From: Caulobacter sp.
GTDB lineage: Bacteria > Pseudomonadota > Alphaproteobacteria > Caulobacterales > Caulobacteraceae
Direction of reading: 5' to 3'
NCBI GenBank assembly: GCA_016125585.1
Contig: WGLL01000006.1
Coordinates: forward strand, 62,001-126,000
DNA: 64,000 bases
The position numbers and the translations under genes were made by a program. Shown piece by piece: positions 1-64,000 of this stretch; position 1 is the first letter of the stretch; the number at the start of each line of letters is the position of its first letter. The notes beneath the pieces were generated by a model. It saw only the letters and a program-made list of their open reading frames with translations. It searched no databases and was not told the DNA's origin.

Positions 1-232
1 GCCGCTGGTTCATGTCGGCATGCAGGGCGATCTGGCGATCCCAGGCCCCGGAGCGGCGCATCAGGGGGATGGCTCGGCGCAGGGCGGCCAGGTCGGGATC
101 GTTGGCCGGCAGGCTGGATACGGGTTTCCGCAGGCGCAGGGTCTGGGCCGAGGTGGCGACCGAGCCAAGGCCGAGGGCGGCCAGGCCGGCGGCGCCCGCC
201 CCGGTCAGCACAGATCGACGGTGCATGGTCAT
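1..232 (-). CDS. Tat-exported protein, N-terminal part (possible tyrosinase family)
   Basis: Only the first 77 residues lie in the window; the gene runs off the left edge. The start is ATG at 232, with a second ATG two codons later (226). The N-terminus MTMHRRSVLTG with an Ala/Gly-rich hydrophobic stretch and a TSAQ cleavage region is a twin-arginine signal peptide, so the mature protein is periplasmic. The mature part (roughly residues 31-77) has the pattern NDPDL..LR.A...M.....W..Q...H, which resembles the start of copper-binding tyrosinase-like proteins of Sphingomonas and Caulobacter. No copper-binding histidine cluster is inside the window, so the family call is a guess from this short segment. 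The gene is divergent from the DUF885 gene. Confidence 0.5.
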   Translation of the reverse strand, partial: MTMHRRSVLTGAGAAGLAALGLGSVATSAQTLRLRKPVSSLPANDPDLAALRRAIPLMRRSGAWDRQIALHADMNQR

Positions 233-369
233 AATGTCGTCCCCCAGAGGCGGCAGTGGTGGACGGGGCGCCGGTTGTGTCAATCGCCCTCGCGCGGCGG
301 GATATGGGCCGCTTGCGCCGACCGCCGCGCGGGCTAATGTCCCCCCTCTTCACGAAAGGCGCCTGACCC

Positions 370-2202
370 ATGCAATCCAATCGTCGACAGCTTCTCATGG
401 GCGCCGCCGCCGTCGGTCTCGTCGGGGCCCTGCCCGTTGCGGGGTGCGCGAAAAAGGCGGTCGCCGGGCCGGTGGATGACGCCGGCCTCGCCAGCCTGCT
501 CGACAGTTTCGTCGACGAGATGCTCAACGCCTCGCCGGAAACCGCCACCTCCCTGGGTCTCGACAAGGGGGATCGCGCCGGGCTCAAGAGCCGGCTCAGC
601 GACGCCTCGGCCACCGGTCGGCGCAAGGTCATCGAAGGCTACGCCAGCCGCGCGGCGCGCCTGCGCGAGCTGGATCGCGCGGGCCTGAGCGACCGCGACA
701 CCACCCTCTATGACACCGTGCTCTATGCGCAGGACCTTGGCGCCGAGGGCGGCAAGTTCAGCTACGGTCTCGACTACGCCAACCCCTATGTGGTCAGCCA
801 GCAGAACGGGGCGATCACCGGAATCCCTGAGTTCCTCAATTCCCAGCACCAGATCGCCAACAAGGCCGATGTCGATTCCTACCTGGCCCGCGTCGGGGCG
901 CTGGGCCGGGTGATGGACGAGGAGACCGAGCGGATGAAGGCCGACGCCGCCGCCGGGGTGGTTCCGCCGGACTTCATCGTCTCCAACCTGCTGGGCCAGC
1001 TGAAGGGCATTCGCGCCCAGCCCGCCGCCGACAGCCGCATCGTCAGCTCCCTGGTCGAGCGGGCGCAGAAGGCCGGGGTCGAGGGCGATTTCGCCAACCC
1101 GGCCGCGACCCTGATCAAGGACCGCATCTTCCCCGCCCTGGACCGCCAGATCGCCGCGGTCGAGGGCCTGCGCAAGGTCGCCAACAGCGACGCCGGCGCC
1201 TGGAAGCTGCCGGAGGGCGAGGCCTACTACGCCTGGGCCCTGCGCTACGGCACCACCACCACCATGAACGCCGACGACATCCATCAGATGGGCATGGACC
1301 AGGGCGAGGCCCTGGACCGGGAGATGGACGCGGTGCTGAAAAGCCAGGGGATGACCCAGGGCACGGTCGGAGAGCGATTGACCGCCCTGACCAATGATCC
1401 GGGCCAGCTCTATGCCAACACCGACGCCGGACGGGCCGAGCTGCTGACCTATCTCAACGGCTGCATCGCCAAGATCCGCCCGCACATGAGCGAGCTGTCG
1501 CGGCTGGGCCTGAAGGCCGAGGTGCAGGTCAAGGCGGTGCCCAAGGAGATCCAGGACGGCGCCTCGCTGGGCTATATGAACTTCGCCTCGCTGGATGGCT
1601 CGCGGCCAGCGATCTACTACGTCAACCTCAAGGATACGGCGGCCTGGCCGCGTTACAGCCTCAACAGCCTGACCATGCATGAGGCCCTGCCCGGCCACGC
1701 CTGGCAGGGGGCCTATCTGGCCGAACGCCACGACCAGATCCACACCATCGCCTCGCTGATGGGCTTCAACGCCTTCGTCGAGGGCTGGGCGCTCTATGCC
1801 GAGCAGATGGCCGACGAGGTCGGGATGTATGCGGACGATCCGCTGGGCCGGCTGGGCTACTACCAGGCCCAGAGGTTCCGCGCCGCGCGGCTGGTGGTCG
1901 ACACCGGCCTGCACCACAAGAAATGGACCCGCGACATGGCCATCGACTGGATGATGCAGGCCACGGGTCGGTCAAAGGCGGCCATCACCAGCGAGGTCGA
2001 CCGCTACTGCGCCAGCCCCGGCCAGGCCTGCGGCTACAAGGTCGGCCACACCGAGATCATCCGCCTGCGCGACAAGGCCAAGGCGGCGCTGGGCGACCGC
2101 TATGACATCCGCGACTTCAACGACAAGGTCGTCGCCACGGGCGGGACCCCGCTGACGGTGCTGGCCACGGTCATCGACCGCTTCGCGGCCGGCAAGGCGT
2201 AG
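370..2202 (+). CDS. DUF885 family exported lipoprotein, putative metallopeptidase-like
   Basis: 610 residues, a normal length for DUF885. The N-terminus MQSNRRQLLMGAAAVGLVGALP followed by VAGC combines an RR-type signal with a lipobox, so the protein should be exported and lipid-anchored. DUF885 proteins carry an HExxxGH-like signature; here HEALPGH lies at residues 437-443, followed by a conserved EGWALYAE segment, consistent with a zinc-peptidase-like fold. No substrate is established for the family as a whole. A GAAAGG sequence lies about 12 bases before the ATG. It converges on the DUF1989 gene with only 13 bases between them and is divergent from the partial gene at the left edge. The family is clear; the enzymatic role is inferred. 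Confidence 0.85.
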   Translation: MQSNRRQLLMGAAAVGLVGALPVAGCAKKAVAGPVDDAGLASLLDSFVDEMLNASPETATSLGLDKGDRAGLKSRLSDASATGRRKVIEGYASRAARLRELDRAGLSDRDTTLYDTVLYAQDLGAEGGKFSYGLDYANPYVVSQQNGAITGIPEFLNSQHQIANKADVDSYLARVGALGRVMDEETERMKADAAAGVVPPDFIVSNLLGQLKGIRAQPAADSRIVSSLVERAQKAGVEGDFANPAATLIKDRIFPALDRQIAAVEGLRKVANSDAGAWKLPEGEAYYAWALRYGTTTTMNADDIHQMGMDQGEALDREMDAVLKSQGMTQGTVGERLTALTNDPGQLYANTDAGRAELLTYLNGCIAKIRPHMSELSRLGLKAEVQVKAVPKEIQDGASLGYMNFASLDGSRPAIYYVNLKDTAAWPRYSLNSLTMHEALPGHAWQGAYLAERHDQIHTIASLMGFNAFVEGWALYAEQMADEVGMYADDPLGRLGYYQAQRFRAARLVVDTGLHHKKWTRDMAIDWMMQATGRSKAAITSEVDRYCASPGQACGYKVGHTEIIRLRDKAKAALGDRYDIRDFNDKVVATGGTPLTVLATVIDRFAAGKA

Positions 2203-2215
2203 CCCCCGGGGAGCG

Positions 2216-2800
2216 TCAGCCCTCCACGGCGTAGTGGATGGGCTTGAAGCTGTGGTTGTTCGATTGCAGCGCCGAACAGGCGGTGAGGGCGATGATCAGG
2301 TCCTGTTCGGCCTCGAACAGGATGTGGTCGCCGGCCTTGCTGAGCGGCGGCTCGACGGTCAGGGCGCTGGTCTTCGGGTCGACGACGACGTTCATGAAGA
2401 TGTTGAAGGCGGTCGGGATCTGGTCGGGCAGGACGCCGTAGGGCGCCAGGGCGGCGGCCAGGTTGCCGAAGCAGCCGCGGTGCGGGTTCTCGTCGCCGTA
2501 GATGATGCGGAAGGTGTCCTTCGAGCAGGGCGTCAGCAGGAAGTCATGGCGGCCGACGGTGTCCTCGATGATCCGCAGCATGACCTTGCTGCGGTTGGAA
2601 TAGAGGGGGTCGCCCGTGGTCAGGTACAGGCGGCTGGCGTAGTCGAGGCTGCGGCCCGAGGAGATGACCTCGGCGGTGTCGGCGGCGTTGAAGGCCAGCA
2701 TGTCGGAGACCTGCTCGCCCTTCGGATCGATGACCCGCAGGCGCTGGCCGGCGTTCAGGCGGAAGGCGACGCCGGAGCGGGGCGGGATTTCATGCGTCAT
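2216..2800 (-). CDS. DUF1989 (urea carboxylase-associated) family protein
   Basis: 194 residues, the whole length of a DUF1989/UAAP domain. Typical family features are visible: KGEQVSDMLAF near the N-terminus, the DTVGRHDFLLTPC block, RGCFGNL, FNIFMNV, and a late AGDHILFEAEQDL segment. Relatives of this family are urea-carboxylase-associated proteins and subunits of carboxyguanidine deiminase, so a role on a urea- or guanidine-like compound is plausible but not proven. The start at 2800 (MTHEIPPRSG) overlaps the YqcI/YcgG gene by 11 bases, so it is the last gene of a translationally coupled three-gene operon. The frame stays open upstream to 3064, but that part is out-of-frame reading of the neighbour. 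Confidence 0.85.
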   Translation of the reverse strand: MTHEIPPRSGVAFRLNAGQRLRVIDPKGEQVSDMLAFNAADTAEVISSGRSLDYASRLYLTTGDPLYSNRSKVMLRIIEDTVGRHDFLLTPCSKDTFRIIYGDENPHRGCFGNLAAALAPYGVLPDQIPTAFNIFMNVVVDPKTSALTVEPPLSKAGDHILFEAEQDLIIALTACSALQSNNHSFKPIHYAVEG

Positions 2801-3461
2801 TGGCGGGCCTGCTGGTGAAGGGGGGGCGCCAGGTTGGGGGCACCTGGCGGCCGCTGTACTGCCGGGCCGCGGAGGCGTCGCCGTGCCGGGCCAGCATGGG
2901 ATTGATCGAGCCGGCCAGGGCCTTGTCCCGGGCCAGAATCTTGTCGCGCAGGGTCTCGTAGCGGCCGTCGGCCCGCAGGGACTCGAACTGGTCATGGGGG
3001 TTGAACACCAGCGCCGGGGCCTCGAAGCGCCGCGCGGGACGGCTGGCGCCGGGGTGCAGGCCAACGACGAAGAAGCCCTCGCCGGCGAAGCTCATGGCGA
3101 AATGGGGATTGGCGACGTCGGGGCTGATCCTGGCGTCGGCGGGATAGCCGTTGAAGACATCCTTGTCGGTCAGGGACTGCAGCCGGGCCCAGAGGGCCTG
3201 TTCGAAGGCGACCTCATCGATCTCTTCAGGCCCGGCGAAGATCACCGCCAGGCTCTGGAACGGCTGGGGGTCGCGGCGATAGCGGGCGGCGAACCGGGAC
3301 AGGGCGGCGTGGATATCGAGATCGTCCCAGGCCGAGCGGATGTCGCGGGCCTGCACCACCTCGATGCGGTCATGGGCCAGGGCCGACTTGGCCCCGACAC
3401 AGGGGAAATTCCGTTCACGGATGAACGCGCGGAACCGCTCGGCCAGGGCTGAGTCAGTCAT
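2790..3461 (-). CDS. YqcI/YcgG family (GntA-like) heme-dependent oxygenase
   Basis: 223 residues. The family signatures are all present: FPCVGAKSA at residues 19-27, HPGASRPARRF at 136-146 and FNPHDQFE at 153-160. This family includes GntA, the heme-dependent N-hydroxylase of guanitoxin biosynthesis that oxidises a guanidine nitrogen, so an N-oxygenase acting on a nitrogen-rich small molecule is the best guess; the substrate here is unknown. It is the middle gene of an operon: its ATG at 3461 overlaps the end of the ATP-grasp-like gene by 8 bases and its end overlaps the DUF1989 start by 11 bases. The protein has no signal peptide and should be cytosolic. Confidence 0.82.
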   Translation of the reverse strand: MTDSALAERFRAFIRERNFPCVGAKSALAHDRIEVVQARDIRSAWDDLDIHAALSRFAARYRRDPQPFQSLAVIFAGPEEIDEVAFEQALWARLQSLTDKDVFNGYPADARISPDVANPHFAMSFAGEGFFVVGLHPGASRPARRFEAPALVFNPHDQFESLRADGRYETLRDKILARDKALAGSINPMLARHGDASAARQYSGRQVPPTWRPPFTSRPANDA

Positions 3462-4437
3462 GGCGGATCATGCGCTCCAGAGCCTTGCCGAGGCGGTGCA
3501 TCGAGCGGATCTTGTCCAGCCACGACAGGGCGATCACCGGGCCGACGTCGGTCTTGTTGACGTCGACGATGTAGATCCGGCCATCGTCGCGGTCGCGCAG
3601 GATGTCGAGGCCGGCCCAGTCGGCGCCCATGCGGGCGTTGAAGGCCCGGATCAGCGCCAGTTCGCGCGGGCTGAAGGTCTCGGCCGGAGTCTGCAGCCTG
3701 GCCCGGCGATTGTGGATGGCGAAGCGGTCGCCGGCAGGCTTGACCTTGACCCAGACCACCACCGGCTCGCCGTCGACGCAGGGGGTGCGCAGGTCGCGGC
3801 TGAAGCCTTCGCTGTCGGTGGTGTCGACCAGACGCTGGTAGACGTGGCCGGGGCGGGGAATGAGCGGCGCGCGGACGATACGGCCGTCGTGGACGCCGTT
3901 CTTCTCGGACTTCTCGACGATGTCGCCGACGGCGGTGCGCGGATCGACCGTCAGCGGATAGCCGAACACCGCCTCGAACACCCGCGCGACATGGCTCTTG
4001 GACACGTCGCCACAGCCGAGGTTGAAGTTGCGCAGGGTGGGCGCCGCGGCCCCCGAGCCGCGGGTGACGTCGTCGAAATAGAAGGCGGCGTCGGCGAGGG
4101 CCGGCTCGGATGCGACGCCGATGCCGCTCCACATCGCCGCGCCCCTGCCGCTCCACATCGCCGCGCCCCGCACCATGTACCAGGGGCGGGGGAGGTCGGG
4201 CGCGAACCAGAGGGACAGGCGGTCGCGCCGGAACAGGAAGGCGAAGGCGGCCCAGGTCCACAGCAGGGTCAGGTAGACCGACCAGCTGGCGATCTCGAGC
4301 AGCAGGCGGTGATCCAGCGCCAGGCGGACGCCGGTCTTGCGCACCTCAACCCGGCCGTCCTTCCACAGGAAGTCGGATATCCAGCCGGCGGCGCGATGGT
4401 CGGAGGAAGAGGGGGCGGTCATGGCCATGGTTGCCAT
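3454..4437 (-). CDS. ATP-grasp-like protein, first gene of the YqcI/YcgG-DUF1989 operon
   Basis: 327 residues from the ATG at 4437; nearby in-frame ATGs at 4428 and 4422 are possible alternatives. The C-terminal half reads like an ATP-grasp fold: KSHVARVFEAVFGYPL, a central KVKPAGDRFAIHN segment and IYIVDVNKTDVGP, which resembles the metal-binding DxN motif at the end of such domains. The N-terminal part has a hydrophobic stretch (LTLLWTWAAFAFLF) that could contact the membrane. An ATP-grasp enzyme would ligate a carboxylate to an amine or thiol. The coding sequence contains a perfect 24-base tandem duplication (see repeat). I could not assign a named subfamily. The gene is coupled to the YqcI/YcgG gene by an 8-base overlap. 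Confidence 0.65.
   Translation of the reverse strand: MATMAMTAPSSSDHRAAGWISDFLWKDGRVEVRKTGVRLALDHRLLLEIASWSVYLTLLWTWAAFAFLFRRDRLSLWFAPDLPRPWYMVRGAAMWSGRGAAMWSGIGVASEPALADAAFYFDDVTRGSGAAAPTLRNFNLGCGDVSKSHVARVFEAVFGYPLTVDPRTAVGDIVEKSEKNGVHDGRIVRAPLIPRPGHVYQRLVDTTDSEGFSRDLRTPCVDGEPVVVWVKVKPAGDRFAIHNRRARLQTPAETFSPRELALIRAFNARMGADWAGLDILRDRDDGRIYIVDVNKTDVGPVIALSWLDKIRSMHRLGKALERMIRHD
4122..4169. repeat. Perfect 24-base tandem duplication inside the ATP-grasp-like gene
   Basis: Positions 4122-4145 and 4146-4169 are identical. The unit is 24 bases, so the reading frame is kept and the protein gains a second copy of RGAAMWSG. The duplication sits in the linker after the N-terminal hydrophobic segment, outside the recognisable ATP-grasp core. 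Confidence 0.95.
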
Positions 4438-4526
4438 AAGCCCCGATGCCCGCCCCGGTTCCGCCTGCCGGGGATTTCAACGGAAAGGGTAGGGAGCCCC
4501 GGGCCCCGTGGGGCGTTGAAGCGGGC

Positions 4527-4898
4527 ATGACCCGCAAATTGATTGTCTCCACCCTGTCAGGGCTGACCCTGGTCTGCGCGCCGGCGGTGCTGGCGGCGGC
4601 GCCGGCCGCCATCGCGCCCGCCATCGGGGCCGCCATCGTCTCCACCCACCCCGACGGACGCACCGCCAGCCTGAGGCTGCACGCCGACCACAGCTATGAC
4701 GCCCGGGGGCGCGATGGCGGCCTCTCCAGCGGGCGCTGGTCGATGAAGGACGGCAAGGTCTGTCTGTCGCAGAAGAAGCCCTTTCCGGGCCTGTTCAGGA
4801 TCTGCAAGGCCTTCCCCCGGGTGGCCGTCGGCGACAGCTGGGAGGATACCGCCTTCAACGGCGACAAGGTGACCAACCGCATCGTCGCCGAGCCGTGA
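4527..4898 (+). CDS. Small secreted protein of unknown function
   Basis: 123 residues from ATG 4527. The N-terminus MTRKLIVSTLSGLTLVCAPAVLAAAP is a clear Sec signal peptide, so the mature protein of about 100 residues is periplasmic or secreted. The mature part contains a GRWSMKDGKVCLSQKKPFPG block and two cysteines, which could form a disulphide. An upstream in-frame ATG at 4446 exists, but it would put a proline-rich tail before the signal peptide, so I prefer 4527. It stands alone between two minus-strand operons and converges on the monooxygenase gene. I do not recognise the family; similar short proteins in this order are annotated as hypothetical. Confidence 0.7.
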   Translation: MTRKLIVSTLSGLTLVCAPAVLAAAPAAIAPAIGAAIVSTHPDGRTASLRLHADHSYDARGRDGGLSSGRWSMKDGKVCLSQKKPFPGLFRICKAFPRVAVGDSWEDTAFNGDKVTNRIVAEP

Positions 4899-4917
4899 TG
4901 CGGCCCGGCGAGACGGG

Positions 4918-6726
4918 TCAGCTGAGGGTCAGTCCGTCCAGATCCCCCGCCTCGCGCCATTTGCCGATCAGCTCGATGAAGGCCATCGACCCCTTGCCGT
5001 AGGGGCCGTTGCGCGCCGCCAGGGCGGAAGGCTGACCCTCGTTGTTGTAGTAGCCGGGGGTGCATTCCTCGGCGAACTTCTGGCGCTGGATGGCGCTGGC
5101 GACGATCTCCTCGACCCAGGCGTTTTCCGCCTCGACCGTGGCCTCGACCACCGTGGCCTGACGCTTGCCGGCCTCGCTGATGATGTAGGCGGCGTGCTTG
5201 GACTGCTCATTGAGCATGTGCGGATAGTTGGCGGTAAAGCCCGACTGGCTGTTGGCGAAGATGTAGCAGTTGGGGAAGCCGTTGACGTGCATGCCGTGCA
5301 GGGTGGTGACGCCCTCGGCCCATTTCTCGCTGAGGGTCGTGCCGCCGCGTCCGGTGACGTCGTAGCCGGCCCGGCGGGCGTAGGAGGTGCCGACCTCGAA
5401 GCCGGTGCCGAAGATCAGGCAGTCGAGCTCATACTCGACCCCGTCGACCACCACGCCCTTTTCGGTGATCTGCTGCACGCCCTGGCCGTCGGTGTCGATC
5501 AGATGGACGTTGGGGCGATTGAAGGTGTCCAGATACTCGTCGTGGAAGCAGGGCCGCTTGCAGAACTGGTTGTACCAGGGCTTCAGCGCCTCGGCCTTGC
5601 GGCGGTCGGCGACGACCTGGTCGACCCGGGCGCGGATGGATTCCATCTTCTGGAAGTCGGCCAGCTGCAGCAGTTCGGCCGGATCGCCCGGACCCATCTC
5701 GCCCTTGGCGGCGCGGCGGGCGGCGGCGAGGCCGAGGTTGCGGATGATGTCGGTCCAGCCGTCGTTGACCAGGTCTTCCTTCTGCCAGCCGCCGCTGACC
5801 AGGATGTTGAAGTTGTCCATCCGGGCCTGCTGCCAGCCGGGCTCCAGGCTGGCGGCCCAGTCGGGGTCGGTGGGCCGGTTGTTGCGCACGTCGATCGAGG
5901 AGGGGGTGCGCTGGAAGACGAACAGTTCCTTCGCCCCCGCGCCCAGGTGCGGCACGCACTGCACGGCCGTGGCGCCGGTGCCGATGATGCCGACGCGCTT
6001 GTCGGCCAGGCGGTCGAGACCGCCCTCGGGGCCGCCGCCGGTGTAGTCATAGTCCCAGCGGCTGGTGTGGAAGGTGTGGCCCCTGAAGCTGTCGACGCCC
6101 GGGATGCCGGGCAGCTTGGGGCGGTGCAGCGGGCCGTTGGCCATGACCACATGCCGGGCCCGGATGGCGTCGCCGCGATTGGTGGTGATGGTCCAGCGGT
6201 TGGCCGCCTCGTCCCAGGTCATGCCGGTGACCTCGGTCTGGAACAGGGCGTCGCGGTAGAGGTCGAACTTCTCGGCGATCATGCCGCAGTACTTCAGGAT
6301 CTCCGGCGCGCGGGTGTATTTCTCGACCGGCATGTAGCCGACCTCTTCCAGCAGCGGCAGGTAGACGTAGGATTCGATGTCGCAGGCCGCGCCGGGATAG
6401 CGGTTCCAGTACCAGGTGCCGCCGAAGTCGCCGCCCTTCTCGATCATCCGCAGATCGCTGACGCCGGCCTCGCGCAGGCGGGCGCCGGCCAGCAGGCCGC
6501 CGAAGCCGCCGCCGATCACCACCACCTCGACCTCGTCGCTCAGGGGCTCGCGGGTGAAGCCCGGCTCGACATAGGGGTCCTCGAGGAAGCGGGCGAAGTC
6601 GCCCTTGATCTCGACATACTGGGCGTTGCCGTCGGCGCGCAGGCGCTTGTCGCGCTCGGCGCGGTATTTGGCCCGCAGCGCTTCGGGATCGATGGTCGGG
6701 GCGATGGGCTCGGCGGTGTCGGCCAT
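4918..6726 (-). CDS. Flavin-containing monooxygenase, Baeyer-Villiger type
   Basis: 602 residues, the length of large type I Baeyer-Villiger monooxygenases with an N-terminal extension. The FAD-binding GGGFGG is at residues 72-77, [11 protein letters not shown] follows around 102-112, the Baeyer-Villiger fingerprint [12 protein letters not shown] is at 214-225, and the NADPH-binding GTGATA is at 249-254. Such enzymes insert oxygen next to a ketone, giving esters or lactones. It is the last gene of a minus-strand run and lies 74 bases after the short-chain dehydrogenase, which could supply the ketone by oxidising an alcohol. The true substrate cannot be read from the sequence; related enzymes act on cyclic ketones and steroids. 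Confidence 0.9.
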
Positions 6727-6800
6727 GGTCGTTTCTCGCGTGCGGATCGTCTGGCGTTGAGTGTCGGCGTCTGACCTTGGGTCAGGTCAAGTGATGGATT

Positions 6801-7664
<864 letters not shown>

Positions 7665-7724
7665 CTGGTCGTTGTCTCCCCTGAGGCGATCATAGGGGGC
7701 GGTGCGGCGCGCGCCAAACCGAAA

Positions 7725-7753
7725 ATTCAAAAATGAATGTGAACTATTTGAAT
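7725..7753. promoter_or_regulatory. AT-rich inverted repeat upstream of the SDR gene, candidate TetR operator
   Basis: ATTCAAA at 7725-7731 is mirrored by TTTGAAT at 7747-7753 with 15 bases between; inside it TTCA-AAAA-TGAA (7726-7737) is a second small palindrome. The segment is conspicuously AT-rich in this GC-rich window and lies about 60-90 bases upstream of the SDR start, between it and the end of the TetR gene. A promoter with an operator for the neighbouring regulator is a reasonable inference. Confidence 0.45.
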
Positions 7754-7789
7754 CCGGGTGTTTGCATCATTCCCGAAACAGAAATTTGA

Positions 7790-9025
7790 CTACTTGACCA
7801 GCAGGCCGGTGAGGGCGGGCCTGGCGTAGGTCTCGACCACCGAGCGCGGCGTCACGTCCCCGGCCCAGGCGATCAGGTCGGCGGCCGCGTTGATGGCGGC
7901 GCTGACCATCTGGGCGGCGATGACGGGATCGATCGCCCGCACCGAGCCCTCGGCGATGCCGTCGGAAATCATCGAGGCGAAGCGTTGCGAGACCCGGTCG
8001 GCGCGCCAGACGGTGCTGGTCCGCAGGGCTTCGGGGAGGGCCTGGAGGGCCGAGGTGCGCAGCAGCAGCCCCTCCTCGGTGACCTGGCGCGCCACCAGGG
8101 CCGAGACCGCGCTGCTCAAGGCCCGCCACTGATCGCCGGGCAGGGCCTGGGCGGCCAGCTGGGCGGCGCGCATGACCTCGAAGGTGCGGTCGAAACAGGC
8201 GACCACCACATCGTCCTTGGCGTCGAGGTGGTGGTAGAAGCTGCCCTTGGTGACGTTGAGCCGGGCGGCGATGTCGGTCACCGACACGCCGCGATAACTG
8301 CGCTGGTTGATCAGCGGGGTGGCGGCGGTGAGGAAGGCGTCGCGGGCCGGGTCGCCCAGCCGGGGCGTGATCTCGATGGCGACCGGGTCCCAGGCCTGCC
8401 CTTCGCCGGCGAGGCCATGCGCCAGAATGTCGAACATCCGGGCCTGGAGGCGCGGGAAGTCCTCGATCTCATAGCGGGGCAGCCAGGCCACCGACCAGAA
8501 GATCTGCTCCAGCAGGATGTGGGTGCGGGTGCTGCGGCCCAGGGCGTCGAGGTCCTCGTAGCCCGGGGCCCGGAACAGGCCGCGGATCTTCATGAACAGC
8601 TGGCGGTAGGCCTCGCTGACCGGCCCGCGATACTCCTCGCTCAGCGCCCGGATGTCGCTGAAGATGGTCATCGGCGGCTCTTCCCCACGCCGTACCCGCG
8701 CCTGCAGATCGAGATAGAGCGACAGCAGGCGGCTGAGCCGCCCGGCCAGGTCCGGCTCCAGCGCGGCCTGATCGACCAGGGCGTCGAAACGCTGCAGCCC
8801 GTGCAGGAAGCATTCGACCGCGAGGATTTCCTTCTTGCGGAAATAGTAGGTGACGCTGGTGGTGGTCAGGCCGACCTTCGCCGCCACATCGGCCAGGGTC
8901 ATGCCCTTGAAGCCCTCGGCGTTGAGCACCTCGATGGCGGCGGCCAGCACCGCGTCCTTGCGCTTCTCGAAGCGGGCGGTGGCGGGCTTTGCCTGGGCGT
9001 CGGCGATATCGGCGGAGTCGGCCAT
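7790..9025 (-). CDS. Transcriptional regulator with two tandem TetR domains
   Basis: 411 residues, twice the usual TetR length. The first DNA-binding domain spans about residues 20-66 (helix-turn-helix TLADVAAKVGLTTTSVTYYF) followed by a ligand-type helical domain. A second complete N-terminal-type TetR domain begins around residue 226 (VTDIAARLNVTKGSFYHHLD at about 249-268) with its own C-terminal region. The protein would behave as a covalent TetR dimer or bind two half-sites. It sits between the GPH transporter gene (35-base gap) and the SDR gene, so control of this uptake and catabolism block by its substrate or an acyl-CoA is likely. TetR pairs of this type are known in sphingomonads and Caulobacter. 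Confidence 0.88.
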   Translation of the reverse strand: MADSADIADAQAKPATARFEKRKDAVLAAAIEVLNAEGFKGMTLADVAAKVGLTTTSVTYYFRKKEILAVECFLHGLQRFDALVDQAALEPDLAGRLSRLLSLYLDLQARVRRGEEPPMTIFSDIRALSEEYRGPVSEAYRQLFMKIRGLFRAPGYEDLDALGRSTRTHILLEQIFWSVAWLPRYEIEDFPRLQARMFDILAHGLAGEGQAWDPVAIEITPRLGDPARDAFLTAATPLINQRSYRGVSVTDIAARLNVTKGSFYHHLDAKDDVVVACFDRTFEVMRAAQLAAQALPGDQWRALSSAVSALVARQVTEEGLLLRTSALQALPEALRTSTVWRADRVSQRFASMISDGIAEGSVRAIDPVIAAQMVSAAINAAADLIAWAGDVTPRSVVETYARPALTGLLVK

Positions 9026-9060
9026 GTCGGTTAATTAGACGATCTCTTGCGCCTGGACCA

Positions 9061-10548
9061 TCAACCTCCCGGCAACAGGGGATCGGGCGATCCCTCGGAA
9101 GCGCCCTCGGCCGCCATTTCCGCCAGCCGCCGCACCGTCGCCTCATGCTGCCCGCGGTCGATGCGGTAGAAGGAGACCACGATCAGGGCGATCAGATTGA
9201 GGCCCATCAGGGTGGGGATGTAGAGCAGGCCGAGGCGATTGAGGATGTCCTGGGACACCGCGCCCGGCACGGCGTGGTCGGGGAAGTCGGCCAGCAGCAG
9301 CAGGATGCTGGACATGAAGATGCCCAATCCCGACACCGCCTTCTGGATCAGGCTGGCGGCCGAGAAGAACAGGCCCTCCGACCGGCGCCCGGTCTTCAGC
9401 TCGCTGTCCTCGACCACGTCGGCGATCATCGAGGCGCCGAGGATCGAGCCGATGATGAAGGCCGTGACCGAGACGAAGGTGGTGCAGAACAGGATCGGCA
9501 GCAGCTGCGGCGAATGATTGGCCGGAAACCAGCCGAGCAGCCGCAGGATCATCGGCGCGGGGCCGACCAGCATGGAAACAGCCGAGGCGGTCATCGAGCC
9601 GTGCTTCTTGCCCATGGTCCTGGACAGAATCGGCGCGGCGATGAGCGCAGCGCCGGTGGCCAGGGCGCTGGCGAAGATCAGCCCCGACAGCTGCGGCGAT
9701 GTGAACTCCCAGAAATAGGCCCCGATATAGACGCTGAGGGCGCTGGCCAGGCCCATGCTCATGGCCGAGAACAGCCCCGACAGGACGATGACCAGGAAGG
9801 AGCGGTGGGCCAGGGTCGAGGCCATCTCCCGGATCGCGCCGGTCAAGGACAGCCTTGTCCGCTCGGGCGCCTTGGGCAGGAAGGGAATCCAGCGATGGGT
9901 GCCCAGGGCGGAGACCAAAATGGCGCCGGCCATGATCAGAGAGGCGGCGAGCGCGTAGTGGGAATAGCCGGCCCGGCCCAGCAGGCCTTGGGGGTTGGCG
10001 GCGCTGGGGGCGAGGAAGACCTGATAGGCGAGGATGGTCATGGCGATGCCGCCGCCCCAGCCGAAGAAGAAGCGGAAGGACAGCAGCGAGGTGCGCTGGT
10101 CGTAGTCGCCGGTGAATTCGGAGACCAGGGCGGAGCTGGGAATCTCATAGACGGTGATGCAGGTCCTCACGACCAGGACGCAGGCCACCAGCCAGGCGCA
10201 CAGCGCCGGCGGCGACCAGTCCTTCGGCGCGTTCCACAGCAGCAGGAAGCCGAGGGCCACCGGCAGGATGGAGCCATAGAGATAGGGGTGGCGGCGGCCC
10301 CAGCGGCTGCGGGTGTTGTCCGACAGCTGGCCGATCACCGGATCGGCGAAGGCGTCCAGCACCAGGGCGAAGCCGAGCGCGGCCCCGACCCAGGCGGCGG
10401 GCAGGCCGACCACCTGATTGTAGAACAGCAGCAGCAGGGAGGTCAGGCCCTGGTCCTTGACCCCGTAGGCCACGGACCCGAAGCCGTAGAAGAGTTTGGT
10501 GTGCAGGCCGAAGCGCGGCCGGGGGCGTGGTTCGATCGTCGTGGTCAT
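9061..10548 (-). CDS. MFS transporter, GPH (glycoside-pentoside-hexuronide) cation symporter family
   Basis: 495 residues with about 12 hydrophobic segments. The GPH/MelB signature is visible: DAFADPVIGQLSDNTRSRWG followed by RRHPYLY. Family members are cation-coupled symporters of sugars, but in sphingomonads and Caulobacterales they often sit next to catabolic genes for non-sugar substrates. The gene follows the TonB-dependent receptor by 87 bases and precedes the double-TetR regulator by 35 bases, so outer- and inner-membrane uptake of one compound is the likely role. A GGAGG sequence lies about 13 bases before the ATG. Substrate unknown. Confidence 0.88.
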   Translation of the reverse strand: MTTTIEPRPRPRFGLHTKLFYGFGSVAYGVKDQGLTSLLLLFYNQVVGLPAAWVGAALGFALVLDAFADPVIGQLSDNTRSRWGRRHPYLYGSILPVALGFLLLWNAPKDWSPPALCAWLVACVLVVRTCITVYEIPSSALVSEFTGDYDQRTSLLSFRFFFGWGGGIAMTILAYQVFLAPSAANPQGLLGRAGYSHYALAASLIMAGAILVSALGTHRWIPFLPKAPERTRLSLTGAIREMASTLAHRSFLVIVLSGLFSAMSMGLASALSVYIGAYFWEFTSPQLSGLIFASALATGAALIAAPILSRTMGKKHGSMTASAVSMLVGPAPMILRLLGWFPANHSPQLLPILFCTTFVSVTAFIIGSILGASMIADVVEDSELKTGRRSEGLFFSAASLIQKAVSGLGIFMSSILLLLADFPDHAVPGAVSQDILNRLGLLYIPTLMGLNLIALIVVSFYRIDRGQHEATVRRLAEMAAEGASEGSPDPLLPGG

Positions 10549-10635
10549 GGTCCGGCGACCTCCGTGACGTGGAAAAAAGAAGGCGACGCGCAGACCCCTC
10601 GGCGCGCCGCCCAGTGAGGAAGGACCTCTGGAACG

Positions 10636-13119
10636 CTAGAAGCGGTACTGCAGCTCGACCCCGTAGGTGCGGGGCGGGGTGAAGCTGACGATGCGGCCAA
10701 AGCCGGTCGCGCCGGTGCCGTTGGCCGAGGCGACGCCGTCGTAGCCCTGCTCGTCAAAGGCGTTGCGGACAAAGCCGATGACGGTGAAGCGGTTGTCGGC
10801 GTCGGTGAAGGTCAGGCGGGCGTCCACCTGATCAAAGCTGTCGGCCCTGAAGCGATCGGTGGTGAAGACGCTGTACCAGGTCTCGTCGCGCCAGATGTAG
10901 CTGACCGAGGCGGTCAGGTCGCCGGGGGCGAAATGCCAGCTGTAGCGGCCGTTCAGGGCGATCTTGTTGCGCGGGGAGGAGGGCAGGCGATTGCCGTCCA
11001 GCTTCTGCGGCTGGCGGCCGCCGACCAGCGGGCCGATGGGGTTGGCGCCGGCGTCGGCGGCCAGGGGGTCGCTCTCGTCGACGAAGCAGCAGGAGTCGCG
11101 GATGGTGGCGTCAAGCCAGGCATAGGACAGCAGGAACTGCAGATCGTCCGTCGGCGCCCAGTTGGCCTCCAGCTCGAAGCCGAGGGAGCGGGCCTTGTCG
11201 ATGTTGATGAAGTTGGTCGTCACCACCCCGCCGTTGAAGGTCGGCAGCGGCACCTGCGGATTGCGGTAGTCGTAGTAGAAGACCGCCGCATTGAGCCGCA
11301 GGGTGCGGCCGAAGTCCTTCTTGATCCCGGCCTCGAAGGCGTCGACCTTTTCCGGATCGACCACCGGGTTGGGCGACCAGGAGCCGAGGTTGAAGCCGCC
11401 GGACTTGCCGCCGCGGCTGTAGCTCAGATAGCCCAGGGTGCTGTCGTCGGGCTTCCAGCCCAGCTGGATCCGGCCGCTGAGGAGGGACCAGTCGCCCTTG
11501 ACGCGGCGGACCACGGCGCCGGTCCCCAGGCCGCCGGGCGCCACGGCGCCGGTGACCGAGGCGGTGACGTCGAAGGCGCTGGTGAAGGGACCGCAGCCGC
11601 CGGGGCAACCGGGCACGATGGCGCTGGGATCGAAGTTGACCAGCCGATAGGTCTCCAGCCCGTCCTTCTCGTCATAGGAGTAGCGCAGGCCGGCCGTCAG
11701 GCTCCAGACATCGTTGAACTGATAGTCGATCTGGCCGAAGGCGGCGTAGGAGTCTGCCGACAGGTCGCCGGTCCCGGCGTAGAAGGCGCCGCGCGGGTTG
11801 GGATCAGCCGGCAGGGCGCCGCTGATGTTGATCGGCGTCCGCAGCTGGACCTGGTTGGGCGCATACCAGGTGACCGGCTGATAGAAGTCCTCGTGATACT
11901 GGTAGAGGCCGGCGATCCACTGCAGCGGGCCGTCGCCTGTGGAGACCAGGTTCAGCTCGTTGGAGTAGTAGGTCTTGTCCTCGATATATTCCTGGATGTA
12001 GGTCGGGAAGATCGTCACCGAGCCGTAGATGGTCGGATAGTCGAAGGATTTCCGGGCAGTGTAATCGAGGTCGCTGTAGTTCTTGTAGAGATAGGTCTGA
12101 TAGCCGCCGACGTATTTCAGGTCGGCCCAGCCCATGTTCAGCGTCGCCTGCAGGACGAAGGTGTGGTTGTCGTCCAGCGTCTGGGTGGCGGCCGTATCGG
12201 TATTGTATTTGCGGACATCGACGACGCCGGGATTGGATGTCGTGTAGCCGAAGGCGGGATTGGGCACGAGGCCGTTGGGCGGCACCAGGCTGGTCGCCGT
12301 GCCGGGGATGAAGTTGCCGCCGGTCGCGTAGGGCGTGGTCAGGTTGGCGCTGCGGAAATCGTCATCCCAGACCGCGTGGGAGTATTTCAGCCAGATGTTC
12401 AGGGTGTCGCTGGGATCGAACTCCAGTTGGCCCTCGACGAACACCCGCCCGAGCTTGCCCTCGTCGCGGCCGTTGGCGATGTTGGTGAAATAGCCGTCGC
12501 CCTGATGCGGGCCGTACTGCACCGAGAGGCGGTAGCCGACGGCGTCGGTGATCGGTCCCGAAACCCAGCCTTCGAGAATGTTGTAGTCGTAGGTCTCGCC
12601 CGTTGCCCGGACCTCGCCCTGCAGGGTCGAGGTCGGGCGCTTGGAGATCACATTGATCGCGCCGCCGATCGAGTTGCGGCCATAGAGGGTGCCCTGCGGA
12701 CCGCGCAGCACCTCGACCCGGTCGACGAACATAGGCGTCTTCGAGGCCTCGACGGTGGAGGAGGTGTAGAAGCCGTCGTTGTAGGTCGCCACCCCGGGAT
12801 CCGAGCCGATGGCGTTGGTCAGGCGGCCGACGCCGCGCAGGCTGATGCGGTCAAGCGAGGTGGAATAGGACAGGCCCGGCGTGAAGTTGGCCATGTCCTG
12901 AATGGTGCGTATGCCGACCACGTCCCGTTGCTTTGAGGTGTAGGCCGAGATCGCCACGGGCGCGTCCTGCAGCGAGTCCTCGCGCTTTTCGGCGGTGACC
13001 ACGACCTCGTCCAGGCGAACCGGTTCGTCCGGCGCGGCGGACTGCGCAAATGCCCGTCCTTCGAATGCAAAGAATGCCAAAGTGGCGCAACCGGCCAGCA
13101 GAGTGGCTTTGCCTGTCAT
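10636..13119 (-). CDS. TonB-dependent outer-membrane receptor
   Basis: 827 residues from ATG 13119, which has a GGGGGTTGG ribosome-binding region just upstream and opens a signal peptide (MTGKATLLAGCATLAFFAFEGRAFAQ). A TonB-box-like LDEVVVTAEKR follows at the mature N-terminus. The plug domain contains VDRVEVLRGPQGTLYGRNSIG and GGAINVISKRP; the remainder is a 22-strand-type beta barrel ending in YGVELQYRF, with the terminal Phe typical of outer-membrane proteins. It begins a minus-strand run that continues with a transporter, regulator and two oxidoreductases. It is of the iron-siderophore-like general class, but the neighbourhood points to an organic substrate rather than iron. Confidence 0.93.
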   Translation of the reverse strand: MTGKATLLAGCATLAFFAFEGRAFAQSAAPDEPVRLDEVVVTAEKREDSLQDAPVAISAYTSKQRDVVGIRTIQDMANFTPGLSYSTSLDRISLRGVGRLTNAIGSDPGVATYNDGFYTSSTVEASKTPMFVDRVEVLRGPQGTLYGRNSIGGAINVISKRPTSTLQGEVRATGETYDYNILEGWVSGPITDAVGYRLSVQYGPHQGDGYFTNIANGRDEGKLGRVFVEGQLEFDPSDTLNIWLKYSHAVWDDDFRSANLTTPYATGGNFIPGTATSLVPPNGLVPNPAFGYTTSNPGVVDVRKYNTDTAATQTLDDNHTFVLQATLNMGWADLKYVGGYQTYLYKNYSDLDYTARKSFDYPTIYGSVTIFPTYIQEYIEDKTYYSNELNLVSTGDGPLQWIAGLYQYHEDFYQPVTWYAPNQVQLRTPINISGALPADPNPRGAFYAGTGDLSADSYAAFGQIDYQFNDVWSLTAGLRYSYDEKDGLETYRLVNFDPSAIVPGCPGGCGPFTSAFDVTASVTGAVAPGGLGTGAVVRRVKGDWSLLSGRIQLGWKPDDSTLGYLSYSRGGKSGGFNLGSWSPNPVVDPEKVDAFEAGIKKDFGRTLRLNAAVFYYDYRNPQVPLPTFNGGVVTTNFINIDKARSLGFELEANWAPTDDLQFLLSYAWLDATIRDSCCFVDESDPLAADAGANPIGPLVGGRQPQKLDGNRLPSSPRNKIALNGRYSWHFAPGDLTASVSYIWRDETWYSVFTTDRFRADSFDQVDARLTFTDADNRFTVIGFVRNAFDEQGYDGVASANGTGATGFGRIVSFTPPRTYGVELQYRF

Positions 13120-13268
13120 TTCCAACCCCCGCAGAATATCGCGTCCCGTTAGCGGGATCGCTTCGTTAGGCGTCGCGAGATAGGACCAGGCTGATGCAAA
13201 GATCCTGCCGCCACGCATAATTTGAACGTGCGGTATGTTTTGATCTACGTCAATGACGTTGATGCGAA

Positions 13269-13297
13269 GCGCCCCGCCGGTGTGGCCGGCGGGGCGC
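13269..13297 (-). terminator. GC-rich hairpin after the HAAS gene
   Basis: A perfect 12-base stem (13269-13280 pairs with 13286-13297) encloses a five-base loop. It lies 25 bases beyond the stop of the minus-strand HAAS gene and before the promoter region of the TonB receptor. The run of T after it is short, so termination may be weak. Confidence 0.6.
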
Positions 13298-13321
13298 GGT
13301 CAGAGTGGGCCCGGATTGGGG

Positions 13322-14416
13322 TCAGGCGGGGAGCGCCTGATCCCTCGGGGCGAGCAGTCTCCAGAGATTGCGGCCGATGACCGCCACGGTCTCGAGGGTG
13401 ATGAAGACCATGGCCACGGTCAGCAGCGCCTGCAGGTCGAGGCCGCCGCTGAACATGCGGCGCGCCGCCTCGATCACATCGCTCACGGACTCGACCCGGA
13501 TGATCGGCGCCAGGGGCGAGACGGTCCAGATCCAGACCGCGGCGGCCAGGCGGACGGCGGCCAGGGCGATCTTGCCGGCGGCGATGCGGCGGACGGCGCC
13601 GGGACGCCAGGCGCGGAACAGATCGAACAGGATGCGCACGCCGAGATAGGCCAGCACCGGCCAGAAGGCGACATCGACAATGGTGTTGAGGATCGCGCCG
13701 TAGTCGACGCCGCCGACCACGATATCGCCCGGCCCGGGCCGCAGGTCGCCGATCGGCAGCAGGCCGACCCACCACAGCAGCACCACCACCATGACCGCCG
13801 CGCTGGCCATGGCGTTGGCCATCGGCGAGGTGGACCGCAGACGGCGCGATCCGCGGGCCTGTCCGGCGGCGGCGCCGGCGCGGAACTGTCGCTCCAGGGC
13901 GTCGGCGTCGAGCGAGCCCAGTTCGAACAGGCCCAGGTCCTTGACCCGCCAGTCGGTCATGAACTTCGGCCGGGCCGGCTGGCGCTCGATGATGAACCCG
14001 GCAATGGTGGCGAAGCCGATCAGGGTCACGGCGCCGTTGAACGCGCCGTTGAATATCCGTGCGAAGACCTGGGCGGCGTCGATCTCGCCGACCGTCAGCT
14101 GGATCACGGTCCCCAGGATGGTGATCGCCAGCACCGCGGCGACCCCGACCTTCACCACAAACAGCCAGTAGGGGTAGAGCTCCGGCCCGATCAGGTGGTT
14201 GGGTCCGCTGCGATAGCGTCCGGCGACCGTGAGGGGGTGGCCCATCTCTCGGATGATGGCCTCCTGTTCGTCCTCGGTCAGGGCGCGGCCAAGCTCTTCC
14301 TCCTTCGCCTCGAAGCGGTTGAGCAGCAGGTCGCGCAGCTCGGCGATGATGTCCTCGCGCATGTCCTTGGGCAGATGCGCGGCGACGGCTTTCAGGTAAC
14401 GGTCCAACAGGGTCAT
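13322..14416 (-). CDS. HAAS-domain membrane protein
   Basis: 364 residues. The first 70 residues form a HAAS signalling domain (LLDRYLKAVAAHLPKDMRED, then AELRDLLLNR and IREMGHPLTVAGRYR), a helical module typically encoded beside PadR regulators. The rest is polytopic, with about six to eight hydrophobic segments, so it is an inner-membrane protein. It lies 46 bases downstream of a PadR regulator in the same orientation, the standard arrangement in which the regulator controls its partner. Molecular function is unknown; roles in envelope stress or as permease-like sensors have been suggested for such pairs. Confidence 0.82.
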   Translation of the reverse strand: MTLLDRYLKAVAAHLPKDMREDIIAELRDLLLNRFEAKEEELGRALTEDEQEAIIREMGHPLTVAGRYRSGPNHLIGPELYPYWLFVVKVGVAAVLAITILGTVIQLTVGEIDAAQVFARIFNGAFNGAVTLIGFATIAGFIIERQPARPKFMTDWRVKDLGLFELGSLDADALERQFRAGAAAGQARGSRRLRSTSPMANAMASAAVMVVVLLWWVGLLPIGDLRPGPGDIVVGGVDYGAILNTIVDVAFWPVLAYLGVRILFDLFRAWRPGAVRRIAAGKIALAAVRLAAAVWIWTVSPLAPIIRVESVSDVIEAARRMFSGGLDLQALLTVAMVFITLETVAVIGRNLWRLLAPRDQALPA

Positions 14417-14462
14417 TTGCCCCTCCCTTGGAGGCTGGTGGTGATCTGGATGACGAGGCGGG

Positions 14463-14789
14463 TCAAAGCATGCGGTCCAGAGAGGCGGAGATGGTCCGCC
14501 ACTCGGCCGTCAGACGGGTGAGCATGGTCTCGCCGGCGCCGGAGAGGCGGTAGAAGCGCTTCTTGCGCCGGTCCTCCTCGCGCCATTCGCTGTCGAGCAG
14601 GCCCTGGCTCTCAAGCCGGCGCAGAAGGGGATAGAGGGTGCTTTCCTCGATCTCCAGGCCATCGCCGGCCAGGGCCACCCGCAGGGAATAGCCGTATTGC
14701 TCGGTCCGCAGGCGGGCCAGCACCGCCAGGATCAGCGATCCCCGGCGAAGCTCCAGCTTCAGGCTTTCAAACAGGTCGGCGTCGCTCAT
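14463..14789 (-). CDS. PadR family transcriptional regulator
   Basis: 108 residues from ATG 14789; an AAGG lies about 10 bases upstream, and an upstream in-frame start at 14825 would begin inside the operator. The winged-helix region is recognisable: LRRGSLILAVLARLRTEQYG, then EESTLYPLLRRLESQGLLDSEW and the beta wing RRKKRFYRLSGAG. This is the short PadR-s2 type, usually a repressor of itself and of an adjacent membrane protein gene, here the HAAS gene. Two palindromes immediately upstream are the likely operator. Confidence 0.88.
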   Translation of the reverse strand: MSDADLFESLKLELRRGSLILAVLARLRTEQYGYSLRVALAGDGLEIEESTLYPLLRRLESQGLLDSEWREEDRRKKRFYRLSGAGETMLTRLTAEWRTISASLDRML

Positions 14790-14814
14790 CGTCGTAATGC
14801 CTTGGTGTCGTATA

Positions 14815-14843
14815 GTGTGTGACACACAGTGTATGCGGCATAC
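14815..14843. promoter_or_regulatory. Double palindrome upstream of padR, candidate autoregulatory operator
   Basis: GTGTGT-G-ACACAC (14815-14827) and GTATGC-G-GCATAC (14831-14843) are two perfect 13-base palindromes with centres 16 bases apart. They lie 26-54 bases before the PadR start, in an AT-richer stretch that probably includes the promoter. PadR proteins commonly bind such dyads to repress their own operon. Confidence 0.6.
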
Positions 14844-14941
14844 TGTATGAGGCTGTCAAGCGGATGGTGATCGCCGGTATGATCGGACGTTGGAAGGCGG
14901 GTGCGCCGCCCGGGCGGCGAAAGCGCGTTTGCGGGCGCGCG

Positions 14942-16105
14942 TCAGAAGCTCTTGGGCAGGCCCAGGACGTGGGTGCCGACGTGGCTGAGGATCAGATTGG
15001 TCGAGATGGGGGCCACCTGATAGAGGCGGGTTTCCCGGAACTTGCGCTCGATGTCGTACTCCTCGGCGAAGCCGAAGCCGCCGTGGGTCTGGACGCACAT
15101 GTCGGCGGCGTACCAGCTGGCTTCGCTGGAGAGCAGTTTGGCCATGTTGGCTTCCGTGCCGCAGGGGACGCCGCTGTCGAACATCGCCGCCGCCTTGTCG
15201 ACCATCAGGGCGGCGGCAGTCAGTTGCACATGGGCCCGGGCGATGGGGAACTGGATGCCCTGGTTCTGGCCGATGGGGCGACCGAAGACTTCCCTTTCCC
15301 TGGCATAGGCGGCGGCCCGCTCGATGAAGAAGCGGCCATCGCCGATGCACTCGCTGGCGATCAGGATGCGCTCGGCGTTCATGCCGTCGAGGATGTATTT
15401 GAAGCCCTTGCCCTCGGCGCCGATCAGGTTGGCCGCCGGCACCACGAGATTGTCGAAGAACAGCTCGGTGGTGGCGTGGTTGAGCATGGTGCGGATCGGC
15501 CGGATGGTCAGGCCCTTGCCCACCGCCTCGCGCATGTCGACCAGCAGGACGCTCATGCCGTCCGACGGCTTGGCCGCCTCGTCGCGGGGCGTGGTACGGC
15601 AGAGGAGGACCATCAGGTCGCTGTGCTCGGCCCGGGAGATCCAGATCTTCTGGCCGTTGACGATGTAGTTGTCGCCGTCGCGGCGGGCGAAGGTGGTCAG
15701 CCGGGTGGTGTCGGTGCCGCTGGTCGGTTCGGTGACGCCAAAGGCCTGCAGGCGCAGCTCGCCGCTGGCGATGGCGGGCAGGTAGCGGGCCTTCTGCTCG
15801 GCCGTGCCGTGCCGCAGGATGGTGCCCATGGTGTACATCTGGGCGTGACAGGCGCCGCCGTTGCAGCCCGAGCGGTGAATCTCCTCCAGCACCGCGGTCG
15901 CCGCGCCAAGCCCCAGCCCGGAGCCGCCGTATTCCTCCGGGATCAGCACCGACAGGAAACCGGCCTCGGTGAGGGTGCGGACGAATTCGGTGGGATAGGT
16001 CCGGTCGCGATCCAGGGCGCGCCAGTACTCCCCGGGAAAGCCGGCGCAGAGTTTGGCCACGGCCTCGCGGATTTCAGGATGGGAAGGGGCGTGCGGGTCA
16101 GTCAT
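14942..16105 (-). CDS. Acyl-CoA dehydrogenase family protein
   Basis: 387 residues with the three-domain acyl-CoA dehydrogenase layout: an N-terminal helical domain with IPEEYGGSGLGL, the FAD-contacting FGVTEPTSGTDT in the beta domain, and a C-terminal helical domain with REREVFGRPIGQNQGIQ and CVQTHGGFGFAEEY. The usual catalytic YEGT-like segment near the C-terminus is replaced by YQVAPISTNL, a variation found in one group of these enzymes, so the catalytic base may lie elsewhere. FAD-dependent alpha,beta-dehydrogenation of an acyl-CoA is expected. It is monocistronic here, separated by about 150 bases from padR and 414 bases from the next gene upstream. Confidence 0.88.
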   Translation of the reverse strand: MTDPHAPSHPEIREAVAKLCAGFPGEYWRALDRDRTYPTEFVRTLTEAGFLSVLIPEEYGGSGLGLGAATAVLEEIHRSGCNGGACHAQMYTMGTILRHGTAEQKARYLPAIASGELRLQAFGVTEPTSGTDTTRLTTFARRDGDNYIVNGQKIWISRAEHSDLMVLLCRTTPRDEAAKPSDGMSVLLVDMREAVGKGLTIRPIRTMLNHATTELFFDNLVVPAANLIGAEGKGFKYILDGMNAERILIASECIGDGRFFIERAAAYAREREVFGRPIGQNQGIQFPIARAHVQLTAAALMVDKAAAMFDSGVPCGTEANMAKLLSSEASWYAADMCVQTHGGFGFAEEYDIERKFRETRLYQVAPISTNLILSHVGTHVLGLPKSF

Positions 16106-16519
16106 GGTCGGCTCCTTGCCGCCGACTTAACCCGGTCCGGGCCGGCTGTCTGCCATGACCCGGCGGCAGGGCGCGATCCGGCTATTCGAGGATTCCGATC
16201 GCCTCACGCATCGGCCGCTGGGGTTTGACAGTGCTGGCGCCTTCCGAGCGACGAGAGCCGGACCGCGATCGGAAGGGCGGCAAATCGCCGCCGGGTCTCT
16301 GAATGTCAGACCCGCGCTCGGGAACAGGGGTGCGGCGACAGGCAAACCTCCGGTCATCAGGGATCGCCGACAAGTGCCGGGATGGTCACCTGCGCCGGCC
16401 TGGCGGGCGCCGGGCGCGACCCTCGCCGGTCCGCACCGATCCATGCCCCGAAGGACGATCACGAAAACGTCATTGTGAAATGACCCTGTCCCTTTGTGTT
16501 TAGCGCTACACTGTCCCGC
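16106..16519. other. Intergenic region between the acyl-CoA dehydrogenase and the receiver-like gene
   Basis: About 410 bases between divergent genes. Open frames here on both strands have no protein-like composition or start signals. The right end becomes less GC-rich near 16460-16510, where the promoter of the plus-strand gene probably lies. I see no RNA gene or repeat. Confidence 0.5.
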
Positions 16520-16924
16520 ATGAGCGAGAGCGGTGAGTCCACTTCGAAAAATTACGATACAGTCACGGTAAGCAACACTGAGCTTCATACAGTAATGGTT
16601 GCTTGTGAATGTCCCGATACGGCATCGACCATTGTTGAGCGCCTGTCGGACAGCGGTTTCAGCATCCTTGGCCCTGTTGATCGGGCATCTCTGGCGATGG
16701 CCCTTGCGGCGCAGACGCCGGTGTCGATCGCCGTGGTCGGAACAGGCCTGGCCGGACGCCGCGGCGGCCGCGAGCTGGCCCTCGACCTGATGAACACCTG
16801 GGGCGCCGGCTCGATCCTGATCGACGGCGAGGCCGGTCCAGGCGACTGGGAAGCCAGCGGCGACCTGGCCGGCCGCGTGCGTGACGTTGTCGCCAGCATC
16901 AGGGCGACGGACAAGACCTGCTAG
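16520..16924 (+). CDS. Small protein with a degenerate receiver-like fold, function unknown
   Basis: 134 residues from ATG 16520; a GTG at 16496 in the same frame is an alternative, and neither has a clear ribosome-binding site, so a leaderless message is possible. After a polar N-terminus of about 25 residues the pattern HTVMVACECPDTASTIVERL, then GFSILGPV and SIAVVGTGLAGRRGGRELA resembles the alternating strands and helices of a CheY-like receiver, but the phosphorylatable Asp is missing (VVGTG in its place). The first third is richer in A and T than the rest of the window. I do not recognise a named family. It is followed by hairpins and a separate gene. Confidence 0.6.
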   Translation: MSESGESTSKNYDTVTVSNTELHTVMVACECPDTASTIVERLSDSGFSILGPVDRASLAMALAAQTPVSIAVVGTGLAGRRGGRELALDLMNTWGAGSILIDGEAGPGDWEASGDLAGRVRDVVASIRATDKTC

Positions 16925-16933
16925 CCGATCCAG

Positions 16934-16950
16934 CCCCGACCCGGTCGGGG
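16934..16950 (+). terminator. Short hairpin after the receiver-like gene
   Basis: CCCCGAC (16934-16940) pairs with GTCGGGG (16944-16950) around a three-base loop, ten bases after the stop codon. There is no T run, so it is at best a weak terminator. Confidence 0.4.
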
Positions 16951-16989
16951 TCTCCCTGGCGCATCGAGACCTTTTGCCGCGCTTCAGGA

Positions 16990-17008
16990 CCTCCCCTCTC
17001 GGGGGAGG
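16990..17008. other. Hairpin in the leader of the next gene
   Basis: CCTCCCC (16990-16996) can pair with GGGGAGG (17002-17008). It lies about 100 bases before the start of the gene at 17109 and could be a second terminator element or part of its 5' leader. Confidence 0.3.
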
Positions 17009-17108
17009 CGGCCGAACAGACAGATTCACCTCTGAACCACCATACCCCCGGGGGGCCTGACCGGCCGTCCGGGCGGACGAATTTCAAGAACCAGAAAGGA
17101 CACTTCCC

Positions 17109-17618
17109 ATGAACAATCATCGCGGATCCAACGCCCGTCCCGCCCGCCAGCAACGCTATAACGGCCCGCGCGCCCGCGCCGGCCTGCTGGCCACCCCGCA
17201 GATGAACTTCGGCTCGCTGATCAACGCCGAGGCCATCCTGTTCGCCGGCGGGGTCAATCTGGCCCCGATGTCGCTGCAGCCGGAAACCCTGTCCCAGGTC
17301 GTCGCCATGGGCACCATCTCCTTCCTGCCGACCGCCGGTCTGGCCGACATCAAGAGTGGCAAGCTGGCGGGCGTCGTGGTGCCGGGCGACCAGGCCGAGG
17401 CCGGGTCCGACGCCGATGTCGCCATGGGCGAGATCATCAAGGCCGCCGCCGAGCGGCAGCTGCCGGTGATGGCCTTCGGCGACGGCGTCGCCCGCACGCT
17501 GGCGACCCTCAATCAACCGGTGCCGGACGATCTGCCGGCCGGGCTGCTGTTCCATCAGGGTCTTGTCGCCCTGGACAACGAGGACGACCTCCGCGCGGCC
17601 GTGAAGGTCTTCCACTAG
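17109..17618 (+). CDS. DJ-1/PfpI-like protein without the usual cysteine
   Basis: 169 residues from ATG 17109, with AAGGA eight bases upstream. The first 25 residues are polar and Arg/Asn/Gln-rich (MNNHRGSNARPARQQRYNG). The rest has the layout of a DJ-1/PfpI (class I amidotransferase-like) domain: INAEAILFAGGVNLAPMSL, KLAGVVVPGDQ and ERQLPVMAFGDGVARTLATL. The nucleophile elbow that would normally carry Cys (xCxGxx) reads AFGDGVA, so hydrolase or chaperone chemistry of the usual type is unlikely. Fold assignment is my inference from pattern only. The gene has its own leader and a strong terminator, so it is a single-gene unit. Confidence 0.6.
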   Translation: MNNHRGSNARPARQQRYNGPRARAGLLATPQMNFGSLINAEAILFAGGVNLAPMSLQPETLSQVVAMGTISFLPTAGLADIKSGKLAGVVVPGDQAEAGSDADVAMGEIIKAAAERQLPVMAFGDGVARTLATLNQPVPDDLPAGLLFHQGLVALDNEDDLRAAVKVFH

Positions 17619-17665
17619 GCCCACGCGGCTTCGCCGGCCCGCTTGCCAGTCAAATGGGGGTGTCC

Positions 17666-17691
17666 GGGCGTCCGCCGCGAGGCGGGCGCCC
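17666..17691 (+). terminator. Rho-independent terminator after the DJ-1-like gene
   Basis: An 11-base stem (17666-17676 with 17681-17691, one G-T wobble) closes on a GCGA tetraloop and is followed by GTTCGCTTTG. It lies 48 bases after the stop codon. Confidence 0.75.
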
Positions 17692-17857
17692 GTTCGCTTT
17701 GACACGGCGCGGGTGAACAACCGGGCGGCCGGGACGTTGTTGTCCGGAGCCAGCCACAGAGGGAGGCCGGGGCATTCCGCCTGAGCCAGAAGAGCAAACC
17801 GGCCCGGGCCGGCCGGACAGGGCCGGCGGCGGCCTGACCCTTGCGGGCAACAAGCCT

Positions 17858-19105
17858 TTGCGACTCGTCGCCCTGTTCTTCCTCTATGCGGCCCAGGGCG
17901 CGCCTGAGGGCCTGCTCTACATCGCTGTTCCGGCCTGGCTGGCCGCTCACGGCGCCTCCGCGGCCCAGATCGGCGGCTACATCGCTGTCATCCTGCTGCC
18001 CTGGAGCCTGAAGTTCATCAACGGGCTGGTCATGGACCGGTTCGCCTTCCTGCCAATGGGCCGCAGGCGGCCGTGGCTGATCATCGCCCAACTGGCCCTG
18101 ATTCTGGCCCTGGTCGCCCTGGGGCTGCAGCACCCCGCGCAGGATCTGGTGCTGGCCATGACGATTGTGGGCTTCAGCATCAATTTCGCCGGCGCCTTCC
18201 AGGATGTCGCCATCGACGGCATGGCCATCGACATCGTGCCCGAAGCCGAGCGCGCCCAGGCCAATGGCGTGATGTGGGGCGGCAAGACGCTGGGCATCGC
18301 CGGCGGGGCCTGGGTCACCGGCACGGTGATCAGCCGGTTTGGCCTTTCGGCGGCCGCCTTTGTCTCCGCCGGCTTCGTCGCCCTGGTGATCCTGTTCCCC
18401 CTGCTGCTGAGAGAGCGACCCGGCGAGCGGCTGTTTCCCTGGTCGCCGGGACAGGCGTCACGCGAAAGCGCGGCGCGGCAGATGGGCGGCTGGTGGACCA
18501 TGGTGCTGGTATTGCTGCGGGCGCTGGTCGGCCGCCGCAGCCTGATCTTCGCGGCCGGGCTGTTCGTGGCCCTGACCGCCTATGGCCTGCACACCGCCCT
18601 GGCGCCGGCGATGGCGGTCAAGCAGCTGTCCTGGAGCAGCGAGGACTACAGCCACCTGGCGGGGGCGGCCAACCTCGTCGGCGGCCTGTTCGGCCTGGCC
18701 TTGTCGGGGGTCATCGCCGACAGGCTGGGGCCGCGTCGCGCCCTGTTGCTGGCCCTGGCGGGGCTGGCGGTGCTGCAGGGCGTGATGGCGCTTATCCCGG
18801 CCAGCTGGGGATCGCCGGCGGTGTTCGGCGGTTTCATCGTCCTGCACGTCAGCCTGTTCGTGCTGTTGTCGGTGGCCCTCTACGCCCAGGCGATGTCGCT
18901 GTGCCGGCCGCAGGTCGCGGCGACGCAGTTCTCGGTCTACATGGCCCTGCTCAATCTCGGCACCTCGTTCGGCGCCCACCGCTTCGGCGATGTGTTGAAG
19001 GCCGGCGGCTATCCGGGCGCCCTGCTGATCGGCGCCGGCATCTGCGCCGGCGCCATCATCGTCTTCCTGTTTCTGCAATCAAAGCCGGTCGAAACGTCGT
19101 CCTAG
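17858..19105 (+). CDS. MFS transporter, AmpG-like
   Basis: 415 residues if translation begins at the TTG at 17858. About 12 hydrophobic segments are visible; FFLYAAQGAPEGLLYIAVPA at the start, FAFLPMGRRRPW in the first loop and GAFQDVAIDGMAIDI in segment 5 match AmpG/PAT-type MFS carriers of muropeptides or acetyl-CoA-like solutes. The start is unclear: the first membrane segment begins immediately after the TTG and the frame is open upstream to 17717 with no ATG or GTG, only CTG (17834) and ATT (17774). The protein probably begins upstream of 17858. It converges with the GNAT-nitrilase gene, 14 bases apart. Confidence 0.78.
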   Translation: MRLVALFFLYAAQGAPEGLLYIAVPAWLAAHGASAAQIGGYIAVILLPWSLKFINGLVMDRFAFLPMGRRRPWLIIAQLALILALVALGLQHPAQDLVLAMTIVGFSINFAGAFQDVAIDGMAIDIVPEAERAQANGVMWGGKTLGIAGGAWVTGTVISRFGLSAAAFVSAGFVALVILFPLLLRERPGERLFPWSPGQASRESAARQMGGWWTMVLVLLRALVGRRSLIFAAGLFVALTAYGLHTALAPAMAVKQLSWSSEDYSHLAGAANLVGGLFGLALSGVIADRLGPRRALLLALAGLAVLQGVMALIPASWGSPAVFGGFIVLHVSLFVLLSVALYAQAMSLCRPQVAATQFSVYMALLNLGTSFGAHRFGDVLKAGGYPGALLIGAGICAGAIIVFLFLQSKPVETSS

Positions 19106-19119
19106 GCGATGCTCAGGCT

Positions 19120-20673
19120 CTACAGCCCGCCCTCTCCGCGCCAGACCGTCTTGTAGAGGTCGAAGCGGCGGTCGCGGAGATTTCGCACCGTGCCCTGGGC
19201 GCGCGCCCAGGCAAGGTCCGACAGGTCGAGGTCGGCGATCGAGACGGTCTCGACGTTTTCCGTCGCTTCCGCCGCCACGCCGTCCCGTGCGAACGGGAAG
19301 TCGCAGGGCGTCAGGATGCAGGACTGGGCGTACTGCACATCCATATTGTCGACATTTGGCAGGTTGCCGACGTTGCCGGACATGGCGACGTAGCACTGGT
19401 TCTCGATGGCCCGCGCCTGACTGCAATAGCGGACCCGCAGGTAGCCCTGACGGTTGTCGGTGCAGAAGGGGACGAACAGCAATCGCGCGCCCTCATCGGC
19501 CAGCCTGCGACCCAGTTCCGGGAACTCGCTGTCGTAGCAGACCAGCACGCCGATGGGACCGCAGTCGGTATCGATGGCGCGGATCTCGTCGCCGCCCTTG
19601 ATGTTCCACCAGTGGCGCTCATTGGGGGTGGGGTGGATCTTCTCCTGCGAATGCACCGAGCCGTCGCGCAGGAAGACGTAGGCGACGTTGTGGATGTCGC
19701 CGTCTTCCATGCGAGTGGGGTGCGAGCCGCCGATGATATTGACGTTGTACTGCAGGGCCATGGCCCGCATCGCCTCGATGAAGGGCTGGGTGTAGCCGGT
19801 CAGGGCCTCGATGGCCTCCATCGGGCTGAGCTTCTTGGTCTCGAAGGCCAGCAGCTGCAGGGTGAAGAGCTCGGGGAAGACCACGAAGTCCGCCTTGTAG
19901 TCGGCAACCACGTCGACGAAATATTCGATGTTGCCGATGAACTCGTCGAAGCTGGCGACGGCTCGTTGCTGGAACTGGACCGCGGCGACCCGCACCCAGT
20001 CCTTGCGCCGCATGGCGCTGCTGTCGGCCTCCCGCGTCTCCTCGGCATAGGGATTGCGCCAGACCATATGGGCGGCGAAGCCCAGGCTTTCCTTGTCGCT
20101 GGGCAGGTAGTTCTCGAGGATGCCGATCGGTTCGAAACCGTTGTTGATCTGGAAGCTGGCGACCTGATCACGAACCTTGCCGGCCCTCACCGCCTCAAGA
20201 TAGGCGCTGGCCGAGCCCAGCTGCTTCATCTTGCGTGACAGTCCCGGCAGGCGGCCGCCGAACACCACGCCTTTCAGGTCCAACTGCTCGGCCAGCCGCT
20301 TGCGGGCCTCATAGAGACGCTGGCCGACGCGCCGCCCGCGCCAGGCCGGATCGACGCAGACCTCCATGGCGTAGAGCCATTCGCCGTTGGCGTCGTGACG
20401 CGAGGCGTGGCCCGAGCCGGTGATCTCCGACCAGGTATGGGGCGACAGGGCGGTGGCCTCGTCGATGCGGAAGGTGGCGGCGTAGCCGACAATCTCGTCC
20501 TGGGCCTCGGCTACGAACTGGCCTTGGGGATAGGCCGACATCTGCCCCTGAAGATTGCCCTTGGTGTAGACGGGCATGGTTGGGTAGGCCCGCCGCATCA
20601 TGGCGATGATGGCCGGGATGTCGCCGGGACGCGCTTCACGAACGGCGAGTTTCACCCGGTGCAAAGCGCCCAT
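19120..20673 (-). CDS. Bifunctional GNAT N-acetyltransferase / carbon-nitrogen hydrolase
   Basis: 517 residues from ATG 20673, which has a GGAG about 9 bases upstream. Residues 8-215 are a GNAT domain with the acetyl-CoA-binding RGRRVGQRL at 112-120. Residues 226-505 are a nitrilase-superfamily domain with the complete Glu-Lys-Cys triad: Glu268 (FPELF), Lys345 (EKIHPTPNE) and Cys379 (VLVCYD). Such fusions are a recognised family in proteobacteria; the hydrolase would cleave an amide or nitrile C-N bond and the GNAT part would acetylate an amine, possibly on the same metabolite. The substrate is not known. It is a single-gene unit with no obvious partner. Confidence 0.9.
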   Translation of the reverse strand: MGALHRVKLAVREARPGDIPAIIAMMRRAYPTMPVYTKGNLQGQMSAYPQGQFVAEAQDEIVGYAATFRIDEATALSPHTWSEITGSGHASRHDANGEWLYAMEVCVDPAWRGRRVGQRLYEARKRLAEQLDLKGVVFGGRLPGLSRKMKQLGSASAYLEAVRAGKVRDQVASFQINNGFEPIGILENYLPSDKESLGFAAHMVWRNPYAEETREADSSAMRRKDWVRVAAVQFQQRAVASFDEFIGNIEYFVDVVADYKADFVVFPELFTLQLLAFETKKLSPMEAIEALTGYTQPFIEAMRAMALQYNVNIIGGSHPTRMEDGDIHNVAYVFLRDGSVHSQEKIHPTPNERHWWNIKGGDEIRAIDTDCGPIGVLVCYDSEFPELGRRLADEGARLLFVPFCTDNRQGYLRVRYCSQARAIENQCYVAMSGNVGNLPNVDNMDVQYAQSCILTPCDFPFARDGVAAEATENVETVSIADLDLSDLAWARAQGTVRNLRDRRFDLYKTVWRGEGGL

Positions 20674-20919
20674 TCCGACAATCTCCTCAAGTCTTCCCGG
20701 CCATGACAGCCTGTGTGTTGGCGCGGCGCCCGGCCGACCGGCCGCGCAACCTTGCACCTTCAGACCACGTTACGATGATCGGTGCCCTAGCATGGAGCCG
20801 CCCCGCGCCCCACCAATCAAGCGATCGGCCGACGACAAGGTTGCCAATATGTCGCCATCGGGCCACTCAGGACCCATCGAAAATCAAACGGCGGCGCCTT
20901 TCCCGCCAGGGATGCAAAC

Positions 20920-22131
20920 TTGCTGATCACCGCCGCCGCTCTCGTCGTGGCGATCGCCGTCACCGCCTTCCTGACCTTCAGCCGCTATGCGCGTTCGGAG
21001 AACTGGCGCGCGACCGTGACGCCGCTGGCCTCGATCATCGGCAGCGGCTTTCTGATCTGCGGTCCGCTGCTGGCCCATGAGTTCGGCTCGGCGGCCCTGC
21101 CGGCGATGGCGGCCCTGCTGTTGCTGGCCTATGCGGTGGGCGCGGTGGTGCGGTTCAACATCACCCATATCGAGGATTTTTCGGCCGACGCCGCCTTCCA
21201 CGACCCGATCGCCTGGCTGGCCCGGGCGACCCAGGCGGTCCTGGCGATCGCCTACGCCGTGTCGGTCGCCTATTACCTCAAGTTGCTGGCCGAATTTACC
21301 CTGAAGACGCTGCCGGTTCCGGAACGGCTGCACACCCTGGCCGCCAACGGCATTGTCACGGCCATCATCCTGCTGCTGGCCGCCCTGGCCTTCGGCGGCG
21401 GCCTGAAGAAGGTCGAGCACGTGGCCCACGGCAGCGTCTCCATCAAGATCGGCGCGATCGCCGGCCTGCTGGCGGGTCTGGGCATCTGGTGGGTGGTCCA
21501 TGCGGGCGCCACCCCGGCCTCGCCGCCGATGCGGCTATCGGCGGCCAGCCTGCCGATGCTGCTGGGCCTGTTGATCACGGTGCAGGGGTTCGAGACCTCC
21601 CGCTATCTGGGCGGCAGCTATTCCCAGGCGGTGCGGGCCCGCACCATGCGCCATGCGCAATGGATCGCCTCGGGCATCTACCTCGCCTTCCTCGCGCTGC
21701 TGACGCCCTTCCTGGGTCAGGCGGCCAGCGCCGAGGGCGTCGCCGGAATTCTCGACATCTTTGTGCTGGTGGCGGCGCCGATGGCGATCTTCGTGCTGGT
21801 CGCGGCGGTGTCCAGCCAGCTCAGCGCGGCGGTGGCCGACTCGATCGGCGCCAGCGGCCTGATGGGCGAGGTGTCGCGCCGCAAGATCGGCCCGGCGGTG
21901 TCCTTCGCCCTGGCCAGCGCCCTGGCGATCGCCGTGGTCTGGCTGACCGATCCGTTCGAGGTGGTCGCCCTGTCGTCGCGCGCCTTCGCGCTGTTCTACG
22001 CCCTGCAATGCGCCCTGGCGGTGGCGGTCTCGATGCGCAAGGGAACGGCAAGCTGGCCGCTGCGGATCGGCTTTACGCTGATTGGCCTGATCTGCCTGGT
22101 GGCGACCCTGGTCGGCGCGCCCGCCGAATAG
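20920..22131 (+). CDS. Polytopic membrane protein of unknown function
   Basis: 403 residues with roughly 11 hydrophobic segments and almost no soluble domains. The start is the TTG at 20920: an AGGGA lies seven bases upstream, whereas the ATG at 20912 runs into a stop after four codons. Segments such as GSGFLICGPLLAHEFG, GLLITVQGFETSRYLGG and ILDIFVLVAAPMAIFVLVAAV give it the look of an amino-acid/polyamine-type (APC) permease, but I cannot place it in a named family. Its 3' end overlaps the convergent glycosyltransferase-like membrane gene by 59 bases. Confidence 0.7.
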   Translation: MLITAAALVVAIAVTAFLTFSRYARSENWRATVTPLASIIGSGFLICGPLLAHEFGSAALPAMAALLLLAYAVGAVVRFNITHIEDFSADAAFHDPIAWLARATQAVLAIAYAVSVAYYLKLLAEFTLKTLPVPERLHTLAANGIVTAIILLLAALAFGGGLKKVEHVAHGSVSIKIGAIAGLLAGLGIWWVVHAGATPASPPMRLSAASLPMLLGLLITVQGFETSRYLGGSYSQAVRARTMRHAQWIASGIYLAFLALLTPFLGQAASAEGVAGILDIFVLVAAPMAIFVLVAAVSSQLSAAVADSIGASGLMGEVSRRKIGPAVSFALASALAIAVVWLTDPFEVVALSSRAFALFYALQCALAVAVSMRKGTASWPLRIGFTLIGLICLVATLVGAPAE

Positions 22132-23299
22132 CGTCCATGGCCAGGCCGGCGCCGATCAGGGCGGTGATCATGAAGACCGGCAGGGCCGGCGCGCGATAAC
22201 GCCAGTCGAACTCGACCTGCAGCAGGGCGACCAGCAGGCAGAAGGACAGGGCCGCGCCCCCGGCCAGGGACACGAACCGCGCCTGCGCCGCCGTCATCCG
22301 GTCCGCGCCAAGGCTCCACCGGGCAAGGGCCCACAGGCTCAAGGCGAAGACCGGTCCAAGATAGAGGATGTTGTATAGCCGGTGGGCGAGGGAATGACCC
22401 TGGGCCCAGAGGGCGAAGGCCTGACCCCAGCGCGCCAGGGCGATGGACAGATAGTCCAGATAACCGGTCGGTTTGGGGTGATAGGTTTCCAGCCGCCCCC
22501 AGACGACCTGGCCGAGATCATAGCTCCAGCGGGCGTAGTCGAACTGGGCCTTGAGGATGCCGAAAGGCCACAGCTGCGGATGGCGCATGATGGCTGCGAA
22601 GACCAGGGCGACCAGCAACAGCAGGCCCAGCCAGAGGGCCAGGGCCAGCCGACCGGACGGCTGGCGCCGCCAGCTTTCCAGGGTCGCCGCCAGGACAGGA
22701 AGAACCGCGGCGAAGGCGAGGGCGGCGACGAGAACGACACCGGTCGGACGCCAGAGCGTCGCCGCCAGCAGCAGCCCGGCCAGCAAGGCCCATCGCCGGG
22801 GTGTCAGGGGGCCGACGGCGATGGCCAGGGCGGCCAGCATCAACAGGGTGAAGAGGGGCTCGCTGCAGACGAAACGGGTCCACATCAGAACCTCGAAGCA
22901 GGCCGGCAGCGCGACAAGCCCGACCAGCCGCAGCCAGGGCCTGTCGATCAGGCGGTGGACCAGCCGGCCGATCAGGGCGCCGGTGGCGGTCAGGCAGACC
23001 AGATTGAGGCCGATCATCCCCGTCGCCCAACCCTCGCCGAAGACGAGCCTGGCCAGGGCGACCATCGAGACCATCCCCAGGTAGGACCACCCCAGAACAT
23101 CGCCCAGAAACGCCCCGAGACCCTTGTCGGCCAGCAGCGTCGCCTGGTCGTGGTAGGTCTTGCCGTCGGCGGAGATCTGCATCCCCAGGGCGGCGATCAA
23201 CGCCAGGCCCGCCAGCAGGACGATGGCCGCGCAGAGCAGGCTGTAGGTCCGGGACGAGACCCGGGTCAGTCCGCGCTCGAGCCGCGCCGCCAGGTTCAC
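22073..23299 (-). CDS. Polytopic membrane protein, GT-C glycosyltransferase-like
   Basis: 408 residues from GTG 23299, which overlaps the stop of the GT2 gene in a GTGA junction, so the two are translationally coupled. About ten hydrophobic segments are separated by short loops; an early loop has SADGKTYHDQATLLADKG, similar in position to the acidic first loop of GT-C enzymes that use lipid-linked sugars. The pairing with a GT2 dolichol-phosphate-type glycosyltransferase supports a role as a sugar-transferring partner. No conserved family motif allows a firm assignment. The last 59 bases overlap the convergent neighbour. Confidence 0.7.
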   Translation of the reverse strand: MNLAARLERGLTRVSSRTYSLLCAAIVLLAGLALIAALGMQISADGKTYHDQATLLADKGLGAFLGDVLGWSYLGMVSMVALARLVFGEGWATGMIGLNLVCLTATGALIGRLVHRLIDRPWLRLVGLVALPACFEVLMWTRFVCSEPLFTLLMLAALAIAVGPLTPRRWALLAGLLLAATLWRPTGVVLVAALAFAAVLPVLAATLESWRRQPSGRLALALWLGLLLLVALVFAAIMRHPQLWPFGILKAQFDYARWSYDLGQVVWGRLETYHPKPTGYLDYLSIALARWGQAFALWAQGHSLAHRLYNILYLGPVFALSLWALARWSLGADRMTAAQARFVSLAGGAALSFCLLVALLQVEFDWRYRAPALPVFMITALIGAGLAMDAIRRARRPGSPPGRSGQSA

Positions 23300-24321
23300 C
23301 GATCGCCGTCCTGAAGGTCGGGATAGAGGGGCCGGGCGGGCTGGGCGGAAATATCGAAGGCCAGGAAGGCGAACAGGAACTGCAGGCCAAGGAAGACAGG
23401 CAGCGCCGCCAGCATCACCGTCCCCGGCGTGGTGACCACGCCCTGCAGGGCGTTGTGCAGCCAGGTCAGGCCGCCGAGGGTCACGCCGAGGCCGGTGAAG
23501 ATCAGCGCCAGGGTCAGATAGAGGGTGCCCGCCGAGAAATCCTGCAGCAGGTAGCGATAGACCAGCCGCTTGAACCCGTTGCGCAGCAGGTTGCGGACAA
23601 AGACCGGTCCCAGGCGCCATAGCCGGACCTGGCTGGCTTGGGCCGCCGCCTCGGAATAACGCGGCGCGATCGGCACATCGACGACCACCGCCCGCACCAG
23701 CCCGAGCCGAAACCACAGGTCGGTCTCGAAGTAGTAGCCCTGCGCCAGCCGGGAGGTCGGCAACAGGGCGAAGACGGCCCGGTGCAGCGCGAAAAAGCCG
23801 TTGCTGGCGTCGAACATCGACCAGTAGCCGCTCGAGGGCTTGTTGGAGAAGCTGAGCAACAGATTGGCCAGCCGTCGGTCGGCCGGCATCTGCTCCAGCC
23901 AGGCGGGGTTGAAGAAGCGGTTGCCCTTGGTCGCATCGGCCTGACCCTGAATGATCGGCCGGATCAGACGGGCGATGTCGGCGGGGTTCATCTGGCCGTC
24001 GCCATCAAGTTTGACCGCGATCTCGGCCCCCTGCTCGAAAGCGTGAGCAAAGCCGGTCAGGGTCGCCGCCCCGACGCCCCGGTTCTCGCCGTGGCGCAGC
24101 ACCACCACCCGGGGATCGCGCACCGTGGCCTGCACATGATCGCCGGTGCCGTCCGGACAGCCGTCATCGACCACCACAATGCCGGCCACCTCCGGCCCGA
24201 TGGCGGCGATGACCTCGACCGTCAGGTCCAGGGTGCGAAAGCAGGGCAGCACGACATAGACCGCCGGCGAGGCGGTCGCCCGCGCCGCCGCTGTTGAAGC
24301 CTTCCTTGGGGATGCTCCCAT
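23296..24321 (-). CDS. Glycosyltransferase family 2, polyprenyl-phosphate sugar transferase type
   Basis: 341 residues from ATG 24321, with an AAGG five bases upstream. The GT-A fold is obvious: VYVVLPCFRTLDLTVEVI, the nucleotide-sugar site VVVDDGCPDGTGD, and the metal-binding LDGDGQMNPADI. The C-terminus has two hydrophobic segments (LYLTLALIFTGLGVTLGGL, then VFLGLQFLFAFLAF), as in dolichyl- or undecaprenyl-phosphate mannosyl/glucosyltransferases. It is expected to charge a lipid carrier with a sugar at the inner membrane for use by the coupled GT-C-like protein. Divergent from the envelope operon at 24543. Confidence 0.88.
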   Translation of the reverse strand: MGASPRKASTAAARATASPAVYVVLPCFRTLDLTVEVIAAIGPEVAGIVVVDDGCPDGTGDHVQATVRDPRVVVLRHGENRGVGAATLTGFAHAFEQGAEIAVKLDGDGQMNPADIARLIRPIIQGQADATKGNRFFNPAWLEQMPADRRLANLLLSFSNKPSSGYWSMFDASNGFFALHRAVFALLPTSRLAQGYYFETDLWFRLGLVRAVVVDVPIAPRYSEAAAQASQVRLWRLGPVFVRNLLRNGFKRLVYRYLLQDFSAGTLYLTLALIFTGLGVTLGGLTWLHNALQGVVTTPGTVMLAALPVFLGLQFLFAFLAFDISAQPARPLYPDLQDGDR

Positions 24322-24542
24322 GCCTTGTCCGACTCTCCCGTGCTCGCCCGGCACTGTAGCGGCATGCGGAACGGATTTCGAAGGGGACTTGCGAAGGGGC
24401 GGCAAGCGCCGTCGATCAGCCCGCCGGCTTGCGGCCGGTCCGGCAAGGAGCAGGGTGACCGGCGCGCCACAGCATGGGAAATGTTGCACCCGACAGGGGA
24501 AGTCGAGAGACAGGCTCGCCCCGTCTGGACCAAGGTTCCGCC

Positions 24543-25448
24543 ATGGGGGCTGTATCGCAGACAAGCGAGCGCGCGTTGTTGCGCAAGGGGGCGTGCCTGC
24601 TGATCGCGGCGGCGCTGCTGTGTGCGCCCACGCTGGCGCGGGCCGCCGCCGACCGCTTCTTCACCACCAGCGACGGGGTGCGGCTGCACTATCTGGAGGC
24701 CGGCCCCAGCGATGCGCCGCCGATCCTGTTCGTGCCGGGCTGGACCATGCCGGCCTGGATCTGGAGCCGCCAGCTCGACGCCCTGTCGGACCGCTATCAT
24801 GTGCTCGCCCTCGACCCGCGCGGTCAGGGCCGCTCCGCCATTCCGGCCAGCGGCTATGATCCGGTGCGGCGCGGCCGCGATATCGGCGAGCTGATCGACG
24901 GCCATATCGATCGGCCGGTGGTCATCGTCGGTTGGTCGCTGGGGGTGCTCGACACCCTGGCCTATCTGATGGACGCCGGGGACGACCGGGTCGCAGGCCT
25001 GGTCCTGGTCGACAATTCCATCGGCGAGGGCCCGCCGCCCAAAGCCGGAAAGCGCCGCGCGGCGCCGAAAACCGCCGCCGAACGCGTCAAGGCCCGCGGC
25101 GCCTTCGTGGCAGGGATGTTCGCCAGCGACCCGGGCGAGGGCTATCGCACGCGGCTGACCGCGGACTCCCTGCGCATGACGCCTCAGGCCGAGCGGGCCC
25201 TGCTCAGCTATCCCGTCCCGCGGGAAGCCTGGCGCGCCGCCGTGCATGGCAGCCGCCGCTCGGTGCTCTACATCGTCCGTCCCCGACTGCGCGGACAGGC
25301 CGAGGCCCTGGTCGCCAGTCGGCCCGGCGCCCGGATGGAAGTGTTCGAAAAGGCCGGCCACGCCCTGTTCGTCGACGAACCGGCCCGCTTCAACGCCCTG
25401 ATTGACGGCTTCATGACGCGCGACGTGAAACAGGCGGCCCATCCATGA
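24543..25448 (+). CDS. Exported alpha/beta hydrolase
   Basis: 301 residues from ATG 24543, chosen because it places a signal peptide (KGACLLIAAALLCAPTLARA) near the N-terminus; the frame is open further upstream. The hydrolase fold has an HG-like FVPGWTMPAW oxyanion region, the nucleophile elbow GWSLG with Ser132, and a late AGHALFVDEP His. An esterase or amidase acting in the periplasm is expected. It is the first gene of a rightward operon: its stop overlaps the next start by four bases (ATGA). Confidence 0.82.
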   Translation: MGAVSQTSERALLRKGACLLIAAALLCAPTLARAAADRFFTTSDGVRLHYLEAGPSDAPPILFVPGWTMPAWIWSRQLDALSDRYHVLALDPRGQGRSAIPASGYDPVRRGRDIGELIDGHIDRPVVIVGWSLGVLDTLAYLMDAGDDRVAGLVLVDNSIGEGPPPKAGKRRAAPKTAAERVKARGAFVAGMFASDPGEGYRTRLTADSLRMTPQAERALLSYPVPREAWRAAVHGSRRSVLYIVRPRLRGQAEALVASRPGARMEVFEKAGHALFVDEPARFNALIDGFMTRDVKQAAHP

Positions 25449-27931
25449 CCGCCAGTTCCACCCAGCGCGACGCTTCGCCTCGCGGCGCCCTCTGGCCGCT
25501 GTTCCTGATCTCGCTGGGCGTGGTCGGGATCGAGAACGCCCTGACCCGCTACTTCGCCGTCGCCGCCTGGTCCGAGTACGGCTACTGGATCATCTCCATT
25601 GTCATGGCCGGTTTTGCGCTCAGCGGGGTGTTCGTCGCCCTGTTCCGCGAAACCATCGAGCGGTTCGGCCTGATCCTGCGCACGGTCCTGCCCGGCGCCA
25701 TGGTGCTGGCCGCCGCCTTCGGATTCCAGCAGGTGACGGCCAATCCGTTCAATCCGCTGCAGCTGCAGAACCCGGCGACCTGGACCGACCAGATCCGCAA
25801 TATCGCCCTCTACTACGCCGCCCTGCTGCCGTTCTTTTTCCTGGCCGGGACCTACATCTCGCTGATCTTCGTGCAGAACCACCGCGAGGTCGGACGGGTC
25901 TACGCCTATGACCTGATCGGGGCGGCGGCCGGCTCGGCCGTGGCGCTGGGGCTGATGTTCCTGGTGCATCCCTTCCTGCTGGCGCCGGCCTTGCTGGTTC
26001 CGCTGGCCATCGCCACCCTGTTCCAGCCGGGCAAGCTGAACTGGCTGGCCGGCGGCCTGGCGGGCGCGGCCCTGGTGCTGGGCGAGTTCATCCTGTTTTC
26101 CGGCGCGCCGCCCACCTTCAGCGAGTTCAAGGCCATCTACGCGCCGATGAACACGCCCGGCGCCCGCATCGCCGGACAGATCAAGTCGCCGCAGGGCTAC
26201 TACGTCCTGCTGGAGGATTTCACCGAGCGGGTCGACGCCGACCTGTCCAACAATTCCCAGACCCTGGGCACGCCCGGCCCGCCCGCGACCCTGGGCCTGT
26301 ATCGCGACGGCGCCCGGATCGCCGCTCTGCCCAGGCCCGGCGGCGTCAAGGCCGACTACGCCCCCTCGGCGCTCAGCGCGGCGCCCTATGTCCTGCGGCC
26401 CGGCGCGCAGGTGCTGCAGATCGGCATGTCCGGCGGCTTCCGCGCGGCCGAGGATCTGGCCCTGGGCGCCGCCCATGTCGACGGGGTGGAGACCGAGCCG
26501 GTGCTGCGCCGGGCGCTGACCAAGGGCCTGGCGGACTCCCCCGCCGGGATAGCCGACTCCCGGATCACCTTGCTGGATGGCGGTCCCATCGCCGCCGCCC
26601 TCGCCGCCCGGGGCGGACGCTACGACGTCGTCGATCTATCGGCGGACTTTGTCGACGCCGCGCCGGCCAATGCCGACGGCCTGACGGTCGAGGCGTTCGA
26701 CGCCTATCTCGGCGCGCTGAAGCCCGGCGGCATGGTTTCGGTCTCCGTCTCGATCCGCGACTTTCCGGTCTACGCCCTGCGGGTGCTGGCCACGGCCCGC
26801 GAGGCCCTGACGGCCAGGGGGCTGGATCCGGCGGCCCATGTGCTGGTCTATCGTTCGGCCTGGAACGCCCGCATCCTGATCAGCGGCCAGCCGTGGTCGC
26901 AGGCCGATATCGACGCCCTGACCGCCTTCGCCTCGGCCCGCTCCTTCGACATCTCCTATTCGCCCGGCGTCGATCCGGCCGCCCTGCGGGCCCGGCTGTT
27001 CAACGACCTGCCGAGCGTCAACTTCGCCACCGGCGAGATCACCTCGACCGGCCCCGACGACGCCATCGCCAATGAGGTCGCCGCCGTCCTGGCGGGCAAG
27101 CCCAGTCCGACCTCGGATGATTTCCACGTTCGGCCCGCGACCCTTGACCGGCCCGCCTATTACTCTTCGCTGAAACTGGAAAATCTTGGGGCCCTGCTGC
27201 GCCGGCTGGAAGTCCTGCCGCAGGCGGAGATCGGCGGGCTGGTCAATGTCGCGGTGCTGGCCCAGGCGATCATCGTCGCCCTGCTGGTGCTGCTGGCCCC
27301 GGCCCTGTTCCGGCGCCGCAAGGCCGAGGCCGCCGAGCCGCGCCGCCTGTGGCCGGCGGTCTATTTCCCGGCCCTGGGCCTGGGCTTCCTATTCATCGAG
27401 ATCATGCTGATCGACAAGGCGGCCTTCTATCTCAGCGACTATTCGACCGCCTTCGCTCTTGTCCTGACCTCGATGCTGTTCTTCTCGGGTCTCGGCAGTC
27501 TGATCGCCGGCCGCCTGGCCGCTATTCCGAAGCTGGCGGTCGGCGTCGCCCTGGTCGTGGTGCTAGCCTGGGCCGCCGCCACGCTGTTCCAGGCCGAACC
27601 CTTCCTGATCCGGACGCTCGGTCTGCCCCTCTGGCAGCGGGCCGCCATCATCATGGCCGCCGCCGCACCGGTGGCCCTGGCGCTGGGCCTGCCCTTCCCG
27701 ATGGGCCTGACCCAGGTGGGCAGCGGCCGCATGCTGCCCTGGGCCTGGGGTCTCAACGGCGCCTTCTCGGTCGTCGCTACCCCCCTGGCCAATCTGCTGT
27801 CCCGCGATATCGGTTTCTCGTCGCTGCTGATCGCAGCCTCGGGCCTCTACGTCCTGGCCTTCCTGGTGCTGCCCACGGGCGGGCGCCGGGAAGCGCCATC
27901 CCGTGTTCCAGCCGTGGATTTCTCACAATGA
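25445..27931 (+). CDS. Membrane-embedded spermidine-synthase-like protein
   Basis: 828 residues. Residues 1-230 hold about six hydrophobic segments, residues 240-570 a soluble Rossmann-like domain with a degenerate SAM-binding stretch (VLQIGMSGGFRAAEDLA, then VDGVETEP), and residues 595-815 another set of hydrophobic segments. This is the layout of membrane SpeE-like proteins, in which a spermidine-synthase-type domain is inserted between membrane bundles. The Gly-rich loop differs from active aminopropyltransferases, so the donor or even the activity is uncertain. Its ends are fused by ATGA overlaps to the hydrolase upstream and to the lipoprotein methyltransferase downstream, suggesting that the three products act together at the inner membrane. 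Confidence 0.8.
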   Translation: MTASSTQRDASPRGALWPLFLISLGVVGIENALTRYFAVAAWSEYGYWIISIVMAGFALSGVFVALFRETIERFGLILRTVLPGAMVLAAAFGFQQVTANPFNPLQLQNPATWTDQIRNIALYYAALLPFFFLAGTYISLIFVQNHREVGRVYAYDLIGAAAGSAVALGLMFLVHPFLLAPALLVPLAIATLFQPGKLNWLAGGLAGAALVLGEFILFSGAPPTFSEFKAIYAPMNTPGARIAGQIKSPQGYYVLLEDFTERVDADLSNNSQTLGTPGPPATLGLYRDGARIAALPRPGGVKADYAPSALSAAPYVLRPGAQVLQIGMSGGFRAAEDLALGAAHVDGVETEPVLRRALTKGLADSPAGIADSRITLLDGGPIAAALAARGGRYDVVDLSADFVDAAPANADGLTVEAFDAYLGALKPGGMVSVSVSIRDFPVYALRVLATAREALTARGLDPAAHVLVYRSAWNARILISGQPWSQADIDALTAFASARSFDISYSPGVDPAALRARLFNDLPSVNFATGEITSTGPDDAIANEVAAVLAGKPSPTSDDFHVRPATLDRPAYYSSLKLENLGALLRRLEVLPQAEIGGLVNVAVLAQAIIVALLVLLAPALFRRRKAEAAEPRRLWPAVYFPALGLGFLFIEIMLIDKAAFYLSDYSTAFALVLTSMLFFSGLGSLIAGRLAAIPKLAVGVALVVVLAWAAATLFQAEPFLIRTLGLPLWQRAAIIMAAAAPVALALGLPFPMGLTQVGSGRMLPWAWGLNGAFSVVATPLANLLSRDIGFSSLLIAASGLYVLAFLVLPTGGRREAPSRVPAVDFSQ

Positions 27932-28914
27932 TGCTTTCCCGCCGCTCCCTGATCGCCGGCTCGGCCGGACTCGCCGCCCTGCCGCTCGCCGCCTGCGACG
28001 TCGACAAGGTTCTCAAGTCGGTCAACGACCGGATGGAGCCCAAGGTGGAGGGCGGCGCTGCGACGGGCGACGCCGCCAAGCCGACGGCCGCGGCCGCCGG
28101 TTCCGCCTCGGCGGTGTCCAACACCGTTCGCATGCCGAAGACGCCCTGGACCTACGCGGCCTTCGTGGCCGCCATGGCCGCCTCCGAACGGCCCAGCCAG
28201 ATCACCGAGGCCCAGTTCAACGAGATCCAGGCCCGCAAGCCGGCCGCCCTGCAGCGCATCTCCAGCTATCTGGCGGCCCACTTCGGAACGGCCGATCCGG
28301 CGGTCATGGCCGCCTTCGAGTCCGTGCCGCGCGATTTCTATCACTACCAGTATGCGCTGGGTCAGTCGCAGGCCTATCAGGCCTATGAGTCCAACCCCAA
28401 GCCCTGGGCCATCGGCCACGGCTCGGTGCTCTCCGACTATCTTGGCCAGGCCTACATGACCCAGCTGGCCGCCCCCAAGCCGACCGACGTCACCCTGGAA
28501 ATCGGCACCGGGTCGGGCTTCCAGTCCTCGCTGCTGTCCCGCATCGTGCGCGACGCCTACACCATCGAAATCATCGAGCCGATCGGCAAGGCTGTGGGCA
28601 AGATCTTCAAGCCGCTGGGCTACAGCAACGTCCACAGCAAGGTCGGCGACGGCTATTTCGGCTGGCCGGAAGTCGAGGGCGGGTTCGACACCATCATGCT
28701 GACCTGCGTGGCCCAGTACGCGCCGCCGGAACTGTTCCGCCAGCTCAAGCCGGGCGGCAAGCTGATCATCCCGATCGGCCAGCCCTTCCGCCGCGGCCAG
28801 GTGCTCTACGTCTACACCAAGGACCCCGACGGCAAGATTCGCTCGCGTCGCGACGTCGGCGTCTTCTTCATCCCCATGACCGGGGCCATGCAGACCAAGC
28901 CGCGGCAGGGCTAG
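27928..28914 (+). CDS. Lipoprotein with a protein-isoaspartate O-methyltransferase-type domain
   Basis: 328 residues from ATG 27928 (a second ATG follows at once). The N-terminus MMLSRRSLIAGSAGLAALPLAAC is an RR-type signal ending in a lipobox with Cys23, so the protein should be exported and lipid-anchored. After an Ala-rich linker (about 45-65), the catalytic domain has the SAM-binding EIGTGSGFQSSLLSRIV from residue 191 and a PPELFRQLKPGGKLIIPIG segment typical of PCMT enzymes. A methyltransferase outside the cytosol is unusual because its SAM donor is cytosolic. It is coupled by a four-base overlap to the membrane spermidine-synthase-like gene. Confidence 0.82.
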   Translation: MMLSRRSLIAGSAGLAALPLAACDVDKVLKSVNDRMEPKVEGGAATGDAAKPTAAAAGSASAVSNTVRMPKTPWTYAAFVAAMAASERPSQITEAQFNEIQARKPAALQRISSYLAAHFGTADPAVMAAFESVPRDFYHYQYALGQSQAYQAYESNPKPWAIGHGSVLSDYLGQAYMTQLAAPKPTDVTLEIGTGSGFQSSLLSRIVRDAYTIEIIEPIGKAVGKIFKPLGYSNVHSKVGDGYFGWPEVEGGFDTIMLTCVAQYAPPELFRQLKPGGKLIIPIGQPFRRGQVLYVYTKDPDGKIRSRRDVGVFFIPMTGAMQTKPRQG

Positions 28915-28950
28915 GTCCGGCCGGGCGTCCGGCGTGGGGGTGGTGTTCAG

Positions 28951-29850
28951 ATGCGTTTCTGGCTGTTCCTGCTGATCTGCCTGGCCGGCGTTCTGGCCCC
29001 GGTGGAACTGGCGCGTCGCCGCGCGGCCGCCGATCCGCCGCCGCCCGCAGAGCCCCCGCCCCCGAAGACCTGCCCCGGCAACGCCGACTGGCCGGGCGTG
29101 ACCCCGACCGTCCGGCTGGAGCCACGGCCGGGCGGCTATGGCGGCATCCAGTACCGGCGCACCCCGCTGCCGCCGCGCACCATAGCCCTGACCTTCGATG
29201 ACGGTCCGGACCCCCGGGGCAGTCCGGCAGCCTTGCGGATTCTCGAGGCGCGTTGCCTGAAGGCGACCTTCTTCTATGTCGGCTACTACGTCTCCCTGCG
29301 GCCCGACCTGGTTCAGGACGCCATCCGCCAGGGCCACGGCGTCGCCAGCCACAGCTGGTCGCATCCAACGCAGCTTCGCTACTGGTCGCTGCCAGCGGCC
29401 AGAGCCGAGGTCGATCACGGGTTTCTGGCCCTGCGGTCGGCGGCGGCGGGCGTCGGACCGGTCGAACCCTTCTTCCGCTTTCCGGGGCTGAACGACAGCC
29501 CGGCCATCCGCGCCTGGCTCAGCGACCAGGGCATCACCGCCATCTCCGCCGAGGCGGGCACCGACGACTGGCGCGGCATCAGCAGCCAAGCGATCTATCA
29601 GCGCACCCTGGCCTATATGGAGCAGGAGGGCGGCGGGGTGCTGATCCTGCACGAGACCCGGCCCAACATGATCGCCGTCCTGCCGCAGCTGCTGGACGAG
29701 TTGAACCGGCGGGGCTTCCGCTTCGTGCGCATCTCCGCGAACGAGGGGCAACCGCCGCCCGGCCCGGTCTCTGCCCGTGTCGCGGGCGGCGGCGCGCAAC
29801 CCCGGGGGGAAGGCGCTGCGGGCGCTGGCGGGACCGCGCTAAACAGGTAA
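28951..29850 (+). CDS. Exported polysaccharide deacetylase (NodB domain)
   Basis: 299 residues. A signal peptide or membrane anchor (MRFWLFLLICLAGVLAPVEL) is followed by a Pro-rich linker and the NodB domain from about residue 75. Catalytic and metal-binding features are present: TFDDGPD (81-87) and SHSWSH with His134 and His138, then RFPG and a late LILHE. This carbohydrate esterase family 4 enzyme should remove N-acetyl groups from peptidoglycan or a polysaccharide in the periplasm. It lies 36 bases after the methyltransferase gene; the C-terminal tail is Gly/Ala-rich and probably disordered. Confidence 0.9.
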   Translation: MRFWLFLLICLAGVLAPVELARRRAAADPPPPAEPPPPKTCPGNADWPGVTPTVRLEPRPGGYGGIQYRRTPLPPRTIALTFDDGPDPRGSPAALRILEARCLKATFFYVGYYVSLRPDLVQDAIRQGHGVASHSWSHPTQLRYWSLPAARAEVDHGFLALRSAAAGVGPVEPFFRFPGLNDSPAIRAWLSDQGITAISAEAGTDDWRGISSQAIYQRTLAYMEQEGGGVLILHETRPNMIAVLPQLLDELNRRGFRFVRISANEGQPPPGPVSARVAGGGAQPRGEGAAGAGGTALNR

Positions 29851-29906
29851 AGTCGAATTTTCCAGACCGGCCATAGTGCGGCCGGCGCGCGCTCGGGGGA
29901 GCGATC

Positions 29907-30908
29907 TTGGCGTCTGACGAGGGTGTCTTGGGTGAGGGGGGAGCGCCGGGGACCGGCAGGTCGTCGCGGTTCGGCTCGGGCCTGTTCTTCGGCATTCTTC
30001 TGGGGCTGACCGGCGGGGTTCTGCTGGGTTGGTGGGCCGCCGGCGGGCCGATGCCCTCGGCCCAGGGCTGGACCCTGACCGCCCGCCACGAACAGGTCGC
30101 CAGAATGGCCAGGGCCAAGGCGCCCGAGGCGCCCGCGCCGCCGTTGATCGACCCGAACCAGACGGCCCTCCGGGCGGCGATCCAGCGCGGCGACGGTCTG
30201 ACCATCGGCGTCTTCGGCGACTCCATGGCCGATGGCCTGTGGGCCGGGCTGTACCGACAGTTTCGCGATGAGCCGGGGATCAAGGTGGTCCGCTTCAGCC
30301 GGCCGTCCACAGGCCTGTCGCGCTATGACTACGTCAACGTCGAGACCCAGACCGTCACCCAACTGGCCGGTCAGAAGGTCGACATCGCCGTCTTCATGAT
30401 CGGCACCAACGACCGCCAGGGCATCCAGGGTGACGGCAAGGCCCTGGCCTTCGCCAGCGCCGACTGGCGTATCGCCTACGCCGATCGGGTCGACGCCCTG
30501 GTGGGCCATGCCCGCGACGCCGGGGCGGCGGTCTACTGGCTGGGGCTGCCGCGGATGCGGTCTTCGGGCGCCGAGGCCGGCGCGGAGCTGGTCAACGGCA
30601 TCTTCGCCGAGCGGGCGGCGGCGCTGGGCTATCCCTTCATCGACAGCACCGGCGTGACCAGCGACGCCAACAAGGCCTACGCCGCCTATCTGCCGATCGG
30701 CCCCGGCGGCCGGCCGCAGATGGCCCGGGCCTCCGACGGCATCCATATGACGATGGGCGGCTATCTGGTTCTGTCCGAACCGATGGCCAGACAGATCAAG
30801 GCCGATCTGGCCGAGGCCCGCGCCGCCGTGGCCCCGCCGCCGCCACCCGCCGCCGCTCCGGTCCAGGCCGCCACCGACGCCGGCGCCGTGTCGGTGTCGG
30901 GTCGGTGA
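29907..30908 (+). CDS. Membrane-anchored SGNH hydrolase, DUF459 type
   Basis: 333 residues from the TTG at 29907, which has a GGGGGAG sequence ahead of it; no ATG fits. One hydrophobic anchor (about 25-47) precedes a periplasmic SGNH domain: VFGDSMADGLW with Ser106, the DUF459-type RPSTGLSRYDYVN, MIGTNDRQG and a terminal DGIHMTMGGY with the Asp-His pair. The C-terminus is Ala/Pro-rich. DUF459 proteins are thought to be acyl-transferases or esterases on surface glycans. It starts the O-acetylation-like end of the operon and its stop overlaps the next start by four bases. Confidence 0.85.
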   Translation: MASDEGVLGEGGAPGTGRSSRFGSGLFFGILLGLTGGVLLGWWAAGGPMPSAQGWTLTARHEQVARMARAKAPEAPAPPLIDPNQTALRAAIQRGDGLTIGVFGDSMADGLWAGLYRQFRDEPGIKVVRFSRPSTGLSRYDYVNVETQTVTQLAGQKVDIAVFMIGTNDRQGIQGDGKALAFASADWRIAYADRVDALVGHARDAGAAVYWLGLPRMRSSGAEAGAELVNGIFAERAAALGYPFIDSTGVTSDANKAYAAYLPIGPGGRPQMARASDGIHMTMGGYLVLSEPMARQIKADLAEARAAVAPPPPPAAAPVQAATDAGAVSVSGR

Positions 30909-32179
30909 TCGGTCTCTTTCTGGCCCTGGGGCTCCTGATGCAGCCTAACCAGACGCCGGACTGTTCGACCCTGTGCCGGGGCGAGACTCTGGCGCCGGCC
31001 GCCGCGACCCTTTCCGACCCGGCCCGGACCCGGCCGTTCCGCATCCTGATCCTCGGCGACAGTCACAGCGCCGCCGACCACATCAGCGGCGCCCTGCGGA
31101 CCAGCCTTCAGGCCCGCTATGGCGCCGGCGGGCGGGGCGTGCTTCCCGCCGCCCTGCCGTTCGCGGGTTTCACCGTTCGCCAGGCCACGCTCGACTATTC
31201 CGGCCTGCAGTCGGTCAAGGGCGGAGACGCCGGACCGGCCGCGGGCCTGACCGGCTTTACCGCGACCGCGCGGCCGGGCGCCCGGATGCAGCTGGACTCC
31301 GAGATCGAGTCCACCTTCGACGAGTTGACCGTCTGTTTCGAGGCGGCGCCGGGGGCGGGGTCCCTGCGCCTGACCGCCGGCCAGGACTCCCGCCTGGTGT
31401 CCGCCGCGGGGCCGAGGCGCGAGCCCCGCTGCGAGGTGCTTAGAACGGCCGACAGGGTCTCGTCCGCCTCGGTCGAGGTGCAGGGCGCGCCGGTGCGGCT
31501 CTATTCCTGGGCGACCGCCCGGACCGGCGGCGGCGGGGTCATGGTCTCCAACCTGGGGGTCATCGGGGCCCGGGTGGAAAGCCTGCTGGCCCGGGACCCG
31601 GCGGTGATGCGGACCGAGCTGGAGGCCTACCGGCCCGACCTGATCATCGTCGCCTTCGGCACCAACGAGGGCTTCGACAAGGGTTTTGACGAGCCGGTCT
31701 ATTCGGCCAGCTACCGTCAGGCGCTGCTGCTGCTGAAGAGCCTGGCGCCGGGCGCGGTGCTGCTGGCGGCGGGGCCGCCCGACGCCGCCACGGTCAGGCC
31801 GGACCTCTACTACGATGACAAGGACGAGCCCTTCGATGTCTGCCGGCCGCTGAACGCCGCCGAAATCGCCAACTACGACGCCCTGGTTGCCCGGCGTGAC
31901 CCGGTGCTGGCGCGCTGGTACGCCCCGCCCGCGCTGGGGCGGGTGCGCGAGGCCCAGCGCCGCGTCGCCGCCAGCGAGGGGATCGCCTTCTGGGATTGGG
32001 AGGCGCGGATGGGCGGCCCCTGCGCCATCGACCGCTTCTGGCGTCAGGACCCGCGCGCCGCCCGGGGCGACCATGTGCATTTCACCCGCGTCGGCGGCGA
32101 CCTGATCGGCGGCTGGCTGGCGCAGGACCTGATGGCCGCCCTGGCGCCGCCGCCCGCGCGCGTGAGGGAGACCCCCTAG
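30905..32179 (+). CDS. Exported SGNH hydrolase resembling peptidoglycan O-acetylesterase/PatB
   Basis: 424 residues from GTG 30905 (GTGA overlap with the previous gene). A short signal peptide (MIGLFLALGLLM) is followed by ILILGDSHSAADHISGALR with Ser53, then a long insertion (about 80-200) that may be a carbohydrate-binding beta domain, AFGTNEGFDKGF, and a terminal DHVHFTRVGGDL. The GDSH, GTNE and DxxH set is what I recall for Ape1/PatB-type enzymes of peptidoglycan O-acetylation. It could transfer or remove acetyl groups on glycan in the periplasm. It is coupled to the MBOAT gene by a one-base TAGTG overlap. Confidence 0.8.
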   Translation: MIGLFLALGLLMQPNQTPDCSTLCRGETLAPAAATLSDPARTRPFRILILGDSHSAADHISGALRTSLQARYGAGGRGVLPAALPFAGFTVRQATLDYSGLQSVKGGDAGPAAGLTGFTATARPGARMQLDSEIESTFDELTVCFEAAPGAGSLRLTAGQDSRLVSAAGPRREPRCEVLRTADRVSSASVEVQGAPVRLYSWATARTGGGGVMVSNLGVIGARVESLLARDPAVMRTELEAYRPDLIIVAFGTNEGFDKGFDEPVYSASYRQALLLLKSLAPGAVLLAAGPPDAATVRPDLYYDDKDEPFDVCRPLNAAEIANYDALVARRDPVLARWYAPPALGRVREAQRRVAASEGIAFWDWEARMGGPCAIDRFWRQDPRAARGDHVHFTRVGGDLIGGWLAQDLMAALAPPPARVRETP

Positions 32180-33582
32180 TGCTGTTTCCGACGATGCAGT
32201 TCGGGCTGTTCTTCCTGGTGGTCTATGCCGTCACCTGGGGCTTTGGCCGGGACAATGTGGCCCGCAAGTGGTTCCTGCTGCTGGCCAGCTGGGTCTTCTA
32301 CGCCGCCTGGGACTGGCATTTCGTCTTCCTGCTGATCGGCAGCGGGGTGATGAACTGGTGGGTCGCCGACCGCATCAACCGCACCGAGAGCGACGGCCGC
32401 CGCAAGGCTCTGGTGGCGCTTGGCGTGACGATCAACCTGCTCGTCCTGGGGGTGTTCAAATACTACGGCTTCTTCGTCGAGCAGCTGGGAACCCTGCTCG
32501 ACAGCTTCGGCTGGGGCCGCGACCTGCCCTTGCTGGAGATCATCCTGCCGGTCGGCATCTCCTTCTTCACCTTCCAGGGCATCAGCTATCTGGTTGATGT
32601 CTATCGCGGCAAGACGCCGGTGGCCCGCTCCCTCGGCGATGTCCTGCTGTTGATGAGCTTCTTTCCGCACCTGGTGGCGGGTCCCATCGTCCGGGCCTCG
32701 CACCTGCTGCCGCAGTTCGAGCGCACCCCCAAGCTCTCGCGGGAGATCGTCTGTCACGGCCTGGTGCTGATTGCCTGGGGCCTGGCCAAGAAGACCATCT
32801 TCGCCTCGGAACTGGCGACCCGCATCGTCGATCCGGTGTTCTTCGATCCGGCTTCCTTTGGCGTCGTCGACCTGGCCATGGCCGCCTACGCCTATGCGGT
32901 GCAGATCTACTGCGACTTCTCGGCCTACAGCGACATCGCCATCGGGGTCGCGGCCCTGCTGGGCTACCGCTTCCCGCGCAACTTCGACCAGCCCTATCGC
33001 GCCACCTCCCTGCAGGACTTCTGGCGCCGCTGGCACATGAGCCTGTCGCAGTGGCTGCGCGACTATCTCTACATCCCACTGGGCGGCGGCCGGGGCGGCC
33101 TCTGGCGGTCGTGCCGCAATCTGTTGATCACCATGCTGCTGGGCGGGCTGTGGCACGGCGCCGCCTGGACCTTCGTCGCCTGGGGGGCGCTGCACGGGGT
33201 CGTGCTGGTCATCGAGCGATTGTGGCGGGCCGCCCGGCCCAACGCCGCCTGGCCGGCCTGGGTCGGCCTGATCGTCACCTTCCATGTCGTGCTGCTGGGC
33301 TGGATCCTGTTCCGCGCCGAGGACTTCACCGCCGCCTCCACCTTCCTGGTCTCCCTGGCCACCCACTGGACGGCGCCGACCCTGGTGACGCCGATGATCC
33401 TGTCCCTGGTGGTGGTCGGGCTGGCGCTGCACGCCCTGCCGCCACGGGCCGGGGAAGGGGTCGCCCAGCTGCTGTCGAAACTGCCGTCGCCGGCGACCGC
33501 CCTGCTGTTCGGAGCAGCCGTGCTGATCATCGAGGCGATCCGTCCCGAGGGCGTCGCTCCCTTCATCTATTTCCGCTTCTGA
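32179..33582 (+). CDS. MBOAT family O-acyltransferase (AlgI/PatA type)
   Basis: 467 residues from GTG 32179, which overlaps the previous stop by one base. About 11-12 hydrophobic segments. The MBOAT core has FWRRWHMSLSQWLRDYLYIP with His286 and GGLWHGAAWTFVAWG with His326, the latter matching the catalytic His of AlgI. It should move acetyl groups from a cytosolic donor across the inner membrane for transfer to a glycan by a periplasmic SGNH partner, two of which are encoded directly upstream. Whether the acceptor is peptidoglycan or an exopolysaccharide cannot be decided from the sequence. Confidence 0.92.
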   Translation: MLFPTMQFGLFFLVVYAVTWGFGRDNVARKWFLLLASWVFYAAWDWHFVFLLIGSGVMNWWVADRINRTESDGRRKALVALGVTINLLVLGVFKYYGFFVEQLGTLLDSFGWGRDLPLLEIILPVGISFFTFQGISYLVDVYRGKTPVARSLGDVLLLMSFFPHLVAGPIVRASHLLPQFERTPKLSREIVCHGLVLIAWGLAKKTIFASELATRIVDPVFFDPASFGVVDLAMAAYAYAVQIYCDFSAYSDIAIGVAALLGYRFPRNFDQPYRATSLQDFWRRWHMSLSQWLRDYLYIPLGGGRGGLWRSCRNLLITMLLGGLWHGAAWTFVAWGALHGVVLVIERLWRAARPNAAWPAWVGLIVTFHVVLLGWILFRAEDFTAASTFLVSLATHWTAPTLVTPMILSLVVVGLALHALPPRAGEGVAQLLSKLPSPATALLFGAAVLIIEAIRPEGVAPFIYFRF

Positions 33583-33601
33583 GGCGTTGGAGGATCAGAC
33601 C

Positions 33602-33970
33602 ATGCTGTTCGACACCGACCCCGCCGACCTCGATCCGGAAGACTTCGGCTATGCCCATCCTGACGAGGAGGAGGCGGCCGCCGACAAGGCGCGGGGCTAT
33701 GCCAGCCGCATCATCCTGATCGCCACCCTGTTCCTGGCGGTGACCAACGCCGCCTCCCTGGTCAGCTGGTCCTCGACCCTCAATCCCGACTGGGGCGGCC
33801 GCACCATGCGGGTGCTGTCCCAGGGCTGGGCCGGCCAGATGTCCGAACTTCATCTGGATCTGTTCCGCAATCAGGTGCGCGACCTGTGGGCCGCCTTCGC
33901 CGCCCTGCCCCGAAAGCCCGACCCGGAGTCCAGTCCAGATCCCGGCCTCGCCGCGCCGCCGGCTGAGTGA
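33602..33970 (+). CDS. Small single-span membrane protein at the end of the O-acylation operon
   Basis: 122 residues from ATG 33602, supported by GGAGGA eight bases upstream; an earlier in-frame TTG lacks this spacing. An acidic cytosolic N-terminus (about 35 residues, rich in Asp and Glu) precedes one membrane span (IILIATLFLAVTNAASLVSW) and a periplasmic tail of about 65 residues that ends Pro-rich. No family recognised. Position just after the MBOAT gene suggests an accessory subunit of the acyltransferase. Confidence 0.7.
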   Translation: MLFDTDPADLDPEDFGYAHPDEEEAAADKARGYASRIILIATLFLAVTNAASLVSWSSTLNPDWGGRTMRVLSQGWAGQMSELHLDLFRNQVRDLWAAFAALPRKPDPESSPDPGLAAPPAE

Positions 33971-34006
33971 CGACGGCGCGGGGGGCTTCGATCCGTTCGC
34001 GACGCC

Positions 34007-36094
34007 TCAGGGCTGCAGCGTTTCCCGACGCCGCGAGGCCTTCGCGACCTCTTGGGCGGTGAAGGCGATCGGCCGGGTCTTGCTGGCCGAGAACAGCCGC
34101 AGCTGCGCCTGCACGCCCGGCGCCTCGGGACTATCGGAATTGCCATAGGTTAGCAGGCCCCGCGCCTCGGGTCCGTCCGGCCCGAAGGCGACCTCGGCGA
34201 TGAAGGTCGAGGCGCTTTCGAGGGTGAAGGTTCCCGCGTCCGGCCCGGAGCCGGTCGCCCGGCCGTAATGGCCGGCATTGAAGGCGCCCAGCTCGTCCCG
34301 GCCGACCGGCGAGGGCAGGTCGAGGCCGGCCGCGCGGATGCGATAGACTTCGCCCCAGGTGACATCAGGCCGGCCAAACCGGGTGGTCAGACCCTTGGCC
34401 GACTCCTGGAGGATGGAAAGGGCCCTGGTCGGATCGGCCAGGGTCGCGGCGATCGACAGCGGAGAGGGCGGCGCGGGCGAAGGCTCAATCGCCGCCACGC
34501 CGGCCCTGCGCATCCTGTAAGCCCAGTCGGCGAACAGCACCGAGCCGCGGCTGTCCGGACGGGCCGATCCGTCCCAGGCGGCGAGGATGGCGCCGAGCCG
34601 CATCAGCTGCGGATCGCCCGAGGCGCGGGCGGCGTCGGCCAGCGGGCCGCGGGCCTGCTCGGCAAGGTCCATGACCGAGGAGGCCCGCAAGGTGTCCAGC
34701 CCCTCAAGATCGAGCGGGCCCGAGGTGGTCAGCTGGCGGAGCGAGCGGCGACCGCGCGGCGTGGCGAGGTTGTCGGTCAGCATCGGGTCCAGCATTCGCG
34801 GGTCGATGGCCGACGGCCAGGCGGTATAGCCGGGACCGTCATTGGCGTTCTGCAGGGCGCCGCTGTCAGGGTTCGCCACCTGGGGAAGGTCGGCCATGGC
34901 GACATAGTCGGTCCAGATCAGGGCCGAATCGGTCCCGTCTACGATGCCGGCCCAATAGGCCCGGTCGCCCCGCGCGCGCTTCGGCGACAGGCCGTTGAAC
35001 AGATAGAAGATTTCGCCCTGGGCGTTGGCGTAGATGACGTTGGTGATCGGCATCTGCTGGCGGCCGAGGGCGGCCTTGAAGTCGGCGAGTGATCCGGCGC
35101 GCCACATGGCGATGATCTGCGCCGTCAGGCCGGGCCGGTCGAGCCCCGCGATCCGCACGGCGACCGCCCGCCCGTCGCCGATCTCCAGCACCGGTCCCTG
35201 GGCGCTCTCGAGAAGGGTCGCGGTCCGCGCTTCGATCTGGCCCGAGGCGAGTTTCACCCGGATGGTCTGGGATCGCGTGACAAAGGGGCGGGTCTGGCCG
35301 TCGAGCAGGTAGCCGCCGGGCCGGAGGGTCAGGTCATAGAGGTCGACGCCGTCGACGTCATTGAAGGTGAAGGCCCAGCCGTGGTCCCGGGTGAAACCCA
35401 TGACCGGCAGCGGCAGCCCCGGATAGGTGGCCCCGTAAGCCTCGAGCCCTGGCGCCGAAACGTGCTCCTCGAAGACCAGATAGGGGACCTGCCAGGGCGA
35501 GTGTGGATTGATCAACAGAAGCGGGCGGCCGTCCCTGGTTCGCGCCGGCGCCACGGCATAGGCGTTGGAGCCGCGTTTCTCGCGCCAGCTGGCCAGCTGC
35601 TGGTCGGCGGAAAAGGCCACGACCCCGAGGTGCAGGATGACCTGCAAGGCGGCGAGGGGATCGGTCTGGCGAACCTCGCCAAGACAGGCCAGGGCGCCCT
35701 TCTGGTCCGGGTGAGCCGCCAGCCAGCCGTTCATGCCAGCGACGAAGCCCCGGTTCAGGGCCAGGCTCTCGTCATCCTGGGCTTTCAGCCAGTCCGCAGC
35801 ACGGCGGGGCGCGTTCAGCTGGTGGATTCTCAGGTCGGCCGGGTAGGCGGCCTCGCCGAAGCAGGCGGCGGCCTCGCCGCGGGCGGTCAGGTAGGTCTGG
35901 GCGACCGACTCTCCGCGCGCCTCCATCTGGGCCCAGCCCATGCCGTATCCGGCGCCCTCCAGCGAGTCGCTTTTGACATGGGGAACGCCCCAGTCGTCCC
36001 AGTCGATCGTGACGGCGGGGGCAGTCTGGGGATAGGCCTGCGACGCGGCGAGGATGGCGAGCAGCAGGACCGCGAAAGGCGGGACAAGGCGCAT
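34007..36094 (-). CDS. Exported penicillin acylase family protein (Ntn hydrolase)
   Basis: 695 residues with a signal peptide (MRLVPPFAVLLLAILAASQAYPQ). The early ITIDWDDWGVPHVKSDS-type region and the GSNAYAV segment at 175-181, where Ser176 would become the N-terminal nucleophile of the beta chain after self-cleavage, identify the penicillin G acylase/aculeacin acylase fold. It is expected to mature into alpha (about 150 residues) and beta chains in the periplasm and hydrolyse an acyl amide, for example a beta-lactam side chain, a lipopeptide or an acyl-homoserine lactone. The next gene, on the same strand 60 bases upstream, is a membrane-anchored AraC regulator. Confidence 0.9.
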   Translation of the reverse strand: MRLVPPFAVLLLAILAASQAYPQTAPAVTIDWDDWGVPHVKSDSLEGAGYGMGWAQMEARGESVAQTYLTARGEAAACFGEAAYPADLRIHQLNAPRRAADWLKAQDDESLALNRGFVAGMNGWLAAHPDQKGALACLGEVRQTDPLAALQVILHLGVVAFSADQQLASWREKRGSNAYAVAPARTRDGRPLLLINPHSPWQVPYLVFEEHVSAPGLEAYGATYPGLPLPVMGFTRDHGWAFTFNDVDGVDLYDLTLRPGGYLLDGQTRPFVTRSQTIRVKLASGQIEARTATLLESAQGPVLEIGDGRAVAVRIAGLDRPGLTAQIIAMWRAGSLADFKAALGRQQMPITNVIYANAQGEIFYLFNGLSPKRARGDRAYWAGIVDGTDSALIWTDYVAMADLPQVANPDSGALQNANDGPGYTAWPSAIDPRMLDPMLTDNLATPRGRRSLRQLTTSGPLDLEGLDTLRASSVMDLAEQARGPLADAARASGDPQLMRLGAILAAWDGSARPDSRGSVLFADWAYRMRRAGVAAIEPSPAPPSPLSIAATLADPTRALSILQESAKGLTTRFGRPDVTWGEVYRIRAAGLDLPSPVGRDELGAFNAGHYGRATGSGPDAGTFTLESASTFIAEVAFGPDGPEARGLLTYGNSDSPEAPGVQAQLRLFSASKTRPIAFTAQEVAKASRRRETLQP

Positions 36095-36154
36095 GGACGG
36101 GACTCCGGAATGGATGGTCCTCGGACCCTCGCGGCGCGCGGCGGCGGCGTCGCC

Positions 36155-37207
36155 TCAGATCGTGAAGTGAGACGTCGCGGGCAGAATTTCGGTTCGACCC
36201 TCGGCCCGGACCTGGCTGGGGGTGCGGCCGGCGTGGCGGGCGAAGGCGCGATTGAAGGTCGCCTTGGAATTGAACCCGCAGTCGAGGGCGATCTCCAGCA
36301 GGGAGGCGGTCTCCCGGGGGTCGGCCAGGCGGCGCTGGACGGCCTCGACCCGGCGCAGGTTGAGAAAGTCGGGGGCCGACAGCCCCCGGCAGTGGTTGAT
36401 CGCCCGCGACACCCGCCGCTCCGGCTCGCCCAGTCGGCGGGCCATGCGTTCGAGCCGGAATCCGGGATCCAGATGCGGCGTCTCCGCCTCCAGCAGGGCC
36501 TCGATCCGCGCCATGATCGCCCGCAGCGCCTCGGGGTCGGGGTCTTCCGCCCGCTTGCCACGCACCGACTCCACCGCCGCCCGCAACACCTCCGCCGGCG
36601 CCGAGAAGCCGAGGATGATCAGGGCGCAGACTGTGGCCAGCAGGACGGCGAACAGCAGGGCCTCCACGGCCCGGCCGCCCGAGACCGCACCGAGCAGGAT
36701 GGAGATGATGTTGAGCAGGATGGCCGTCGCGCCCAGTCCCAGCAGCGCCCAGGTCCAGGGTCCGGCGCGGCCGCGCCGGGCGACCAGCCCGGCCGCGACC
36801 AGATAGCCGGCGATGTGCAGCGGAATGAGAATCTGCAGCGCCGCATAGGGCGCCTGACCGACCGCCGCCAGCAGGGCCAGCACCGCGGCCGGCGCCAGGT
36901 GGGCCGCCAGCGGGCCCGGGCTCAGCGGGAACAGAGGGGAGGGTCGCTGCACCTCCCCGGTCGCATGCCACAGGAAGATGGGACCGACCAGCAGCGGCGC
37001 GACAAAACGCATCTCGGTCAGCGGCGTGTTGCCCAGGCGGTCATGCAGCAGATTGAGGATCATCAGGACCGACATCGTCACGATCATCGCCGGGATCGCC
37101 GGGTTGAGCCGGCGTCCGGACAGGGCGCGCGCCGCCAGGGCCAGGCCGAAGACCAGACCGTTGAAGGCGATCAGCTGCTTGAGGAGGATCTGCAGGTCCG
37201 GGGTCAT
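36155..37207 (-). CDS. AraC-family regulator with an N-terminal membrane domain
   Basis: 350 residues. Residues 1-215 contain about seven hydrophobic segments; residues 240-350 are an AraC DNA-binding domain with two helix-turn-helix units (the second reads LLEIALDCGFNSKATFNRAF, then FARHAGRTPSQVRAE). This makes it a one-component membrane sensor-regulator. It lies upstream of, and in the same direction as, the penicillin acylase gene, which may be its target. What the membrane part senses is not evident. Confidence 0.88.
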   Translation of the reverse strand: MTPDLQILLKQLIAFNGLVFGLALAARALSGRRLNPAIPAMIVTMSVLMILNLLHDRLGNTPLTEMRFVAPLLVGPIFLWHATGEVQRPSPLFPLSPGPLAAHLAPAAVLALLAAVGQAPYAALQILIPLHIAGYLVAAGLVARRGRAGPWTWALLGLGATAILLNIISILLGAVSGGRAVEALLFAVLLATVCALIILGFSAPAEVLRAAVESVRGKRAEDPDPEALRAIMARIEALLEAETPHLDPGFRLERMARRLGEPERRVSRAINHCRGLSAPDFLNLRRVEAVQRRLADPRETASLLEIALDCGFNSKATFNRAFARHAGRTPSQVRAEGRTEILPATSHFTI

Positions 37208-37291
37208 GGGTCTCGCGCGGGACGAAGGGCCGGGATCCCTTGATGTCGCAATCCAGGGCCGGCCGCCCGTGAATTCGGCGTCATGTCGCTG

Positions 37292-37537
37292 TCAGCCGCC
37301 GCCGATCCGGGGGATCAGATAGACCTCGGAGGCCGGACGGATGGCCGAGCTCCAGGCGTCCTGGTGAATCTCGCCGTCGATGGCCACCGCCATCTTCTGG
37401 CTGAGAAACTCGCCAAGCCCCGGAAAGCGGGCGTCGAGCTGGCTGATCAGGCGCCGGACCGTGTCGGCCTCGATGTCGAACTCGGTCTGGCCGCCGGTGA
37501 ACTGGCGGCAGTCCCAGGGCAGGACGACACGGGCCAC
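37292..37537 (-). CDS. MoaD/ThiS-like ubiquitin-fold sulphur carrier
   Basis: 81 residues from GTG 37537, four bases after the stop of the molybdenum subunit gene. It has the length of MoaD/ThiS proteins and ends in Gly-Gly-Gly, the C-terminal glycines that are adenylated and thiocarboxylated. The acidic FDIEADTVRRLISQLDARFP and VAIDGEI parts fit a beta-grasp fold. It may donate sulphur to the molybdenum cofactor of the adjacent hydroxylase, but it is not the housekeeping MoaD, as no moaE is nearby. Confidence 0.8.
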   Translation of the reverse strand: MARVVLPWDCRQFTGGQTEFDIEADTVRRLISQLDARFPGLGEFLSQKMAVAIDGEIHQDAWSSAIRPASEVYLIPRIGGG

Positions 37538-37541
37538 CGGC

Positions 37542-39827
37542 CTAGCCGTCCCGGGCGTCGAGCACCGCGCGGATCTTGGGCGGCGACAGCGGCAGGTCGG
37601 TCATTCGCACCCCGATGGCGCCGCGCACGGCGTTGGCGACAGCGGCCAGAGGCGGCACGATCGGCACCTCACCCACCCCCTTGGCGCCGAAGGGATGGCG
37701 GGGATTGGCCACCTCGACCAGGATGGCGTCGATCATCGGCAGGTCCGAGGCCACCGGCACCCGGTAGTCCAGGAAGCCGGCGTTCTCCATCCGGCCCTCG
37801 CCGTCGAAGATGTATTCCTCGTTGAGCGCCCAGCCGACGCCCTGGGCGACGCCGCCCTGGACCTGGCCCTCGACATAGGCCGGGTGGATGGCCTTGCCGA
37901 CGTCCTGGGCGGCTGTGTAGCGCAGCACCGTGACATGGCCGGTCTCCGGATCGACCTCGACGTCGCAGACATGCACCCCGAAGCCGGGTCCCGCGCCCTG
38001 GGCGTTGAGCGACACCTGGGCGGTGATGGGTCCGCCGGTGGTGGCGGCCTTGGCGGCGATGTCACCGAGGGTCAGGGGCCCGACATCCTTGCCGGGATCG
38101 AGGCAGTGGGCGGCGCCGCCGGCCCAGTCGACCTGGTCCTCTGCCACTTCCCAGATCAGGGCGGCGCGGCGCTTGAGATCGGCGACGACCTTCTCGGCGG
38201 CCTGGACCACCGCCATGCCGGTGGCGAAGGTGGTGCGGCTGCCGCCGGTGAGCATGGAAAAGCCGATCGAGGCGGTGTCGGCGATGCGGGGGCGGACCCG
38301 GTCCAGCGGAATTTCCAGGGTCTCGGCGGCCATCATGGCCATCGAGGCGCGGGAGCCGCCGATGTCGGGACTGCCGGTGACCACCGCGACGCTGCCGTCC
38401 TCGCCGACATGGACCGCCGCCGTGCTCTCGCCGCCGACGTTGAACCAGAAACCGGCGGCGACGCCGCGCCCCTGATTGCGGCCGAGCGGGGCGCTGTAGT
38501 GGTCGCTGTCGCGGATCGCGGCCAGGGTCTCAAGGAAGCCGATGTTGGTGAACTTCGGACCGTAGGCGGCCTTCACCCCGTCCCGCACGGCGTTCTTCTC
38601 GCGCAGGGCAATGGGATCCATCTCCAGCTTGTGGGCCAGATCATCCAGGGCGCTCTCGACGCCGAAGGCGGCGATGGGGGCGCCGGGCGCGCGGTAGGCG
38701 GCGACCTTGGGGCTGTTGGTCACCACATCCCAGCCGGTGATCGAGAAGTTGGCGATGTCGTAGCAGGCCAGGGCGGTCATGCTGGCCGCGCCGACGGGAG
38801 AGCCGGCGAAGGCCCCGGCCTGACATTTCAGCTCCACATCGGCGGCGATGATGGTTCCGTCCGACCGGGCGCCGAACTTGACCAGGATCACCGCGCCCGA
38901 CGTCGGGCCGGTGGCGCGGAAGACCTCGTCGCGGGTCATGACCATCTTCACGGGATGGCCGCTCTGGCGCGACAGGGCCAGGGCCAGGGGTTCGAGATAG
39001 ACGGTGGTCTTGCCGCCGAAGCCGCCGCCGATCTCGGCGGGCGTCACCCGGATGCTGGAAGTCTCCAGGCCCAGCACCTTGGCGCAGTAGGTGCGGACCA
39101 TGAACTGGCCCTGGCTGGAGCTCCAGACCTCGCACTGGCCGTCCTCGGCCCAGGAGGCGACGCAGGCGTGCGGCTCGATATAGCCCTGGTGCACGGCCTG
39201 GGTGGTGTAGCGGCCCTCGAAGACCACGTCGGCCTCGGCGAAGGCCTGGTCGGGATCGCCGCGACCCAGGCGATTGCGCTTGGCGATGTTGGAGGGGGTG
39301 GTCGGTTTGGCGTCCAGGCCCTCGGTGAACATGTGCGGGTGCAGAACCGGCGCGTCCGGGGCCATGGCCGCCTCGACGTCGATGACGTGGGGCAGGACCT
39401 CGTAGGTCACCTCGATCAGGGCCAGCGCCGCCTCGGCGACCGCCGCCGACACGGCCGCCACGGCGGCGACCGCATGGCCGTTGTAGAGGGCCTTGGTCCT
39501 GGCCATGACGTTCATCGCCAGGTCACGCAGGTTGGAGGCGGATTCGCCCCCGTCGTGCATCTCGGAGGCGACATCGGGGAAGTCGGCCCCGGTGATCACC
39601 GCCTTGACCCCGGGCAGGGCGCGGGCCTTGCGGGTGTCGATGCTGACAATGCGGGCATGGGCGTGAGGACTGCGCAGGACCCGCCCGACCAGTTGGCCCG
39701 GCATGTTGAAGTCGGCGCCGAAGGCCGCGCGGCCGGTGACCTTGTCGGCCCCATCGGGGCGGATCGGCCGGGAGCCGACGATCTTCAGCGCCGGCGAGCC
39801 CGCGGGCTTGTCGAGGACGTCGCTCAT
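37542..39827 (-). CDS. Molybdenum hydroxylase, molybdopterin-binding large subunit (xanthine dehydrogenase family)
   Basis: 761 residues from ATG 39827, with AGGAG eight bases upstream; a GTG one codon earlier (39830) is an alternative. The Mo-binding aldehyde oxidase/xanthine dehydrogenase domains are evident: GSRPIRPDGADKVTGRAAF at the N-terminus, RVTPAEIGGGFGGK, SPDIGGSR and the C-terminal FGAKGVGEVPIVPP with the catalytic Glu of the family. Substrate is unknown; such enzymes hydroxylate N-heterocycles, purines, aldehydes or aromatic acyl-CoAs. It is followed four bases later by the MoaD-like gene and preceded by the Fe-S and FAD subunit genes, overlapping at the junctions. Confidence 0.92.
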   Translation of the reverse strand: MSDVLDKPAGSPALKIVGSRPIRPDGADKVTGRAAFGADFNMPGQLVGRVLRSPHAHARIVSIDTRKARALPGVKAVITGADFPDVASEMHDGGESASNLRDLAMNVMARTKALYNGHAVAAVAAVSAAVAEAALALIEVTYEVLPHVIDVEAAMAPDAPVLHPHMFTEGLDAKPTTPSNIAKRNRLGRGDPDQAFAEADVVFEGRYTTQAVHQGYIEPHACVASWAEDGQCEVWSSSQGQFMVRTYCAKVLGLETSSIRVTPAEIGGGFGGKTTVYLEPLALALSRQSGHPVKMVMTRDEVFRATGPTSGAVILVKFGARSDGTIIAADVELKCQAGAFAGSPVGAASMTALACYDIANFSITGWDVVTNSPKVAAYRAPGAPIAAFGVESALDDLAHKLEMDPIALREKNAVRDGVKAAYGPKFTNIGFLETLAAIRDSDHYSAPLGRNQGRGVAAGFWFNVGGESTAAVHVGEDGSVAVVTGSPDIGGSRASMAMMAAETLEIPLDRVRPRIADTASIGFSMLTGGSRTTFATGMAVVQAAEKVVADLKRRAALIWEVAEDQVDWAGGAAHCLDPGKDVGPLTLGDIAAKAATTGGPITAQVSLNAQGAGPGFGVHVCDVEVDPETGHVTVLRYTAAQDVGKAIHPAYVEGQVQGGVAQGVGWALNEEYIFDGEGRMENAGFLDYRVPVASDLPMIDAILVEVANPRHPFGAKGVGEVPIVPPLAAVANAVRGAIGVRMTDLPLSPPKIRAVLDARDG

Positions 39828-40309
39828 CACACTCTCTCCTGTCGCAGCTCGGCGGCGGCGTCCATCACCGCCCGGACCACCTTGTCATAGCCGGTGCAGC
39901 GGCAGAGGTTTCCCGCCAGCCAGTAGCGCACCTCTGTCTCGGTCGGATCGGGATTGACGTCGAGCAGCGCCTTGGACGCCATCAGCAGACCCGGGGTGCA
40001 GAAGCCGCACTGCAGGGCGGCGTGTTCGAGAAACTTCTGCTGCAGCGGGTGCAGCTGGCCGCCCTGGGCCAGTCCCTCGATGGTGGCGACCCGCCGGCCC
40101 TCGGCCTCGGCCGCCAGCATCAGGCAGGAACAGACCAGCCGGTCGTCGACGATGACGCTGCAGGCGCCGCAGTCGCCGGAGCCGCAGCCTTCCTTGGAGC
40201 CGGTGAGGTTCAGCTCGTCGCGCAGAACGTCGAGCAGGGTCATGGCCGGGTCGGCGAGGAACTCGACCGGGTCGCCGTTCACGACCGTGGAAACATGCAG
40301 CTTGCTCAC
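39827..40309 (-). CDS. (2Fe-2S)-binding subunit of the molybdenum hydroxylase
   Basis: 160 residues from GTG 40309. The plant-type cluster motif GSKEGCGSGDCGACSVIVDDR and the second cluster region CGFCTPGLLMAS, with CRCTGYDKVVRA near the end, supply eight Cys ligands for two 2Fe-2S centres. It passes electrons between the Mo and FAD subunits. Overlaps: GTGA with the FAD subunit gene upstream and one base with the Mo subunit gene downstream. Confidence 0.95.
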   Translation of the reverse strand: MSKLHVSTVVNGDPVEFLADPAMTLLDVLRDELNLTGSKEGCGSGDCGACSVIVDDRLVCSCLMLAAEAEGRRVATIEGLAQGGQLHPLQQKFLEHAALQCGFCTPGLLMASKALLDVNPDPTETEVRYWLAGNLCRCTGYDKVVRAVMDAAAELRQERV

Positions 40310-41172
40310 GCCTGATCACTCGCTCTCTGATAGGCGGCCTGGGCCGCGCGGCGGGCCAGAACGCCCGCGATTTTGGTCCGGTACTCGATGGTGCCACGCT
40401 TGTCGCTGATCGGTCGGCAGGCCGCCCGGGCCGCCGCGTCCAGCCGCGAGAGACTGTCCTCATCCAGTCGCCCGCCAACCAGGGCGGCCCCGGCGTCGGC
40501 GACCAGCAGGGCCGTCGGCGCCACTGCGCCAAGGGCGACATAGGCCTCGCTCACCCGACCCTCGGCGTCGAGGGTCAGGCTGACCCCGGCGCCGGCGACG
40601 GCGATATCCATTTCGGTGCGCGGGATCAGCCGCAGATAGGCGTCTGACGACCGGGCCGGCCTGGGCGGCAGGCGGAAGGCGACGATGAACTCACCCTGGG
40701 CCAGGGACGTCCTGCCGGGGGCGGTGACGATGTCTTCCACAGGCGCCTCGCGCCGTCCGCCGGGTCCTGCGATGATGCACACCGCCCGGGCCGCGATCAG
40801 GGCCGGGACGCTGTCGGCGGCCGGGGAGGCGTTGCACAGGTTGCCCGCCATGGTCGCGCGACCCTGGACCTGGGTGGAACCGATCAGATTGACCGCCTCG
40901 ACCACGCCCGGCCAGGCGCGGCACAGGGCGGCGTGTTCGCCGATCACCGCGCCGGAAGTCGCCGCCCCGATGATGAAGGCCCCGCCCTCCTGGCGGATGC
41001 CGCTGATGCCCTCGATGCGCTTGAGATCGACAATGGCGCCCGGCGCCATCCGGCCGGCGCGCAGCTGGACCAGCAGGTCGGTGCCGCCGGACAGGGCGCG
41101 CGCCCCGCTGGCGGCCAGGGCCAGAACGGCGTCATCGATCGTGGACGGGGCGAGATACTGGAGCTGTGACAA
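40306..41172 (-). CDS. FAD-binding subunit of the molybdenum hydroxylase (CoxM/CutM type)
   Basis: 288 residues from TTG 41172, with GGAAG about five bases upstream. The FAD-binding pattern includes LSGGTDLLVQLRAG, the middle TMAGNLCNASPAADSVPAL and a C-terminal CO-dehydrogenase flavoprotein domain ending in the Arg-rich YRTKIAGVLARRA. First gene of the operon FAD, 2Fe-2S, Mo, MoaD-like; it is divergent from mnmH, with about 155 bases between for the two promoters. Confidence 0.9.
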   Translation of the reverse strand: MSQLQYLAPSTIDDAVLALAASGARALSGGTDLLVQLRAGRMAPGAIVDLKRIEGISGIRQEGGAFIIGAATSGAVIGEHAALCRAWPGVVEAVNLIGSTQVQGRATMAGNLCNASPAADSVPALIAARAVCIIAGPGGRREAPVEDIVTAPGRTSLAQGEFIVAFRLPPRPARSSDAYLRLIPRTEMDIAVAGAGVSLTLDAEGRVSEAYVALGAVAPTALLVADAGAALVGGRLDEDSLSRLDAAARAACRPISDKRGTIEYRTKIAGVLARRAAQAAYQRASDQA

Positions 41173-41328
41173 GCGTTCTTCCCATGCCGTGTTTTCGGGC
41201 CAGCTTAACGGTTCGCGGGGGCTTGTCAGCCCTGCGCGGCGCGCGATCCGGGTCTGTCGGCGCCGATTGTTGACCGGCGGCCTCGCGGACGGACTGTTCT
41301 CGCCGCCGCGGGAAGGTTAGAGCGGGAC

Positions 41329-42384
41329 ATGGCTGGCGCCCTGGACAAGGTCGATCTGGATATCCTTCGCGGCTTCGACGACGTTATCGACGTGCGCAGT
41401 CCCGGAGAATTCGCCGAGGACCACATGCCCGGCGCGATCAACCTGCCCGTCCTGGACGACGCCGAACGGGCCGAGATCGGGACCATTTACGTCCAGGACT
41501 CCCGCTTTCGCGCCAAACGGATTGGCGCCGCCTATGTGGCCCGGAACATCGCCCGGCATCTGGAAACCGCCCTGGCCGATCGGGGCGGCGGCTATGCGCC
41601 GCTGGTCTATTGCTGGCGCGGGGGACAGCGATCCAACGCCATGGCGACCGTGCTGCGTCAGGTCGGCTGGCGCGCCACGGTGGTCGAGGGCGGCTATCGC
41701 ACCTGGCGGCGGCATGTCACCGCGGCCCTCTATGACGCCGAGCCGCGCCTGAAGGTCATTCTGCTCGACGGCAACACCGGCTCGGCCAAGACGGAAATTC
41801 TCGGCAGGATGCCGGCGCGGGGCGTGCAGGTGCTGGACCTCGAGGGTCTGGCCGGCCACCGCGGATCGGTCTTCGGCGGGCTGGCGGGCGCCGCCCAGCC
41901 CAGCCAGAAGATGTTCGAAAGCCGGCTGTTGCAGGCGATGGCGCAGGTCGACCCGGCCCGGCCGGTGCTGGTGGAGGCCGAGTCCAGCAAGATCGGCGAC
42001 CGCATGGTGCCGCCGGTCCTGTGGCGGGCGATGCAGACCGCGCCGCGCATCGCCCTGCAGGCGCGGGTTCCTGACCGCGTCGGCTATCTGGTCAGCGCCT
42101 ATCGCGACATCACCGAGGATCAGGACCTGCTGGAAACGGCGCTGGAGCGGCTGCCGCCGCTGTATGGCCGCAAGCGCCTGGCCGCGTGGCGGCAGATGGC
42201 GCGGGACGGCGATTTCGAGACGCTGGCGGGCGAACTGATCGAGATCCACTACGACCCGGCCTATGCCCGGTCCAATCGGCGGGACCAGCGGCCGGGCCTC
42301 GGGACCGTCGAGGCCCCGGCCCTCGATGAGGCGGGCCAGGAAGCCGCCGCCGATCAGATCGCCGCCCTCATCCCGGATCGCTGA
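41329..42384 (+). CDS. mnmH: tRNA 2-selenouridine synthase
   Basis: 351 residues. An N-terminal rhodanese domain has DVRSPGEFAEDHMPGA and the catalytic Cys95 in VYCWRGGQRS; the C-terminal part has a P-loop (GNTGSAKT from residue 148) used for geranylation/selenation of wobble 2-thiouridine. It takes selenophosphate, which the convergent SelD fusion would make. There is no selA or selB here, so selenium is used in this neighbourhood for tRNA, not for selenocysteine. GGAAGG lies about 13 bases before the ATG. The gene ends seven bases or so before a large palindromic repeat. Confidence 0.95.
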   Translation: MAGALDKVDLDILRGFDDVIDVRSPGEFAEDHMPGAINLPVLDDAERAEIGTIYVQDSRFRAKRIGAAYVARNIARHLETALADRGGGYAPLVYCWRGGQRSNAMATVLRQVGWRATVVEGGYRTWRRHVTAALYDAEPRLKVILLDGNTGSAKTEILGRMPARGVQVLDLEGLAGHRGSVFGGLAGAAQPSQKMFESRLLQAMAQVDPARPVLVEAESSKIGDRMVPPVLWRAMQTAPRIALQARVPDRVGYLVSAYRDITEDQDLLETALERLPPLYGRKRLAAWRQMARDGDFETLAGELIEIHYDPAYARSNRRDQRPGLGTVEAPALDEAGQEAAADQIAALIPDR

Positions 42385-42392
42385 TAACGGCT

Positions 42393-42494
42393 TAGAGCAA
42401 CGCGATTTGATGGAATCAAACCGCGCTGCTCCAGGGTCTTTGTTGTCGCGTGTTTGGTCCGATTACCGGCGCCCACTAATCGGAACACGCTCTA
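42393..42494. repeat. Structured palindromic intergenic repeat between mnmH and selD
   Basis: Two hairpins inside an outer inverted repeat: TAGAGC (42393-42398) pairs with GCTCTA (42489-42494). The first hairpin has 17-base arms (42395-42411 and 42415-42431, two mismatches) around a GGA loop; the second has arms CGTGTT...TCCGATTA (42449-42465) and TAATCGGAACACG (42477-42489). The right outer arm contains the stop codon of selD. It could be a REP-like element and also a bidirectional terminator for the convergent genes. Confidence 0.75.
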
Positions 42495-44705
42495 GCCGGA
42501 AACCGTCAGACCCTGGGCGTCAGAGAGTTCGCCAATGTCCCAGACCGTCTCGCCGATGGACTCAAGCTGTCTTGTTGTGTCGGCCACATCCGCCGCGCTG
42601 ACGGCGGCGAGCAGTCCGCCGGCGGTCTGCGGGTCGAACAGCAGAGGAAACCCGGGATCCTCCCTCACCGCCTCCGAAGCGGTAAGGCGGTCGGCCAGTT
42701 GCGAGGTCTCCGGAAAGATCGAACTGCGCACCCCGGCGGCGGCCAGATCCACCGCGCCCTCCGTCCAGGGGACGGCCGCGAGGCTGAGGCGGGCGCCCAC
42801 CCCTGAGGCGTCCAGCATGGCCTGCAGGTGACCGGCGAGGCCGAAGCCGGTGACGTCGGTCATGGCGTGGGCGACCTCGCGCAGCACCCGGCTCGCCGGA
42901 CCGCTGGAGCGGCTCATCCGGGTGAGGGCGGCGGCGACGGCTCGACCCGGCGCCAGACCGCGCATTTCCGCCGCCAGCACGGTTCCCACCCCGATCGGCC
43001 GGGTCAGCAGCAGGCGGTCGCCGGCCCGCGCGCCGTCGAGGCCGATGGCGGTCCGGCTTCCCAGCAGACCGGTCACCGTCAGCCCGACCGTCAGGTCGGC
43101 GCCGAGGCTTGTGTGGCCGCCGACCAGATCGGCGCCGGCCGCCGCCAGAGTCTCCTGCAGAGCCGCGAGAATCTCGCGGGCCGTGTCGGTCTGCTTTGCC
43201 GGCGCCATGGGCGGCAGGATCAGGCTGGCCAGCGCCGCCTGCGGATCGGCGCCCATGGCCCAGACATCGCCCAGGGCGTGGTTGGCGGCGATCTTCGCCA
43301 GCAGATAGGGGTCCAGGGTGAAGGCGCGGAAGTGGTCGGTGGTGATGACCTGGCGACCGGCGTCTCCCCAAGCCAGCACCGCCGCGTCGTCGCCGCGCCC
43401 GCGCAGCACGTCGGCCCGCGCCGGCGGCGGCAGACCTGACAGGGCCTCGCCCAGGACGGCCGGTCCGACCTTGGACCCGCAGCCGCCGCAGGGAGGCTGG
43501 TCCGCCTGCATTTCTGCTGCCCCGAGCGCCACGGGGCCGGGCGTCGGCGCGGGGGGCGCCATGGCGGGCGGATGGTTGAGCCGGTCCATGAAGGCCAGAT
43601 CGATGTGGTTCTTCCAGGCCCAGAGCCCCGGCGCCCTGAGGGTCAGGCCCCACTTCTCGGCCACGGCCGACTTGCCGCCGAGGCTGATCAGCTTGAGGTG
43701 ATCGCTTTGCGGCCGGAAGGCGCGCGGCGCGGCGCCGGACAGCACGGCCCGAAGATTCCCGTACAAGGCGGGACCCTGTCGCACGGCGTAGACGCCGGCC
43801 TTGGGCCGGGGACTGGCGTCCATATGGGCCGCATCGCCGACCGCGAAGACCTGGGGATGGCTGATGCTGCGCAGGCTGGCGTCGACCCGGATAAAACCGT
43901 CCTGCAGGGCCAGGCCGGTGTCGGCCAGCCAGGGCGCGGGGCGGGCGCCGGCCGCCGAGGCGACGAAGGCCGCCTCGATCCTGTCGCCGTTGGCCAGCCG
44001 GACGCCGCCCGGGTCGGCGCCGACCACGGACGAACCGGTTTCGATCCGCACCCCCAGGGCTGACAGGCTCCGCGTCAACGCCCGGCGCAGGGACCCCGGA
44101 CTGTGGGGCAAGAGATCCGCCCCCGCTTCGATCAGGCAGACCGCTGCCGCCGCGGGATCGGGGGCCAGGGCGCGCAGCCGCCAGGTCATGGCCATGGCCA
44201 GCTCCACCCCGCCGACCCCGCCGCCGATGACGGCCGCGGTTGGCGGACGGGCCCCTGCTTGCACCGAGGCGGCGAAGGTCTCCCAGGCGTCCGCGAAGCC
44301 GCCCAGGGGTTTGGCCGCCTGGATCCGGCCCCCGGGATCGACCGCCTCGGCCAGGCCGGAGGTGATGCCGATGTCGATGGAGGCGACGTCGAAGGCGATG
44401 TCCGGCCGTCCGGCGAGGATCGCGGCGCCGCGCGACGGGTCCAGATCGACAACACGGTCGAGCACCAGCCGCGCCCCGGCAAAGCGCGCCAGCCGGACCA
44501 GATCGATCTCCAGCGCCTCGCGGCGGTAGTGTCCGGCGACATAGCCCGGCAGCATGCCGGTGTAGGGCGCGACGGGGTCCGGATTGACCAGGGTCAGGCG
44601 AACGCCGGGCAGGGGGTTCATGCCCCACATGCGCAGCAGGATGGCGTGGGCATGACCGCCGCCGACGAGCAGCAGGTCGCGGGTGATCGGAGCGCTCGGG
44701 CCCAT
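42492..44705 (-). CDS. selD: Fusion of an FAD-dependent oxidoreductase with selenide, water dikinase (SelD)
   Basis: 737 residues from ATG 44705 (AAGG upstream; ATG 44774 is possible but the pyridine-nucleotide fold begins right after the chosen start). Residues 1-380 are an NDH-2-like oxidoreductase (GGGHAH at 15-20, the FAD-binding VFAVGDAAHMD-type site). Residues 400-737 are SelD: catalytic C406GGC409GSK412, in which Cys409 and Lys412 match Cys17 and Lys20 of the E. coli enzyme, then GDDAAVL, GGHTSLG and FDPQTAGGLL. SelD makes selenophosphate from selenide and ATP; the fused oxidoreductase may supply or protect selenide. A Cys replaces the Sec that some SelDs carry. Convergent with mnmH. 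Confidence 0.95.
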   Translation of the reverse strand: MGPSAPITRDLLLVGGGHAHAILLRMWGMNPLPGVRLTLVNPDPVAPYTGMLPGYVAGHYRREALEIDLVRLARFAGARLVLDRVVDLDPSRGAAILAGRPDIAFDVASIDIGITSGLAEAVDPGGRIQAAKPLGGFADAWETFAASVQAGARPPTAAVIGGGVGGVELAMAMTWRLRALAPDPAAAAVCLIEAGADLLPHSPGSLRRALTRSLSALGVRIETGSSVVGADPGGVRLANGDRIEAAFVASAAGARPAPWLADTGLALQDGFIRVDASLRSISHPQVFAVGDAAHMDASPRPKAGVYAVRQGPALYGNLRAVLSGAAPRAFRPQSDHLKLISLGGKSAVAEKWGLTLRAPGLWAWKNHIDLAFMDRLNHPPAMAPPAPTPGPVALGAAEMQADQPPCGGCGSKVGPAVLGEALSGLPPPARADVLRGRGDDAAVLAWGDAGRQVITTDHFRAFTLDPYLLAKIAANHALGDVWAMGADPQAALASLILPPMAPAKQTDTAREILAALQETLAAAGADLVGGHTSLGADLTVGLTVTGLLGSRTAIGLDGARAGDRLLLTRPIGVGTVLAAEMRGLAPGRAVAAALTRMSRSSGPASRVLREVAHAMTDVTGFGLAGHLQAMLDASGVGARLSLAAVPWTEGAVDLAAAGVRSSIFPETSQLADRLTASEAVREDPGFPLLFDPQTAGGLLAAVSAADVADTTRQLESIGETVWDIGELSDAQGLTVSG

Positions 44706-44806
44706 GGGTCGCCTTCTCGCCGGCCGGGCGTCGCGGGAAACGGTCGCCGCCGGAAGGGTCAGGAAAAGGCCCATCCCCGAAGATGCGTCAAGCCGGCGCG
44801 GCGCGA

Positions 44807-45376
44807 TCAGGCGGTCAGGTCGGTCGCCTGTTCGGGATGGCGCGGCGTACAGGCGCTGTAGAAGCGGGCGATCTCCAGCATGTCGCGGTCATAGTCGCCG
44901 CTGGGCATGATCGCCGGACCCAGACCGACCACTTTGCGGCGATAGTCCATCATGCCGCAGACCATCGGAACCTGCGCCTTCAGGGCGATCTGATAGAATC
45001 CGGTCTTCCATTTGCGGGCCCTGCCGCGCGTGCCCTCCGGGGCGATGGTCAGCATGAATTCCTCGCGGCGGGCGAACTCTTCCGCCATGGCGCTGACGAC
45101 GTCGTTGGCCCTGGTGCGATCAATCGGAATGCCGCCGAGATCGCGCATCGCCCGGGCGAACGGCCAGCGAAACAGCGAGGCCTTGCCCATGAAACTGAGA
45201 TTGAGGTTCAGGGCGTCGGCCCCGCCGAGGAAATAGACGAAGTCCCAGTTGCTGGTGTGCGGCGCGGCGATGATGACAAACCTGCGGGGCGAGGGCGCCG
45301 TGCCCTCGACCGTCCAGCCCTGAACCTTGAAGAAGGCGACCAGCCACCACCGGATCGTCCGCGCCAGCCAGCTCAT
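44807..45376 (-). CDS. 1-acyl-glycerol-phosphate acyltransferase-like (PlsC family)
   Basis: 189 residues from ATG 45376 with AGGGCGGA upstream. The acyltransferase block I HTSNWD has His40 and Asp45, and the phosphate-binding PEGTR is at 113-117. The protein is short and lacks an obvious large membrane region beyond the N-terminal WWLVAFF segment. Family members acylate lysophosphatidate or other lipids at the inner membrane; bacterial paralogues of this short type may act on ornithine or other lipids, so the substrate is uncertain. It follows selD upstream by 101 bases. Confidence 0.85.
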   Translation of the reverse strand: MSWLARTIRWWLVAFFKVQGWTVEGTAPSPRRFVIIAAPHTSNWDFVYFLGGADALNLNLSFMGKASLFRWPFARAMRDLGGIPIDRTRANDVVSAMAEEFARREEFMLTIAPEGTRGRARKWKTGFYQIALKAQVPMVCGMMDYRRKVVGLGPAIMPSGDYDRDMLEIARFYSACTPRHPEQATDLTA

Positions 45377-45490
45377 GTCGGTTCCGCCCTTGGCCGATCG
45401 GGCGCTCTGCTCCGGCGGAGCGGGCCTGATTCTGGCCGGCAATCTGGCAAAGGACGGCGCGCGACGCCACAGCCCCAGTTTGAGCGGGGG

Positions 45491-46549
45491 TCAGCCGCCG
45501 ACGACCGCGAAACCCAGCAGGCGGGCGTCGGGGGTGAGGTAGCCGGGACGCACCGGCTCCTGCCGGGAAAGATCGGTCGACAGATAGCGGGCGCTGTTGT
45601 CGCAGAGCACCGTGGCGACGGTGGTCCGGGGTCCGCGTTCGGCCAGCAGCTTCAACGCCGCCACGATGTTCCCGCCGCTGGAAATGCCGACTCCGAGACC
45701 AAGGTCGCGAGCCATGGCCTGGGCCATCAGAATGGCGTCGCCGTCATTCACCGCGATGACCGGCGCCAGTTCGTCCAGCTTGACGATGTCCGGAATGAAT
45801 TCGTCGGAAACACCCTGGATGCGGTGGCGACCGACCTTGTAGCCGGTTGACAGGGTTGGGGATTCGGCTGGTTCGACAGGATGGACGGCGGCGGTCAGGC
45901 CCGCCCTGGCGAACCGGCGGGCGACGCCCATCACCGTGCCGCCGGTGCCGACGCCAGCCACGAAGGCGTCCGGCCGGGCCCCTGCCAGGGCCATCTGGGT
46001 CAGCAACTCACGGCCTGTGCCCTGGTCGTGGGCCCTCCAGTTGTCGTCATTGTCGAACTGCCGCGACAGGAAGCCGCCGGTCGCCGCGGCGAAGGTCCGG
46101 GCCCGTTCCATGGAGCCGAGAAAGCCGCCCTCTGCGGCCGACACCAGCTTCAGTTCCGCGCCGTGGGCAGACAGCAGCGCCCGCCGCTCCTGGCTCATCC
46201 AGTCGGGCATGAAGATGGTCACCGGGTGGCCCATGGCGCGACCGATCGCGGCCAGGGCGATGCCGGCGTTGCCGCTGGTGGCCTCGACGATCCGCTGCCC
46301 CGGAACCAGCTCCCCCCGCTTGTAGGCGGCGCTCAGCACCCCCAGGGCCATCCGGTCCTTGATGCTGCCGGTCAGGTTGCGGAACTCGGCCTTGGCGTAG
46401 ATCGTGGCCGCCTCGCCGCGAAACTCCAGGCGAATGGCCAGCAGAGGGGTGTTGCCCACCAGACCCCGCAACCCCGGCCCGACGGGGTCGGCGCAGGGGG
46501 CGGGGGCGGCGCCGTGGGGAAGGATCGTGGACTGGGCGAGGGCGGACAT
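45491..46549 (-). CDS. PLP-dependent cysteine synthase-like enzyme
   Basis: 352 residues. The fold-type II PLP site has Lys64 in GSIKDRMA, TSGNAG at 91-96 and the phosphate-binding GTGGT at 201-205. Compared with CysK there is an N-terminal extension of about 25 residues and an unusual loop (QFDNDDNWRAHDQGTG). It may be an O-acetylserine sulfhydrylase or a cysteine desulfhydrase: the divergent neighbour is an Lrp regulator with an inverted repeat between them, the arrangement seen for cysteine-responsive catabolic genes. The sequence cannot distinguish synthesis from breakdown. Confidence 0.85.
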   Translation of the reverse strand: MSALAQSTILPHGAAPAPCADPVGPGLRGLVGNTPLLAIRLEFRGEAATIYAKAEFRNLTGSIKDRMALGVLSAAYKRGELVPGQRIVEATSGNAGIALAAIGRAMGHPVTIFMPDWMSQERRALLSAHGAELKLVSAAEGGFLGSMERARTFAAATGGFLSRQFDNDDNWRAHDQGTGRELLTQMALAGARPDAFVAGVGTGGTVMGVARRFARAGLTAAVHPVEPAESPTLSTGYKVGRHRIQGVSDEFIPDIVKLDELAPVIAVNDGDAILMAQAMARDLGLGVGISSGGNIVAALKLLAERGPRTTVATVLCDNSARYLSTDLSRQEPVRPGYLTPDARLLGFAVVGG

Positions 46550-46630
46550 CGGCGACTCCGGTTGCGACGCCCCAGTGTCCTCTGGACAGCCGATGGAGAT
46601 GTTCCAAGTTTGTCTGTCTGAGCGTAACTA

Positions 46631-46649
46631 TGGAGAACGAAATTCTCCA
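46631..46649. promoter_or_regulatory. Inverted repeat between the cysteine synthase-like and Lrp genes
   Basis: TGGAGAA (46631-46637) is mirrored exactly by TTCTCCA (46643-46649) with CGAAA between. It lies 82 bases before the cysteine synthase-like start and 63 bases before the Lrp start, in a region that is AT-rich for this genome. A binding site for the Lrp protein controlling both divergent genes is the natural reading. Confidence 0.65.
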
Positions 46650-46711
46650 GATATGGTCATTAAGAGAAGAAAGCAGTATCCGGATCCCTTGCCACGAGAG
46701 GGGCCTCCCGT

Positions 46712-47176
46712 TTGACCGACTTCGCCCTCGACGCCATCGACCGCCGCATTCTGCGCGAGCTCCAGGTTGACGCCAGCCTGCCCATCGCCGAGCTGGCGGA
46801 GCGCGCCGGCCTGACCCAGACGCCCTGCTGGAAGCGGGTGAAGCGCCTGACCGAGGCCGGAGTCATCGAGCGAAGGGTGGCGTTGCTGGATCGGGACCAG
46901 CTGGATCTTGGCCTGGTCGTCTTTGTCCAGGTGCGGGCCGGCCGCCACGACGAGGCCTGGCTCAGCCAGTTTGCGCGGGGCGTCGCGGCCCTGCCCGAGG
47001 TGGTGGAATTCTACCGGATGAGCGGCGAGATCGACTATCTGCTGAAGGTCATCGTCCGGGACATCGCCGCCTATGACCGCTTCTACAAGCGGCTCATCGC
47101 GGTCGGTTCGATGGGGGACGTCAGCTCCTCCTTCGCCATGGAACAGATCAAGTTCACCACCGCCCTGCCGCTCTAG
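46712..47176 (+). CDS. Lrp/AsnC family transcriptional regulator
   Basis: 154 residues from TTG 46712, which gives the standard Lrp N-terminus DAIDRRILRELQVDASLP. The helix-turn-helix (IAELAERAGLTQTPCWKRVK) is followed by a RAM ligand domain (EVVEFYRMSGEIDYLLKVIV). Proteins of this subgroup respond to amino acids such as cysteine and act on adjacent genes. It is divergent from the cysteine synthase-like gene, with a perfect inverted repeat between them. Confidence 0.9.
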   Translation: MTDFALDAIDRRILRELQVDASLPIAELAERAGLTQTPCWKRVKRLTEAGVIERRVALLDRDQLDLGLVVFVQVRAGRHDEAWLSQFARGVAALPEVVEFYRMSGEIDYLLKVIVRDIAAYDRFYKRLIAVGSMGDVSSSFAMEQIKFTTALPL

Positions 47177-47263
47177 CCTGACGGGCCCGGCCTTGCCCGG
47201 GGCGGGGCGGCCATGCTGTAAGACCCCCTCACCCTTATTGCCGCTGAACGCCGGAGGTTGCCC

Positions 47264-48166
47264 GTGGCCCGAGCGCTTGCCCTGATTCCTGTCGCCCTTG
47301 TCGTTCTGGTCTTGACGGCGGGAGAGGCCCTGGCGGCGCCGATCCCTCAGCCGGTCGAGGCGATGATCGATGCGGCGGCGAGCGATCCGGCCAAGCTGAA
47401 GGTCGTCAGCGACATCGCCAAACAGACCAACCCGGACTCGGTCGCCGAGATCGACGCCAAGCTGGCCGGCCTGAGGGCCGAGGCCGAGGCGCGGCGGGTC
47501 GCCAAACTGTCCAATCAGGGCCTGCTTGAGGGCTGGTCCGGTCAGGGTCAGGCCGGCGGCTTTATCGCCTCGGGCAACACCGAGGAAACCGGTCTGGTGC
47601 TGGGGATGAACCTGAAGAAGGAGAGCCTGACCTGGCGCCATCGGTTCAACGCCCTGGTCGACTACAAGACCAGCAACAGCGTGCAGACGCGGGAGCGCTA
47701 CCTTGTCGGCTATGAGGGCGACTACAAGATCAACGACCGGCTCTATGCCAATCTGCTGCTCAGCTGGGAGAAGGATCCCTTCGCCGGGTTCGAGCATCGC
47801 TTCAGCGAGTCGGTCGGCCTGGGCTACAGCCTGATCAAGACGCCGACGATGAAGCTCGATGTCGACGCTGGTCTGGCCGCCCGCCAGACCCGCCTGGTAA
47901 TCGGCGGCGATGAGACCAGCTATGGCGGTCGCGCCGGCGCGCGCTACGAGTGGAAGCTGACCCCGACGACGATCTTCAGCGAGGTCGCCTCGGGATACTT
48001 TGACGATTCCGGCAACACCCTGGAATCGACCACGGCCATCACGACGAAGCTTTCTGGCGCCCTGTCCGGCCGAGCCTCCTTCAATGTGCGCTACGAGTCG
48101 GACCCGCCGCCGGCCCGGGAAACGACCGACACCACCACGCGGTTCTCGCTGGTCTACAGTTTTTGA
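47264..48166 (+). CDS. DUF481 (YdiY-like) outer-membrane beta-barrel protein
   Basis: 300 residues from GTG 47264; GGAGG ends six bases before it, which decides against the TTG two codons upstream. Signal peptide (MARALALIPVALVVLVLTAG) and a charged helical N-terminal region (about 45-85) lead into the DUF481 barrel domain: GGFIASGNTEETGLVLGMNL, YLVGYEGDYKINDRLYA, and a C-terminal FSLVYSF ending in Phe, as in outer-membrane proteins. Function of the family is unknown; salt-induced members are known. Confidence 0.88.
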   Translation: MARALALIPVALVVLVLTAGEALAAPIPQPVEAMIDAAASDPAKLKVVSDIAKQTNPDSVAEIDAKLAGLRAEAEARRVAKLSNQGLLEGWSGQGQAGGFIASGNTEETGLVLGMNLKKESLTWRHRFNALVDYKTSNSVQTRERYLVGYEGDYKINDRLYANLLLSWEKDPFAGFEHRFSESVGLGYSLIKTPTMKLDVDAGLAARQTRLVIGGDETSYGGRAGARYEWKLTPTTIFSEVASGYFDDSGNTLESTTAITTKLSGALSGRASFNVRYESDPPPARETTDTTTRFSLVYSF

Positions 48167-48239
48167 AGACCCTCCTTACGGCTCCTTAAGTCGCCGGCGC
48201 CATGCTCCGCCCGCGTCCGCGAGCAGAAGGCCGGAGACG

Positions 48240-49049
48240 ATGAACATTACCAGCAGCGCCGCCCCCGCGACGCGCCAGACCTATGCCCAGCTGATGCAGG
48301 CCCGCGAGGCCGCCAGCCAGGCCGCCGCCACGCGCAAGGCGAAGATCGCCGAAGAGACCGGCAAGACCCTGTCCAGCGCCAGCTTTTCCGGACCCGAGCA
48401 TCAGAAGGCCCAGGCCAAGGCCAAGCTTCAGCAGATCATCGAGTGGCTGAAGATCGTCAAGAAGCTCTACGCCAACGACCCCAAGGGCATGGCCAAGGCC
48501 CTCGCCCAGGTGTTCAAGGACCTGAAGGCGGCGGTGAAGGCTTACCGGGACGCTGGCGGCAAGGAGATGAGTCTGAGCGGCGCCGCGACGGCGCCGCCCC
48601 CGGTCGCCGCCGGCCAGGAAAACAAGGAGGCCGCCGAGGCCCCGGACGCGCCAGACGCTGTTGAAGGGGCCGTTGAAGGGGCCGAGCCGACCCCGTCCGG
48701 GGAAGAGACCGGGGCGGACGCGGACGATGCGTCGACCGACCCGGAAAAGACCGCCGCGGCGGGCGGCGCCTCGATCTATGAGGCGGTGGCCCGCGAGGTG
48801 CGCAAGTCGGTGGGCGAGGACGGCCTGGACTTCCTCAAGTTCGTGCGCGGGCTGACCCAGGACCTGACCGACCTGCTGGCGACCGCGCGGGGCCAGGCGA
48901 CGATCCGCAAGAAGGACAAGGCGACCGACAAGGCCTTCGAGGAGGCGGACAAGGCGCTCAAGAGCCTCAATGAGGAGATGACCGGGATGGAGCGGGACAT
49001 TCGCCAGGCCGCGCCGGAGGCCGGGATGCGGCTGTCGCTCGCCGCCTGA
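48240..49049 (+). CDS. Charged helical protein of unknown function
   Basis: 269 residues from ATG 48240 with GGAG six bases upstream. No signal peptide. Two helical, Lys/Ala-rich segments (about 15-108 and 185-265; coiled-coil-like) are joined by a Pro/Glu/Ala-rich acidic linker in which a 12-base unit is tandemly repeated (48660-48671 and 48672-48683, giving VEGAVEGA). The first residues are NITSSAAPATRQTYAQL. Similar two-part proteins of this order are annotated as hypothetical. It lies 73 bases downstream of the DUF481 gene and 6 bases from the convergent MFS gene. Confidence 0.6.
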   Translation: MNITSSAAPATRQTYAQLMQAREAASQAAATRKAKIAEETGKTLSSASFSGPEHQKAQAKAKLQQIIEWLKIVKKLYANDPKGMAKALAQVFKDLKAAVKAYRDAGGKEMSLSGAATAPPPVAAGQENKEAAEAPDAPDAVEGAVEGAEPTPSGEETGADADDASTDPEKTAAAGGASIYEAVAREVRKSVGEDGLDFLKFVRGLTQDLTDLLATARGQATIRKKDKATDKAFEEADKALKSLNEEMTGMERDIRQAAPEAGMRLSLAA

Positions 49050-49055
49050 CGGGCG

Positions 49056-50381
49056 TCAGACCGGCGTCTGCCGGCCGCGCGGGTCTCTCACCACCACGAT
49101 CAACAGGATCAGCGCCGAGGCCAGAAGCCCCAGTGAGGCGCCGAAGACGACGCTGTAGCCCATCAGGTCGGCCACGGCGCCCCCAAGCAGGGGTCCGAGG
49201 GTGGCGGTGATCCCCTCGGCGGTGGCCGAGATGGCGATGCGCATGGCCAGGTCGTCGCGGTGGCCGAACTCCAGGATCATGGTTTGGGAGGCCATCATGT
49301 AGCCGGCCTGGGCCGCGCCGAGACCAAAGAAGGCCAGGAAGACGGCGACCGGCTGGTTGAGGGTCATCAGCATGACGGTGGAGGCGATCCAGGCGCCGAT
49401 CGACAGCATCAGCACCAGCCGGAACCCGGTCCGGTCGCCCAGATAGCCCCAGACGATGTTGGACACGGTGTCCGCCCCGAGGAAGGCCAGCGACAACAGG
49501 CCCAGCACCGCCCCGTCGACATGCATCCGCTCGGCGACGAACAGGATGTAGAAGGGCGTGGCGATCCGGGCCGAGGCGGCGAACATCTGCACCAGCAGGA
49601 ACCAGCCATAGGCGTGATCGGCCGAGATCAGCGCCGGGAGGTCCTTGATCCGGTCGCGCAGCTTCGACGGCGTGCGCATGGTCGGCGGCTCGGGTTCGCG
49701 GATCTGGTGCTGCAGGAACCACAGGCCGGCGCTGGTCAGGATGAAGGCCAGGACGAAGGTGGTGGAATAGCCGTTGCCCAGCACATTGGCGCCGATCAGA
49801 TACTTGCCCGAGCCATAGGCCAGCAGAGCGGCGATCAGACCGCCGACGGCGTTGCGCCAGGCCTGCAATCGCCCCCGCAGACGCACGGGAATGACCTTGG
49901 CCATCAGCATCGAGAAGGCCACCCGCTGGGCGCCCATGAAGACGCCGAACAGGAAGATGAACATCAGCAGGGTGACGACCAGCGCCCGGTCCTTCAGGAA
50001 CCAGCCGGCCAGGGCCATGCCGAGGATGGCCATCCGGGCCAGACTGCCCAGCAGCACCGCCGCCGGCATCACCTTGGAGCGGTGCTCGATGCTGGAGCCG
50101 GCCAGCAGCGGCGAGATGATTCCGCCGACCTGTTGCAGCGCCAGCCCCAGGCCGACCACGGTGTTGGAGCCCGAGACCAGATGCAGATAGGCGGGCAGGA
50201 AGGTCGGGGCGTTGATCAGCCGAAAGCCGGTCATGCCCAGCATGCCGTGGACGAAGTTGCCCACATAGTTGCTGCGCAGGTTGTCCCAGATGAAGCGCTC
50301 GTAGGCGGCCTCGCGGCCCTCGGCTCCTTCTATCGGCGCGCCTTCCGGCGCCTCGACCTTCCCTTCACCGGGCTCACTCAT
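49056..50381 (-). CDS. MFS transporter at the end of the acyl-CoA operon
   Basis: 441 residues with an acidic 40-residue N-terminal tail and about 12 hydrophobic segments. Loop motifs such as VAFSMLMAKVIPVRLRGRLQ and WGYLGDRTGFR fit the major facilitator superfamily, but no subfamily is obvious. It follows the acyl-CoA dehydrogenase gene by 49 bases in the same direction, so it may import the substrate or export a product of that catabolic operon. Confidence 0.82.
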   Translation of the reverse strand: MSEPGEGKVEAPEGAPIEGAEGREAAYERFIWDNLRSNYVGNFVHGMLGMTGFRLINAPTFLPAYLHLVSGSNTVVGLGLALQQVGGIISPLLAGSSIEHRSKVMPAAVLLGSLARMAILGMALAGWFLKDRALVVTLLMFIFLFGVFMGAQRVAFSMLMAKVIPVRLRGRLQAWRNAVGGLIAALLAYGSGKYLIGANVLGNGYSTTFVLAFILTSAGLWFLQHQIREPEPPTMRTPSKLRDRIKDLPALISADHAYGWFLLVQMFAASARIATPFYILFVAERMHVDGAVLGLLSLAFLGADTVSNIVWGYLGDRTGFRLVLMLSIGAWIASTVMLMTLNQPVAVFLAFFGLGAAQAGYMMASQTMILEFGHRDDLAMRIAISATAEGITATLGPLLGGAVADLMGYSVVFGASLGLLASALILLIVVVRDPRGRQTPV

Positions 50382-50430
50382 CGTCTATTACAGACGCCAA
50401 CATCACGCTTCTTCTCACACCGGATCGCCC

Positions 50431-51567
50431 TCAATAGCCCTGCATCCGACCCCAGCGGTCGCGATGCCAGGCCGTGGTTCCAAACAGCGCTTCCAGCGCC
50501 CGCGCCCGTTTCAGGTAGAGGCCGGCGTCGTGGGCGTCGGTCATGCCGATGCCGCCGTGCATCTGCACCATCTCGCGCGACACCAGATTGAGGGTGTCGC
50601 CGGCCACCGCCTTGGCCAGGGCCGCCTGCTGCGGCAGATCGTCGGCGTTCTGATCGATGGCGGACAGGGCCGCCTCGACACAGGAGCGGGTCAACTCCAG
50701 TTCGCTGAACATCTTCGCGGCCCGGTGTTGCAGCGCCTGGAAGCTGCCGATGGTCTGGCCGAACTGCACCCGGGTCTTGAGGTAGTCCAGGGTGGTCTCG
50801 AAGGCCTGCACCGCCATGCCCAGCATCTCCGCCGAGAGGGCGATACGGGCGATATCGAGGGTGCGCTCCAGCAGATCGCCGCCCCCGTCAGCCGCGCCCA
50901 GCACGGCGTCCTTGCCGACTGTGACCCCGTCGAAGGTCAGCGCCGCATAGTCGCGGCTGTCGGCGGTGTGGCGCGGCGCCCGGCTCAGGCCGGCGGCGTC
51001 GGCCGGAACCAGGAACAGGGTGATCCCCGCCATCTCGCCCGGCGCGCCCGACGTGCGGGCCGCGACCAGGTAGAGGCCGGCGGCCATGCCCTCGGCGACG
51101 AAGACCTTCTCGCCCGTCAGCCGGTAGCCGTCGCCGGCCGCCTCGGCCTTCAGGGCAGTGCGGGCCGGGTCGTGGCGGGAGGTTTCGTCCACCGCCAGGG
51201 CGGCGATGGTCTCGCCGGAGGCCAGGGCTGGCAGCCCGGTCGACTTCTGCGCCTCGGTTCCGGCCGTGGCGATGGCGCTGGCCACCGCCATGGCGGAGAC
51301 CGCCAGGGGGGAGGCGGCCAGGGTGCGACCCAGCTCCTCCAGCACCAGGCCCAGGCTGAGATAGCCGAACTCCGAGCCGCCATGGGCTTCCGGGATCACC
51401 ACACCGGCCCAGCCCATCTCCGCCATCTCGCGGAAGGCCTCCGGGGCATAGCCCAAGAGGTTGCCGGAATCCCGCGCCTTGCGCAGCGCCGCGACCGGCG
51501 CCTTTTCCTGCACCCAGGCCTTGGCGGCGTCGCGCAGCATTGTCTGTTCTTCGGTCAAAACGGCCAT
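50431..51567 (-). CDS. Acyl-CoA dehydrogenase, smaller partner subunit
   Basis: 378 residues. Recognisable features: IPEAHGGSEFGYLSL, the beta-domain VDETSRHDPA, RVQFGQTIGSFQALQHRAA in the FAD/helix region, and MVQMHGGIGMTDAHDAGLYL near the end. It lacks a clear C-terminal catalytic Glu segment. It follows by 12 bases another acyl-CoA dehydrogenase gene of a different type. In actinobacterial and proteobacterial steroid side-chain degradation such adjacent unlike genes encode one alpha2beta2 enzyme; a heteromer is likely here. Confidence 0.88.
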   Translation of the reverse strand: MAVLTEEQTMLRDAAKAWVQEKAPVAALRKARDSGNLLGYAPEAFREMAEMGWAGVVIPEAHGGSEFGYLSLGLVLEELGRTLAASPLAVSAMAVASAIATAGTEAQKSTGLPALASGETIAALAVDETSRHDPARTALKAEAAGDGYRLTGEKVFVAEGMAAGLYLVAARTSGAPGEMAGITLFLVPADAAGLSRAPRHTADSRDYAALTFDGVTVGKDAVLGAADGGGDLLERTLDIARIALSAEMLGMAVQAFETTLDYLKTRVQFGQTIGSFQALQHRAAKMFSELELTRSCVEAALSAIDQNADDLPQQAALAKAVAGDTLNLVSREMVQMHGGIGMTDAHDAGLYLKRARALEALFGTTAWHRDRWGRMQGY

Positions 51568-51579
51568 GTCGCGCGCTCC

Positions 51580-52779
51580 CTACTGGTGATCGAGAAGGCC
51601 AAGGATGCGCTTGGCGATGATGTTGTTCTGGATCTCGGCCGAGCCGCCGTAGATGGTCGTGGCCTTGCCGCCCAGCCAGTTGCGGGTCTGCTCCAGCTCC
51701 TTGTCGCTGAAGCCTTCGCCTTCCCAGCCCAGGCCCTGCAGGCCCATGATCTCGATGGCCAGCTCGGCCCGCTCCTGGCCGACCTTGGAGCCGACGTTCT
51801 TCATGATCGAGGTGGCGGCCGAGGGACCCTGGCCCGACTTGCTCTCGGCCTGGGCCCGCATCAGGGTCAGCATGAAGGCGCGGGCCTCCATCTGATGGCG
51901 GATCAGCCGGGCCCGCAGGTCGGGATCGGCGATGCGGCCCTCGCCGTCGACGCCGATATGGTCCTTGGCCAGCTTGTCGAGCGGCGTGCCGGCGGCGAAC
52001 CGCCCGGCCGAACCGCCGCCGCCGGACAGGCTATTGCGCTCGTGCTGCAGCAGCCGCTTGCCGATGGTCCAGCCGCCGTTCAGGGGGCCGACCAGGTTCT
52101 CCTTGGGCACCTTCACATCGGTCAGGAAGGTCTCGCAGAAGGGCGAATTGCCGCTGATCAGCTTGATCGGCCGCACCTCCACCCCCGGCGTCTTCATGTC
52201 GAACAGCACAAAGGAGATGCCCTCATGCTTGTGCCGGGTGTCGGTGCGGACCAGGCAGAAGCACCAGTCGGCGTATTGCGCGCCGGAGGTCCACACCTTC
52301 TGGCCGTTGACCAGGAAGTGGTCGCCCTTGTCCTCGGCCCGGGTCTGCAGGGCGGCCAGGTCGGACCCGGCGCCGGGCTCGCTGTAGCCCTGGCACCAGC
52401 GGATTTCGCCGCGCACGATGGGCGGGATGTGCCGCTGCTTCTGTTCCTCGCTGCCGTATTCCAGCAGGGTCGGGCCGAACATCATCACCCCCATGCCGCC
52501 GATGGGGTTGCGGGCGCCGATGCGGTTCATTTCCTGCTGCAGCACCCGGGCCTGCGCCGGCGACAGCCCGCCGCCGCCGTATTCCGTCGGCCAGGTCGGC
52601 ACGCCCCAGCCCTTGTCGCCCATCCTCTGCTTCCACAGCAGGGCGTCGCCCTCGACCGGCCCGGTCGCGGCGGCCATGGCCACATCCACCCCGGCCAGTG
52701 AGGGCGGGAAGTTGGCCGCCAGCCAGTCCCTGGCCTCGGCGCGGAAGGCCTCGCTATCGGCGCCGCCAAAATCAGCCAT
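51580..52779 (-). CDS. Acyl-CoA dehydrogenase, larger partner subunit
   Basis: 399 residues from ATG 52779, which has AGGAGG seven bases upstream; the ATG at 52794 lies inside that site. Motifs include QGYSEPGAGSDLAALQTRA for FAD/substrate binding and the C-terminal YGGSAEIQNNIIAKRILGL, the position that usually carries the catalytic acid or its neighbours. Together with the next gene it probably forms a heteromeric FAD-dependent dehydrogenase for a bulky acyl-CoA. Confidence 0.9.
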   Translation of the reverse strand: MADFGGADSEAFRAEARDWLAANFPPSLAGVDVAMAAATGPVEGDALLWKQRMGDKGWGVPTWPTEYGGGGLSPAQARVLQQEMNRIGARNPIGGMGVMMFGPTLLEYGSEEQKQRHIPPIVRGEIRWCQGYSEPGAGSDLAALQTRAEDKGDHFLVNGQKVWTSGAQYADWCFCLVRTDTRHKHEGISFVLFDMKTPGVEVRPIKLISGNSPFCETFLTDVKVPKENLVGPLNGGWTIGKRLLQHERNSLSGGGGSAGRFAAGTPLDKLAKDHIGVDGEGRIADPDLRARLIRHQMEARAFMLTLMRAQAESKSGQGPSAATSIMKNVGSKVGQERAELAIEIMGLQGLGWEGEGFSDKELEQTRNWLGGKATTIYGGSAEIQNNIIAKRILGLLDHQ

Positions 52780-52830
52780 CGGTGTCCTCCTCATCGGTCT
52801 TCGTCATTGCCGGGCGTCGAGGCCCGGCGA

Positions 52831-54417
52831 TCAGATCTGTCGGGCGCGGCCTTCCCAGTAGGGCGCGCGCACCTTGTTTCGCTGGATCTTGCCGGCCTCG
52901 GACCGGGGCAGCTCGGTCACGAAGTCGAGGCTTTTGGGCACCTTGAATCCGGGCAGGGCGGCGCGGGCGAAGGCCAGGATCTCGTCGGCGAGATCCGGTC
53001 CCGGCGCGTGCCCGGGCTTCAGCAGGATCACCGCCTTGACCTGCTCGCCCCATTCGTCGTGCGGCGCGCCGACGGTGGCCGAGTCCGCCACGGCCGGATG
53101 CTTGACCAGCTCGTTGTCGATTTCCTGCGGATAGATGTTCACCCCGCCGGAGATGATGGTCTCGGCGTTACGGCCGGTGAGGAACAGGTAGTCGTCCTCA
53201 TCGAAATAGCCGACGTCGCCCATGGTGAAGAAGTCGTCGACCCGAGAGGCGAGCGTCTTGGCCTCGTCCTTGAAATAGGTGAAAGCCCCGCCCGGCGGCA
53301 GCTGCTGATAGATGGCCCCGGCCTGGCCGTTGGGCAGGTCCGCGCCGTCCTCGCCCAGGATCCGCACCTGCAGCAGGGCCGGGCGCTTGCCGACGCTGCC
53401 CGGCTTTTGCAGCCATTCGTGGGAGTCGATCAGGAAGCCGGCTCCACCCTCGGAGCCAGCGTAGTATTCGGTCAGCACCGGGCCGAACCAGTCGATCATC
53501 CCGCGCTTGACCTCGGGCGGGCAGGGCGCGGCGCCGTGGATGATGAACCGCACATGGTCCACCGGATAGCGGTCGCGCACCGCCTGCGGCAGGGCCAGCA
53601 GCCGCTGGAACATGATCGGCACCAGATGGAAGTGGGTGACCTTGCGCTCATGGATGGTGCGCAGGACATGTTCGGAGTCCCACTTGTCGATTAGGACCAG
53701 GGCCGCTCCGGCGTTCATCGCCGCCCGGACATCGAAGACCAGAGGGGCGGCGTGATAGGCGGGGCCGGCGCACATCTGCACCGAGACGCCCGGTTCATAG
53801 CCGCGCGCCAGATACATCATGTAGGGCGTGACGGCGGGATTGGGTCGAAACACCCCCTTGGGCCGGCCGGTGGTGCCGGAGGTGTACATCATGGTGTTGC
53901 CGAGCGACGGGTCGCCAATGTCATCGCCTGCGTAGGGGGCGATGGCCTCTGCATAGGTCTCGAACCCGCCGATGGGGCCACCCACTGACAGCTTGATCTC
54001 CAGGCCTGGGAGGCCGTTGACGGCCTCGATGGCGGCGGTTACCCGGGCTTCGACGATCACCGCCCGCGCTTCGCAGTCGGCGATCACATAGGCGATCTCG
54101 TCGGCCGTCAGGTGCCAGTTGACCGGGGTCAGCCGCAGCCCACTGCGCAGGGTCGCCGCCAGCACCTCGACAAATTCGGCCCGGTTGGAGCAGACCAGGG
54201 CGACCGCGTCGCCGGCCTGGAGGCCGCGCGCCCGCAGCATCCGCACCAGACGATTGGCGTTGGCGTTGATCGTCGCATAGCTGTGCGTCGTTCCGTCGGG
54301 GTCGATAACCGCCGTGTGATCCGGCTGCAGACCGGCCCAGACCGCCAGGTTCATGCCGCACAGGGAGGCGGCGTCCAGGGTCTGTTCAACTGTTGCGCTC
54401 GCGGCCGTATCGGCCAT
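52831..54417 (-). CDS. AMP-forming acyl-CoA ligase
   Basis: 528 residues, full length for the family. The phosphate-binding YTSGTTGRPKGV, the HGAAPCPPEVK region, YYAGSEGG, the TGRNAETIISGGVNIYP hinge and the C-terminal ELPRSEAGKIQRNKVRA with the catalytic Lys are intact. It activates a carboxylic acid as its CoA thioester in the cytosol and is the first gene of an operon with two acyl-CoA dehydrogenases (51-base gap to the first) and a transporter. A carboxylesterase gene lies just upstream on the same strand. Confidence 0.92.
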   Translation of the reverse strand: MADTAASATVEQTLDAASLCGMNLAVWAGLQPDHTAVIDPDGTTHSYATINANANRLVRMLRARGLQAGDAVALVCSNRAEFVEVLAATLRSGLRLTPVNWHLTADEIAYVIADCEARAVIVEARVTAAIEAVNGLPGLEIKLSVGGPIGGFETYAEAIAPYAGDDIGDPSLGNTMMYTSGTTGRPKGVFRPNPAVTPYMMYLARGYEPGVSVQMCAGPAYHAAPLVFDVRAAMNAGAALVLIDKWDSEHVLRTIHERKVTHFHLVPIMFQRLLALPQAVRDRYPVDHVRFIIHGAAPCPPEVKRGMIDWFGPVLTEYYAGSEGGAGFLIDSHEWLQKPGSVGKRPALLQVRILGEDGADLPNGQAGAIYQQLPPGGAFTYFKDEAKTLASRVDDFFTMGDVGYFDEDDYLFLTGRNAETIISGGVNIYPQEIDNELVKHPAVADSATVGAPHDEWGEQVKAVILLKPGHAPGPDLADEILAFARAALPGFKVPKSLDFVTELPRSEAGKIQRNKVRAPYWEGRARQI

Positions 54418-54540
54418 GTTCCGTCCCCCTGCCGCGAGTTGGCCCCGCCGTTCGATCTCTCCGGCGATCTAGCGCCGCCAGGCCGCCAGCGTCCCGGCTC
54501 AGAAACAAGAGTATGTCCTGTTCGCCTGACGGGGAAGACG

Positions 54541-56202
54541 TCAGGGCGCGGTTTCGTCAGGACAGGATGTCAGGGGCGGCGCTGCCGGCCCGAGATTGAT
54601 GAACCATTGCTGGCCGTGGCAGCGGCGTCGCCGCGAGACGGCTTCCTGCAGTTCGAACATGCCAGGTTCCGGGTCTGTCAGGGCGGCAGGCGTCGCGCCA
54701 AATCGCATATAGGCCTGGGTCTGGCCGTAGGCGGGCCAGTCCGGCCCTCCGGCGTCGCCGGGCGCGCCGGCCGAGGCGAACCGGACCCAGTAGGCGATCA
54801 TCCGGTCGGCCAGAGCCTGGTCGCCGTCCCCCACGGGCGCCGGCCAGTTGGGTGGAAGGGCGGCCCCGTCGCCGGTCCGGCCGAAGACAAACGGCAGTTC
54901 GCTGGCGTGGAAGGCGCACAGGTCGCGCGCCCGGGCGGCGGGGTAGCAGTGGTCGAAGATGTAGAGATAGGCGGGCAGGCCGGCGGCGGTCTGCTGGCGG
55001 ACCATCCGCTCGCTGGCCCAGCCGTAGATCGCGTCGCGCGTCGCCGTCAGCAGGCTGGCCTCCATGTCGGTCGGCGGATAGAGGCGCAGAAAGTCCGGGG
55101 CCAGATCGCCGTAGGTCCGGGCGGCGCCGTCGCGGTAGAGCGCTTCGGTCTCCGGGGGCTTCGGGGCCAGCAGGCGCTGCGAGCGGGTCTCGCCGCTGTT
55201 GAAGCCGATCAACACGGGGACGCGGGCCTGCCGGCCCTGGTCGAACACCTCCACGACCTGATCGGGCAGGACCACGCCGTCGATGGTCCCCTGGGAGACG
55301 AAGCGGGTCCGGGCCGCCGCCTCGATCAGGGCCTCAGGGCCGAGGGCGCGCAAGGCGGCGAGGTCGGCGGCGCCGAGGCTGGCGGCCAGGGCGGCGCCGG
55401 TGGCCTCGGCCGGGGGCAGGCCGAACACCGGCTCCCGCAGGCGGGGGACGGCGCGGATGTTGGGACTTTCGACAATGGCCCTGGCGAACAGGCCGCGGGC
55501 GTCCGGACTGGAGAGCAGGTATGTGATGCTGAGGGCGCCGGCGGATTCGCCCATCACCGTGACCCTGGCCGGGTCGCCCCCGAAGGCGGCGATGTTGTCC
55601 CGCACCCATTGCAGGGCGGCGATCTGGTCGAGCAGACCGTAGTTGCCAGAGATTCCACGCGGGGATTCGGCGCTGAGGGCCGGGTGGGCGAGCCAGCCGA
55701 AGACGCCAAGCCGGTAGTTGATCGAGACGAAGACCACGCCGCGTCTGGCGAATTCGCCGCCGTCGTACATCGGGCTGGCGGCGCTGCCGTAGGTCAGCGA
55801 GCCGCCGTGGATCCAGACAATCACCGGAGCGCCGGCGGCCCCGGGCGGGGTCCAGACATTGAGGGTCAGGCAGTCCTCGCTGAGGGCCGGCAGGGGTTCG
55901 AAATACACGCTGGCCGCGGGGTAGGCCGGCTGCTGGCAGGCGGGACCGAAGGCTGCCGCGTCCCGCGGACCGCTCCAGGCCGCTGGCGGCTCGGGCTGGC
56001 GCCAGCGCCGCTCGCCCACCGGCGGCAGGGCGTAGGGCAGGCCCCGGAAGACTCGCAGGCCCCCTTCGATGGCGCCGACCGCCTGGCCCTGCCGGGTCTG
56101 AACCGTCGGCCGATCCGCCGGCGCCGCGAGCGCCGGACCGGCGAGCAGCAGGACGAACAGGGCGAAGAAGGTCGACAGGCGTCGCGTTCCGGAGCGCGGC
56201 AT
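54541..56202 (-). CDS. Exported type B carboxylesterase (para-nitrobenzyl esterase family)
   Basis: 553 residues with a signal peptide (STFFALFVLLLAGPALA). The oxyanion HGG at 132-134, the SEDCLTLNVW block at 108-117, and the nucleophile Ser220 in GESAG are present, with the catalytic His in LCAFHASELPFVFG. Hydrolysis of a carboxylic ester in the periplasm is expected. It could supply an acid to the acyl-CoA ligase encoded 123 bases downstream in the same direction. GGGAGG precedes the ATG by eight bases. Divergent from the M28-like gene. Confidence 0.9.
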   Translation of the reverse strand: MPRSGTRRLSTFFALFVLLLAGPALAAPADRPTVQTRQGQAVGAIEGGLRVFRGLPYALPPVGERRWRQPEPPAAWSGPRDAAAFGPACQQPAYPAASVYFEPLPALSEDCLTLNVWTPPGAAGAPVIVWIHGGSLTYGSAASPMYDGGEFARRGVVFVSINYRLGVFGWLAHPALSAESPRGISGNYGLLDQIAALQWVRDNIAAFGGDPARVTVMGESAGALSITYLLSSPDARGLFARAIVESPNIRAVPRLREPVFGLPPAEATGAALAASLGAADLAALRALGPEALIEAAARTRFVSQGTIDGVVLPDQVVEVFDQGRQARVPVLIGFNSGETRSQRLLAPKPPETEALYRDGAARTYGDLAPDFLRLYPPTDMEASLLTATRDAIYGWASERMVRQQTAAGLPAYLYIFDHCYPAARARDLCAFHASELPFVFGRTGDGAALPPNWPAPVGDGDQALADRMIAYWVRFASAGAPGDAGGPDWPAYGQTQAYMRFGATPAALTDPEPGMFELQEAVSRRRRCHGQQWFINLGPAAPPLTSCPDETAP

Positions 56203-56345
56203 GGTTTGGTCCTCCCGGTCGGCGATCCTTGCGATCGTCCGGCGCGGCTTCTACACTCATTCACTCGAGCAAGAAGATCAATCGCCCGCCCGGATCGCCT
56301 GCCTGGCCGACCGGCGACGGGCCGGGGCGGGACGGAGATGACAGC

Positions 56346-57650
56346 ATGGGCCAGCCGACGCGACGGGGTGTTCTGGCGGGCGCCACGGCGGCGCCGCTGA
56401 TGGCGGCCGGCGCCGCCGCGGCGGTCGAGGGAAAAGGGCCGGTGGTGGAGGCGGTCGCCGCCGACCTGGCCGCCTATATCGGCTTTGGCGTCAAGGCGTC
56501 CGGCGGCGAGGGGGACGCGGCCAGCGGACGCTGGCTGGCCGCGGAACTGGCGGCGGCCGGGTTCGCCGTTGAACAGTCGGCGCTGTCGGTTCCATGGTTC
56601 AGGCCCGGGACCTGCGAAATCACGGCGGGCGGGAGCCGGGCAAGCCTGTGGCCGCAACCGATCGTCCGGCCAACCCCCGAGGCGGGGGTGAGCGGTCCGC
56701 TGGTCCGCATCGACGCCTCTGGCCGCGCCGACGCGCCGCTGGCCGGGGCCATCGCCCTCGTCGACCTGCCCTACGGCCGCTGGTCCTCGACCCTGAGCAA
56801 GGCGATTCGTGGACCCGTCGAGGCCGCCTTCACGGGCGGCGCCCTGGCCGCGGTGATCGTCACCCATGGGCCGACCGGCAAGGTCATCGCCCTCAACGCC
56901 GACGGCCGGGCGCCGATGTTCGCCGGTCCCGTGGGTCTGCTGGCCCCAGCCGAGGCGGGTCCCTTCCTGGCCGCCGCCCAGCGCCGCGAGACGGCTACGG
57001 TCACCCTGAGCGGCGAGGGCGGACGGCGGGAGGCCTTCAACGTCGTCGGCCGTCTGGATCGCGGCAAGGACCGCTGGCTGGTGGTCTCCACGCCGAGGTC
57101 GGGCTGGTTCGGCTGCGCCGGGGAGCGGGGCGGCGGCATCGCGGCCTTGCTGGACCTGGCCCGCTGGGCGCCTGGGGCCTTCCCCGACCACAACCTCGCC
57201 TTTCTCAGCAACAGCGGCCATGAATACGAGAACCTGGGGGCCGAGGAGGCGCTGAAGGCGGCGGCGCCCAGGCCGGCGCAGACCACCTTCTGGCTGCATC
57301 TGGGGGCCAATCTGGCGGCCCGCGACTGGCATGAGGGGCTGGCCGGGCTGTGGCCGCTGCCGGGGACGGACTCCCAGCGCTATCTGGTGGTCAGCCCGCC
57401 GCTGGTGCCGGCCGCGCGGCGGCTGTTCAGCGGCCTGGCCGGGCTGGAGGCGGCCTATCCGAGCGACAAGCTGTCGGCGGGCGAACTGACCGCCATCCTC
57501 GCCGCCGGCTATCCGTCGGTGGCCGGGGTGTTCGGGGTGCATCGCTTCCACCATGTCGTCGACGATGACGCCCGCTGCGTCGACGCCGCCGCCGTCGCCG
57601 CGACCATCGGCGCCTTCCGCCGGCTGATGATCGAGGGCGCCAGGGGCTGA
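56346..57650 (+). CDS. Exported M28-like peptidase with altered metal site
   Basis: 434 residues. RRGVLAGATAAPLMAAGAAAA is a Tat-type signal peptide. The layout is that of M28 aminopeptidases with a PA-like insertion: an N-terminal SGRWLAAELAAAGFAVE, a middle beta-rich domain with GPVEAAFTGGALAAVI, then WLVVSTPRSGWFGCAGERGG, where active enzymes have a His-x-Asp, SNSGHEYENLG for the usual Glu pair, and a late HRFHHVVDD for the last His. The first metal-binding His/Asp are missing (TPRSGW), so peptidase activity is doubtful. Start at ATG 56346 with GGAG upstream. Confidence 0.75.
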   Translation: MGQPTRRGVLAGATAAPLMAAGAAAAVEGKGPVVEAVAADLAAYIGFGVKASGGEGDAASGRWLAAELAAAGFAVEQSALSVPWFRPGTCEITAGGSRASLWPQPIVRPTPEAGVSGPLVRIDASGRADAPLAGAIALVDLPYGRWSSTLSKAIRGPVEAAFTGGALAAVIVTHGPTGKVIALNADGRAPMFAGPVGLLAPAEAGPFLAAAQRRETATVTLSGEGGRREAFNVVGRLDRGKDRWLVVSTPRSGWFGCAGERGGGIAALLDLARWAPGAFPDHNLAFLSNSGHEYENLGAEEALKAAAPRPAQTTFWLHLGANLAARDWHEGLAGLWPLPGTDSQRYLVVSPPLVPAARRLFSGLAGLEAAYPSDKLSAGELTAILAAGYPSVAGVFGVHRFHHVVDDDARCVDAAAVAATIGAFRRLMIEGARG

Positions 57651-57846
57651 CACCCGCGCCGCCGGTCGGCTGCCTTCCTTTATATTCACGCTCATGAGAG
57701 TGAGTATTGACCGCCGCCCCGGCTCCGGGTCATGGTGGCCGCAACACCGACGCCAATGATCGGTGTTCGAAACGGGGAGTCGCCAGGATGGGAAGTGACA
57801 GCGTCACGCGCGCGGGCGCGTTCGCCGCCGGACGCCGGACAGGCGC

Positions 57847-59202
57847 ATGACCGAACAGATCGTCTTCCCCGCCGCGCCCCCGGTGCCCGGACCGGCCGCC
57901 AGACCCACGCCGCACGCCTGGTTTGTCCTGGGCATGCTGTGCTTCGTCTATGTCCTCAACTTCCTGGACCGTCAGCTGCTGTCGATCCTGGCCAAACCGA
58001 TCCAGGACAGCCTGCACGTCACCGACGGCCAGCTGGGCCTGATCGGCGGGCTGTATTTCGCGCTGTTCTACTGCCTGATCTCGATCCCGGTCGGCTGGCT
58101 GGCCGACCGCACCAACCGGGTCAAGGTGCTCGCTGTCGCCTGCGCCATCTGGAGCGTGGCGACCATGGGCTGCGGCCTCTCGGCGACCTACGGCCAGCTG
58201 GTCGTCTCGCGGATGGCGGTCGGGGTTGGCGAGGCGGGCGGCGTGCCGCCGTCCTACGCCATCATTTCAGACTATTTCCCCAGCGGCCGGCGCGGCGCGG
58301 CCCTGGCGCTGTTCAACCTGGGACCGCCAATCGGGGCGGCGCTAGGGGTGGCGTTCGGCGCCGCAATCGCCGCAGCCTACAGCTGGCGGCTGGCCTTCCT
58401 CGTGCTGGGCGGGGCCGGGGTGCTGGCGGCCATCGCGGTGTTCTTCCTGGTCCGCGAGCCGCGGCGGGGCGGTCTCGACCGGCCGGCGGCGGCGGCCGAG
58501 CCGATGATCGCCCGCGACGCCGCCGGCTTCATGGCGACGGTGCGGATGTTCTTCTCCCGCCCGATCCTGCTGCTGGCGGCGGTGGCCAGCGGCGTCACCC
58601 AGATCGTCACCTATGGCGCCGGCAACTTCACCACCCTGTTCCTGATGCGAGAAAAGGCGATGACCCTGCAGGACGTCTCCCTCTACTACGCCCTGGTGGT
58701 GGCGTTCGGCATGGGCGGCGGCATCTTCGTCTCCGGCCGGTTGCTGGACCGGTTCACCCGGCGCTCGCGCCAGGCCTACGCCCTGTTGCCGGCCCTCTCG
58801 CTGGCCCTGGCCGTGCTGCCCTTCGCCGGCTTCATCTGGGCGCCGACCTGGCCGCTGGCCCTGATCTTCCTGTTCGGCCCGACCTTCCTCAACTCCTTCT
58901 ACCTGACCTCGGCGGTGGCGCTGGTCCAGGAGGATGTGTCGCCGGGCCAGCGGGTGATGTCCGGCGCCCTGCTGCTGCTGGTCATGAACCTGATGGGGAT
59001 GGGCATCGGCCCGACCTTTGTCGGCATGGTCAGCGACGCGCTTCACGCCGCCCATCCGCAAAACTCCCTGCAGCTGGCCTACTGCTTCCTGATCCCGGTC
59101 TACGGACTGGCCATCGGCCTGTTCCTTGGGCTGGCCCGCCTGCTGCGACGGGAAGATCTGGCCGCCCGCCTCCGGTCGGCGGAGGGCGCGGGGGATCACT
59201 GA
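57847..59202 (+). CDS. MFS transporter, Spinster-like
   Basis: 451 residues, about 12 hydrophobic segments. FVYVLNFLDRQLLSILAKPIQ in segment 1 and GWLADRTNRVKVLAV in the first loop match the Spinster-type MFS group common in sphingomonads and Caulobacterales. Substrate unknown. It overlaps the convergent TetR gene by seven bases; the TetR protein may control it or the gene may be an independent unit. Confidence 0.88.
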   Translation: MTEQIVFPAAPPVPGPAARPTPHAWFVLGMLCFVYVLNFLDRQLLSILAKPIQDSLHVTDGQLGLIGGLYFALFYCLISIPVGWLADRTNRVKVLAVACAIWSVATMGCGLSATYGQLVVSRMAVGVGEAGGVPPSYAIISDYFPSGRRGAALALFNLGPPIGAALGVAFGAAIAAAYSWRLAFLVLGGAGVLAAIAVFFLVREPRRGGLDRPAAAAEPMIARDAAGFMATVRMFFSRPILLLAAVASGVTQIVTYGAGNFTTLFLMREKAMTLQDVSLYYALVVAFGMGGGIFVSGRLLDRFTRRSRQAYALLPALSLALAVLPFAGFIWAPTWPLALIFLFGPTFLNSFYLTSAVALVQEDVSPGQRVMSGALLLLVMNLMGMGIGPTFVGMVSDALHAAHPQNSLQLAYCFLIPVYGLAIGLFLGLARLLRREDLAARLRSAEGAGDH

Positions 59203-59888
59203 TCCTTGGCGGACCTGCGGCTCTCAAGCGTGTGGAAACCGACGGCCATGAACCTGGCCATTCGCGCCTTCACGGCCATGAAGTCGTCCGAGTGGCACAG
59301 CCCCCCCGACAGTCGGTCGATCCGGCCGGTCCGGGCCAGGGTGTTCATCAGGGCCCCGGTGACGAAGTGATAGCCCCAGCAGATGTCTTCCTCGGCGGTG
59401 TCGGGCAGGGCGCGCTTGAGAATGGAGACCAGCTTGAGAACCACCGGGTCGAAGTGAACATCCATCAGGGCCGCGCCCTCCGGCGTGTTGCTGACCCGGG
59501 CGCAGAAGGCGGCGTAGTTCATCCAGGGTTCGCCGCCCTGGATGTAGAGGTCCAGGTCGGTGTCGAGGAAGGCGTGCAGGGCGCCCTCGACGGTCGGGTT
59601 GTCGCCGGCCTCGGCGGCGTAGCGGTCCAGGGCGTCCATCCGGCGGCCGCTGGTGACGCTGGCCCGGCGGGCGAACACCGCCTCGAACAGGGCCGCCTTG
59701 TCCGCGAAATAGTAGTGCAGCAGGGTGGTGTGGACGCCCACCAGTTGGGCGACGTTGCGCAGGGTGACCCCGTGCAGGCCCTGGCGGGAGAACAGGTACT
59801 CGGCGGCGTCCAGAATCTGCTCAAGGGTTTCGGCGCGCTGCTCGGCCTTGGTGCGGCGAACCCGCTTTGGCTTTGAACCGTCTGCCAT
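59196..59888 (-). CDS. TetR family transcriptional regulator
   Basis: 230 residues. The DNA-binding domain spans about residues 15-65 (RNVAQLVGVHTTLLHYYFADK), followed by a helical ligand domain. A GAGGGG sequence lies near -5 of the ATG at 59888. It converges on the Spinster-type transporter gene. The upstream DNA contains a decayed acyl-CoA ligase end, so a former operon partner may have been lost. Confidence 0.9.
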   Translation of the reverse strand: MADGSKPKRVRRTKAEQRAETLEQILDAAEYLFSRQGLHGVTLRNVAQLVGVHTTLLHYYFADKAALFEAVFARRASVTSGRRMDALDRYAAEAGDNPTVEGALHAFLDTDLDLYIQGGEPWMNYAAFCARVSNTPEGAALMDVHFDPVVLKLVSILKRALPDTAEEDICWGYHFVTGALMNTLARTGRIDRLSGGLCHSDDFMAVKARMARFMAVGFHTLESRRSAKDQ

Positions 59889-59949
59889 CCATTCAACCCC
59901 TCATGCGGTCCGGGACCCCTGGACCGGCCGGCGCGGTTACGCTCCTGAC

Positions 59950-60205
59950 GTCCTCCGACCATGCTTTCGCGCCCGTAGTCGGCAGGCAGCAGGGTCTTGT
60001 CAATCTTTCCGGTCGCGTTCAGCGGCTAGGCGTGGACCCGGACAATCGGGCCCGGCAGCCACCTGTCGGCGACCTTGCCGCGGAGGGCGCCGATCAGCGT
60101 CTCGCCGCCGGTTGCGTCAAGATGGTCAGGCGCGCCCGGCCGGATCGTCGTCACCCCGACGGCGACGGTGAGCTTTTCGTCCGGCTTCAGCCGTGGGGCG
60201 CGGCG
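59950..60205 (-). pseudogene. Remnant of an AMP-forming acyl-CoA ligase C-terminus
   Basis: Read on the minus strand in one frame, this stretch gives GALRGKVADRWLPGPIVRVHA, a stop codon (60026-60028), then PLNATGKIDKTLLPADY in the same frame. That is the C-terminal lobe of medium-chain acyl-CoA ligases, including the TGKI segment with the catalytic Lys, interrupted by one in-frame stop. Nothing of the large N-terminal domain remains; the PhoD gene occupies the DNA upstream. The boundaries are approximate. Confidence 0.7.
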
Positions 60206-60248
60206 TCCCGGGCGCCGGGATGACGCCGTCGCTTCGACCGCCTGACGA

Positions 60249-62300
60249 TCAGATGGCGAGGCCCGGATCGCCCTCCAGGACTTCCTGCCTGAGCAGGGGA
60301 CGCTGGCCGGGCTCCCAGCGCGATACGCGATGCAACACACGGTAGCGCAGGGGTCCGCCATCGGGGCTGTCGCTGCGTTCGAGCGGCACGGGGATGCAGA
60401 CGAACTCCGTCTCGAGTTCCTGGGCCGAGGCCCGGACTGTGGCGTAGCCATTGCCGGCGTGGTCCACGAACCGCAGATGCGGCGCCAGTTCCGGGTTGCG
60501 CGCCGCCCGCGCCCTGGCCGGGTCGCCCGTTTCCTTGAGGACGAAGGCCGACTTCACGCCGTGCATCAGCGTCATGCCGTAGCTGCATTCCATCCGGCCG
60601 TCCGGCTTGTCGTCGATGTACAGGGGCCGCAGGGGGCGGTCCTTCGGCAGGGTCAGTTCATAGACCTCGCCCAGCGTCTGGGCCGAGATCGAGCCGGTGA
60701 TGAACTCGACCCCGACCGGATCAAAGGCGCGCGGCGGCAGGGTCTTGCTGGGATAGCCCGCCCAGAAAGCGTGTTTGTCGCCGGCGACAATGGCGAGGCC
60801 GGTGATCCCTTCCTCGCGGACCATGTCGAAAATCTCGCCGTGCTCGAGGCCGTAGGCGCCGCTCATCACGCCGTAGCCCGCGCCCTTTGGCCAAAGGCCG
60901 GCAAACGGCTCGGGCAGGTTCTGGGGATCGGTTCGACCCGTCAGGGTGCCGAAGGAATGGCCCCAGATTTTCCAGGGAGCCTTGGCGGCCCGCAGCCGGT
61001 CCTTGAACCAGGCCATCTGCTCAAGACCCAGATAGGCTTCCGGCGGCGCATCAAGGTGCGGGTTGGCGAACTCGATATCGCCGACGCGGATCGTCGCCGG
61101 GGGAGCGCCGCCGTTGTAGGCGCGGGCCTGGTCGAGAACGTCGTGCATCTCTTCAGGCATGGCCGGGAACTTGATGTCCGGCAGCCCGCTGTAGTCGCCC
61201 CCCGGGGATCCGAACGAGCGATTGTCGGTCAGGATCAGGTCGATGTTCTTGCCATATCGGAACGCCCGCTGGATCTGCAGGGCGGTGATGGCGGTCAGAT
61301 TGTTGGGCTCCTGCCCGACGCCCCGCGCATCCAGCGCGGTGAGCGGCCGGTCCTCCACGGCCGGCGCCTCGAAGACATCGCCGCTCCCGGGCTTGCGGAC
61401 CCGGGCCGGCTGATACTCGTACCAGGCCTGGCTGGCCGCGACCTTCAGCCTCTGGGCCGGACGGATTTCACCGTTGATGATCTGCTGGCTCTGATAGGAG
61501 CGCCAGTTGAATTCGTGGTTGTCCCAGACGGGAACGAACGGCCATTGCGCCCGCGCGTCCTGCAGATCGGGGTCGAGCAGATAGCCACGATAGGCCGTTC
61601 GGTAGTCGGCCAGATCGGCCGGAATATGGAATGTGCTGACCTTCTCGCCATGCGGATAGCGCACGACGTCGCGCAGCCTTCGGCCCCGCTCGACGCCCCC
61701 TGGCCGCTCGTCGGCATACCAGACCAGTTCGTAGATAAAGTCGCCCAGGTGCAGGACAAAGCCCAGCTGTTCGTCGCGCGGCCGGCGGGCGTCCTCGAAC
61801 AGCATCCGGCGGTAGGCGTTGAGGGCGCCCTGGGTGACGTCCTGGCAGCTGACGAAGGCAAAACGGACCGGCCGGTCGTCGCCGTCGGCCGGCGCGGTGA
61901 GGGTGCGGCCGACCCGGCTGGCGTTGCCGGACTCGTCGACGAAGCGGTACCAGTATTCCCGGCCGGGCTTCAGGCCCGCCGCCAGAAAGCGGCAGGTCCA
62001 GTCGGTGGCCGCCGTGACGGACACCTGGCCGTGGGCCACCGGTCTGGCGAACGCGGGATCGCCGGCCACCTCGACCCTCAACCGGTGTGAGGCGGCGCCG
62101 CTGTCCGGGGCCCGCCGCGTCCACAGAATCACGCTGTCGGGACGGGGATCGCCCGAGGCGACGCCCTGAGGATAGAGGTCGCGACGTTCGCCGCGCACCG
62201 GAGGCGTCGTCTTTGCAGAGGCCGGTCCAAAAGCGAGCGCGGCGCCGAGGGCCGCAGCCTGGGCGGCGAAGGCCCGCCGCGACAGTGTCGTCCTGTCCAT
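60249..62300 (-). CDS. PhoD family phosphatase/phosphodiesterase
   Basis: 683 residues. Start at ATG 62300 (GGGAGGG six bases upstream); the ATG at 62306 would leave no spacing. MDRTTLSRRAFAAQAAALGA is a Tat signal. The N-terminal PhoD domain (LYPQGVASGDPRPDSVILW, then an Ig-like region) and the metal-site motifs HLGDFIYE, PVWDNHEFNW, and VAGDKHAFWAG are present. PhoD enzymes use calcium and iron and hydrolyse phosphomono- and diesters in the periplasm. A palindrome lies about 55 bases upstream of the start. Confidence 0.9.
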   Translation of the reverse strand: MDRTTLSRRAFAAQAAALGAALAFGPASAKTTPPVRGERRDLYPQGVASGDPRPDSVILWTRRAPDSGAASHRLRVEVAGDPAFARPVAHGQVSVTAATDWTCRFLAAGLKPGREYWYRFVDESGNASRVGRTLTAPADGDDRPVRFAFVSCQDVTQGALNAYRRMLFEDARRPRDEQLGFVLHLGDFIYELVWYADERPGGVERGRRLRDVVRYPHGEKVSTFHIPADLADYRTAYRGYLLDPDLQDARAQWPFVPVWDNHEFNWRSYQSQQIINGEIRPAQRLKVAASQAWYEYQPARVRKPGSGDVFEAPAVEDRPLTALDARGVGQEPNNLTAITALQIQRAFRYGKNIDLILTDNRSFGSPGGDYSGLPDIKFPAMPEEMHDVLDQARAYNGGAPPATIRVGDIEFANPHLDAPPEAYLGLEQMAWFKDRLRAAKAPWKIWGHSFGTLTGRTDPQNLPEPFAGLWPKGAGYGVMSGAYGLEHGEIFDMVREEGITGLAIVAGDKHAFWAGYPSKTLPPRAFDPVGVEFITGSISAQTLGEVYELTLPKDRPLRPLYIDDKPDGRMECSYGMTLMHGVKSAFVLKETGDPARARAARNPELAPHLRFVDHAGNGYATVRASAQELETEFVCIPVPLERSDSPDGGPLRYRVLHRVSRWEPGQRPLLRQEVLEGDPGLAI

Positions 62301-62357
62301 GGTCATCCCTCCCGATCGGGGCGTCCACGGACGACTTTCGGCGCGGGGCCGCAAGTT

Positions 62358-62367
62358 AACGATCGTT
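62358..62367. promoter_or_regulatory. Palindrome upstream of the PhoD gene
   Basis: AACGATCGTT is a perfect ten-base palindrome about 57 bases before the PhoD start, between it and the alpha/beta hydrolase. It does not resemble a pho box. A regulator site is possible, but chance is not excluded. Confidence 0.3.
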
Positions 62368-62467
62368 CAGATGACGCCAAGGGGCGGTCGCGAAGACGCC
62401 GGCCCGGTCGTGCAGGGGCGTCGTCCGGATTGCCCTGAGCTTCCGGGAGCCTCGGATTTCCAGGCCC

Positions 62468-63370
62468 TCAGTTGGCCGGTTGACCGCCGTCGAGGAACCG
62501 CTCCACCTCGTCCATGAACATCTCGAACCGGTCGTGGTGCAGCCAGTGGCCGGCGTCGGGGAAGCTGACGGTGCGGGCGTCCTGGAACAGGGCCGCGCGG
62601 CCGTCCTTCTCCGGGTTCGAGGCCCAGCTCTTCTCGCCGTAGCACAGCAGGGTCGGGCAACGGATCGCCCGCCACAGCTCGGCGACCTGCTCATGGCTGA
62701 TGTCCGGAGCCGACCAGACGCGCAGGTAGTTGTCGAACTTCCAGCTGAAGGTCCCGTCCTCGTTCTGGCTGACGCCATGCGCCGTCAGGTGCCGGGCCTG
62801 CTCGTCGGTCAGATAGGTGTTCTCCGACTTCATGCGCTCAAGGGCTTCCTCCAGCGTCGGATAGCGTCGGGGCTGGCGGCCGGCCGCCTGCCGCTTCTCG
62901 TCGATCCAGCCGCGCAGACGATCCGAAAACGGCGTCTTCTCCCGCTCGGCAATCATCCGCGGGGAGGGACCAAGGCCCTCGATGGCGACGATCCGGCTGA
63001 CGTTTTCGGGATACAGGCCGGTGTAGCGCAGGGCGATATTGCCGCCCAGCGAATGGGCGATGATGCTCAGTGGCGCCAGCTTCAGCTGATGGATCACCTG
63101 CGCCAGATCATAGAGGTAGGAGGCCATGGAATAGTCGCCGTCCGGCGACCAGGCGCTGTCGCCGTGCCCCCGCAGATCGGGACAGATGATGTGGTAGCGG
63201 TCGGCCAGCCGCTGGGCGACCCAGTCCCAGCTGCGGCAATGGTCCCGACCGCCGTGCAGCAGCAGCAAGGGCGGCGCCTCGGGATTGCCCCAGGCGGCGT
63301 AGTGCAGCTTGAGCCGCTGGGACATGAAGCTGTGCGAGGTCGGGCCGGCAAGGCGGGTCGGATCGGTCAT
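62468..63370 (-). CDS. Alpha/beta hydrolase
   Basis: 300 residues, no signal peptide. The oxyanion region LLLLHGGRDHCRSWD, nucleophile elbow AHSLGG with Ser107, and a late DAGHWLHHDRF His fit the epoxide hydrolase/haloperoxidase-like group. A cytosolic esterase or C-C hydrolase is expected; substrate unknown. It precedes the PhoD gene by 167 bases on the same strand, probably as a separate unit. Confidence 0.85.
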   Translation of the reverse strand: MTDPTRLAGPTSHSFMSQRLKLHYAAWGNPEAPPLLLLHGGRDHCRSWDWVAQRLADRYHIICPDLRGHGDSAWSPDGDYSMASYLYDLAQVIHQLKLAPLSIIAHSLGGNIALRYTGLYPENVSRIVAIEGLGPSPRMIAEREKTPFSDRLRGWIDEKRQAAGRQPRRYPTLEEALERMKSENTYLTDEQARHLTAHGVSQNEDGTFSWKFDNYLRVWSAPDISHEQVAELWRAIRCPTLLCYGEKSWASNPEKDGRAALFQDARTVSFPDAGHWLHHDRFEMFMDEVERFLDGGQPAN

Positions 63371-64000
63371 GCCTCACCCCATAGGGTAATGAGCGATCGA
63401 ACCGCAACCGCGGGAGAAGCCCGAAGGGGGCTCGGCGGCTGACGAATGTCCTGGTTACACGAGAGAGCTTGCGGTCGACGAGCCAATACAGTCTGCCATG
63501 CCCGCCCCCCGGGCGCATTGCGGGTCGGGCACGGGCAGCGCCATCCGACCGGCGGGCATTCGCCCTCAAGACAGGTGCGATCAAGGCGAGTTATCCGCTG
63601 GCGACCCCGCAGGCCTCTGAAGTGCGGTTTCAATCACCGGGACGGCGTGATCGACGCCTCTGATCCCGAAAGCCTGGAACCCTGCGCTTGCGGTCGGAGG
63701 TTTCAAGGCTTGAGGTGTGGTCTGGCGACGGCGCTATGGAGACAAGGGCCGCGTTATCAACGATATCGCATCCGAACAGGGTCGCGCGCCCGAGGTGAAG
63801 TTCGGCCTTGTGAACCTTCAGGATTATGCTTGGTCAAGCCTCAAGACGGCCTCATCCACGGTCTATCCGGGCGGGCGTCAGCGCGGAAAGGGCCTCAGGC
63901 TTGGTGGCGGAGAGTAACGGCGTGCGGTTTCCAGGCTCCAATCCGCCGCGGCTTCAGTCGGCGTCTCTCGAGATCCGCGGGTACGCGCTCGTCCGTAGGG
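63371..64000. other. Right-end region without a confident gene
   Basis: About 630 bases. The part next to the alpha/beta hydrolase should hold its promoter. From about 63560 the GC content falls slightly and short open frames on both strands lack convincing starts. I see no tRNA, repeat or mobile-element end. A small plus-strand frame is listed separately. Confidence 0.4.
63717..63917 (+). CDS. Possible small protein, low confidence
   Basis: 66 residues from a GTG (MVWRRRYGDKGRVINDIASEQ). A GAGG sequence is only a few bases upstream and the composition is less GC-biased than the window. The mid-part QDYAWSSLKTASSTVYPGG is protein-like but I recognise no family; it could be a decayed gene end or chance. 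Confidence 0.2.
   Translation: MVWRRRYGDKGRVINDIASEQGRAPEVKFGLVNLQDYAWSSLKTASSTVYPGGRQRGKGLRLGGGE

Follow-up and report, generated by a model that had tools for sequence, protein, structure and literature searches.

The window, by which we mean the whole 64,000-nucleotide stretch of DNA that was analysed, comes from a Caulobacter sp. genome of 3.96 Mb in 20 contigs and carries three consecutive minus-strand genes (Table 1). They encode an ATP-grasp ligase, a YqcI/YcgG protein resembling guanidine N-hydroxylases and a DUF1989 protein resembling metal enzymes. The open reading frame of the DUF1989 gene, as listed, opens at a TTG (3064); since its homologues begin instead at an internal ATG, the start was placed there, which results in the longer of the two overlaps. 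The overlaps of 8 and 11 bases that a sequence-only reading of this DNA had described were thus borne out by the ORF coordinates and by the homologues.

Table 1. Features of the three-gene locus, in positions of the window
Feature	Position	Strand	Details
ATP-grasp ligase gene (RimK/LysX/ArgX/Ddl fold group)	3454..4437	-	ORF, ATG 4437, 327 aa
YqcI/YcgG guanidine N-hydroxylase-like gene	2790..3461	-	ORF, ATG 3461, 223 aa, PF08892, NF041366
DUF1989 metal-enzyme-like gene	2216..2800	-	ATG 2800, 194 aa, PF09347
ATP-grasp / YqcI/YcgG overlap, 8 bases	3454..3461	-	ORF coordinates
YqcI/YcgG / DUF1989 overlap, 11 bases	2790..2800	-	ORF coordinates and homologue-supported start

The flanking FAD monooxygenase, SDR and double-TetR genes were considered as parts of the system and excluded, as their clusters are common to few loci; in the neighbour clustering, the TetR cluster was found only in L048, L049 and L148, and the monooxygenase cluster in these three and L145. 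An anti-phage system was also ruled out, the three proteins having no PADLOC match.

No Pfam model matched the ATP-grasp-like protein, and RimK/MptN-type models gave weak matches to a fragment only (RimK profile, E 0.012; MptN, 11.7 bits against a cut-off of 350). Its predicted structure (pLDDT 88.9, pTM 0.89) has the ATP-grasp fold and gave Foldseek matches that include ArgX, RimK, PsnB and DcsG (6jil). The predicted fold thus upholds the initial assignment of this protein, with no sign of a non-ATP-grasp structure. Residues K147, K176, D278, D292 and N294, which by comparison with RimK-type enzymes would have nucleotide or metal roles, are kept in all 50 aligned sequences (the window and 49 loci). 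In its fold and in these conserved residues the protein agrees with LysX/ArgX, RimK and other ATP-grasp ligases, whereas it differs from them in its low identity (~10-15%), in the lack of a Pfam match and in an extra, hydrophobic N-terminal helix (residues 43-69).

The ATP-grasp gene was matched in 12 of the 99 genomes of the family survey, and its 4 closest orthologues (G035, G007, G014 and G085; 61-68%) all stand with YqcI/YcgG and DUF1989 genes. The conserved three-gene neighbourhood, for which the sequence-only reading had proposed a search, was found across several Caulobacteraceae genera: among the named loci, which are the best 80 of 151 ATP-grasp relatives, the full trio is present at 10 (9 Caulobacteraceae and 1 alphaproteobacterial MAG). 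Seven of these have the gene order of the window, while L050, L054 and L055 carry one or two inverted genes that are still together with the rest. As the proteins at the 10 loci are 56-88% identical to those of the window, and as their togetherness survives inversions of one or two genes, the trio is more than a chance arrangement.

At the remaining 70 of the 80 loci, the ATP-grasp gene stands without the other two within the fetched stretch. A metallo-beta-lactamase-fold gene lies directly downstream on the same strand at 55 of the 70, and an Opp-type permease gene lies upstream at 41-42 of them, with one representative per cluster profiled in each case. In a maximum-likelihood tree of 50 ATP-grasp sequences, which like the alignment covers the window and 49 of the 80 named loci, the 11 trio proteins share a 13-member clade (100/100) with L056 and L058. 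These two, nested inside the clade, are additional copies from Asticcacaulis, so that the trio label needs two changes on the tree. This topology fits a single recruitment of a Caulobacterales ligase to a pre-existing pair, followed by one separation. The ligase gene thus seems to have been added once and late, as an optional, lineage-specific part.

The pair of YqcI/YcgG and DUF1989 genes, not the trio, is the deeper unit. PF08892 was detected in 8 of 99 family, 21 of 398 phylum and 15 of 385 class genomes (overlapping sets), and a DUF1989 gene adjoins YqcI/YcgG at 32 of the 40 distinct Pseudomonadota places that resulted (8 from the family survey, 21 further ones from the phylum and 11 new ones from the class, with the two rows of a broken gene in G524 taken as one). 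The layout is not fixed: the ATP-grasp gene sits between the two in G085, and the pair is divergent in G080. The 8 unpaired places, for which stretches of 6-13 kb were searched, are in G028, G246:C2, G515, G628 (two), G718 (two) and G705. Five of them belong to one genus (G515, G628 and G718), and two lie within very long open frames (over 6500 codons), probably peptide-synthetase genes. None of the 11 new class-survey places had contributed to the pair profile; 4 intact genes of 302-317 bits and 1 broken fragment among them are paired, and the other 6, with at most 48 bits or no match, are unpaired. Among close relatives, only the unpaired gene in G246:C2 (336 bits) clearly departs from this pattern. 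At most of the other places that were inspected, the pair has no ATP-grasp gene with it. The trio is therefore not supported as the unit that it was first taken for, and the obligatory order of ligation, oxidation and hydrolysis proposed with it cannot be general.

Relatives of the YqcI/YcgG protein were found in 19 plasmid records and those of the DUF1989 protein in 505, of which 40 were listed. In every one of the 14 top-ranked DUF1989 records (54.7-71% identity), YqcI/YcgG directly adjoins; these records come from three phyla (Sphingomonadaceae, including Sphingomonas, Skermanella, Comamonadaceae, Hymenobacter, Chryseobacterium and Deinococcus). The next ones among those listed are at ~38% identity and do not belong to the 19 YqcI/YcgG records. 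The DUF1989 gene of Hymenobacter is split in two and is perhaps a broken gene. Five plasmid YqcI/YcgG records are unpaired; the neighbours were examined in one of them, from Rahnella (219 bits), where the gene is part of a different operon without DUF1989. As the other neighbours of the pair vary from record to record, the pair behaves like a mobile cassette that is complete in itself. Over 25 loci, the pairwise identities of its two proteins correlate (r 0.77, with 0 of 2000 permutations as high), although shared descent may contribute to this. Both PF08892 and PF09347 also had matches in the Bacillus subtilis control genome; ycgG and ycgI probably lie close together there, and our literature search returned nothing on this arrangement.

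The recurring neighbour clusters beside the pair held no transporter, carrier, exporter, further biosynthetic gene or gene that would name a substrate. This bears on the possibility that the genes serve the biosynthesis of a dedicated small metabolite, as in the argolaphos and D-cycloserine pathways, with a ligated, N-oxidised peptide-like compound as the product in Caulobacteraceae. The retention of the trio at 10 of the best 80 named loci, the structural matches of the ligase and the co-occurrence of an ATP-grasp and a YqcI/YcgG gene in the argolaphos cluster, as far as its accessible description goes, would suit such a role. However, the pair is usually alone and lacks recurring companions for carrier, export or other biosynthetic functions, and we regard dedicated biosynthesis as unlikely.

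The YqcI/YcgG protein matched PF08892 (8.5e-55; 186.3 bits, cut-off 27) and NF041366, the GntA model (235.9 bits, cut-off 145), and a profile built from 8 sequences of the YqcI/YcgG family, one of them from the window, retrieved AglA at 3.4e-16. According to the accessible part of PMC12866846, AglA structures reveal a thiolate-heme enzyme with Cys44 as the heme ligand and with a fold to which no known heme enzyme is closely related. The label "heme-oxygenase family", which the protein had received at first, is therefore wrong, as this is a separate thiolate-heme fold. In the alignment of 35 chosen paired loci, the axial cysteine (AglA Cys44, ChmN Cys47) corresponds to Cys21 of the window protein and is kept in 35/35; Phe182 of AglA is likewise kept in 35/35, while Phe152 is unchanged in 31 and replaced by Tyr in the other 4. 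The signature of a heme-thiolate N-hydroxylase is thus retained, in agreement with the N-hydroxylation suggested earlier for this family, and the protein is predicted to bind heme via Cys21. Characterised YqcI/YcgG enzymes N-hydroxylate guanidines via thiolate heme (accessible parts of PMC12866846 and PMC10849742), and by analogy with them a guanidine-type substrate is the best inference.

In place of Gln177 and Arg179, which contact the substrate in AglA, all 35 proteins have Asn and His, so the pocket differs from that of AglA. The position of AglA K225 is occupied by Glu in 29/35 and by Ala in 6/35, including the window, in two of three alignments, the third having a gap there. In the available descriptions, a K225E change permitted AglA to use free arginine (PMC12866846) and ChmN hydroxylates free arginine (PMC10849742). 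Glu at this position leans towards an amino-acid substrate, though it is no proof of one. AglA K196 was also considered for reading the substrate and was set aside, its position not being consistently alignable.

NCBI's name for the protein would make it the guanitoxin enzyme GntA standing among unrelated neighbours. The score over the curated NF041366 cut-off agrees with this, as does the name gntA that most annotated plasmid homologues bear. On the other hand, no other gnt-named gene was found in nine annotated paired plasmid regions (whose gene tables are incomplete), no other guanitoxin gene turned up in the scan of five proteins encoded nearby in the window, and the constant DUF1989 partner is foreign to that name; a role in guanitoxin synthesis is hardly credible here.

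The DUF1989 protein matched PF09347 (1.5e-57) and was aligned to the TMAO demethylase Tdm and to 3ORU, with the metal-site residues retained. The residues proposed for the metal site of Tdm are C263, C279, C343, H276 and D198 (accessible part of PMC12560246; the offset in the numbering of the Tdm chain was derived by hand). In 25 chosen paired loci, from which the Hymenobacter protein was dropped, the three-cysteine zinc site (Cys92, Cys110 and Cys175, matching Tdm C263, C279 and C343) is kept in 25/25, Asp33 (Tdm D198) in 25/25 and His107 (Tdm H276) in 23/25. The alignment and these counts support both the DUF1989 identity and its metal ligands. They also speak to whether the protein is an enzyme at all in this setting, or instead serves the hydroxylase as a partner for heme delivery, metal or electron transfer. 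Its very high conservation (mean identity of 83% among the 11 trio loci vs 58% for YqcI/YcgG) would be compatible with a partner role, but the retention of Asp33 and His107 argues against it, and we hold it to be very unlikely.

Roles described for DUF1989 proteins, in the parts of the sources that are accessible, are carboxyguanidine deimination (PMC11271267, PMC12186494) and TMAO demethylation (PMC12560246). The window protein shares its fold family with the two CgdAB subunits (UAAP1/UAAP2), yet it scored far below their cut-offs (UAAP2, 109.7 bits vs 284.7; UAAP1, 83.8 vs 205.95). DUF1989 was detected in 27 of the 28 YqcI/YcgG genomes, and urea carboxylase (TIGR02712, a model that covers guanidine carboxylases as well) stayed below its cut-off in 24 of the 28, the window's own genome included. 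Only partial matches were seen in these, and partial matches also occurred in all 14 control genomes. The 4 genomes with a urea carboxylase over the cut-off have extra DUF1989 copies beside it. Because urea carboxylase is missing in 24 of 28, the paired DUF1989 protein is unlikely to be the carboxyguanidine deiminase already described, and because the 4 carboxylase genomes carry extra DUF1989 copies, it most likely has another job. The carboxylase survey and the UAAP scores thus contradict the urea or guanidine carboxylase link suggested from sequence alone, and a carboxyguanidine/urea pathway was rejected.

The low carboxylase scores can also be read in favour of catabolism, in which the pair would oxidise and hydrolyse a guanidino compound taken from the environment, either as a nitrogen source or to detoxify it, and so offer an alternative to guanidine carboxylase. 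The patchy, plasmid-borne distribution and the tie of the DUF1989 family to carboxyguanidine deimination point the same way. However, no transporter recurs beside the pair, Rfam detected no guanidine riboswitch, giving no match in the window and only two tRNAs in 11 related loci, and 4 genomes hold the pair together with a carboxylase that has its own DUF1989 copies. We consider catabolism an improbable explanation.

Taken together, the finding is real and conserved, with a core of two genes for a predicted YqcI/YcgG N-hydroxylase and a DUF1989 enzyme and with the ligase confined to one lineage. The reading that we prefer, and to which we give about an even chance, is a two-gene cassette whose first enzyme N-hydroxylates a guanidine (perhaps that of arginine) and whose second hydrolyses the resulting hydroxyguanidine, with the ligase as an optional addition. 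Counting against it are the 8 unpaired places, the different operon of the Rahnella gene, the Ala of the window protein at the K225 position and the different pocket. Judging from its family, the YqcI/YcgG protein, with heme on Cys21, O2 and a borrowed reductase, would hydroxylate a nitrogen in the guanidine group of some metabolite common in cells, for which L-arginine or one of its derivatives is the likeliest candidate. The DUF1989 protein, as a zinc-type enzyme, would then hydrolyse the N-hydroxyguanidine, giving either a urea-type product with hydroxylamine or ammonia, or an amine with hydroxyurea or urea. Plasmids and unrelated neighbourhoods carry the pair on its own, so these two steps should be of use by themselves. 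In Caulobacteraceae only, the ATP-grasp ligase would make an amide-type bond to another molecule, perhaps at the membrane, using either a product of the second step or arginine prior to its oxidation.

More tentatively, the pair may be a hitherto undescribed mobile system, present in at least three phyla, that starts from a housekeeping guanidine, for instance arginine, and yields a small nitrogen compound of high reactivity (hydroxyurea, hydroxylamine or an N-hydroxy amine). N-hydroxylation at the heme would be followed by a new DUF1989 activity, the hydrolysis of N-hydroxyguanidine, and the system would serve signalling, nitrogen release or competition; Caulobacteraceae would have added a possibly membrane-bound ATP-grasp ligase to it.

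No description of the pair was found in the literature outside subscription papers and preprint servers, and the accessible parts of PMC10849742, PMC8976061, PMC2922099, PMC8407293, PMC12560246, PMC11271267, PMC8319176 and PMC12186494 do not describe it; it may be described elsewhere. The characterised bacterial YqcI/YcgG members number six (accessible part of PMC12866846), and these enzymes are known mainly from natural-product clusters. If the preferred reading is true, guanidine N-hydroxylation would also be an accessory trait of ordinary bacteria, encoded by a stand-alone pair that soil and plant bacteria have on their chromosomes and plasmids. DUF1989 would gain a fixed partner and likely a new reaction, and genes labelled "guanitoxin biosynthesis GntA" may be unrelated to guanitoxin.

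Among known systems, the argolaphos cluster resembles the window in having an ATP-grasp (AlpC) and a YqcI/YcgG gene (AlpD/AglA) together. It differs in its many phosphonate genes and in the absence of DUF1989 from 15 of its 16 ORFs, as given in the accessible listing. AglA hydroxylates arginine that is already coupled to aminomethylphosphonate (PMC12866846), and the enzyme making the amide bond is left open in the accessible description of the cluster.

The nearest precedent, by analogy, for the logic of a hydroxylase followed by a hydrolase would be D-cycloserine biosynthesis. DcsB is the hydroxyarginase of that pathway, of the arginase type, and DcsG is its ATP-grasp enzyme. DcsA, a YqcI/YcgG heme protein, has been linked to arginine N-hydroxylation there (source accessible in part), and a title cited in the accessible part of PMC10849742 names a heme protein and then a hydroxyarginase on this route. 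The likeness to the window thus lies in a YqcI/YcgG protein followed by a metallohydrolase, with an ATP-grasp in the same pathway, and DcsG is among the Foldseek matches of the window ligase, although its match is no better than those of other ATP-grasp ligases. No other D-cycloserine gene was seen adjoining the window genes, and the metal protein linked to the hydroxylase here belongs to DUF1989, not to the arginase type.

The ATP-grasp gene was frequently found away from the YqcI/YcgG and DUF1989 pair: 70 such loci were counted among the 80 best of 151 relatives (L057 and L086, whose numbers fall in the same series, are trio loci). At 55 of these 70, the next gene after the ATP-grasp gene encodes a metallo-beta-lactamase-fold protein. 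This ATP-grasp family, still unassigned, is common across Caulobacterales and Maricaulales.

Within the ATP-grasp gene of the window, a perfect tandem duplication was also observed, which adds eight residues to the protein. The resulting longer segment was found in none of the 49 aligned homologues, and residues 88–94, at the duplication, were uncertain in the predicted structure. An ORF with no Pfam match separates the FAD monooxygenase gene from the trio; at the related locus L148, a monooxygenase-type ORF continues directly into the trio.

Features of the window and of the compared loci
Feature	Location	Strand	Remark
Tandem duplication, 24 bases	window 4122-4169		within ATP-grasp gene
ORF, 150 aa	window 4446-4898	+	no Pfam match
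Double-TetR protein, 411 aa	window 7790-9025	-	two TetR DNA-binding domains in one protein
ATP-grasp loci without the pair	L056, L058-L085, L087-L127		n=70
Operon-like run with YqcI/YcgG	L170 4956-10241		Rahnella plasmid

At L184 (genome G524), the YqcI/YcgG gene is broken by an internal stop and adjoins an apparently intact DUF1989 ORF, which extends to the contig end. The YqcI/YcgG gene of the Rahnella plasmid is grouped with SDR, 2Fe-2S, LysE-type exporter and MOSC genes, and DUF1989 is absent from this operon-like run. In L177 and L178, the YqcI/YcgG domains are enclosed by open frames of >6500 codons, which suggests that they are fused to very large proteins, perhaps peptide synthetases.
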